36,577 nucleotides of DNA from Bdellovibrionia bacterium (GTDB lineage Bacteria; Bdellovibrionota; Bdellovibrionia; Bdellovibrionales; UBA1609), in NCBI GenBank assembly GCA_030432925.1, contig JAUILT010000023.1, positions 1 to 36,577 on the forward strand. Reading direction: 5' to 3'. The notes under the pieces were generated by a model. The model saw only the letters and a program-made list of their open reading frames with translations, was not told where the DNA came from and made no database searches. The translations under genes and the position numbers were made by a program. Of this stretch, positions 1-36,577 are shown in pieces. Numbering within the stretch: the stretch's first letter is position 1; every line of letters begins with the position of its first letter.

Positions 1-1
1 G

Positions 2-1051
2 AACGTTGAAGCAAAGCTCTTATGTGAAAAACTCGCTCCTTTATTAACCTTTGTATCGGGAACAAAAAATCAAGAAGTGTTAAGAATAAGTGCTCCCGAC
101 CAAGCTCAAAAAGGCTCCATTGTTTTTGCCGGCACAGCAAAGACGCTCACAGAAGCTCTGACTTCTAATGCTGATGTCCTCGTTGTCGGGGAAAAAGACG
201 TGGAAAAGGCTAAAAACTTTGAGGGCACTGTTCTCTCTTCCCCACATGTCCCTCTCGCCCTATCACAAGTAGGAAAAAATTTTTTTCCAGTTACTATTAA
301 TAAGCAGCCTTTTGATGGCGAACGTATTCACCCGTCAGCGGTGATTTCGAAAACCGCACAAGTAGCAGAAACGGCTATTATTTACCCTCATGTGACTATT
401 GGACCGAATACTATTATTGAAGATAACTGCGTGATTGGCGCCAATACAATCATTGAAGCCCATGTCACAATCGGTGCGGGCACTCATTTGCATGGGCATG
501 TGTCTATCTCCCATGGTACGGTTCTTGGTAAAGATTGCGAGGTCCACCCGCAAACCTCTTTGGGAACGGAAGGCTTTGGGTATGCTCAAGATCAACACTT
601 CAATCACTACCGAATCACTCACTACGGAAAGCTGATAATTGGCGATAACGTGCACATCGGAGCCGGTGTCACTATGGATCGAGGTACATTTGAAGACAGT
701 CGGATCGGTAATGGTACTATCATTGATAACATGAATCATTTTGGACATAACTTTGTCTGCGGTGAAAGGACCATTTTTGTAGGAGGAACGATTGTGGCTG
801 GCTCTGTCAAAGTGGGTTGTCGGTGTGTCTTTGGAGGACGAACCACTATTGGCGGTCATCTGGAAATCTGTGATGATGTCCATGTTTCTGGTGTTTCTGG
901 AATCACTAAAAGCATCACTCAACCGGGCAAATACGGCGGCTACCCTCTTCAAGAGTATCGTGCCAACCTGAAAACCCTGTCCTCTCTTGCCTCAGTGCCT
1001 GAAATGCGAAAGACTCTGGCGGACTTAGTTAAAAAAAGTGAGAAGAGCTAA
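2..1051 (+). CDS. lpxD: UDP-3-O-acylglucosamine N-acyltransferase (LpxD), 5' end outside window
   Basis: LpxD adds the second 3-hydroxyacyl chain to UDP-3-O-acylglucosamine in lipid A synthesis, working in the cytoplasm on an acyl-ACP donor. The protein shows a long run of hexapeptide (left-handed beta-helix) repeats such as IGPNTIIEDNCVIGANTIIE. A His in NMNHFGHNF sits where the LpxD catalytic His occurs (family AHN motif), and GKYGGYP precedes a helical tail as in LpxD. A GTG at 77 could be taken as the start, but the frame is open without a stop to base 2. The upstream residues (LCEKLAPLLTFVSGTKNQEV) resemble the LpxD N-terminal uridine-binding region, so the gene very likely starts left of the window. 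It ends 1 bp before metG, so the two are probably cotranscribed. A second LpxD-like paralogue elsewhere in the genome cannot be excluded. Confidence 0.8.
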   Translation, partial: NVEAKLLCEKLAPLLTFVSGTKNQEVLRISAPDQAQKGSIVFAGTAKTLTEALTSNADVLVVGEKDVEKAKNFEGTVLSSPHVPLALSQVGKNFFPVTINKQPFDGERIHPSAVISKTAQVAETAIIYPHVTIGPNTIIEDNCVIGANTIIEAHVTIGAGTHLHGHVSISHGTVLGKDCEVHPQTSLGTEGFGYAQDQHFNHYRITHYGKLIIGDNVHIGAGVTMDRGTFEDSRIGNGTIIDNMNHFGHNFVCGERTIFVGGTIVAGSVKVGCRCVFGGRTTIGGHLEICDDVHVSGVSGITKSITQPGKYGGYPLQEYRANLKTLSSLASVPEMRKTLADLVKKSEKS

Positions 1052-1052
1052 C

Positions 1053-2600
1053 ATGGATAGATTTTATATCACTACACCCATCTACTACCCCAACGCAAAA
1101 CCTCATATTGGAACAGCCTACTCCACCGTCATGGCAGATATTTTACAACGCTATCACAAGTTATTTGGCCGTGAGACTTATTTTATCACTGGAACCGATG
1201 AGCATGGACAAAAAATTCAAAAAGCTGCCGAAGACCGCGGGATGAATCCACTGACCCATTGTGATGAAATGGCCGAAAATTACAAAATGGCCTGGAAACA
1301 CATGGAGATCAAGTATGATCACTTTTTCAGAACCACCGATGAGTGGCACAAAAGAGCTGTTCAATCGGCTTTACAAAAGCTCTGGGATAAGGGTGAAATC
1401 TATTCCGATACCTACGAGGGCTGGTACTCTGTGAGTGAGGAGATCTTTTATACAGATAAAGAAGTTATTGATGGCAAAAGCCCCAGCGGTCGTGAAGTTA
1501 CCCGCATCAAAGAGAAAAACTACTTTTTCAAAATGTCCAAATATCAACAGCAACTGATTGACTATATCAATGACAACCCTGGGTTTATCTGCCCGGATGT
1601 TCGAAAAAATGAAGTCCTTGGATTTCTCAAGCAGCCACTGGGAGACCTTTGTATTAGCCGGCCTAAATCTCGTTTATCTTGGGGGGTGGAGTTACCCTTC
1701 GATACAGAGTATGTCTGTTATGTCTGGTTTGATGCTTTATTAAATTATGCGACGGCTGTTGGCTACGAACAAAAGGGCAAAGAACAGGAGTTTGAAAGAT
1801 GGTGGAGTTCTGAAAACGCTGGAGCTCACCATATTCTTGGAAAAGATATCTTAACCACTCACGCTGTCTACTGGCCCACTATGCTAATGGCTCTCGGAGT
1901 GAAAATGCCTAAAAAGCTATTTGCTCATGGCTGGATTCTCAACAAAGACAACAATAAAATGAGCAAATCCACTGGAGACCTTGCCACACCCAAAGACTTT
2001 TCTGACCTGATTGGCGTTGAACCTTTAAGGTATTTTCTGGCTAGCGAAATTCATTTTGGCAACGATGCCCCTGTCTCCATTGAAATTATAGTGAACAAAA
2101 TCAATAATGACTTAGCTAATAATATTGGTAATCTTTTATCTCGAAGTACCAATCTAATTGCCAAGTATTTTGATGGCCAATGCCCCGGAGAGTCCGACAC
2201 TGACGAATCCACCAAAAAGTTGATCACCCTTGCAGAAAATACAGCCGCCAAAGTTCAAGACCGTATTGAAAGTTTTGATCCCAGCCGAGCCTTGGAGGCC
2301 GTCATTCATTTATTGAACGAGGCCAATCGGTTTTTAGAAGAAAAAGCTCCGTGGACTACGGCTAAAACAAATACGACTCAGGCTGGAAAAGATCTTTACT
2401 CGGCCATTGAGGTTTTGCGAATTTCCGCCATTCTCCTGCGCCCTGTACTTCCCGAAAAAATGGCAGAACTGCTGAATCGCATTGGCTGTAAAAAAAGGAG
2501 CTTTGAAGATGCCAAAAAGTGGGGGCTAACTCCTTCAGGAACTCATATGGAAAAGGGACAACCTCTGTTTCCGAGAGTGGAGATGCCCGAAAATGCTTAA
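1053..2600 (+). CDS. metG: Methionyl-tRNA synthetase
   Basis: This cytoplasmic class I aminoacyl-tRNA synthetase charges tRNA-Met. The N-terminus MDRFYITTPIYYPN and the HIGH-type motif PHIGTAYS are present. The KMSKS loop is seen as NKMSKSTGD, followed by the helical anticodon-binding domain. No CxxC knuckle is visible in the connective peptide, which suggests the zinc-free subtype. At 515 residues it lacks the C-terminal tRNA-binding extension found in longer forms. I chose the ATG at 1053 over an in-frame GTG at 1038, because the GTG lies inside lpxD and the AGAAGAG just before 1053 fits a ribosome binding site. It follows lpxD by 1 bp and overlaps the next gene by 8 bp. Confidence 0.96.
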   Translation: MDRFYITTPIYYPNAKPHIGTAYSTVMADILQRYHKLFGRETYFITGTDEHGQKIQKAAEDRGMNPLTHCDEMAENYKMAWKHMEIKYDHFFRTTDEWHKRAVQSALQKLWDKGEIYSDTYEGWYSVSEEIFYTDKEVIDGKSPSGREVTRIKEKNYFFKMSKYQQQLIDYINDNPGFICPDVRKNEVLGFLKQPLGDLCISRPKSRLSWGVELPFDTEYVCYVWFDALLNYATAVGYEQKGKEQEFERWWSSENAGAHHILGKDILTTHAVYWPTMLMALGVKMPKKLFAHGWILNKDNNKMSKSTGDLATPKDFSDLIGVEPLRYFLASEIHFGNDAPVSIEIIVNKINNDLANNIGNLLSRSTNLIAKYFDGQCPGESDTDESTKKLITLAENTAAKVQDRIESFDPSRALEAVIHLLNEANRFLEEKAPWTTAKTNTTQAGKDLYSAIEVLRISAILLRPVLPEKMAELLNRIGCKKRSFEDAKKWGLTPSGTHMEKGQPLFPRVEMPENA

Positions 2601-3210
2601 AGTCGCTGTCTCTCTATCTGCTCTGGTTCATGGGCTTTTATTTACCATGCTGTACCTGTGCCCAGAAGGGGTGCTGGTTGGCGCTCAAAAAGGGGGGGCG
2701 GATTCAGTTTTTGTGGAGATCCAAAAAAAATCCTTACCGCCTGCACCGGTAAGAGGCAAAACAAAACTATCCACTCCAAGATCCATAAAAAAAACCAACA
2801 GAATATTCAAATCTGTCAAAGTGACTCAAAAACCAGTCGTCGCTAAAAAAACTCTTCTCACTAGCCCCAGACCCAAGGGAAGTGGCTTTGACCTAAGAAA
2901 TCTGCAGAGTCATCTTTCACCAGCCATGCAAAAGTTTTTACTCCAACTGAGAAAAGACATTGAAAAAAATAAACACTACCCCAAAAAAGCCAAACGGTTT
3001 CGACAGCGAGGTGAGGTGGCCATTAAGTTTTCAGTAACCCGAGCAGGTCAAGTTGTGGACGTCGTAGTAGATACCCCCAGTCCCTTTCAGACGCTGAATG
3101 CCTCGGCTCGAAAGGCGGTGTTGTCTCTAAAAGAAAATCGCTATCCACTTCCTGTAGAAGTCACTTCCAGCCAAATCCAAGTGATCCTTCCCATTCGCTA
3201 TAACTTGTAA
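2593..3210 (+). CDS. TonB-like energy-transducer protein (TonB C-terminal domain)
   Basis: A 205-residue protein with one N-terminal membrane helix (LSALVHGLLFTMLYLC) and a Lys/Pro-rich periplasmic spacer (about residues 45-95). The C-terminal TonB/TolA-like domain (about 115-205) shows the family pattern: HYPKKAKRFRQRGEVAIKF, then a G-x-V-x-x-V strand, LNASARKAV, and a final strand ending IRYNL. TonB proteins couple the proton gradient to outer-membrane receptors through ExbB/ExbD. No exbB or exbD is in the window, but a TonB-dependent receptor lies about 7 kb away. The ATG overlaps the metG stop by 8 bp, so expression is likely coupled to metG. A run of seven G (2692-2698) lies in the coding sequence after the membrane helix. 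A TolA- or PASTA-type role is possible but less likely. Confidence 0.75.
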   Translation: MLKVAVSLSALVHGLLFTMLYLCPEGVLVGAQKGGADSVFVEIQKKSLPPAPVRGKTKLSTPRSIKKTNRIFKSVKVTQKPVVAKKTLLTSPRPKGSGFDLRNLQSHLSPAMQKFLLQLRKDIEKNKHYPKKAKRFRQRGEVAIKFSVTRAGQVVDVVVDTPSPFQTLNASARKAVLSLKENRYPLPVEVTSSQIQVILPIRYNL

Positions 3211-3239
3211 GGCCAGTTCTTTGCCAACCTGGTTGAAAT

Positions 3240-5192
3240 TCAAGCCACCAACCGAATCAATTGATCCCTAGCTGTGCGCAACTCTGTCAGACTTTCTGAA
3301 AGTACAGGCTTTTCTCCGTAGTAGGTGTCACAATAAACTTCTGTAATGGTTTTGGAACACTTCCTCAGTGAACTATAATCCAACTCCAGTTGCTTTTGAT
3401 AGTCTGAGGCCGTCATCCAGAGCTCTTTGGGATACTCAATCAGATACATGGACTGAAGGAATAGACTGTAGGTCTCACTGACTTCCTCTTCCGGGCTCAG
3501 TTTTCTGGCCATCAATGCCCTGTATTTGGAATTCAAAATCTTTCTGTCGGACTCACTCAAACCAGGAGGCTTTCGTTCAATTTTATCAGGGTCCCTTTTC
3601 CGGTTCCAGTTCCATACTTTGTAAATCAGGAACATCACAAACAAAACCAGTGCCGCCTTAAAGGCTTTTTCCAGCAGACTCATCACACTGTCGATCTTTC
3701 GTTTGAGTTCGTCAATTTTCTTTTTGGTGGTGTTTCTTTTGTCTTTCAACTCCCGGGCCATGTCCTTTTCAAAAGACTTTGCGGATTTCATCGAACCCTG
3801 ATCAGCCTGGGAACCTCCCCCGCCATTTTGACCAGCACCTCCTTTGTCCGCAGTACGGGAATCCCCTGAGCCCGATCCGTCGCCGGAGCCCTGACCGGTC
3901 CCGGTGCCTTGTCCCTCTCCCTGTCCATGCCCGTCCCCTTGCTGCGAATTCTGTCGGGCCACACGGTGATTCATTTCCTTTAATTGTTCTTTCATCTGTT
4001 GCATCTGCTGATCCATCTGCTTCGGATCCATTTTCTGCAACTGCTCCTGGAGTTGCTCAATCTTTCTTTGTGCCTGCTGAGGATTCATCTCCTGTTGAGA
4101 GGATCCGGAACCCTTTTCGGAAAGTTGATCATCAAAACTTCCGCCCTTGGGACGGTTCATCTCAGAGCCCCCTCCACCAGAGGGTGACTGGGATCTTTGC
4201 TGAATTTGTTTTTCCATCTGACTTAACTGTCGACTGAGTTTTTCCATATCCATTTTGGACTCACCACCTCCGGACCTCGGCTGGCTCCCATGACCGGAAC
4301 CAGCAGAGCTTTGCCCTCCTCCACCGGGGGATGGCTCCGGACTATTGGTGGGCTTTCCCGACCCCTGCCTTCCACCTGATGAGGACCCACGATCCCCCCG
4401 GGGACGATGGGACGCATGCTCTTCGGAATACTCAATGGCTTTTTCAGCAATTCTCTGGCTGAGCCTTTCCCGCACCGACGGATGGGAGATCTCCGGATTT
4501 TTCTCCCATTTCAATTTGTCCAAAAAGGAATGAGCTATCAGGGTCATGGAACCAATAAAGGCCGTGGCAAGTACCACTGCCGCAAGACGGGATTCCGGAG
4601 AATTGGTGGACCTTCTGAATTTTCGGAAAACCGTCAATGCCATCAGGTAAAGAACCAGATTGGGAAACAGCATCCACGACTCTTCCATTTTTATATTGGC
4701 CAGGGTCAGCAGACTCAAAGCAACACTCACACTCCACAAAATTAAAAACTGTTTTTGATGATAAGATCTCAATATCAGCCAGGACACCCATGCAAAGGGC
4801 AAATACATGGGGGCAAATTCCAAACCCAATACAGCCATAAAATAGTAGCCCCAGAAGATGTACCAGAAAATCACAAGCATCTGCATCCAGATCACCACAG
4901 ATCGGGACAGATTCTTTGCCAGCCTTCCAAGGATCTTTTCAATATCCCCCTTATCTGAGGAAATTCGTCCAAAAAAGAACAACCACCGGGGCTTTTCCTG
5001 AAAGTCCCTGAGTTTTTGGGGAAGATCCGACAGCTTTTGATCCCAAACCATCGGCCGCAGATAACAGGCCATAAAATAGCAAACTGACAAAAAAACTGAA
5101 TAGTGCCAGCCCTCATAGCCAAAAGCCACAAAGGCATTGAGGGAAAGTGCAGAGCAGACGAGTAAAAGAAACATCGTATAGGGCCTCTTCAT
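3240..5192 (-). CDS. Large membrane protein, TgpA/DUF4129-like, lacking a transglutaminase core
   Basis: This 650-residue protein has about six to seven N-terminal membrane helices (residues 1-225). A very low-complexity hydrophilic stretch follows (about 245-500), rich in Gly, Ser and Gln with a Gln/Met/Lys coiled coil (QMDQQMQQMKEQLKEM). A further membrane helix (KAALVLFVMFLIYKVWNW) leads to a C-terminal region (about 570-650) that resembles the DUF4129 tail of TgpA-type proteins. It is the third gene after MoxR and DUF58, the slot normally held by TgpA (DUF3488-transglutaminase-DUF4129). No Cys-His-Asp transglutaminase core is visible between the two membrane parts, so the low-complexity linker appears to replace it. 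Its ATG overlaps the DUF58 stop by 4 bp. The family match is by layout and operon position, so the function is inferred. Confidence 0.7.
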   Translation of the reverse strand: MKRPYTMFLLLVCSALSLNAFVAFGYEGWHYSVFLSVCYFMACYLRPMVWDQKLSDLPQKLRDFQEKPRWLFFFGRISSDKGDIEKILGRLAKNLSRSVVIWMQMLVIFWYIFWGYYFMAVLGLEFAPMYLPFAWVSWLILRSYHQKQFLILWSVSVALSLLTLANIKMEESWMLFPNLVLYLMALTVFRKFRRSTNSPESRLAAVVLATAFIGSMTLIAHSFLDKLKWEKNPEISHPSVRERLSQRIAEKAIEYSEEHASHRPRGDRGSSSGGRQGSGKPTNSPEPSPGGGGQSSAGSGHGSQPRSGGGESKMDMEKLSRQLSQMEKQIQQRSQSPSGGGGSEMNRPKGGSFDDQLSEKGSGSSQQEMNPQQAQRKIEQLQEQLQKMDPKQMDQQMQQMKEQLKEMNHRVARQNSQQGDGHGQGEGQGTGTGQGSGDGSGSGDSRTADKGGAGQNGGGGSQADQGSMKSAKSFEKDMARELKDKRNTTKKKIDELKRKIDSVMSLLEKAFKAALVLFVMFLIYKVWNWNRKRDPDKIERKPPGLSESDRKILNSKYRALMARKLSPEEEVSETYSLFLQSMYLIEYPKELWMTASDYQKQLELDYSSLRKCSKTITEVYCDTYYGEKPVLSESLTELRTARDQLIRLVA

Positions 5193-6589
5193 GGCGCATT
5201 CCCTGCACGTAAGAAACTTTCCTGAATTTCGGTTTCCGGATCAAGAACCAGAGCCTCCACACCAAGCACCTTCAACCGATAAATCACTTCGTCCAGACCG
5301 TTCAATGCCGGTGCAGAAAATTTGACGTTGAACTCCATATTGTTGAGAAAACGGGAATAGAACCCCGCCGTATCGACAAGAATACAGTAAACATTCATGC
5401 CCAATGATTTCAAAGCACCCATGGTTTCAACAATGGAGTTGGAGTCCGCTGTCAGGAAGGGGGTGATTACAATCACATTTTCACCCGGCTGATGCAGCCC
5501 CATGTATTTTTTGACCAGGCTCTCCACCGATCCCAACACTCCGGTTTCATGACTGTTGTTTCTCAAACTCTCCATGACGGGGTCCAGAGTGATCAGCCGT
5601 CGGGCCAGTTCGTGCATTCCCTGATGTCCCTTCAAAGATTCCAGATACATACTTTGTGTGAAAAAGCGGACAGAATTGTATTGCCGCAGTTGCTGACTGG
5701 TGATGGACAACGTCACATCCTTGATCATCTCCCAGGTGGACAGCTCACGAGTGCCAATCTGCAGTGAAGCTTCCAGATTTAAAAAAATGGAAACCTCTGC
5801 ATTGACCATCTTTTCAAACTCCTTGACCAACAGCTCCCCTCTTTTTGCCGAGAGCTTCCATGCCACGTTTTTGAGGGAATCCCCTTGCACATACTCACGA
5901 ATGCCCACGAAGTTCACGCTACTGCCTTGGGAGCTTATGTTGTATTTTCCATACACCTGGGATCCTGCAGAACCCCTCATGCTCAGATCGGGCAGTTCCT
6001 CCACCTTTGGTAGAACCTCCACATCGATGATTTTGTCGTCCATCACTTCAAACTCAAAAAAACCAAAAGCATCAGTAAAACAAACGGAGATCGGCCCCAC
6101 CTGTTTGATGCCCATCCCGCTGTCAGCCTTTTTCTTGTAGAGGAAGGAACGTCGGCTCTCTCTTTCCAGCAAAACCGGAACCGGTTGTGACACCAATTCT
6201 TCCTTGCTGGGACCAAAATGATCCAAAAGGCTTAACGGTGGAGTCTTTCCTGTGGACGCATTGAGAATTGTGTACTTGACCTCAATCTCTTCAAACTCAA
6301 AAAAACTTGTTTTGGGAAGGGATCGCTTCACATAAATATTGGCAGCCATGGAACGGGTGTGCAGATAGACAAATCCCAGAAACAAAGCCAACGCAACACC
6401 CAAACTCAAAACCACAGTGGAGAACAATCCAACAACAAGACAGACTCCGATCAGACCAACCATCATCGACAGTGGGTTGATACATCGGCTCCAAAGAATA
6501 TGTCTGGGAAGGCTCAGAGAAATAGACCTCATTGCCCTTAAGTGAGGATTAAAGTAATCTCTAAAGGGACGTTCGATCACCTTCTTCAT
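5189..6589 (-). CDS. DUF58 domain-containing protein
   Basis: A 466-residue protein with two adjacent N-terminal hydrophobic segments (about residues 38-80, MMVGLIGVCLVVGLFSTVV and the helix after it), then a beta-rich region. The DUF58 signature reads REYVQGDSLKNVAWKLSAKR followed by GELLVKEFE, and a von Willebrand A-like fold is expected after it. DUF58 proteins act with MoxR ATPases, probably as adaptors or targets in assembly or activation of envelope complexes, but the biochemical role is not settled. The ATG overlaps the stop of the upstream moxR gene by 4 bp, and its own stop overlaps the next gene by 4 bp, so the three form one translationally coupled unit. Confidence 0.9.
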   Translation of the reverse strand: MKKVIERPFRDYFNPHLRAMRSISLSLPRHILWSRCINPLSMMVGLIGVCLVVGLFSTVVLSLGVALALFLGFVYLHTRSMAANIYVKRSLPKTSFFEFEEIEVKYTILNASTGKTPPLSLLDHFGPSKEELVSQPVPVLLERESRRSFLYKKKADSGMGIKQVGPISVCFTDAFGFFEFEVMDDKIIDVEVLPKVEELPDLSMRGSAGSQVYGKYNISSQGSSVNFVGIREYVQGDSLKNVAWKLSAKRGELLVKEFEKMVNAEVSIFLNLEASLQIGTRELSTWEMIKDVTLSITSQQLRQYNSVRFFTQSMYLESLKGHQGMHELARRLITLDPVMESLRNNSHETGVLGSVESLVKKYMGLHQPGENVIVITPFLTADSNSIVETMGALKSLGMNVYCILVDTAGFYSRFLNNMEFNVKFSAPALNGLDEVIYRLKVLGVEALVLDPETEIQESFLRAGNAP

Positions 6590-7530
6590 GCAGCCTGAAT
6601 AGGGGCTTTGGTCTTTCTCTTGAGTCCCTCTAAAACGTCCTGAGCACTGAGCCCCGAAAGTCGAGCCTCAGGTGTCAGTATTAACCGGTGAGCCACAACC
6701 TCATTGATCAAAGCAAAGACATGAGCCGGACGAACGTAGTCCATCCCCTCAATAGTTGCAGAAGCCTGCGCCAATCGTGCCAGTGCCAAAGTGGTTCTGG
6801 GACCTGCTCCCATTTTGATATCATTGCTATTTCTTGTAGCATTGACCAGGTCTACGATGTAAGAGTAAACATCATCTGAAACTTTAACCTTAGAAATTTG
6901 CTGCTTCAACCACAAAACACGCTCCGCAGTTTCTACTGGCTTTAAGGTTTCCAAAGGATGCCTTTGGCTTTGCCCTTTAACCATTTGAACCTCATGTTCC
7001 GTGTTCGGGTACCCAATTGTTAGCTTCATGTGAAAGCGATCTAACTGAGCCTCTGGCAATTGAAAAGTTCCCAACTGGTCTACTGGGTTTTGGGTGGCCA
7101 TCGTAAAAAATAGTGGGTCCATTTTGCGAGTGATTCCATCAATGGTTACCTGCCCCTCTCCCATCGCCTCCAAAAGTGCAGACTGAGTCCTTGGAGTGGC
7201 TCTATTGATTTCATCTCCAAGTAACAGAGTGGTAAAAATAGGGCCTGGGTGAAACTCAAAACTTTTTTCCTTTTGATTGAAAACAGAGGCTCCCAGAATA
7301 TCAGACGGTAACAGGTCCGGAGTGAACTGCACGCGATGAAAATCACAGTTGGTCGACTTAGCCAGAGCTTTAGCCAAAACTGTTTTTCCAGTGCCAGGAA
7401 CATCCTCCAAAAGAACATGGCCTCCAGATATCCAACACAAAATCACCTTTTTAACTACATCCTCTTTACCAACAATCACCTTTTGAACATTTGTGAGTAT
7501 GCGCTCGAAAATCTCCACCTCAGGCTTCAT
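6586..7530 (-). CDS. MoxR-family AAA+ ATPase
   Basis: A 314-residue cytoplasmic AAA+ ATPase of the MoxR class, thought to act as a chaperone that remodels or activates partner complexes. Walker A is DVPGTGKT, Walker B is LLGDEINRA, and the MoxR-specific segment RTQSALLEAMGEGQVTIDG is present. Sensor 1 is MATQNP, and a C-terminal lid domain follows. I chose the ATG at 7530 over an in-frame GTG at 7545, because GGAGGGTG lies 5-7 bases before the ATG and the GTG falls next to that ribosome binding site. It is first in the moxR-DUF58-TgpA-like operon. Its promoter must lie in the gap before 7888, but no clear -35/-10 pair stood out. Confidence 0.95.
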   Translation of the reverse strand: MKPEVEIFERILTNVQKVIVGKEDVVKKVILCWISGGHVLLEDVPGTGKTVLAKALAKSTNCDFHRVQFTPDLLPSDILGASVFNQKEKSFEFHPGPIFTTLLLGDEINRATPRTQSALLEAMGEGQVTIDGITRKMDPLFFTMATQNPVDQLGTFQLPEAQLDRFHMKLTIGYPNTEHEVQMVKGQSQRHPLETLKPVETAERVLWLKQQISKVKVSDDVYSYIVDLVNATRNSNDIKMGAGPRTTLALARLAQASATIEGMDYVRPAHVFALINEVVAHRLILTPEARLSGLSAQDVLEGLKRKTKAPIQAA

Positions 7531-7887
7531 GGGTTCACCCTCCACAACTCTCTGAACTTCAATGGTTTATCGGCTTCACTGACTCCTTGTTGACGTCACC
7601 AAAGGGCTAGTTTTTTAAACTCGAATAGATGCTCAATAATAAATCCAGACCCTTGGTCACAACCTGTCGGCGATACATGTCTCCTACCCTGCACACAGCT
7701 ATGCCGCGCCTCTCCTGACGTATTAAAAAAGTGACTCAAAAACGTTTAAAAGCTCTACATAGCTCATTTCTTAAACATGCCCCAAAAGTCTGTACCCTCT
7801 AATAAACTCATCTTTAAGGTTTCAAATCAAATATCCATTTCTGATACGGCATTTATTTTGCAAAACTTATTACCGTGAGGGATTCTT
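7531..7887. other. Divergent intergenic region, no gene
   Basis: 357 bases between two divergently transcribed genes. It should hold promoters for the MoxR operon (minus) and the alginate-lyase-like lipoprotein (plus). I see AT-rich tracts and the ribosome binding site GAGGGA ahead of 7888. I see no convincing -35/-10 pair, no large inverted repeat and no small open frame with a ribosome binding site. Confidence 0.6.
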
Positions 7888-9648
7888 ATGAGGGCGCTTA
7901 TAAATAAATTAAAAATTATCTTAACGATGTTTTTTCTCATTTTGGGATTTCAAAACTGCTCTTTAAATGATGGTTTTAAATCTCAAACAGAGAGCTCAAT
8001 AAGTCCCATAACCAATGACTCTAGCGATCATCAGAACGAGTCTAACCTAGAAGACAATACCCCGCCTATTACAAATCCTAGCAGTGGAGATAACCAAAGC
8101 TCTGTGAGTCCTATTGAAATAGCTTGGGTACGATCCAGCTCTCACGATGGAAATGTACCTGAAAATGCTATTGATCAGAACTTGAATACCCGCTGGTCGG
8201 CAGAAGGAAAAGGGGAGTTTCTTGATATTCAATTTAGTGGTCAATACAAATTGAGTGATATTGTTATTTATTTTTACAAGGGAAGCGAGCGAACCTCTCA
8301 TTTTGATATTTTAGGCTGGTCTGACCTTGGGTGGGTTCATTTATTTGTGGACGCAGATTCAGCAACATCTGGAGTTTTTCAAGCTTCGCCCTCTCCCCAC
8401 ACACCTCTAAGTGGAATCCGCATCGTTGGCGATGGTAACAATATAAATCAATGGAATAGCATTACTGAAGTTCAACTTTCAGGCTCTTTACAAAGTACAA
8501 GTGTTGTGACATTACCGGCCCTGGAAACTCCTCCTCCTGAAAGTCCACCTGACATCGATACCGATGATGTTAATGCAGGGCATGTTCTTTCAAGAGTTTA
8601 TTTATCAACAGAAGAACTCTCAAAAATTAAAGAATTAGCTGCACAAGGGATGGAGCCCGTTGCGACGGCATACAATAAAGCTATCGCCAATGCTGAGCAA
8701 GCAATGTCTACAAAGTTACAGTCCGTCACTTACCAGGGGCAATCTTCTCACGATTATTACACACAAAAACCTTATAATTGGTCCAATAATATGCCCAGCC
8801 CCTGTGGCAGTACCCATTGCGATGGATATATTAACCCCAAAGCGGACCGAGGGGACTATTCAGCATCTATCTTAATGGCTCGAGCTGTTAGATCCTTAGG
8901 AATCGCCTACGCCCTTACGGGGGAGACAAAATATGCAAAACGAGCTATTGAGCACATTAACTCCTGGGCTATTAATAGCTCAACTTATATGTCACCAAAG
9001 GTCTTTGGTTCCCAGGGTATCGAGCAATATGCAACTTTTCCGGCAATGTTTTATGGAGCTTCACTGATACAATCTTACTCTGGCTGGGCAGATTCAGAAA
9101 AAACACAGTTCCTACAATGGACAAAAGACTTTATCTATCATGCTGAGACTTACTCCTATAGCAATAATTGGGAAAACTGGCGGCAAGCATTTATTATTAC
9201 TGGAGCGGCTTCAATAAACGATAAAAACTTGATCAATCAACAAATTCTACGATTTAAAAGTACACTGACAAACTTTATTGACTCTACTGGACGAATGAAG
9301 AAAGAACTCTCTCGCACACGATCTCTGGACTACTCAATGTATGCGTTAGCAGCTATGACAGTTATTGCTGAAGTTGCCCATCAAAGAGGTGTTAACCTTT
9401 ATAATTATCAAGCAGGCTCCGTTGGTTTAACGTTAGCATGGCAATACCATACCCCTTATTTACTCAATACTAGCAGTTGGCCTTATGAACAAATTAAAAG
9501 TTACAATAAAGAGGGCTTGGGTATTTATGAAATTGCTTATGCCAGAACAAAAGACCCTCAATACTTAAAAGTCATTAACAAATATGGACGTCCACTTTAT
9601 GAAGATAGGTGCTTTGGGCCAATCACTTTGACTCACGGAGTGCCGTAA
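7888..9648 (+). CDS. Lipoprotein with F5/8 type C (discoidin-like) and alginate-lyase-like domains
   Basis: A 586-residue predicted lipoprotein: a hydrophobic leader ends in LGFQNC, with the lipidated Cys at residue 24. A Ser/Asn/Pro-rich linker follows. Residues about 72-200 look like an F5/8 type C carbohydrate-binding domain (GNVPENAIDQNLNTRWSAEG, a late SITEVQLSG strand). Residues about 230-586 resemble the alpha/alpha-barrel alginate lyase family (Pfam Alginate_lyase), with an Asn-rich catalytic-type segment SNNWENWRQ near 425 and conserved Arg/Tyr positions in SRTRSLDYSMYAL. It probably binds and cleaves a uronic-acid polysaccharide at the cell surface, but the substrate is not certain. 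The start has GAGGGA upstream. By eye the gene is more AT-rich than its neighbours, perhaps acquired. Its 3' end overlaps the convergent gene by 26 bp. Confidence 0.75.
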   Translation: MRALINKLKIILTMFFLILGFQNCSLNDGFKSQTESSISPITNDSSDHQNESNLEDNTPPITNPSSGDNQSSVSPIEIAWVRSSSHDGNVPENAIDQNLNTRWSAEGKGEFLDIQFSGQYKLSDIVIYFYKGSERTSHFDILGWSDLGWVHLFVDADSATSGVFQASPSPHTPLSGIRIVGDGNNINQWNSITEVQLSGSLQSTSVVTLPALETPPPESPPDIDTDDVNAGHVLSRVYLSTEELSKIKELAAQGMEPVATAYNKAIANAEQAMSTKLQSVTYQGQSSHDYYTQKPYNWSNNMPSPCGSTHCDGYINPKADRGDYSASILMARAVRSLGIAYALTGETKYAKRAIEHINSWAINSSTYMSPKVFGSQGIEQYATFPAMFYGASLIQSYSGWADSEKTQFLQWTKDFIYHAETYSYSNNWENWRQAFIITGAASINDKNLINQQILRFKSTLTNFIDSTGRMKKELSRTRSLDYSMYALAAMTVIAEVAHQRGVNLYNYQAGSVGLTLAWQYHTPYLLNTSSWPYEQIKSYNKEGLGIYEIAYARTKDPQYLKVINKYGRPLYEDRCFGPITLTHGVP

Positions 9649-10159
9649 AAGTAAATACAGGGTAAGTATTCCCACAGCCACGAATCTCCTGGGGGGGGGC
9701 CACATTCTGTTGGATACTCAGTGATGAACCCGTGACAGTTATATTCAATGGAGTGATCACATCCGTTTCCACAAAATAGGGGTCAATAAAAGCCGAAACC
9801 ATGCCTTCTGCCTGACGGTCATTCAGTGGACCACAATTATAGCCTCGTCCACCATTGGCCCCTGAACGAGCCAATGAGCCATAATATCCACCCTCAACAA
9901 AACTGATAGGCCCCTCATACCACACACGACATTCCACTCCGGCCTCGCGGATATTCACGTAAACCTCCAGAGTCCGTGTTGCTGAATTTCTTTCTGGCTC
10001 AAAACCACCCACTGTCATATCCACAGTCAAACCATACCTGGTAAAAGCAGCGTTGGCACATCCAAGATCCATCACCATATAACTCCCAAGTAATGGCTCT
10101 ATATTCGCTTGAGCAAAAGCTCCAAAAAAAATATATATAGCAAGTGTTAGTTTCTTCAT
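9623..10159 (-). CDS. Secreted protein of unknown family, downstream of TonB-dependent receptor
   Basis: 178 residues with a clear Sec signal peptide (MKKLTLAIYIFFGAFAQA, cleavage before NIEP). The mature part is short, beta-rich and Gly-rich, with four Cys that could form two disulfides, as expected for a periplasmic or secreted domain. I do not recognise the family. It starts 21 bp after the receptor stop with a strong AAGGAGA ribosome binding site, so the two form an operon and may work together, for example as a ligand-binding partner. A run of nine C (minus strand, 9691-9699) encodes the Ala-Pro-Pro near the C-terminus. A slip there would replace about the last 20-25 residues. The 3' end overlaps the opposite lipoprotein gene by 26 bp. 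Confidence 0.75.
   Translation of the reverse strand: MKKLTLAIYIFFGAFAQANIEPLLGSYMVMDLGCANAAFTRYGLTVDMTVGGFEPERNSATRTLEVYVNIREAGVECRVWYEGPISFVEGGYYGSLARSGANGGRGYNCGPLNDRQAEGMVSAFIDPYFVETDVITPLNITVTGSSLSIQQNVAPPQEIRGCGNTYPVFTFTALRESK
9691..9699 (-). repeat. C9 homopolymer tract within a coding sequence
   Basis: Nine consecutive G on the plus strand (C on the coding strand) near the 3' end of the secreted-protein gene. It is the longest G/C homopolymer I noticed in the window. Such tracts are prone to slipped-strand changes in length. Confidence 0.9.
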
Positions 10160-10180
10160 TACCCCTATCTCCTTAAATTT

Positions 10181-12208
10181 TTACAAACTAAAAACCACCT
10201 CTAACCGCACATCCCTAGCTGGCTCTTTCAATGGAGAGCCATGCTTTTGATACTCACGATCAAAAATATTATTCAGCTTGAGTCTAGCCACACCAAAATA
10301 GTCCGACCTATTGAATTTGTAGCCCAATAACGCATTTTGCACATTGGAACCTGGAGTTGACTGCTGGGCTCCCAATACAGTGCTATCCACCCGGTCCTGT
10401 CGTTTGTAAATAATGTTCTCAAAGCCTAAAAACCATTGGGTTCTTTCATAACCATAAAGCATACGAATCTGATCCGCTGGGCTGGTGCTCAGTGGCAGTC
10501 CGTTACTGCTTTTGATGGAACGCACTCGAGCATAGGTCACACCTAATTGGACTCTGTCAATATTCTGCTTCCATGAAAACTCCCTCCCCTGCAGTTTTAC
10601 CTGTGGCCGGTTCACAAACTGGGTGGTATTCCCGAAAAAATCAATCTCCTGTTCAATGTAATTATCAATAGTAGATTCATACTCCGACCACTGAAAACTC
10701 CCTCCATAGTCCTCATCTCCGTAATCATAGGTGGTTCTGACTTCGACTGTCTTCGAATCTTCAGGACTCAGATTTTCATTAGGAATAAAGTTGTTATACC
10801 CAAATGGTCCTGGAAAATGTGGACCATCCACATAAATGTCCTGAATCTTCGGGGCATTATACCCCTCTTCGTAAGAGACCGCGGCACTCCAGTTGTCTGT
10901 CATCTGCTTGCCAAGTTCCACCTCAGGGGACCAGGCCTTGTTGATTCGGTCCTCCAGAACGGAACTATTGGTTTGCAAGTGAACCTCATCATACCTCATT
11001 CCCGCCTGAGCCCACCAAGTCTCTTGGTAAGCCACGTCGGCCAAAATATAAGCCCCTATATGCTCAGCTCGACCGTTGGGGAAGTTACTTAAAGGTCCAC
11101 CATCTCGGTCTCCCTGATTGTCATCTCGAACCAACTCTGCTCCTGGCTGCAACCGCACACTCCATGGACGGCTTTGTGAGGGCACCACCACGTCGACATT
11201 GTTATGTAGCGATAGTCCTGAGGTTTTGACTTCACGATTGTCTATTCGACCAACGCTCAGCTGCTCTCGAACCATGTCTGTTTTGGACTGATACACCAGA
11301 ACTTCAGGCCGAAAGCGAGCTTTACCTTTGCGGCTGTACTGCATTTTAAAAGACTGATATTTTTCTCTCTGATCCGCAATTCCCACCGGGTCCAACTCCT
11401 CTAAAGCTGGGTTGAACGGCGTCAGAGAACTCTTGTTTTGCTCTTCCGCAGAAAACCATAGGCCATGGCCTCCCCGCCCTTTCCAGTTACCCTTGGCCCA
11501 AAGAGAGCTATCCTCAAACCCAGAATAAGCCAAAGCTTTTTTATCAGACAGGCGAATATCTTTAGCTGTAGTGGTGGTGTCATCCACCATCAAACCAAAT
11601 TGTTTTCGCCTTCCAAAAAGTTGGGCAGCCGTTAGAGAGGACTGTTGTGAGGCTGAAGCATCAAAATACTGCCCCCGAATCGAAGCTCCAAAACTATTTC
11701 CGTCTCTGACAACATCATGGGCCTCTTGAGTGGTGAAGGATACCAGGCCACCAAGGGCTCCATTGCCAAAACGACTGGAGGCTCCACCTTTAAGAACATC
11801 CACCCGCTTAAGTAAGTGGGTACGAATAGGGATCACCGAATTGTGAGTCATGGAGAAGTTGGACCGAGTGCCATCCAGAAGTAGCAAAACCTGCTTGGAT
11901 TGAAACCCACGAATATTAATTCCTTGAGCTTCCTTTCTAGGCCCTCCAAGGTTATCGGCCCCTGGAACCTGGCTGACTAACTCATCCACATTGCCAATTT
12001 GATTTTTCTTTAAATCCTCGCCTAACAGTTCTTCATCAAAAGCCTTTCCCACAAAAGATCCCGTGGGACTTTTCTCGTCATCAGAGATTTCTATCGGCTC
12101 CATTTTATACACAGAATCTAACTTCATGAGGGATTCTGTAGGCTCTTCGGCCAGGGCAAAAAAACAACCAAAAACTAGAATGGGAGCATATTTCAGGAGG
12201 AAAAGCAT
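10181..12208 (-). CDS. TonB-dependent outer-membrane receptor, heme/hemoglobin type
   Basis: A 675-residue receptor. The signal peptide MLFLLKYAPILVFGCFFALA is followed by a possible TonB box (MEPIEIS). The plug domain shows the heme-receptor pattern EAQGINIRGFQSKQVLLLLD, then LLKRVDVLKGGASSRFGNGA and LGGLVSFTT. A 22-strand barrel is expected after it, ending in VVFSL with a terminal-strand hydrophobic pattern. YNAPKIQDIY and IPNENLSPE match the FRAP and NPNL boxes of HutA/HmuR-type receptors, and a His lies between them (GPHFPG), as in heme receptors. The ligand is therefore probably heme, but this is inferred. I chose the ATG at 12208 with TAGGAA upstream. The in-frame TTG at 12247 would put extra polar residues before the signal peptide. 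I could not make out a Fur box. Confidence 0.88.
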   Translation of the reverse strand: MLFLLKYAPILVFGCFFALAEEPTESLMKLDSVYKMEPIEISDDEKSPTGSFVGKAFDEELLGEDLKKNQIGNVDELVSQVPGADNLGGPRKEAQGINIRGFQSKQVLLLLDGTRSNFSMTHNSVIPIRTHLLKRVDVLKGGASSRFGNGALGGLVSFTTQEAHDVVRDGNSFGASIRGQYFDASASQQSSLTAAQLFGRRKQFGLMVDDTTTTAKDIRLSDKKALAYSGFEDSSLWAKGNWKGRGGHGLWFSAEEQNKSSLTPFNPALEELDPVGIADQREKYQSFKMQYSRKGKARFRPEVLVYQSKTDMVREQLSVGRIDNREVKTSGLSLHNNVDVVVPSQSRPWSVRLQPGAELVRDDNQGDRDGGPLSNFPNGRAEHIGAYILADVAYQETWWAQAGMRYDEVHLQTNSSVLEDRINKAWSPEVELGKQMTDNWSAAVSYEEGYNAPKIQDIYVDGPHFPGPFGYNNFIPNENLSPEDSKTVEVRTTYDYGDEDYGGSFQWSEYESTIDNYIEQEIDFFGNTTQFVNRPQVKLQGREFSWKQNIDRVQLGVTYARVRSIKSSNGLPLSTSPADQIRMLYGYERTQWFLGFENIIYKRQDRVDSTVLGAQQSTPGSNVQNALLGYKFNRSDYFGVARLKLNNIFDREYQKHGSPLKEPARDVRLEVVFSL

Positions 12209-12326
12209 TGCGTCAACGTTCCTACCAATAGGGGTTACCAAACACAACTAAATCAAAATCTATTGCATCGCATCAGTCTCCTGCGAGTAGCCATAGAAAA
12301 TAATCAAATGTTTTTGAGTACACGCC

Positions 12327-13313
12327 CTAATAATTTTTCCCGAGAACCATTGTCGCCCTCTCCATATTCCAAAGCTGGCCGGGAAAAAAAGCCTCAGGGT
12401 CTAGTAGTAAATACCTATCCAGTTCCTGAGAGGCGTATTTCTTTTTAAAGTTATAAAGTCCCTTAGGGGAGTAGAACAATTTTATTTTCCCCCATGCCTT
12501 AAGAGTTCTCTCAACCGCCGAGTTCGACTGGTGAATCACTCCCGGACAAAAGCCAAAGCTGAGAGTTTTGGCACCTTCGCGTTTTAATTGTTGGATAATA
12601 TTCACTAGTAGAAAGTCCAATGCAAACCTCCCCCCTTTTGGGTGTTGCATGAGCTGATCCACATACCAGCAGCCCTCCGCCCAAGAAACCACCGACACAA
12701 CGGCTTCTAGCTCTCCTCGATAGTGGCCGACAAACAGCCGCTCCCCTTTGGAAAGAAACTCCAGACTTCGGCTCAAGGGTGTCAGCAAAAAACGAACTTG
12801 AAATAAACCTTTACTCTTTCTCCAGTCTCGAGAAAACTGCATCAGTGCCAAATCCCATTCAGAAAGTGATTCTTGCAAAACCTCCACAAACTCCAGTTGT
12901 TGATTGCACCCCTTTCTCAAAGACCGACGCGCCTCTTCAGAAGCACCTCCCTTCAAGTTCCAACTCTTGAGATCTAAAAGTAAAGACACTCCAGCTTTGT
13001 GACGGTTCATGGGTACGGATCGAGAAAATTCTTCAGAAAAGTAATAGCCACAGACATTGAATTTATTCGCGTGAGCCCATTGTCGGAAGTTTTCAAAAGC
13101 GGTGGCTTTGCTTTTCAGGGTTCGTCCAGCAGGGTCTCCGGCCACAACACAGGTGTTTCCCACCTTTTCATAAGCCAGTTGTCCCCACTGATCAGAGTGA
13201 ATCAATTTTTTTGTCTTTTCCCAGATGGCATGTAGGGGGTAATCAAAAAAAAGGGTCTCCTTGCGAGAAGACCCCTTTTGCAAATCATCGTTTTTCAACG
13301 ACTCCAGCGACAT
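12327..13313 (-). CDS. DUF2156 / LPG-synthase C-terminal-like acyltransferase
   Basis: A protein of about 328 residues resembling DUF2156, the GNAT-fold catalytic part of MprF (phosphatidylglycerol lysyltransferase). Family-like segments are [20 protein letters not shown], the GNAT-type core [20 protein letters not shown], and the terminal motif [20 protein letters not shown]. It has no membrane helices, so it is a stand-alone soluble version, and the acceptor is unknown. The ATG overlaps the hppA stop by one base (TGATG), and there is no strong ribosome binding site, which points to translational coupling. Oddly, an intrinsic terminator (13247-13278) lies within the first 12-22 codons. Either expression depends on read-through, or translation starts later, for example at the in-frame TTG near 13199. 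Confidence 0.75.
13247..13278 (-). terminator. Intrinsic terminator after hppA, inside the next ORF
   Basis: Read on the minus strand: AAAAGGGGTCT, a short loop region around TCTCGCAAGG, then AGACCC and eight T. The GGGTCT/AGACCC stem plus the T run is a classic rho-independent terminator. It lies about 35-65 bases past the hppA stop, where an hppA terminator would be expected, yet inside the start of the DUF2156 gene. Confidence 0.8.
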
Positions 13314-15340
13314 CAAACGATCAATGGAGCCAGAATCAGAGCTACAATGGAGATCAGCTTGACCAGAATGTTCATTGCAGGACCAGTTGTATCTTTGAAA
13401 GGATCACCAACTGTGTCACCTATAACAGCTGCAGAGTGGGCCTCTCCTCCCTTTTTCTCACCTTCCACCTGACCTTGCTCAATATATTTTTTAGCGTTGT
13501 CCCAGGAGCCACCAGCATTAGACATCAGCAAAGCTAGAGTCACACCTGTCAAAAGAGAACCCGCCAGCATTCCACCCAAAGCTTCAGGGCCAAGAATAAA
13601 TCCAACAGCTACAGGAGCAATCACGGCCACAAGACCGGGAGCCACCATCTCTTTAAGAGCAGCGTTCGTGGAGATTTCCACACAACGGGCGGTATCAGGC
13701 TTTCCTGTTCCTTCCAAAAGGCCGGGGATTTCTTTAAACTGACGACGAATCTCAGTCACCATTTCTGCAGCGGCTTTACCAACAGAAGTCATTGTCATGG
13801 CCGCAGCAATCAAAACTGTCATGGCGCCCAGAAGTAAACCAATCACCACTTGAGGATCAGTGATATCCATGGTGATAGAACCACCGTTGGCCACTTCTAC
13901 CGCAGACTTGTAGGCCACAAAAAGAGCTAAAGCCGTCAAAGCAGCTGACCCAATGGCAAAACCTTTTCCGATGGCAGCTGTTGTATTTCCAATAGCGTCC
14001 AGACCATCTGTGATTTTTCTCACTTCAGGGCCCAGGTTGGACATTTCAGAGATTCCGCCAGCATTATCAGCAACGGGGCCATAAGCATCAATGGTCATTG
14101 TCACACCCACAGTGGCCAGCATTCCCACTGCAGCCATCGCAATTCCGTACAAACCGGCTGTCAGATAAGATACATAAATAGTGGCGGCAATCAGAAACAG
14201 CGGAGCCGCACAAGACTGAAGGCCTACAGCAATACCGGCAATGATATTGGTTGCAGGGCCCGTCTTGGAGGCTTCTGCAATTTTGAAAACAGGACCCGCT
14301 GCTGTGTAGTACTCAGTAGCTTTACCAATCAGTAAGCCACCAATAGTACCAGCCATAATCGCCCAAAAAATTCCGAGACCAAATTCAAAAGTCTGCAAAA
14401 GAACAAACGTACCTCCCAAGAATAAAGCCCCAGCAGTCAACTCAGAAACAAACAACGCTTTAGAGGGGTCCATAGTTTTAAACACGTTCATTCCAACAAT
14501 TCCAACCACAGAAGCCACCAAACCAAGAACAGCCAAAATCAAAGGCAGGCCCATCAGCATTTCACGGGTCACTTCGATTCCAAAGTACGTGGCCATCACT
14601 TCGGTAGACATTGTCGCGGCAATGGTGATGGAGGCCACCATGGCGCCCACATAGGACTCAAAAATATCAGCGCCCATCCCTGCAACATCACCCACATTAT
14701 CACCCACGTTATCAGCAATCACACCAGGGTTTCTGGGATCATCTTCAGGAATTCCAGCTTCCACTTTGCCAACTAGGTCAGAGCCCACATCCGCAGCTTT
14801 TGTAAAGATCCCTCCACCGATACGGGCAAATAAAGCAATGGAAGAAGCCCCCATGGAGAAACCAGAAATAATGGAAGCAGCATCTGCCTGTTGGCCAAAC
14901 ACGTAGTAAAGGGCACCTAAACCAACAAGACCAAGAGAAGCTACCGACAGACCCATCACGGCTCCACCATTGAAAGCCACCAACAGGGCCGCAGAAACTC
15001 CACTGTCCTTAGCGGCAGCAGCTGTCCTTACATTCCCCTTGGTAGCCGCTTTCATTCCAATAAAACCTGCCAGACCAGAGGCAAGGGCCCCACAAACAAA
15101 AGCGACAGAAGTCTGAATATTAAATCCCCAAAACAACAAGCCCGCAACGATCACGACAAAGATCACAAGCTTTGAATACTCCGCTTTAAGGAATGTCATC
15201 GCACCAAGATGAATTTCATCTCCAATGGCGATCATTTTTTCTGTACCAGCAGATTGCCGCACAACAGCTGCGTAGCTGAAGAAAGCAAACAACAATCCCG
15301 CCACACCGGCGATAGGGGCTATGAGGCCTGCATCAAGCAT
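13313..15340 (-). CDS. hppA: Membrane-bound ion-translocating pyrophosphatase
   Basis: A 675-residue integral membrane protein that couples pyrophosphate hydrolysis to H+ (or Na+) export. It is almost entirely hydrophobic helices, about 16 by family. The substrate-binding loop [20 protein letters not shown] and the Asp-rich [19 protein letters not shown] are intact, as are [13 protein letters not shown] and [15 protein letters not shown]. The K+-determining site reads [10 protein letters not shown]: Ala replaces the Lys of K+-independent enzymes and Gly follows three residues later, which predicts a K+-dependent enzyme. Whether H+ or Na+ is pumped cannot be told by eye. AAGGAGAAGG precedes the ATG at good spacing. 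It is first in a unit with the DUF2156 gene, separated by an early terminator. Confidence 0.97.
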
Positions 15341-15527
15341 GGATCCTTCTCCTTATAATGAAAGGTTTGAGTGAATATTAAATGTCTTAAAGTCACATTG
15401 AGTCACTTATTCAGGCTCGAAAGTCAACGAATTCTTAACTTGCTTGATGAACCCAATCACTAAAATCGGATGACTTTAGTCGCAGAATCAGAGATGTTAG
15501 CGACACCACAAAACCCGGGAGTCGCGC

Positions 15528-15899
15528 ATGTTGAGCTACAGTGTCTATAAGATCCTTCATCTCATTGGAATTATTGGCGTTTTCACAGGCCTCGGGGCTC
15601 TGATCATGCACGCCTGCCACGGCGGAAAAAAAGGGGTCAAAGGCACAAAGATGGTGAAATGGACCATCTACGGAAGCCTTGGAATTGTTTTGGTGGCAGG
15701 CTTTGGACTGATGGCTCGCCTCAACATGATGGGGACCGGTTGGCCCTTGTGGATTTATCTCAAAGTCGTCATCTGGATGGGCCTGGGTGGAGCCGTGGCT
15801 CTTATTGGCAAAAAAAGCCAATGGGCAGCTGGTTTATTCTATGCTGTGATCGCCATTGGTGGACTTGCCGCATGGGTAGCCAATTACAAACCCCTTTAA
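15528..15899 (+). CDS. Small four-helix membrane protein
   Basis: 123 residues with four predicted membrane helices (about 10-27, 46-63, 74-92 and 99-117) and short charged loops (CHGGKKGVKGTK). His 11 in helix 1 and His 28 at its end could be heme or metal ligands, as in CopD/SirB/DUF2269-like small membrane proteins. The resemblance is in layout only, and I do not assign a function. GGGAG lies 7 bases before the ATG. The gene is divergent from hppA and convergent with the rlmL-type gene, so it is probably monocistronic. Confidence 0.7.
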   Translation: MLSYSVYKILHLIGIIGVFTGLGALIMHACHGGKKGVKGTKMVKWTIYGSLGIVLVAGFGLMARLNMMGTGWPLWIYLKVVIWMGLGGAVALIGKKSQWAAGLFYAVIAIGGLAAWVANYKPL

Positions 15900-15916
15900 A
15901 CCCTACTTTGTTGATA

Positions 15917-17056
15917 TTATCGAATCTGGTACTTCAACCACCGACATTCTAGGTTACCATTGTACACTTGGAGCCGCTTCTCAGCCTTCAAGCGCAGGGC
16001 TGAGCTAAGTTCAGGATTGCCTGAAAGAATCCAAGCATCCCAGCCCTTAAAATGCCTCTTCAGGGTGTAGGCCAAATCCCTGTAGGTATCTTTGACCGTC
16101 TCCGGGTCGTTGAGACGCTCTCCGTAAGGTGGGTTGACCACCACCATTCCTGGTTTATCTGTGGGGGCCGCTTCTAGCAATGCCACGTTTTTACGAGTCA
16201 GGGTGATCAGCTCCATAACTTCGGCTCGTTCTGCATTTTCCCGTGTGGCTTGAAGACTTTTTCCTGCAATATCATATCCCCAGATCATCGGCTCCTCTGG
16301 TCCTTCTGTTTCACCATCAAGAATGGCGTCCACCTCTGTCTGAAACACATCTTTTTCAAAAATGGGAAATTTCTGAAAGGCAAACTTTTCGTGGTCTGCG
16401 CCTGGGTAAATATTTTTTGACTGAAGAGCTGCTTCAATTAAAAAAGTTCCTGATCCACACATCAGGTCCACCAAAGGAATAGAGGGGTTCCATCCGGCAA
16501 GGCTTAACAAACCGGCAGCTAAATGCTCTCGCAAAGGAGCTTCTGTCCGAGAGATCCGGTAACCCCTTTGTGACAAACTCGCCCCACTTGTACTGATAGA
16601 GACAGACACTTGATTTTTAAATAGCTTGATAAAAAACACCATCTCAGGATTTTTGGTGTCCACATCCGGCCGACGGTCCCACTTTTTGTAACACTGATCC
16701 ACAATGGCATCTTTTAACTTCATAGCCACGATTCTCTGATCACGGATTTTACTTTCCTTCACAGAGGCATCCACCATAAACGTGACATCTGGGGATTTCA
16801 TATATTTGGTGAAATCGTGCTTTTTGATGACGTTGTTGTAAATATCATCGGTCTGATAAGCGGGAAACTCCAGAACAGGAAGAAGAACCCGGGTTGCTAC
16901 ACGACTCCTGAGGTTGGCCCTATAACAGCCCGCCCAGTTACTCTCAAAAGTCACTGAGGTATCTTTGGCATCAATAACTTTCAGATCCATAGATTCGATT
17001 TCAGATTTGAGAGCCTGCCCAAGGCCTCGGGATGTGACGGCAAGAAACTTGGCCAT
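15917..17056 (-). CDS. rlmL: 23S rRNA (guanine-N2)-methyltransferase, RlmL/YpsC type
   Basis: A 379-residue cytoplasmic SAM-dependent methyltransferase expected to make m2G in 23S rRNA (position 2445 in E. coli). The N-terminal half is a THUMP RNA-binding domain (MAKFLAVTSRGLGQALKSEI onward). The linker SQRGYRISRTEAPLREHLAAG is typical of the family. The catalytic domain has the SAM-binding VDLMCGSGTFLIEAA and the N6/N2-methylase motif NPPYGERL. The length fits the single-domain YpsC form rather than the fused E. coli RlmKL, so there is no RlmK half. The ATG has only a weak ribosome binding site. The gene follows the Calx-beta lipoprotein gene by about 90 bp with no terminator seen between them. 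Confidence 0.9.
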   Translation of the reverse strand: MAKFLAVTSRGLGQALKSEIESMDLKVIDAKDTSVTFESNWAGCYRANLRSRVATRVLLPVLEFPAYQTDDIYNNVIKKHDFTKYMKSPDVTFMVDASVKESKIRDQRIVAMKLKDAIVDQCYKKWDRRPDVDTKNPEMVFFIKLFKNQVSVSISTSGASLSQRGYRISRTEAPLREHLAAGLLSLAGWNPSIPLVDLMCGSGTFLIEAALQSKNIYPGADHEKFAFQKFPIFEKDVFQTEVDAILDGETEGPEEPMIWGYDIAGKSLQATRENAERAEVMELITLTRKNVALLEAAPTDKPGMVVVNPPYGERLNDPETVKDTYRDLAYTLKRHFKGWDAWILSGNPELSSALRLKAEKRLQVYNGNLECRWLKYQIR

Positions 17057-17145
17057 AATAGTTGCGGAGTTTACGCTGTTATGGAGGCAACCACAACTGA
17101 CGTTGGAAATTATTCTCTAACTGTGCAGGAATTGTCCTTTTGACC

Positions 17146-20100
17146 CTATGGTTGAGTCACTTGAGTGGGCCCTATGGTCGTCGAGGCGTTGTTGCCCATG
17201 CCTTCGTTGTCCATGACGGCATTCACTGGAACTGAAGGCAAGTATGTGACCCCTCCTGCTGGACCTGCTGTCGCCTGGATGATGTAATTCATGCTGTCAC
17301 CAGAGTTTGTGATAGTCCAAGTGACTCCCGTGGCTGTTCCAGAGTTGACAAGGTCCGCAACGGCAAAGGTTCCATCATTGATCGGCCTTGAAAACCTCAC
17401 GTGAAATACCACAGGAAACCCGGACGCTGTTTGAGGCTGTGCAGGATCTCGAGTTATAATGGCCTCCATGGGTCCTCTCCAGTTGTAGTGGTAAATAGCA
17501 CCGGCATCGTTACCAAGACTGTCATTTTTTCTAGCTCCCACAACCAAAAGGTCGCCATCAATATCCACCCGGTCACCAAACTCTTCGAGTGTGGCGTTGG
17601 CAGGAGCCTTAATGTAATTCACCTGGCTCCAACTACCACCAGATTTTTGAAAAACATAGACGGCGCCTGACTCTGCACTGAGATCATCATGGGCGGCATA
17701 AGGGCCATAATCAACTCCTGAAGCTTGGCTGTCTTCAGTGGGAGCGCCCACAACCACTGTCTTATATGTCGCAGCCACAGAGAATCCAAATTTGTCATTA
17801 TCCCCTGGATTGGTTGGCTTCAGATAAGCTGTTTGAGACCATGTCCCGCCCATATTTTCATAAACATAAGCTGCCCCCGAAGCCGTCATAGAATTATCGG
17901 CACTTGCCGCCCCCCCTTGAGAGACAAAGTTTTGAGAACTTTGTTCACTCTGGGCTCCAACGACGACCATATTAGCAAAAGCAGCCACACTGTATCCAAA
18001 ATAATCATTCGCATTCGCATTGGCTGCTTTTAAATAAGCCTCTTCCACCCAGGATCCACCTTGCAGTCGATAAATATAAGCGGCACCAGAGCTGGTTGCA
18101 GAGTTATCGGCTGAACCAGGACCTGCCTGAATAACAGTCGTCGTAGAAGAATCTTCTGCATAGGCACCCACTACAATCATACTCCCAAACATATCTAATC
18201 TCGCACCAAAACTATCAGAAGCCTCAGCGTTAGAGGCTTTAAGCATAGCCATTTGTGCCCATGACCCTCCGGATTTATGAAATACATAAACAGCACCAGA
18301 GTTGGAGCTAGAGTTATCTGCACTCCCACTGGCTGGCCCCATAGAAATGTGTGTCTGATTGGAACCCTCCCCATAAGCCCCCACCGCTACCATATCGGCA
18401 CTAGCAGCTACTTCCACTCCAAAGTTATCACTGGCATCCAAATGACTGGGCTTCAGATAGGCCTCCTGCACCCAGGTTCCCCCCATATCACGAAACAAAT
18501 AAACAGCTCCAGCCATAGATAATGAGTTGTCTGCTGACCCCGAAGCCCCCTGATTGATTGTTGTCTGATTAGAGCTCTCACCCGTGGCGGCCACCACAAC
18601 CAATGAACCATCCACACCCACACTGGCTCCAAACCTATCGTTGGCTTCAGCATTGGGTGCTTTTAAGTAGGCCTGCTGTACCAAAGAGTTTCCTACCCTG
18701 CGATAGACATAGGCAGACCCGGCAGATGTTGCTGAGTTGTCGCCAGAACCAGCTCCCCCTTGAGTGATTGTCGTTTGATTACTGTCTTCCTGAGAGGCTC
18801 CAACGACAATCAGGCTTCCATCCACATTTAAATCAACACCAAAAATATCCAGTGCCTCTCCATTAGAGGCCGTGACCATGGGGTTCACACTCCAACCATC
18901 TTCATCTCGAATAATCCCTTTGGCCCCTGTCGACGATAATGAAGGGTTCAGGTACAACAATGATGTCAAGGTCACGCCAAAGTCCTCAACAGGCTCATAC
19001 AATGTGTCGTTGGTCGTATTCACCGTGAAGGAATGCATAATATTTCCAGCAGGTATGGTCACAGTCTGATTTAGGGGTGAATAGTCTGATAGACTCACCG
19101 ATGTAGCCATTATATCAAAAGTTGAAATATTGAAAGAAACATCTCGCCCAGATATTTGACTCATGGAAACCTGAAACATCAAAGACTGCCCCTCAAGATG
19201 AGTGGAGTCATTGATCGACAACTGTGGTTCAGGATCATTATCTGCAATAGAAACCGCAGCAAATCCAGATCCAATTAAGGAGGCTCCCCCCAGACTACTC
19301 AGAGACACATTAAAAAACTCATCGTATTCATCGAACACATCATCATGTGTCGTTATCGAAATCTGAACAATGGTGATGCCTGCTCCAATGGTCACTGTCC
19401 CAGAGAAACTCGTGTAATCAGCAGCTCCTGAAGAAGCGGTGCCATCATCTGTCAACAGGTTTACCGTAACATCCGAAGCAGAAACACTATCAAGATTCAA
19501 GCCCACAACCGCAGACTGCCCCTCCATCACGGACAATGGTGTGCCCATCCATAGCCCTGGCATGCTATCATCATCATTAATGGTTACTATGGCTGTTCCA
19601 TCGGCAATAGTGACATTACTAGCCACATCAATACTCACCATAAAAATTTCTGAAGATTCACTCATGCCATCGTCAGTTATGCCTATGTCAAATATTGCAA
19701 AGGTCTGACCAGCAGGAATCTGCACACTGAAAGACCCCCCTATAAAGTCTGTTCCTCCTCCAATGGCTGAAGAGTCATAGGTTGTAAAACCGATATCCAC
19801 ATGACTTCCTGAAGCTGCAGAAAGACTGAACATCACCGCTGCCGTGCCTCCTTCTGTGACACTGGTGTCCAGCACATATAAGTGAGCACCGACATCATTG
19901 TCTAAAATTGTTCCCTGGCCCACAATGTCTGCTGCAGAGGCCCCAGAAAGGGACTGCAAATACACATCAAAAGACTCCGTGGCTTCACTGATGCCATCGT
20001 CTATAGTGGGAATATAAACCCAGGTGGAAGCCAAGCCAGCAGCAATGGTCATTGGCGTTGGAAATGAAATACCTCCGTAATCAGTAGCAGATAAGGCCGT

Positions 20101-21495
20101 ACCGTCGGATGTATAAACCTCAAAAGTTACATCCGCCCCTACGATCTGACTCATGGTTACCAAAAAGCTCAACGATTGCCCTTCCGTTCCACTGGCATCT
20201 GAAATAGAAATGGAGGGCATACCATCGTTGTCCGTGATGGTTCCAATTCCGACATCATCAAGAGCAATGACATTCACCAAACTGTAAAGGCTCACCATAA
20301 AGGTTTCTGTGGACTCAATATCACCGTCATCAACTGTGGGGACAGTAATAGCAACACCCTGCCCTCCGGAAACAATAGTGTAGGTATTGAGTGCAAAAGA
20401 GTAATCTAGCGAGGACGTAGCAGAAATATCCGAGGTCACCCAACTGAGACCCACATCGAATCCACTGGATTGACTGAGGGTTACCAGGAACACGACTTCT
20501 CCCCCCTCTGTGACACTGGAGTCGCTCAAAGACACCGTTGGCGGAGCATCATCATCACTGATAGAGCCGACACCGTAGTCATCGATCACTGAAGTCATGA
20601 GCGCCGAGGTGATCGACACGCTCATACTCTCCATCGGCTCATCCTGGAAGTCCTGGACCGTGGTCATCTGGTAATTGGCAATAGTCTGACCGGAGAGAAT
20701 AGTGATGGAATAAGCCCCAGGGAGTCCACTATAATCAACTCCACTGCCCAAAGCAGTTCCATCAGCGACATTAAAACTGATGGTGATATCTGAACCGTAA
20801 GTGGCATCCAACACAAAATCAAAAGATAAAGGTGACCCTTCTGTGACTGTGGAGTCCATGACCATCAGGTTGGGACTCCCACTGCTATCGTCCGGAAGCT
20901 CTCCAAAATTGGGCTTATCGCAACTGTGGAACTTTCCGGCGGCAGACAAAGAAGCCGTGATCACAACGGTGGCTGGCCCTGGATCCAGATTCCTTTTCAC
21001 TGATCCCAGCATATGAGGCGCCGAGAGATGAGCTTTGTTCGGCCCGTCATTGGTGTCAAAATTTTTGCAAGCGTCCGGGCTGGTCGCCGCAAAGCCTATG
21101 GCATGAATCCGCCGGTCAGGTCCTGCCGGGACATCCACTTCAATTCTTGACCCAGCAGGAAAAGTCCCCACCAGAACACCGGGTCTCATGGCAATACTTC
21201 CGTCCGAACGGATACATCGAAATTGATTCAGATCCGGTGCTTCTACTGCAATCGCAAAACAACTAATATCGTTAAAATTTGCGGGATCAGAAACGCCCCA
21301 GGCGACTCCTCCCGCCACAGTCTGTGCGGAGAGCCCTGCTTTTGCTGTCATTTGATTAGCAGCTGTATAAGGCAGTTGGATTTGGAGCTGAGCGGACTTG
21401 TCCATCTTGCGCTCGCAGGACATAACCATACCTGAACAGCAAAGGATGACCACCAGCCGTAAGAATTTTGAATTTTTAAAATCCAATACCGACAA
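17146..21495 (-). CDS. Giant surface lipoprotein with Calx-beta and FG-GAP repeats
   Basis: About 1449 residues. The leader (FLRLVVILCCSGMVMSC) ends in a lipobox Cys, so the protein is lipid-anchored. After an N-terminal domain of about 190 residues come six Calx-beta modules (each starting like VSLSDSSVTEGGEVVF and ending in an Asp-rich TITDNDG linker, a Ca2+-binding pattern). Seven FG-GAP/integrin-alpha-type blade repeats follow (each with xANDxFGxSV, then VVVGAxxE, SADNS, SGAxYVY), enough for a seven-bladed propeller, then a C-terminal Ig-like domain. This layout suits an adhesin or surface-binding protein, but the target is unknown. I place the start at the TTG at 21495, because CAGGGGATTAAG puts a strong ribosome binding site 6 bases before it. 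The in-frame GTG at 21516 has none. Confidence 0.88.
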   Translation of the reverse strand: MSVLDFKNSKFLRLVVILCCSGMVMSCERKMDKSAQLQIQLPYTAANQMTAKAGLSAQTVAGGVAWGVSDPANFNDISCFAIAVEAPDLNQFRCIRSDGSIAMRPGVLVGTFPAGSRIEVDVPAGPDRRIHAIGFAATSPDACKNFDTNDGPNKAHLSAPHMLGSVKRNLDPGPATVVITASLSAAGKFHSCDKPNFGELPDDSSGSPNLMVMDSTVTEGSPLSFDFVLDATYGSDITISFNVADGTALGSGVDYSGLPGAYSITILSGQTIANYQMTTVQDFQDEPMESMSVSITSALMTSVIDDYGVGSISDDDAPPTVSLSDSSVTEGGEVVFLVTLSQSSGFDVGLSWVTSDISATSSLDYSFALNTYTIVSGGQGVAITVPTVDDGDIESTETFMVSLYSLVNVIALDDVGIGTITDNDGMPSISISDASGTEGQSLSFLVTMSQIVGADVTFEVYTSDGTALSATDYGGISFPTPMTIAAGLASTWVYIPTIDDGISEATESFDVYLQSLSGASAADIVGQGTILDNDVGAHLYVLDTSVTEGGTAAVMFSLSAASGSHVDIGFTTYDSSAIGGGTDFIGGSFSVQIPAGQTFAIFDIGITDDGMSESSEIFMVSIDVASNVTIADGTAIVTINDDDSMPGLWMGTPLSVMEGQSAVVGLNLDSVSASDVTVNLLTDDGTASSGAADYTSFSGTVTIGAGITIVQISITTHDDVFDEYDEFFNVSLSSLGGASLIGSGFAAVSIADNDPEPQLSINDSTHLEGQSLMFQVSMSQISGRDVSFNISTFDIMATSVSLSDYSPLNQTVTIPAGNIMHSFTVNTTNDTLYEPVEDFGVTLTSLLYLNPSLSSTGAKGIIRDEDGWSVNPMVTASNGEALDIFGVDLNVDGSLIVVGASQEDSNQTTITQGGAGSGDNSATSAGSAYVYRRVGNSLVQQAYLKAPNAEANDRFGASVGVDGSLVVVAATGESSNQTTINQGASGSADNSLSMAGAVYLFRDMGGTWVQEAYLKPSHLDASDNFGVEVAASADMVAVGAYGEGSNQTHISMGPASGSADNSSSNSGAVYVFHKSGGSWAQMAMLKASNAEASDSFGARLDMFGSMIVVGAYAEDSSTTTVIQAGPGSADNSATSSGAAYIYRLQGGSWVEEAYLKAANANANDYFGYSVAAFANMVVVGAQSEQSSQNFVSQGGAASADNSMTASGAAYVYENMGGTWSQTAYLKPTNPGDNDKFGFSVAATYKTVVVGAPTEDSQASGVDYGPYAAHDDLSAESGAVYVFQKSGGSWSQVNYIKAPANATLEEFGDRVDIDGDLLVVGARKNDSLGNDAGAIYHYNWRGPMEAIITRDPAQPQTASGFPVVFHVRFSRPINDGTFAVADLVNSGTATGVTWTITNSGDSMNYIIQATAGPAGGVTYLPSVPVNAVMDNEGMGNNASTTIGPTQVTQP
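17480..18894 (-). repeat. Seven tandem FG-GAP repeats (about 200 bp each)
   Basis: Within the giant lipoprotein, seven copies of a unit of about 65 residues recur. Each holds a -DxFG- start, a VVVGA strand, an SADNS Asp/Ser loop, and SGAxYVY plus a Gly-Ser/Thr-Trp strand. DNA copies are diverged but recognisable, for example GAGTTATC(T/G)GC around the ADNS codons. Six or seven repeats close one beta-propeller. Confidence 0.85.
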
Positions 21496-21722
21496 CTTAA
21501 TCCCCTGACGTGCCACTTTTTTATCGGACTAAATCTTCGAATGTCTTATAAATAATCAGGTTATATTGTAGCATCCCGAAAAAATATTTGGCTGATTCAG
21601 AGTGAGACCAGGCACTCAGATCGGACTGAGATTCAATATGGGGTATTGAGTAGTAAAAATTAATATTGATGTTTCAATTTGATCAGGAGCGACTGAGTTT
21701 TCTCGCAACTGCACCACAAAAC

Positions 21723-22031
21723 TCAATCTTCTTCAGGCTCCACTTCCACATCAGATTCAGAAGCACCTTTCAACTCTTCATTGAATAACTGCTTATAGAC
21801 TTCTTTTTCTACTTCCCGACGGTTAAGCTTTCGACGGGCAATAATCGCCTGAGGGTGGACAATGAGATCCTCTTCATCCCTTCCTCCGGGGTAAAGTCTT
21901 TTTCTAGCCTTTTCCTGAAGAGCCATTTCTTTTTCAGAAAGCTGATCTACAGCCCTATTAATGATTTCAGCATGACCTAGAGTTGGAAGAATTAACAAAA
22001 CAGTTAGTACAGTAGACCACTTAAAAACCAT
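21723..22031 (-). CDS. Small secreted charged protein, unknown family
   Basis: 102 residues. A signal peptide (MVFKWSTVLTVLLILPTLGHA, cleavage before EII) is followed by a short, helical, highly charged mature part with an acidic tail (SESDVEVEPEED). I do not recognise the family. GGGAGAGAAGGG precedes the ATG. It is the last gene of the run L28-L24-secreted protein-nitrilase, 62 bp after the nitrilase, so it is probably cotranscribed. Confidence 0.65.
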   Translation of the reverse strand: MVFKWSTVLTVLLILPTLGHAEIINRAVDQLSEKEMALQEKARKRLYPGGRDEEDLIVHPQAIIARRKLNRREVEKEVYKQLFNEELKGASESDVEVEPEED

Positions 22032-22093
22032 CCCTTCTCTCCCTTACTGAGGTGTTTAGAACCTCTCAATCCTACTGCGACTCCGACAATAAC

Positions 22094-22912
22094 TCAAAGC
22101 TTTCTATGGTTGACCATTGGAATTTGTTCGCGCATGTTTTTGATGAGTTTTTCATCAAGTGTCACAAACCGAACTCCTTCTTGAAGCTCCATATCTACAA
22201 GCACGTCTCCCCAGGGAGAAACCACAAGACTATGGCCATAAGTCCTGCGTCGAGCACCCCCCACTCCTTTGTGTTCACCGGCCTGGCCGGCAGCCACAAC
22301 ATAGCATTGGGACTCGATGGCTCGAGCTCTCATCAGTACGTGCCAATGGGCTTTTCCCGTCGGCTCCAAAAAAGCCGAAGGAATAGCCAGTACATCTACA
22401 CCTTGCTTAGCGTAATCAAGGTAGAGTTCAGAAAAACGAACATCGTAACAAATGGAAAGACCTATTTTCCAACCTTCTATTTCTATTACAGAACGATCCG
22501 ACCCTGCTACAAACTGATCTGACTCTCGTACTGGCTTTTGCCCTTCAACGTCCACATCAAATAGATGAATTTTGGAATACACCTGCTGAACACCGGCGTG
22601 GGGAGACACACGTATTGTAGCATTAGCAATGCCTTCAGGAACTTGTGTGGGATTGGCTCCAAACAAGAGATGAGTTTTTGTTGATTGAGCCCAGTGAATA
22701 AATGGCTCATAGATAGAGTCACCCAGCGCCAACCCCACTTTGGGGCTTTGACTTGAGATTTTCATGAATAAGGCATTCTCAGGTAAAAAGACAACATCCG
22801 TCTCTCGGGGAATATATTCTAAAAGTCTTAATATCTGTTGCTGATTCTTGTAAGTATCATCGCTCGAACATAACTGCATCACAGAGATATTCAGTTGTGG
22901 TTTCTTACTCAT
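22094..22912 (-). CDS. Carbon-nitrogen hydrolase (nitrilase superfamily, Nit1/Nit2-like amidase)
   Basis: 272 residues of the nitrilase alpha-beta-beta-alpha fold. The catalytic triad is visible: Glu45 in FLPENAL, Lys114 in YSKIHLFDV and Cys155 in SICYDVRFSELY. The KIHLFDVDVEG and RARAIESQCYVVAA segments favour the Nit1/YbeM branch, whose known members hydrolyse deaminated glutathione as metabolite repair, but omega-amidase or another amidase role is possible. It is cytoplasmic, with no signal peptide. Its ATG overlaps the stop of the upstream secreted-protein gene by 8 bp, an unusual pairing of a cytosolic repair enzyme with a small exported protein. Confidence 0.9.
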   Translation of the reverse strand: MSKKPQLNISVMQLCSSDDTYKNQQQILRLLEYIPRETDVVFLPENALFMKISSQSPKVGLALGDSIYEPFIHWAQSTKTHLLFGANPTQVPEGIANATIRVSPHAGVQQVYSKIHLFDVDVEGQKPVRESDQFVAGSDRSVIEIEGWKIGLSICYDVRFSELYLDYAKQGVDVLAIPSAFLEPTGKAHWHVLMRARAIESQCYVVAAGQAGEHKGVGGARRRTYGHSLVVSPWGDVLVDMELQEGVRFVTLDEKLIKNMREQIPMVNHRKL

Positions 22913-23228
22913 TCTCGTCTGATGCCTGAGCAGTGATTTTGGAGTTGGAAAGACTTCGGCAAACCCAAGAGGCTTCCTCTAAGTTGCTTTTCACATTATC
23001 AACAAATCGGTTGCATGCGCCAGCACTGGATCCGTAGCCAATCACCCGATCCACGCCAGCTTTAGTGTACTTAGCCTTACAGCCTTCACCATCAGTCTCA
23101 ATACGGATAGTTCGGACAATAGACTTATTTTTACATAGGATATATTTTTGTGGCTCAATCACACTCTCAATAGCCGCTTGAGCTACCGAAGACGCAATCA
23201 GAATGGACAGCAGAAAATTCACCTTCAA
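22905..23228 (-). CDS. Small secreted cysteine-containing protein, unknown family
   Basis: About 107 residues with a signal peptide ending SSVAQA (cleavage before AIES). The mature domain has four Cys (in LCKNK, EGCKAKY, GACNRF and WVCRSL), suggesting two disulfides in the periplasm. The family is not recognised. The start is uncertain. A TTG at 23228 gives an N-terminus MKVNFLL with a Lys before the hydrophobic core, while a GTG at 23222 has better spacing (7 bases) from GGAGG. It lies 20 bp after rplX and overlaps the nitrilase start by 8 bp. Confidence 0.7.
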   Translation of the reverse strand: MKVNFLLSILIASSVAQAAIESVIEPQKYILCKNKSIVRTIRIETDGEGCKAKYTKAGVDRVIGYGSSAGACNRFVDNVKSNLEEASWVCRSLSNSKITAQASDENE

Positions 23229-23248
23229 ACCTCCATTTGCCTGAGTGA

Positions 23249-23509
23249 TTAAGCGGTTTTAGAGGCCTTCTTTTTGGTTTTCTTCTTTTTAGCAGGGGCC
23301 TGTTCTATAAGCTTCACGTTGGAATAGTCAATAAACCCTTCAACCTGTTTCAAACCATCTTTTTGGTCAAAATGAGTCTGCAGACGAACACCCTGAACAC
23401 GGATCTTTAGAGCCTCTGAATCTAAATCCAGTACAGTCCCTTGCTTCCCTCTGTCAGCGCCAGAAATCACCTCTACACGAGCACCTGTCTTGATTTTAAG
23501 CTTTCGCAT
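23249..23509 (-). CDS. rplX: Ribosomal protein L24
   Basis: 86 residues. The KOW motif region (GARVEVISGADRGKQGTVLD) and the following strands (LKIRVQGVRLQTHFDQ, then VEGFIDYSNVKLIE) fit bacterial L24, an assembly initiator of the large subunit. The C-terminus is a Lys-rich tail (KKKKTKKKASKTA). It is shorter than typical L24 and lies outside the S10/spc operon, where L24 normally sits between L14 and L5, so it may be a second copy. Its ATG overlaps the L28 stop (TAATG). Confidence 0.82.
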   Translation of the reverse strand: MRKLKIKTGARVEVISGADRGKQGTVLDLDSEALKIRVQGVRLQTHFDQKDGLKQVEGFIDYSNVKLIEQAPAKKKKTKKKASKTA

Positions 23510-23811
23510 TACTGGGCTCCCTTCTTCTGACCGGATCGCATTTTTCTTTTCATGCGGGTCTTCACCGTCATAGCTCTTTTGGAGAGCTTCTGTTCGGGAA
23601 GATTCATGATATAGGTATCAAATCCCCCAGCATGCTCCATATCCCGAATGGTGGTGGTCGCCATTTTCAAGTTGACCATCTCATTGAGAACGCGGCTAAA
23701 TACACGTTTTTGCTGGATATTTGGATGAGCACGAGACTTAGTCTTAATATTGGAATGGCTCACCAGATTTTTGACGACTGGGCCCTTCCCAGTAAGTTCA
23801 CAACGAGGCAT
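23509..23811 (-). CDS. rpmB: Ribosomal protein L28, zinc-free form
   Basis: 100 residues. The L28 signature is seen in CELTGKGPVVKNLVSHSN, IKTKSRAHPNIQ and the later VKTRMKRKMRSG. Only one Cys remains, so the two CxxC pairs that bind zinc in the C+ type are absent. Zinc-free L28 forms are often extra copies induced on zinc limitation, but many lineages have only this form. AGGAG lies upstream of the ATG. It is the first gene of the L28-L24 unit and divergent from S18. Confidence 0.92.
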   Translation of the reverse strand: MPRCELTGKGPVVKNLVSHSNIKTKSRAHPNIQQKRVFSRVLNEMVNLKMATTTIRDMEHAGGFDTYIMNLPEQKLSKRAMTVKTRMKRKMRSGQKKGAQ

Positions 23812-23849
23812 TATCAGCTCCTGAAAATACGTGTTTCACAGAAAAATAA

Positions 23850-23879
23850 CGTATAGTGGAAAAAGGGGCTTGTTGGCAA
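23850..23879 (-). promoter_or_regulatory. Possible promoter for the L28-L24 operon
   Basis: On the minus strand TTGCCA (23879-23874), an 18-base spacer and TATACG (23855-23850), 39 bases before the L28 start. The -35 is good and the -10 fair. No Zur-type palindrome was obvious around it. Confidence 0.4.
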
Positions 23880-23898
23880 CCGAAAATTGTCGTATATC
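23870..23898 (+). promoter_or_regulatory. Possible promoter for rpsR
   Basis: TTGTTG (23870-23875), a 17-base spacer and TATATC (23893-23898), about 41 bases before the S18 start. It overlaps the opposite L28 promoter candidate, so the two genes could share control. Confidence 0.35.
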
Positions 23899-23939
23899 AG
23901 TGCAGATATTGAATTCGGTAACCTCAAAGGACCTGTACT

Positions 23940-24212
23940 ATGCTTAAAAAGTCTTTTCGATCCAAATATCGTCCTGAATTTCCTGGCGACTTCAACTTTG
24001 ACTACAAAGACCCTGTAACTCTTTCTCGGTTCATCATGGAGAGCGGCAAAATCATTCCCTCCAGAATCAGCAAGCTGTCCATGAGCCAACAACGAAAAGT
24101 CGCTGCAGCCGTAAGAAAGGCCCGAAGTCTGGCACTTTTGCCCGTCGGATCAGAAGCTTACGACAAGTTTGATAAGGCTGAGCCCGTATCCCCAAAGCCC
24201 TTTGAAATCTGA
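23940..24212 (+). CDS. rpsR: Ribosomal protein S18, stand-alone, zinc-free form
   Basis: 90 residues. The S18 core is clear: DYKDPVTLSRFIMESGKIIP, then RISKLSMSQQRKVAAAV and RKARSLALLPV. The protein contains no Cys, so the zinc-binding N-terminal Cys motif of C+ S18 is missing. S18 is normally encoded between S6 and L9, but here it stands alone, divergent from L28/L24. AAAGGA precedes the ATG. A strong terminator follows within 35-65 bp, so it is monocistronic. It may be a second, zinc-independent copy. Confidence 0.92.
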   Translation: MLKKSFRSKYRPEFPGDFNFDYKDPVTLSRFIMESGKIIPSRISKLSMSQQRKVAAAVRKARSLALLPVGSEAYDKFDKAEPVSPKPFEI

Positions 24213-24244
24213 TTTTCTCCAGAAGAGAGAAACCAAAATACCAC

Positions 24245-24670
24245 TTAGCCAGTCATATGTGACTGGCTTTTGTTTTTTGAATGCTCCGCGATCCAGGCTC
24301 GAAGACCATCTAAAGCCAATCCCAATATGAGCGTATAATAAAAGTTCGTGGAGTAGAGGTGAAACTGGTGCCCCTGAATCCCCCACACCTTCATTTGGGC
24401 AAAGGGCACAGAAGGGTCCATCCAACGAACAATAATCATGGGCAGAGAGATTCCAAACAGATGAACCAGTGACGTATAGAAAGTCACCCACATCCAAGGT
24501 TTTTGCGCCCTCCACGTAATCCACAAGCAGTATCCTCCCACACCCAGAAACCCTGCCCCAGCCACAGCTCCAGCTACCAGCCTTGAGGGAATCAGAGAAA
24601 ATGACAAACCTGCCAACGCTCCACCAATCAATGCTAGACCCAGAGCTTTCAAACAGTCCTGCCATTTCAT
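24245..24670 (-). CDS. Small integral membrane protein, unknown family
   Basis: 141 residues with four hydrophobic segments (about 8-24, 28-46, 55-77 and 100-122) and a charged C-terminus. There is no recognisable family. The start ATG at 24670 has AAGGAGG at ideal spacing. A longer in-frame start at 24703 has none and adds a polar leader. The last codons and stop (HMTG, stop) fall inside the S18 terminator hairpin that serves the opposite strand. Confidence 0.65.
   Translation of the reverse strand: MKWQDCLKALGLALIGGALAGLSFSLIPSRLVAGAVAGAGFLGVGGYCLWITWRAQKPWMWVTFYTSLVHLFGISLPMIIVRWMDPSVPFAQMKVWGIQGHQFHLYSTNFYYTLILGLALDGLRAWIAEHSKNKSQSHMTG
24247..24278 (+). terminator. Rho-independent terminator of rpsR
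   Basis: AGCCAGTCA (24247-24255), loop TATG, TGACTGGCT (24260-24268), then TTTGTTTTTT. It has a nine-base perfect stem, and the T tract favours plus-strand termination after S18. The hairpin overlaps the 3' end of the convergent membrane-protein gene. Confidence 0.9.
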
Positions 24671-24794
24671 ACAAGCCTCCTTGTCCGCGAGACGGATAGA
24701 CAAAATTGCCGTATCCCACCCAGACAGACAATAGAGCCAGTCCCACCCAATTGCAATTCCTCTCAGTTAAAACTCACTTACAAGAGGAGCAACA

Positions 24795-25067
24795 ATGACA
24801 TCTATCCAAACTATCAAAGACCGAACTCAAATACTTAAGCTAACCGCCCAATTTCAACTTCTCAATCAACTGAAACACTACGGATTGAACCCCAAGGAAT
24901 GGAGGTTTCAGGAGCTTACCTGGTCAGACAGCAAATATTCAGGCCTTGCTGAAGTCAGCCACCGAAAAGATCCAAATTTGAGAATCAAAGGGCGTATTGA
25001 AAAGTCATGTCCAAGGCCCAACAGTCTTTATTTCTGGCAATGGGCTGATCTGGCTTGGGATCTGTGA
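24795..25067 (+). CDS. Small hypothetical protein
   Basis: 90 residues, soluble, aromatic-rich (WRFQELTW, LYFWQWADLAWDL), without a signal peptide. I recognise no family. Support comes from a good ribosome binding site (GAGGAG) before the ATG, and from its placement between divergent and convergent neighbours with no better frame on either strand. Confidence 0.5.
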   Translation: MTSIQTIKDRTQILKLTAQFQLLNQLKHYGLNPKEWRFQELTWSDSKYSGLAEVSHRKDPNLRIKGRIEKSCPRPNSLYFWQWADLAWDL

Positions 25068-25085
25068 GTCATTTGCTGCCCCGAA

Positions 25086-25104
25086 GGTCAGCCAGAGGCT
25101 GACC
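25086..25104. other. Short perfect hairpin in the intergenic gap
   Basis: GGTCAGCC, loop AGA, GGCTGACC between two convergent genes. No T run follows on either strand, so it is not a standard intrinsic terminator. It may still be a transcript 3' end. Confidence 0.6.
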
Positions 25105-25134
25105 GAGGAGCGGAAATAGCTCACGATTCACTCT

Positions 25135-25743
25135 CTATGGATATTCAGCACAATTCACTGAGAACAAGGTTTTTTCCCAGATTTTTTTTCTTTCCATACT
25201 TTCAGTACCAGGGTGGGTGAACATTTTCTTTTCTTGAAAACGGCGCCACTCTTCACGCCCCCAAACAGTTACAGCAACCTTCTTTAGATGGCAAAAGAGG
25301 GAAATATCCGCCGTATTCAGCCACCCGAACTTTTCAAAATAGGTTTCGGGTGGTTTTTCCCCCCAAGCTAGATCAGCCACTAACCCTATAGCCTCCCAAA
25401 CAGCTTTCTTGTACTGTGAAACTCCTCCTAGATCTTCCAGACACTCATCTGGGATAGTACGTACATCCTTCAAAAGCTTTTTAAGCTCGACGAAGTATTC
25501 GTAACACCCCCCAGGGTTATTTGAAATTTTACACTGATTCACCAGCCTCTCTTGTCTCGTTGTCTCTTCACTTTTATTTTTGGGATTTGTATATAAAAAA
25601 ACCTGCTGTTTTTTTTTAAAAGCTTCCAATTGAGAATCACACAAAGTGTGAGGTGGATCAAAAATAATAATCAAAATAATACCACCACCAATAACTAGAA
25701 ATGCCAGAGTCGTTTTTGACAGGGATTTTAAAAACTGATCCAT
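25135..25743 (-). CDS. Membrane-anchored periplasmic protein, unknown family
   Basis: 202 residues. One N-terminal membrane helix (TTLAFLVIGGGIILIIIF, residues about 11-28) is followed by a mostly helical domain of about 170 residues with six Cys (LCDSQ, QCKIS, GCYEY, ECLED, FCHLK, NCAEY). These could form disulfides in the periplasm. The family is not recognised. I chose the ATG at 25743 because GGGAGG lies 7-9 bases upstream. A start at 25758 would overlap that site. It follows the next secreted protein by 21 bp and probably shares its transcript. Confidence 0.65.
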   Translation of the reverse strand: MDQFLKSLSKTTLAFLVIGGGIILIIIFDPPHTLCDSQLEAFKKKQQVFLYTNPKNKSEETTRQERLVNQCKISNNPGGCYEYFVELKKLLKDVRTIPDECLEDLGGVSQYKKAVWEAIGLVADLAWGEKPPETYFEKFGWLNTADISLFCHLKKVAVTVWGREEWRRFQEKKMFTHPGTESMERKKIWEKTLFSVNCAEYP

Positions 25744-25764
25744 AGCAACACCTCCCAACGGCTG

Positions 25765-26280
25765 TCAGCGAACCAGCTTTCCACATTTTGAATAAAGCTT
25801 AGGGTGGATAGGATTTTTAGCACTGCGACTTTTTTGTAGCCAAACAGCTCTATCCTTAGGGCAAAAGAAGATTTTGTAACGTTCCAGCTTGTAAGTCTGG
25901 GCAATCAACACTAACTGCTCCAAGGCGCTCTTCAGGTTATCTTTTCGATCCTTGCCAGAGGAGTTTTTGACTTCATTCATTTCTTCTTTGGTCGCTTCCA
26001 GCATCTTCTGAAGATGCGGCTTTTGGGAGTCTGCCAATGCCGATTTTTTCCGGGCTCGATCCAGGGAGTTCAGCACCTGCTCTACAGAGGCCTCTATTTT
26101 TTCCTCGTTCTGCTCATAAAAGGCCGTATGCATTTCGTTGGCTGCACGCAAAACGCTATTCAGTTCGGCCGTCAGCGCCTCATGTAAGGGCATGGGTTTA
26201 TAGTATTTTCGGGCCCCGGATGGCAGTGAGAATGTCAGTAGAAGGAGGACGGCCAGAAACTTCAAATTGGATTTTTTCAT
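25765..26280 (-). CDS. Secreted helical protein, unknown family
   Basis: 171 residues with a signal peptide (MKKSNLKFLAVLLLLTFSLPSGA) and a helical mature part rich in Glu/Lys (ANEMHTAFYEQNEEKIEASV). A C-terminal segment has two Cys (FFCPKDRAVW, YSKCGKLV). The spacing resembles small cytochrome-like or four-helix periplasmic proteins, but there is no CxxCH, so I assign no function. It lies upstream of the membrane-anchored protein in a two-gene unit. Confidence 0.65.
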   Translation of the reverse strand: MKKSNLKFLAVLLLLTFSLPSGARKYYKPMPLHEALTAELNSVLRAANEMHTAFYEQNEEKIEASVEQVLNSLDRARKKSALADSQKPHLQKMLEATKEEMNEVKNSSGKDRKDNLKSALEQLVLIAQTYKLERYKIFFCPKDRAVWLQKSRSAKNPIHPKLYSKCGKLVR

Positions 26281-26345
26281 GATCGATCACTTTGCTTTCA
26301 ATACAACTCCATGGTGCCACAAAGTCAGGAATTTGACCACAACAT

Positions 26346-26381
26346 AAAAAAAGCCGAAGTCTCACAGACTTCGGCTTTTTT
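26346..26381 (-). terminator. Rho-independent terminator of the porin gene
   Basis: GCCGAAGTCT (26353-26362), loop CAC, AGACTTCGGC (26366-26375), flanked by A on the left and T on the right. It is symmetric and so could act both ways. It lies about 25 bases past the porin stop on the minus strand. Confidence 0.92.
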
Positions 26382-26404
26382 GCATTCATATCGCGCAGTA
26401 CGAT

Positions 26405-27784
26405 TTAGAACATCATTTTGGCTTCTACAAACACCTGAGTGTAAGTGTCGCCTTTGTTGATTGTAGCGGCATCTTTCAGGTAGTCACCAGGCATGAACAT
26501 ACCGGCACGAGTGGTCACTGAGAAACCATCACCGTAGTTGTGGGTCGCAGTCAGGTCAATTTCGTCACCGATTTTGTCTTTGGTGTTGTTATTGGCACCC
26601 AGGTTGAGGCTTCCACCATTGGCACCAGCTGTTGTTCCAGTAGCAGTCTCAGTTCTGGAGAACATGTGGTAGTGAATACCAACCATTGTGTCTTCCATGG
26701 GCTCAAGAGTGTAACCTAAAGAAATATAAGTCAGGTTCCCCCACATGACCACATCCATTAGACCCGCATTACTATGTAGTTCATAGAAGTATGGATCATA
26801 AGTTTCGTTCTTGGTGGTACCAGTTCCAGTTCCAGAATCAGAGTGATAAAGAGCGTAGAAACGAGAATTCATCATTTCAGGCATGCTGTATCCCAACTCA
26901 ACCTGGTACATCATACCTTCTCTGTCAGACTCAGCAACCGCACCTGTTCCAGCAGTACCAGTTTTGACTTTTCCGGAATGAGATTCGTAGTTGATTTTAT
27001 AATCAAGACCAGCAGTTTCACCACCGATCACCAAACCATACCTGGTTTCAGCTTTACCATTTTGAATAACTGCGGCGTTGTTGGCAGAAAAAGCCACGTC
27101 AGCATCATTATAAAGAACGTGAACATTCACCATATTTAACACTTCGGGAAGTGATTTGAACTCAAACGCCAATCCCATGGAGTTGACTTCAGCATCGTCG
27201 TCCTGATTAGAGTTGGCAGAAGTGTCATTGTACTCTGCAAATCTCACACCCCAAGCCTGCAGTTGAAAAGACTCATGCTCATAAGTTCCAACAACACCTT
27301 CATAAGCGTAGGGAGTGGCTTCCCAGTCGTTCTCACCGATCAGGTTACCGTCGGCCAGACCGCCATTACCGCGACCGAACTTCAGGTTGAAGTCATCAGA
27401 AACAACCCAGGTTCCATAGGCTTCATTCACAAGAATATGGTTTTCATTGTTTCTTGTTCCACCAGTTCCATCGTTGACTGCTGTTCCACTGTTATTGGTG
27501 TTTGTAGTGGCGCCAGCTTCAACACCCCATTGAGCATTGTGCAAAAGGGTCAAGGTGGCTGACAACTTCTCAGAAGCCTTGAAAGTGGTACCAAACTTGA
27601 ATCGATGAACAATGTTGTCCTGAGAAGACGGAGCCTTATCCTTGTCTCCTGTAATGTTTTGATCGTACTGATAACGAACACGATATTCAGCATTGTGCGT
27701 GAACTTACCGTCTCCGCCATGATCATCAGCATAAGCGGTCCCGGCCACAGCCAAAATCGCAGCTAAAGCGATGAGTTTTTTCAT
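26405..27784 (-). CDS. Outer-membrane beta-barrel porin (alginate-export-like)
   Basis: 459 residues. The signal peptide MKKLIALAAILAVAGTAYA (cleavage before DDHG) is followed by amphipathic beta-strands throughout and a terminal Phe (QVFVEAKMMF), the C-terminal signature of barrel proteins. Segments such as AEYRVRYQYDQN, NEAYGTWVV, FNLKFGRGNGG and FQLQAWGVRFAEY resemble the alginate-export/OprD-like barrel group, so a solute porin is likely. The loops are Gly/Thr/Asn-rich. The ATG at 27784 has AAGGAGAT 8-10 bases upstream. An earlier in-frame start at 27835 would add a Lys/Gln-rich stretch before the signal peptide. A strong terminator follows, so it is monocistronic. The long upstream gap suggests complex control or a highly expressed gene. 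Confidence 0.85.
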   Translation of the reverse strand: MKKLIALAAILAVAGTAYADDHGGDGKFTHNAEYRVRYQYDQNITGDKDKAPSSQDNIVHRFKFGTTFKASEKLSATLTLLHNAQWGVEAGATTNTNNSGTAVNDGTGGTRNNENHILVNEAYGTWVVSDDFNLKFGRGNGGLADGNLIGENDWEATPYAYEGVVGTYEHESFQLQAWGVRFAEYNDTSANSNQDDDAEVNSMGLAFEFKSLPEVLNMVNVHVLYNDADVAFSANNAAVIQNGKAETRYGLVIGGETAGLDYKINYESHSGKVKTGTAGTGAVAESDREGMMYQVELGYSMPEMMNSRFYALYHSDSGTGTGTTKNETYDPYFYELHSNAGLMDVVMWGNLTYISLGYTLEPMEDTMVGIHYHMFSRTETATGTTAGANGGSLNLGANNNTKDKIGDEIDLTATHNYGDGFSVTTRAGMFMPGDYLKDAATINKGDTYTQVFVEAKMMF

Positions 27785-27935
27785 AATGAGATCTCCTTGT
27801 TGTTTTCTTTGTTGTTTTTGCTTTTTGTTTCTCAAAAGTTGATATCTCTCTCAAATGTTGGCTTGCTACCCTTCAAAGCCATTGAGCTGGCAAATTCTGC
27901 CCATTTCAATGGTCCTGATCACTCCCTTGGACAAC

Positions 27936-28004
27936 GCGCTTAGCTAATCGTAAAAATGACGAGGTTGAAAAGGCAAAGGTTTTTTCAACTAGTTAGCTAA
28001 GCGC
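27936..28004. repeat. Large nested inverted repeat
   Basis: Outer arms GCGCTTAGCTAA (27936-27947) and TTAGCTAAGCGC (27993-28004) are perfect 12-mers. Inside them GTTGAAAA (27964-27971) and TTTTCAAC (27982-27989) form a second arm pair. It could be a structured RNA, a leader element of the porin mRNA or a protein or recombination site. Confidence 0.85.
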
Positions 28005-28353
28005 ATTATGAGTGGAGGCCTCATAAACGGCCCTGAAAGAAGACTCAGCGGCCCGAAAAACTGTGACCTATCGTACACACTCTTAACATGAGTTCACACA
28101 AAGCCTTTCTCAGGACCAAAGAAACAACAAACAAAAAATCATTTATTTTCAATAGGTTAGAGATATCTGTCAGATTTAGACAGAGGCCAGAGGGCTTTTC
28201 ATAAAAACAATAAAACTTCTATGGGTCAAAAATCATATCTGTGGCTCCACTAACAGACACCCCCACACAAGCTGCAAATAAAAAGCTGGCCCAACAGCCA
28301 GTGCACTAACCACCTATTTTCAAAAGATAGAATGACTTCTGGGGGAGTTGAAA

Positions 28354-28382
28354 TTGACTTATTTCCAGCTTTTCACTAACTT
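28354..28382 (+). promoter_or_regulatory. Possible promoter of tRNA-Pro
   Basis: TTGACT (28354-28359), a 17-base spacer and TAACTT (28377-28382), which would start transcription about 28 bases before the tRNA. The -35 is strong and the -10 weak. Confidence 0.4.
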
Positions 28383-28416
28383 CAGCCTTCTTTTACCGGA
28401 TTTATAGCATCCCAGT

Positions 28417-28498
<82 letters not shown>

Positions 28499-28769
28499 AT
28501 TCAAAAAGTTAGCAAAAAATCTTAAAAAATTAAAAATTCTAAATACTTAAAATCATTAACCACTCAAGATCACAAAAGCCGGAATGGCTTTTACCAACCT
28601 TCTACATCACTGTAGTTCCCTGCCAAAACCCTGCCACTGACTCTTTCACGCGGTCAACATTTCCCAAATTTCAAACTCTCTGAATTTGCGGAAAAGTTTC
28701 CCGTTCCTTCAGTCAACTTTTCTCAATCTTCAATTTTTAAACTCAAAACCCTTTACCACGGAGGTTCCC

Positions 28770-29336
28770 ATGAATCACTTCGGAATCATTTTACGAAAAA
28801 TCCGCACCGACAATGCGCTCACTCTTAAGGCCGCATCCACACTCATTCAGCGAAGCACAGGCTGGCTCAGTGAAGTGGAGTCAGGCAAACCCTCGGCCAA
28901 GTGTTCGCAAGCTGAGTTTGAGCGAATCATCGCAGCCTATGGGGTCAACTATGATCCCAGAAACTATTCCCACCTTTACCGTTCCTCGTCAGAGTCAGTC
29001 TCAGACAATGAAGTTGCGCTCGATGGGGCAGTACTCAAATACCTACGAACCAAAAATGGGTCATCGCTCGAAGATGCTGCTGCCAAAAACGGGTTTTCCA
29101 AGAGCTATTTATCAAAATTGGAAAATGGGTCAAAGCCCATTTCAAGAAAAATGCGAGATCAGCTATTGAAATCCTATGGCTACAAGCCCTCAAGTTTTAA
29201 AAATTTTTCCACTAAAGACAAAAGAAGTGAAAAGGTTCCTGTGACGTACAAACTCAACGTTTTGCTGCACGCCATGACCCAAAAACAGGTCACTCAACTT
29301 TTTCAATACGCCAACCAAATCATTCAAGAAAACTAA
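28770..29336 (+). CDS. Tandem XRE-type helix-turn-helix regulator
   Basis: 188 residues with two Cro/C1-type HTH domains in tandem: residues about 4-60 (FGIILRKIRTDNALTLKAAS, then STGWLSEVESGKPSA) and about 88-146 (VLKYLRTKNGSSLEDAAAKN, then FSKSYLSKLENGSKPI). The C-terminal tail (LHAMTQKQVTQLFQYANQII) may dimerise. I chose the ATG at 28770 because CGGAGG lies 6 bases before it. The GTG- or TTG-type extension back to 28686 has no ribosome binding site. It is likely a DNA-binding regulator of the accessory region and is followed 14 bp later by a 53-residue peptide gene. The 276 bases upstream (28494-28769) hold no other gene that I can see. Confidence 0.85.
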   Translation: MNHFGIILRKIRTDNALTLKAASTLIQRSTGWLSEVESGKPSAKCSQAEFERIIAAYGVNYDPRNYSHLYRSSSESVSDNEVALDGAVLKYLRTKNGSSLEDAAAKNGFSKSYLSKLENGSKPISRKMRDQLLKSYGYKPSSFKNFSTKDKRSEKVPVTYKLNVLLHAMTQKQVTQLFQYANQIIQEN

Positions 29337-29350
29337 AAAAGGAGACTGAT

Positions 29351-29512
29351 ATGCGTTTTATCGCTGATTTAATCATTGCCCTTACTTTTTGGTCCTTTAC
29401 GGCCTATTCAACCGTGGAAATCTATCAATTTTTTCGCGAGGCTTCAATAAAACAGGTGTCTCGCGGTTTGAATTCTACTGTGAAGTTCACAGATGCTTTG
29501 ATTTCAGAGTAA
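29351..29512 (+). CDS. Small membrane or exported peptide (53 residues)
   Basis: A short open frame with a strong ribosome binding site (AAGGAGA, 7 bases before the ATG) and a stop just before a clear terminator. The N-terminus is hydrophobic (MRFIADLIIALTFWSFTAYS), then amphipathic and mildly basic (FFREASIKQVSRGLNSTVKF). It could be a single-helix membrane peptide or an exported peptide. I do not recognise it. It lies 14 bp after the tandem-HTH gene, so the two are one operon. A regulator-peptide pair suggests a toxin-like, signalling or modulating role, but nothing in the sequence settles that. Confidence 0.6.
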   Translation: MRFIADLIIALTFWSFTAYSTVEIYQFFREASIKQVSRGLNSTVKFTDALISE

Positions 29513-29518
29513 TATTTC

Positions 29519-29549
29519 AAGCTGACCCATTATTGGGTCAGCTTTTTTT
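29519..29549 (+). terminator. Terminator of the HTH-peptide operon, containing TGACCCA-N4-TGGGTCA
   Basis: AAGCTGACCCA (29519-29529), loop TTAT, TGGGTCAGCTT (29534-29544), then a run of T. It is a strong intrinsic terminator. Its core (29523-29540) is identical in arms and spacing to the palindromes upstream of the sigma-54 operon at 33382-33544. Confidence 0.9.
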
Positions 29550-29553
29550 ACAT

Positions 29554-31848
29554 TTACCTACAATACTGTTTAAATCCAGCCTTAATTTTCTTTGCAAGAT
29601 CACTTGTTTCTAAGTCCTGCTCCGGTTCAAATTGCATTTGACTTAGGTACCCAGATTTATCAATTTTAAAATAGATATCAAAAGGCAAGTAACCAGTGCG
29701 GATATCTTTTTTATTAACAGAAATCAAATCAATATTCTCATCTGTGATTAACCTTGGTTCATACCGATAGTCTGCAACATAGGCATTAGTAGGCAGCTTA
29801 ATTTTTATCTCACCGTACTCGTATGTAATAGAGCTAAACGGATTCAGCCTATTATCAGTCCGTCTTCGAGAAAGCTGTTCGCGGTCTATTTTTATGCACG
29901 AGGGAAATTGAACTTCAAAAACTGAGAAATCATCAAGTCTCACTGGAACACTCTCACCGAAAATATTTCGAGCTATACCCAAGCTGTTGACATCAAAAAT
30001 AATTTGTCCATTTTCAGATCTAATTCCCATTGCATTTTCATCGAAATTTTTCAATGGAGCATAACGAAATGAGGGGGACGCCTGGTACTCTTTGAAACTT
30101 GATATCCAATCCGGACTACCAAATGAAATCCCTTGCTGGCGGCTATCAAATTTATTTCTGGCGAGAGACGGTTCAGCAGAAATTTTGCCACCAATAATCG
30201 TCTGCGATTCATTGAAAACAACTCGTATCTTCTCTCGTATTTCTCTCACAGATTCCACAACATCATTGTGCTCTCGAATTCTTACATTTTCTCTTATTGT
30301 TTCAACATCTCTATTGCTGAGGGTGCGGCACTGGGACATTTGACTACCACTGAAGATTTGCTTGTCTCCATCATTGATGTCGCCTAGGCAACTATATTTC
30401 GTACCATAACCACTATCAGACTGAGTATCATTCTCATTTTCAATGTAAATATGGCTGAAAACAGCAACACCTTCACGCTTACTATTGAAAAGCGTGCTAC
30501 CAGAATTACCCTTCATCATATTCTTATCACAGCTATTGACATGAACAGATTGGTAAACTGAATCTGATAAACGGCTATCAAGTTTAAAGGCGGCACGTTT
30601 ACTGTTGTGGTCATATGTTGAGCAGGTCTTTTTCTCAATAATCCCATTGATTCCTGGCTTGCCAAGAACAGGATTCACTGTCCAAGCTGTCAGTTTTTCT
30701 CCGATGACAACAGGAGAATCAAAATTTATTTTTGCCTCGGGCCGATTCACGGTTTCCTTGACTTTAAAAATCATTACATCGAATGCTTCTCTACCCTTAT
30801 TCGCATCATCATCAGATTCAATTAGAGTACGGGGAACCATATCAGTAAGATAAATAACTTTTTCACAGTTTAAAGTCTGTGCTTCATAATCTCCAGTTTC
30901 AGGTAGTTTTACCCAAATTTCATTAGAACAATTTTGAACAAAAGACCGACCGTATGTAGAGATGTCTCTGTGGTAACAGTGGCTGTTGGTCGAGAAGTAG
31001 CCATTCCCGATGTAGGTCGTTGAGCATTGATACATTTGGATCTTGTTTGCTCTCTTTTTCCCTATAAATAGACCAACAAACTCAGGGCACTCATTTTTAT
31101 CAGCACAGCTAACATTTGCGGCATCAACTACCTTTTCGACATAACTCTCATTATCAAATTCAATGTAAGGAACTAAATCTGGTTGTTTGTTATTACCTGG
31201 AGGACGAACAACAACGGGTGATATCTGAGGCGGAAGGGTCACAGTAGTTCTTGGTTGAGTAGGCTCTCTTTTTTCAGTCGAGTTTTCATTAAGAGTCTCT
31301 GTAGAGGGTTCAATAGGCGTTTCTTCTGGTGTGGAAGGTTTGATTTCGTCAATATCTTCAGAGGTTATATGTGTGTCCACACAAAGTTTCGCCGAATCAA
31401 ATTTTTTTACTAGACCATCAGGTGTAGGTTTTAAGACAATTTCTTCTTCTCCATCAATGAGAATGATGCTTCCGTTTTCTTTTCTAAATGTAACTGTAAA
31501 ATCAATTGGCTTATTGCTTTCTTTTTCACCTTTACACACTGATTGGGCTTTGAAATTCGTCACTGATATTTTTGACCCAGAAACAGAGTATGAACCGACG
31601 TAAATTTCTTTATAAATTAAAGGCTGACCATTGGAATCTTTGATTTCGTGAACATAAGTAATTGTGACCTTACCTTTATTGTCTAACACATAACTGGTTT
31701 CAGGCTCGTAGTAGTCACTATGCTCGACTTTCTCTGTGTAATAGGAGCCAGAAAGATCCACTATTTTTGGGTCGTCCTTTTTCTCCGAACAAGCCACGAA
31801 AAATAGGCTGATCACCAAAAGTATGAGTTTATCCCGACTGACGTTCAT
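29554..31848 (-). CDS. Lipoprotein with trypsin-like serine protease domain
   Basis: 764 residues. The leader LILLVISLFFVAC gives a lipidated Cys at residue 20, so the protein sits on a membrane surface. A beta-rich N-terminal domain (about 25-160) and a Thr/Glu/Pro-rich linker (about 165-225) precede a chymotrypsin-fold domain. Its triad is visible: His290 (STNSHCYH), Asp357 (AFDVMIFKV) and Ser449 (KGNSGSTLF, cf. GDSGGP). Many Cys suggest disulfides. A further C-terminal region of about 200 residues has no family I know. It lies alone on the minus strand in the accessory region, converging on the HTH-peptide operon with only a few bases between its stop and their terminator. A predatory or defensive extracellular protease is possible, and the substrate is unknown. 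Confidence 0.8.
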   Translation of the reverse strand: MNVSRDKLILLVISLFFVACSEKKDDPKIVDLSGSYYTEKVEHSDYYEPETSYVLDNKGKVTITYVHEIKDSNGQPLIYKEIYVGSYSVSGSKISVTNFKAQSVCKGEKESNKPIDFTVTFRKENGSIILIDGEEEIVLKPTPDGLVKKFDSAKLCVDTHITSEDIDEIKPSTPEETPIEPSTETLNENSTEKREPTQPRTTVTLPPQISPVVVRPPGNNKQPDLVPYIEFDNESYVEKVVDAANVSCADKNECPEFVGLFIGKKRANKIQMYQCSTTYIGNGYFSTNSHCYHRDISTYGRSFVQNCSNEIWVKLPETGDYEAQTLNCEKVIYLTDMVPRTLIESDDDANKGREAFDVMIFKVKETVNRPEAKINFDSPVVIGEKLTAWTVNPVLGKPGINGIIEKKTCSTYDHNSKRAAFKLDSRLSDSVYQSVHVNSCDKNMMKGNSGSTLFNSKREGVAVFSHIYIENENDTQSDSGYGTKYSCLGDINDGDKQIFSGSQMSQCRTLSNRDVETIRENVRIREHNDVVESVREIREKIRVVFNESQTIIGGKISAEPSLARNKFDSRQQGISFGSPDWISSFKEYQASPSFRYAPLKNFDENAMGIRSENGQIIFDVNSLGIARNIFGESVPVRLDDFSVFEVQFPSCIKIDREQLSRRRTDNRLNPFSSITYEYGEIKIKLPTNAYVADYRYEPRLITDENIDLISVNKKDIRTGYLPFDIYFKIDKSGYLSQMQFEPEQDLETSDLAKKIKAGFKQYCR

Positions 31849-32172
31849 AGTTTTCCTCCAAAATTATCCTGTAAAAATCACCTCGGAGTGACAAAAAATG
31901 GCATACAATCTGAGCCATTTGAGACGTTGACACCCAAAATTCCGCTTTCTACAGGATTTCTTACTGGTTAATAAGCAAGTGGTGTGCCTATTTCATATAA
32001 ACTTGCAAAAAATCCAGTATTTATGGAAAATCGCGGGCTTCAGGCGCTTGGTTTAGTTTTTCTAAACGCCTGAATATACTTGTGAACTGTGGCACTCCAA
32101 ATCTATGATTTTCAGGTAAATAATTTAGTAAACAAAAGTTATTTCCGATTGAAGAGTAACTAGGGAGATAAA
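31849..32172. other. Divergent intergenic region
   Basis: 324 bases between the protease lipoprotein (minus) and the DUF4917 gene (plus). It contains a hairpin (32039-32074) and AT-rich segments, but no gene and no convincing -35/-10 pair. TGGCAC at 32090 looks like a sigma-54 -24 element but lacks the -12 GC. Confidence 0.5.
32039..32074. repeat. Bulged inverted repeat upstream of the DUF4917 gene
   Basis: TTCAGGC (32039-32045) pairs with GCCTGAA (32068-32074). An inner GTTTAG (32051-32056) pairs with CTAAAC (32062-32067) across a TTTTT loop, with five unpaired bases on the left side. No T run follows, so it is more likely an operator or leader structure than a terminator. Confidence 0.6.
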
Positions 32173-33240
32173 ATGGCACAAGTGATCGACTTTCATTCTG
32201 CTCTTGCGAAAGCTGAAAAATTCGGAACGACAATAAAGTGCTCCAAGAAAAGATTGCTTCTAGGGAATGGGTTTAGCATCGGTTGTATGCAAAAGTTCAA
32301 TTACCCTGCTCTCTATGAAAAAGCCGTGGAACTAGGGCTCCCTCAGCACATTCAAAAGGTCTTCGATTATTTTGGGCAATGCAATTTTGAAGCTGTATTG
32401 AAAGCACTCGATGATGGTCATTGGCTGGCTGAACTGTATGACCTCAAAAGTTCCGATAAATGTATGGCCAGAGATTATGAAGCGGTAAAAGAGGCGTTGG
32501 CAAAATCAATTAGCGAAGTTCATCCCGACAAGACCTCTGACATTGAGACAACCAAGTATAGCAATTGCTACTCATTCATTCAGAATTTCGATGACATATA
32601 TACTTTAAATTATGACCTTTTGCTCTATTGGACATCTCTCAGTCAGGAGCCATTTCAATTTGAAGATTATTTTACTAAATACAAGTCCACCCCAAGTGGT
32701 CTATGTGAGTTTTCTCCATCAGGGGGAAGTAACAAAAAGCACATTTATTTTTTGCATGGGGCACTTCATTTGTTCACGGAGGGTGGGCAAGTCTATAAAC
32801 GAATTTGGAACGATGTTGGGATAAGTCTCATTGAGCAAATCCGAAATGGTCTGAAAAACAAAGAATATCCGTTGGTAGTTGCCGAGGGTGATAACAAATC
32901 AAAATTAAAACAAATTGAATCCAGCAGCTACCTTTGGAACTGCCTCAGAAAGTTTAACGGGATCGAAGGGCAATTATTTATACATGGTCACTCTCTGGCA
33001 GACCAAGACGATCATATTTTTGATGAAATTGTAAACAACCTCAGTCTCAGAAAGATTTGGGTTGGTCTGTTTGGCGACCCCGACAGTGATGAGAACCAAA
33101 GAAAAATCCTTAAGGCAAAGGGCATGGTAAAAAAAAGGCAAGAAATTTTAGACGGTCTATCGAAGACTCCCAAAGGGAAAAAGGGAAATTTAGAGCTGGG
33201 TCTTTACCAGAGCGAATCTGCTAATGTTTGGGGAAGCTAA
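32173..33240 (+). CDS. DUF4917 family protein (SIR2-like fold)
   Basis: 355 residues, cytoplasmic. Family-like landmarks run in order: RLLLGNGFSIGC (residues 27-38), FEAVLKALDD (72-81), DIYTLNYDLLLYW (141-153), HIYFLHGALHLF (190-201), YPLVVAEGD (232-240), and LFIHGHSLADQDDHI (268-282). The GNG, TLNYD and HG motifs correspond to the nucleotide site of SIR2-like proteins. Some SIR2-like proteins in defence systems hydrolyse NAD+, so an anti-phage role is possible, but DUF4917 itself has no settled function. AGGGAGA lies just before the ATG. It stands alone, with its own weak terminator, between the protease and the sigma-54 operon. Confidence 0.8.
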   Translation: MAQVIDFHSALAKAEKFGTTIKCSKKRLLLGNGFSIGCMQKFNYPALYEKAVELGLPQHIQKVFDYFGQCNFEAVLKALDDGHWLAELYDLKSSDKCMARDYEAVKEALAKSISEVHPDKTSDIETTKYSNCYSFIQNFDDIYTLNYDLLLYWTSLSQEPFQFEDYFTKYKSTPSGLCEFSPSGGSNKKHIYFLHGALHLFTEGGQVYKRIWNDVGISLIEQIRNGLKNKEYPLVVAEGDNKSKLKQIESSSYLWNCLRKFNGIEGQLFIHGHSLADQDDHIFDEIVNNLSLRKIWVGLFGDPDSDENQRKILKAKGMVKKRQEILDGLSKTPKGKKGNLELGLYQSESANVWGS

Positions 33241-33243
33241 ACG

Positions 33244-33268
33244 CTGATCTAGACCGAGATCAGATTTT
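33244..33268 (+). terminator. Probable terminator of the DUF4917 gene
   Basis: CTGATCT (33244-33250), loop AGACCG, AGATCAG (33257-33263), then ATTTT. The stem is perfect but the T run is short. It lies 4 bases after the stop codon. Confidence 0.6.
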
Positions 33269-33381
33269 AATATGGTTAGGAAGCAATTGAACGCAGGGCT
33301 GATAAATATTTCATGTTTATTTTTCAAAAATACCCTTCCGCATTGCTGAAACGGTTCCATTTTAGTACCACTTATGAGCAT

Positions 33382-33399
33382 TGACCCAGAAATGGGTCA
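33382..33399. promoter_or_regulatory. Palindromic site A (TGACCCA-N4-TGGGTCA)
   Basis: A perfect palindrome with spacer GAAA, centred about 230 bases before the predicted sigma-54 transcription start. Its size and form match the upstream activator sites of NtrC-class regulators. The binder is inferred to be the regulator at 33672. Confidence 0.7.
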
Positions 33400-33423
33400 G
33401 GTTAAAAGGGGTTACAGCGGAAA

Positions 33424-33441
33424 TGGCCCACCTTTGGGTCA
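33424..33441. promoter_or_regulatory. Palindromic site B (TGGCCCA-N4-TGGGTCA)
   Basis: One mismatch from the consensus palindrome, with spacer CCTT. It lies 42 bases centre-to-centre from site A, four DNA turns, so both fall on the same face of the helix. Confidence 0.65.
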
Positions 33442-33526
33442 TTCAGAATCACGCTTTGGAAATCAAATTTTGTTTTTTGATTTCAACAACATGAAAGTCT
33501 CTTCAGAAGATAAACCCCTTTGGGAC

Positions 33527-33544
33527 TGACCCACGACTGGGTCA
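33527..33544. promoter_or_regulatory. Palindromic site C (TGACCCA-N4-TGGGTCA)
   Basis: A perfect palindrome, extended by C/G to 20 bases, with spacer CGAC. It is centred about 85 bases before the predicted transcription start, a usual distance for a sigma-54 activator site. Confidence 0.7.
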
Positions 33545-33594
33545 GTGAGTGGGAGCAAAAAGGGATCAAAGTCCAATATTTTCGAGTACAGCAC

Positions 33595-33610
33595 TGGCAC
33601 ACCCTATGCT
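33595..33610 (+). promoter_or_regulatory. Sigma-54 (-24/-12) promoter
   Basis: TGGCACACCCTATGCT against the consensus TGGCAC-N5-TTGCW, with GG and GC exactly ten bases apart. Transcription should begin near 33621, leaving a leader of about 50 bases before the regulator gene. Sites A-C upstream complete a standard enhancer-dependent promoter. Confidence 0.85.
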
Positions 33611-33671
33611 CTGTCCGAATCCCGTGTGGGAAACGGACCCACTTAAGAAGCAAAGAGGAGGGACCAGTTTT

Positions 33672-35093
33672 ATGAACTACCGAATTTTGATTGCCGACGA
33701 TAATCAAAGGGTGCTCGACAACTTCAATGAAAAGCTCACAAGCCATCTTGATATTGAACCTGTTTTCACCAACGAGGCCACCGATGTCATCAAGCTGGTG
33801 CAAGAAGACCCTTTTGAATATGCCGTTATCCTCATTGACTACCACTTTGAAAACCAAAGTCTCAATGGCGCACAGGTGGCCGAGGAGATTTTAAAAATCA
33901 ATCCAAAACTGATTGTGCTTGTCTGCACCGGAGACATGGGCCGCGAGGCACCCATTTCTTGTCTGAAGGCCGGAGTCAGTGACTTCATTCAAAAAGATGA
34001 GCCTATTAACCAAGTGATTGAAAAGATCAGACTCAATTGCAAAAAGTTTGATGAGCTAGCAAGAGTCGTTACTAACAAATCCAATAAGAACAAACAGTTT
34101 ATTGAAAACAGCTCCCTCATTAACAAAATTGGCATGATCGGTTGGTCGGATTCAATGGCTGATATTGCCAAACAAATTTTAAGCTTGAGTGAAAATGGCG
34201 GCGATAGCTCGACTGTTCTTATTCGCGGTGAATCTGGTACGGGCAAAGAACTGTTAGCCAAAGCCATTCACCACTCTTCTAGTAGAAAGCACAAACCTTT
34301 TGTCGCTCTAAACTGTGCAGCGATCCCCGAAGGACTATTGGAGTCAGAACTATTTGGACATGAAAAAGGAGCCTTCACCGGAGCTGACAGGAAAAAACTT
34401 GGAAAATTTCAAGCTGCTACTGGTGGCACCATTTTTCTCGATGAGATTGGCGAAATGCAAAAAGACCTTCAAGCAAAACTTCTCCGAGTCTTACAAGAAA
34501 AAACCATTGAGCCTGTAGGGTCCAATAAAGCCATTCCCGTTGATGTGCGCGTGGTGGCGGCTACTCATGCAGAGCTTGAAGAAAAAATTGAATCAGGTCT
34601 ATTCAGGCAGGATTTATTCTATAGGCTCAATCAAATTCCCATCTTTGTACCAGCCTTGCGGGATCGACCACAAGACGTTCACCCCCTTGTCACTCATTTC
34701 ATTGAAAAACATCCAATGGGAAAGAAAAAGCGGTTGATGTTCAAAACTCTCCAGTACCTCATAGCCTATGACTGGGATGGAAATGTCAGAGAACTTGAAA
34801 ACACCATCAATCGACTTTTAGTGATGACCCCAGGCGAAGAAATTCGACCAGAAAATTTGGATGCAAAAGTTTTCAATGCCACTAAAAAATCAGCTCGCAC
34901 ATACTCTCAGTTTAAGGATTTTCTTAAAAAAGAAATGGAAGAAAAAGAGCGTGAGTTTTTAGTTTCAAATATCAGACGGTTCCCATCAATCAGAGCCGCA
35001 GCGGAAGCCCTTGCCATTCCTAACACTTCTCTACAAAGAAAGCTCAATGAATGGGGCTACACATTTGAAGGTGAAAGAGTGGGTGGGTTGTGA
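33672..35093 (+). CDS. NtrC-class sigma-54-dependent response regulator
   Basis: 473 residues. An N-terminal receiver domain has the acidic pair Asp9/Asp10, the phosphoacceptor Asp56 (VILIDYHF) and Lys108 (FIQKDEP). The AAA+ domain has Walker A GESGTGKE, the sigma-54 contact loop GAFTGA, Walker B GGTIFLDEIGEM and the arginine-finger region FRQDLFYRLN. A C-terminal Fis-type HTH follows (SIRAAAEALAIPNTSLQRKL). All key residues are intact, so it should activate sigma-54 RNA polymerase on phosphorylation. No histidine kinase is in the window, so it is an orphan here. The start at ATG 33672 is set by GAGGAGGG upstream. A longer frame from 33549 would include the promoter itself. Sites A-C and the promoter lie directly upstream, so it probably activates its own operon. 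The stop overlaps the next gene by 4 bp. Confidence 0.96.
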   Translation: MNYRILIADDNQRVLDNFNEKLTSHLDIEPVFTNEATDVIKLVQEDPFEYAVILIDYHFENQSLNGAQVAEEILKINPKLIVLVCTGDMGREAPISCLKAGVSDFIQKDEPINQVIEKIRLNCKKFDELARVVTNKSNKNKQFIENSSLINKIGMIGWSDSMADIAKQILSLSENGGDSSTVLIRGESGTGKELLAKAIHHSSSRKHKPFVALNCAAIPEGLLESELFGHEKGAFTGADRKKLGKFQAATGGTIFLDEIGEMQKDLQAKLLRVLQEKTIEPVGSNKAIPVDVRVVAATHAELEEKIESGLFRQDLFYRLNQIPIFVPALRDRPQDVHPLVTHFIEKHPMGKKKRLMFKTLQYLIAYDWDGNVRELENTINRLLVMTPGEEIRPENLDAKVFNATKKSARTYSQFKDFLKKEMEEKEREFLVSNIRRFPSIRAAAEALAIPNTSLQRKLNEWGYTFEGERVGGL

Positions 35094-36169
35094 GTTGGCT
35101 TCAAAGAATTGAAGATATTATTGCCCCCAAAGCGATCAAATACATTGGTGGGCAAGAGCACATGGCGATCCAGCTCGACATTACCAATGCCTGCAACTTG
35201 AGGTGCGCTCATTGCTACCATTCTCATCATAAAAATAACGGTGCTCTTGATTTAGACGGTTGGTTTAATATCCTCGACCAGTATGAGGAGTTTTTAAATA
35301 AACTGAAACTCAAGCCCAGTATTGTGCTCTGTGGTGGTGAACCAACGATCAGTCCCTACCTTCTCCCCATTCTTAAGAAACTCAATGAAAAATGGGTCCG
35401 TCCACCGATTTCCATACTAACCAATGGGACAAAACTTAACGACAAGTTACTCAAGAACCTTGAGCCTTACAATATTGTATTTCAAGTTTCCCTCGACGGA
35501 CCAGATGCAAAACGGCACGATGCTGTTCGAGGGGAAGGCAACTTTGATAAGGCCGTGGCAGGGGCAAAACTCGCTGCTCAATATGGAATTAAAACTGACA
35601 TTCTAGCCGTTCTCTCTCAAAAAACGTCATCATGGATTCCAGAGTTTTTTGAAATGGCAAAAGAGCATGACTTTGCAGCTATGAATTTTACGCGCTTCAT
35701 TCCACAAGGCTACGGGGAAGACCTTAAAAACAAAGGACTTGATGACTCACTATACGGGATCGAACTGCGGGATGCCCTTATTGAAATTGTCTCACTTTCC
35801 AGAAAACACGCAATCACAACCCACAGTGATTTACCTTTATTTAATCTGATCGACCCGTCGCTTGGGCAGAATGGAAAGTTTGGTTTTCAGGGCTTAGTTG
35901 TTGACTACAAAGGAAACCTTAAAGCGTCGAGCCGCGCCAACTATGTAGTTGGAAATGTCCTTGAAGAAGGATTGCAAAATCTATTTTTTAACCACTCACT
36001 GATGAAAGATTTAAGGCATGGAAACATCAAAGGGTGCGGCGAATGTATGTATTATTCTCGCTGTGGTGGTGATCGCAACATCAGTTATGCCACAACGGGC
36101 AGTTTTTTAGAAAAAGATAAAGGATGCTGGATTGAACCAGCACAAGAAAATAAGGGGAAGATAGCATGA
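35090..36169 (+). CDS. Radical SAM protein with reduced SPASM-like C-terminus
   Basis: 359 residues. The radical SAM CxxxCxxC motif is Cys35-Cys39-Cys42 in ITNACNLRCAHCYH, binding the SAM-cleaving 4Fe-4S cluster. CGGEPT and SLDGPDAKRHDAVRG are family landmarks. The C-terminus holds Cys316, Cys319, Cys325 and Cys346 (GCGECMYYSRCGGD, later KGCW), enough for one auxiliary cluster. The first SPASM Cys region is present in outline (DYKGNLKASSRANYVVGN) but has lost its Cys residues. SPASM proteins commonly modify peptides or small proteins. It starts at a GTG overlapping the regulator stop by 4 bp, and its stop overlaps the next gene by 4 bp, so it is coupled on both sides. The next gene is the obvious substrate candidate. 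Confidence 0.93.
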   Translation: MSWLQRIEDIIAPKAIKYIGGQEHMAIQLDITNACNLRCAHCYHSHHKNNGALDLDGWFNILDQYEEFLNKLKLKPSIVLCGGEPTISPYLLPILKKLNEKWVRPPISILTNGTKLNDKLLKNLEPYNIVFQVSLDGPDAKRHDAVRGEGNFDKAVAGAKLAAQYGIKTDILAVLSQKTSSWIPEFFEMAKEHDFAAMNFTRFIPQGYGEDLKNKGLDDSLYGIELRDALIEIVSLSRKHAITTHSDLPLFNLIDPSLGQNGKFGFQGLVVDYKGNLKASSRANYVVGNVLEEGLQNLFFNHSLMKDLRHGNIKGCGECMYYSRCGGDRNISYATTGSFLEKDKGCWIEPAQENKGKIA

Positions 36170-36453
36170 ATAAATCAAGACGAAGCATTTTAGGAATATT
36201 GTCATTAATGCCATTTAGCTCAGTGGCTTTTGCACAGGATTTTAGTTGCCTGATGGGATCAAACAGAACCTTTGGCGACAGTGACGTAAACTATGAAGGC
36301 GAGATGATGCGAAGACTCAATGAAGGAACTCTAAGCCCAAAATACTATGACTTTTTGGACCGTCACCAAGTTCCAAACTATGAATCTCTGGAAACTCCAG
36401 AATATTCAAGACACCGGAATCGACTGACCAGAGAGTTTATCAGTGATATTTAG
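36166..36453 (+). CDS. Small exported protein with Tat-like leader, candidate radical SAM substrate
   Basis: 95 residues. The leader MNKSRRSILGILSLMPFSSV has adjacent Arg5-Arg6 in a Tat-like SRRSIL setting and ends AFA before QDFS, giving a mature protein of about 72 residues. The mature part is hydrophilic and helical, with one Cys (Cys28) and several Tyr/Asn (VNYEGE, KYYDFL, VPNYES, TPEYSR). No family is recognised. The ATG overlaps the radical SAM stop (ATGA), so the two are translated together. A Tat route would fit a protein modified or folded in the cytoplasm before export, which supports, but does not prove, that the radical SAM enzyme acts on it. A plain Sec leader is possible. Confidence 0.75.
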   Translation: MNKSRRSILGILSLMPFSSVAFAQDFSCLMGSNRTFGDSDVNYEGEMMRRLNEGTLSPKYYDFLDRHQVPNYESLETPEYSRHRNRLTREFISDI

Positions 36454-36513
36454 AGCGTGTTCGGAGATTTCCACTCACTCCCTCTTAAATTACGTTTCAC
36501 GGCTTGCAAGAGT

Positions 36514-36542
36514 TTGAAAAAGTATCACACTACTCTTAATGA
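36514..36542 (+). promoter_or_regulatory. Probable sigma-70-type promoter of the next gene
   Basis: TTGAAA (36514-36519), a 17-base spacer and TAATGA (36537-36542), with transcription expected near 36549, just before the ribosome binding site AGGAG (36550-36554). It gives the downstream gene its own promoter, separate from the sigma-54 operon. Confidence 0.55.
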
Positions 36543-36560
36543 CATCATTAGGAGAACACC

Positions 36561-36577
36561 ATGGCCAATTACAAACA
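36561..36577 (+). CDS. Start of a gene cut by the window edge
   Basis: ATG at 36561 with AGGAG 6 bases upstream encodes MANYK before the sequence ends. A promoter lies just upstream. Too little is visible to assign a family. Confidence 0.55.

Follow-up and report, generated by a model that had tools for sequence, protein, structure and literature searches.

Palindromic sites before a predicted sigma-54 promoter point to an autoregulated NtrC-class operon that may also govern transfer of conjugative elements in Bdellovibrionota

The right-hand part of the window (the whole stretch of 36,577 nucleotides analysed here) carries three palindromic sites, A, B and C, a -24/-12 promoter element and the beginning of an operon headed by a response regulator gene (Table 1). 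The sequence-only reading had described three palindromes of the form TGACCCA-N4-TGGGTCA, one of them (B) with a single mismatch, with A and B 42 bp apart, C centred some 85 bp before the predicted start and a sigma-54 promoter downstream, and a pattern search bears out each of these points: the start-to-start spacings are 42 bp from A to B and 103 bp from B to C, and the -24/-12 element places the predicted transcription start of the operon at about 33621. The sites have the character of upstream activating sequences, namely repeated dyads some 80 to 250 bp upstream held in a conserved geometry, and the element has that of a sigma-54 promoter, being TGGCAC-N5-TTGC-like with GG-N10-GC and standing before the regulator gene in all 11 loci compared below. 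A second inverted repeat, GAAATCA-N12-TGATTTC at 33465-33490, lies between B and C and is kept in the window and in its paralogue C97, with a related TTTATTGATTTCAA in L058 and L065. Directly upstream of the array a DUF4917/SIR2-like protein, possibly a defence gene product, is encoded at 32173-33240 and is absent from the other loci.

Table 1. Features of the window discussed in the text
Feature	Position	Strand	Remarks
Tandem-XRE regulator gene	28770-29333
Enhancer site A, TGACCCA-N4-TGGGTCA, TGACCCAGAAATGGGTCA	33382-33399	.	0 mismatches
Enhancer site B, TGGCCCACCTTTGGGTCA	33424-33441	.	1 mismatch
Enhancer site C, promoter-proximal, TGACCCACGACTGGGTCA	33527-33544	.	0 mismatches; centre ~ -85
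Sigma-54 promoter -24/-12, TGGCAC-ACCCT-ATGC, TGGCACACCCTATGC	33595-33609	+	pattern match; kept in all 11 loci
NtrC-class response regulator (receiver, sigma-54 AAA+, Fis-type HTH), 473 aa, ATG start	33672..35093	+	Pfam
Radical SAM/SPASM-like enzyme, start overlaps regulator gene	35090..36169	+	Pfam Radical_SAM 7e-22
Small exported peptide gene, 95 aa	36166..36453	+	C-terminus cut versus 105-118 aa orthologues
Left end of probable insertion sequence; window contig stops inside	36454..36577	+	identical contig L057

The assignment of the gene at 33672 to the NtrC class, made earlier from the letters, is upheld by Pfam (Response_reg 7e-12, Sigma54_activat 6e-70), and the protein has the receiver, the AAA+ domain with GAFTGA and the C-terminal Fis-type HTH by which such enhancer-binding proteins are recognised. 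GAFTGA and the usual receiver acidic residues are visible in the regulator alignment; the HTH_50 score of 20.9 is below the cut-off of 27 and the helix aligns weakly with solved NtrC-family HTHs. No NCBIfam equivalog matches the regulator at or above cut-off. Distant relatives at L069, L072 and L073 are short regulators with a receiver and a Fis-type HTH and no sigma-54 AAA+ domain, which suggests that sigma-54 control has been acquired or given up in the history of this family.

With the radical SAM protein as query, 16 of 369 Bdellovibrionota genomes proved to contain relatives. Eleven loci, each with the regulator start and its upstream region, were compared: the window, C97 (a paralogous operon of the same genome, the two regulators being 82% identical) and nine other Bdellovibrionota loci. 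A plasmid collection yielded only distant radical SAM proteins, below 60% identity, and viral contigs only short weak matches. Where intact, the operon runs in the order regulator, radical SAM, small exported peptide, SBP_bac_5 solute-binding protein and hybrid kinase. The best NCBIfam matches of the radical SAM protein, TIGR04053 and the ACGX system, both fall far below their cut-offs. The peptide orthologues keep a signal-peptide-like N-terminus, and at their C-termini stand patterns like SGALSGIPPQ or SGAISIGGTF; radical SAM and peptide genes form a conserved pair, for which modification of the peptide is a predicted role. The kinase has a HATPase domain, a conserved HNI[KQR]S motif and, judged by eye, a receiver-like C-terminus. 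ABC transporter genes were absent beside the solute-binding protein in the listed operon neighbourhoods.

The copy in the window appears damaged. A 6-kb low-coverage contig, L057 (G220:C5, JAUICD010000083.1), belongs to a MAG assigned to another family; its radical SAM and peptide genes are identical to those of the window, which may reflect either recent transfer or mis-binning. Past the point where the window ends this contig runs into an ORF of 449 aa, a putative transposase by a weak Pfam match to a transposase domain; beyond it come the C-terminal 93 residues of the binding protein and a kinase whose start is intact. An insertion sequence has thus probably cut the end of the peptide gene and removed most of the binding-protein gene; the end of the window contig is the same sequence as in L057, consistent with a repeat-caused break. 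The hybrid kinase, present in the C97 paralogue and in relatives, is missing from the window contig. Because the insertion sequence hits the peptide and binding-protein genes, signalling by the window's copy is probably broken, but its enhancer array is sound; the C97 copy is intact, shares the recognition helix and might serve both promoters.

A chance origin of A to C is ruled out by genome counts and by shuffles. The window's own genome, 3.04 Mb in 172 contigs, has six exact copies of the 14-base palindrome and none of its reversed control, and at up to two mismatches the counts are 29 and 10, with the excess clustered in four places (the window, C97, C113 and C16). Within the 300 bp before the window's -24 box there are 3 sites against 0.03 expected, and at least three were reached in 0 of 300 shuffles. 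Across the orthologous operons the conservation concerns both sites and promoter. All 11 loci have a [TC]GGCA[CT]-N5-NTGC element at 47-92 bp upstream of the regulator start, and strict palindromes are present at ten of these promoters, with 27 sites against 0.28 expected from dinucleotide shuffles. In all ten, the window included, the distance from the start of the proximal site to the -24 box is 66-68 bp; the eleventh locus, L067, has no strict site and shows weaker palindromes, the proximal one at -65. Sites A and B, which are weaker in L060 and L067, are separated by 42-45 bp in four loci and by 85-87 bp in five, distances close to four and eight turns of the helix. In the alignment of the window with C97 the palindrome arms are kept and the N4 spacers and neighbouring bases differ: aligned with A, C97 has CGACCCA-N4-CGGGTCA, its spacer differing, and aligned with B it has CGACCCG-N4-TGGGTCA. 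Arms kept while spacers differ are as would be expected of binding sites.

The sequence of the sites follows that of the regulator. TGACC/GGTCA sites pair with a recognition helix starting IPN or MPN (window, C97, L058 and L065), TGTCC/GGACA sites with a helix starting SK or AK (L060-L064), and L059 has mixed half-sites with a helix of the IPN/MPN class. The change between lineages is symmetrical in the site and in step with an Asn-to-Lys change in the helix, at a position which probably corresponds to that of a base-contacting arginine in Fis. In a tree built from the receiver and AAA+ domains a single change separates the two site classes. Because the deciding branch is weakly supported (44/2), the covariation should be counted as one or two evolutionary events, not ten. 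This paired change supports the encoded regulator, the DNA-binding protein that every one of the 11 loci shares, as the probable binder. Autoregulation, which the earlier reading had seen as implied, gains support from the retention of the promoter and three sites across the orthologous operons; since the sites vary together with the recognition helix, control by the adjacent regulator appears the best reading.

Several of the operons adjoin conjugation genes. C97 is next to genes for TraC, TrbI, an FtsK-like coupling protein and an integrase, and relatives lie next to genes for a TrwB-type coupling protein, a VirB11-type ATPase and a relaxase. The window itself shows only a tRNA-Pro before the contig ends, and an att repeat of that tRNA-Pro end was not found elsewhere in its own genome. 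In C97, L058 and L059 a zinc-ribbon protein gene comes first among the conjugation genes, and its promoter carries a pair of sites spaced by 70-72 bp; from the second of these to GG-N10-GC is exactly 71 bp. In L063 the last site stands 69 bp before TGGCACTCTACTCGC and the zinc-ribbon gene, and looser versions are found in L060 (80 bp) and G227/L083 (88 bp). Mainly because matching sites precede GG-N10-GC at conjugation genes, we propose that the circuit controls transfer as well as itself; its most likely role there is to activate the transfer of an integrative conjugative element. We give a probability of about 0.82 to the reading that the 33672 regulator uses A, B and C as its upstream activating sites in an autoregulated sigma-54 operon that also drives transfer of the element.

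A reading that we find rather unlikely keeps the autoregulation and lets the conjugation genes be controlled otherwise, with the weaker sites near them incidental. It draws on the greater degeneracy of the conjugation-promoter sites compared with A to C and on L061, L062 and L064, where an equivalent promoter is absent in the stretch examined. It does not readily account for the near-identical spacings in three loci and the 69 bp in a fourth, nor for conjugation-promoter half-sites whose type matches the lineage. Also against it, C113 (L018) has at 9814-9981 two sites, likewise 71 bp apart, of which the second lies 82 bp before TGGCCCCAAAGTCGC, a GG-N10-GC element. This is a possible cross-controlled promoter; the mobile element that carries the pair is another one and has a recombinase gene.

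The sequence-only reading had made a link between genome copies of the palindrome and sigma-54 promoters a test of its view, and the link holds for part of the six exact ones. A, C and the proximal site of C97 are at such promoters and the C113 copy is 71 bp from the second site of the pair just described; the remaining two, at 29523 and C16:8078, are in terminator-like positions after a small-peptide gene. The first of these is a further exact palindrome in the window (29523-29540), the fourth palindrome beside the three noted before, and it forms the stem (AAGCTGACCCATTATTGGGTCAGCTTTTTTT) of an intrinsic terminator at 29513-29550. Upstream of it, at 28770-29512, are the tandem XRE-HTH gene and a gene for a 53-aa single-span membrane peptide (IKQVSRGLNSTVKFTDALISE), a pair repeated in C97, where, as in C16, a like terminator stem holds the same place (L017:6007 in C97). 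The peptide gene occurs alone, with no XRE gene, in C16 and C113, and C113:7354 is a palindrome inside the coding sequence of a homologous small membrane-peptide gene. The palindrome at 29523, its C97 and C16 counterparts and C113:7354 are not sigma-54 sites. In the window and in C97 alike a tRNA-Pro gene precedes the XRE gene by some 260-280 bp. In Bdellovibrionota genomes lacking the operon the exact palindrome is rare and mostly solitary, and a sigma-54-like element was absent nearby in 8 of 9.

That palindromes fall within and just after the XRE operon, in the window and C97, and that this gene is in the same region, might suggest that they are operators of another protein, such as the tandem-XRE regulator, which would repress or modulate the promoter. 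We hold this to be very unlikely: the XRE protein is ruled out as the common binder, since of the 11 loci only the window and C97 have its gene and the sites persist in the other nine, at a constant distance from the sigma-54 promoter and varying with the helix of the NtrC-class regulator itself. Least credible is a role of the palindromes as RNA hairpins (stems of terminators or attenuators), or an origin as dispersed repeats: the same 7-bp stem is an evident terminator at 29523 and at its C97 counterpart, where that explanation is accepted, but for A to C it is rejected, as they lie upstream of the promoter with no T-runs, lineages with a different site sequence keep symmetry and spacing, and the exact palindrome is so rare and solitary in genomes lacking the operon.

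With A to C read as activating sites of the regulator, a mechanism may be proposed from the gene content. The operon's own hybrid histidine kinase, a pairing suggested by co-location, would phosphorylate the receiver, and phosphorylated dimers would bind the palindromes and allow an AAA+ ring to assemble, which through DNA looping would open the sigma-54 RNA polymerase at 33595. The outcome would be positive autoregulation of the regulator, radical SAM, peptide, solute-binding protein and kinase. The same sites before the second GG-N10-GC promoter, in relatives and in C97, would turn the conjugation genes on for transfer of the integrative conjugative element. The modified exported peptide could be the signal, sensed by the binding protein and kinase, so that the likely function is that of an autoregulated, probably peptide-sensing switch for transfer of the element. 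More tentative, and somewhat short of even odds, is the whole relay as a Gram-negative peptide-pheromone system on Bdellovibrionota conjugative elements. Here a radical-SAM-modified exported peptide would be captured by the lone oligopeptide-type binding protein and read by the hybrid kinase, which would signal to a sigma-54 activator able to boost its own production and to induce conjugation; recognition helix and enhancer sites would have changed in concert, giving related elements codes of their own.

Among known systems NtrC, ZraR, FleQ and NtrX resemble the present regulator in having a receiver, an AAA+ domain with GAFTGA, a Fis-type HTH and palindromes upstream of -24/-12, and in autoregulation, which is probable here. 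It differs from them in its palindrome, TGACCCA-N4-TGGGTCA or TGTCCCA-N4-TGGGACA, and in having three sites with a fixed proximal position. In the LuxP/LuxQ-LuxO quorum sensing system a periplasmic binding protein and a hybrid kinase feed an NtrC-class sigma-54 regulator; in the present operon SBP_bac_5 and HATPase kinase genes follow the gene of such a regulator and may form a comparable relay, the differences being the peptide-type binding protein, the operon-encoded radical SAM enzyme and exported peptide, and the location on a conjugative element. Peptide signals control conjugation of their encoding element in ICEBs1 (Rap-Phr) and pCF10 (PrgX). A predicted peptide signal would likewise govern conjugation of its own element here; the differences on the side of the present operon are predicted extracytoplasmic sensing by binding protein and kinase, a sigma-54 output and possible radical SAM modification. 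The SHP/Rgg-RaS-RiPP systems of streptococci place a radical SAM enzyme and small peptides under peptide-type control (PMC13361665, PMC8092268). Their likeness to the present operon lies in the enzyme and the small peptide, whose role here is predicted, and the difference in two-component/sigma-54 control in place of a cytoplasmic Rgg, and in a Gram-negative host. The open-access full texts searched gave no description of the operon or of such sigma-54-controlled conjugation, and a B. bacteriovorus genome paper reports ICE-like insertions at tRNA genes in passages with no mention of the circuit (PMC3539863).

Within one conserved operon a sigma-54 activator is joined to a radical SAM/peptide pair and to a lone binding protein of the peptide type, and the paired change of site and recognition helix amounts to a natural experiment on regulator specificity. 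The Bdellovibrionota are known for their predators, and the control of horizontal transfer among them is little studied. For this group the present analysis sets out a defined binding code and a proposed circuit of conjugation control that can be tested.
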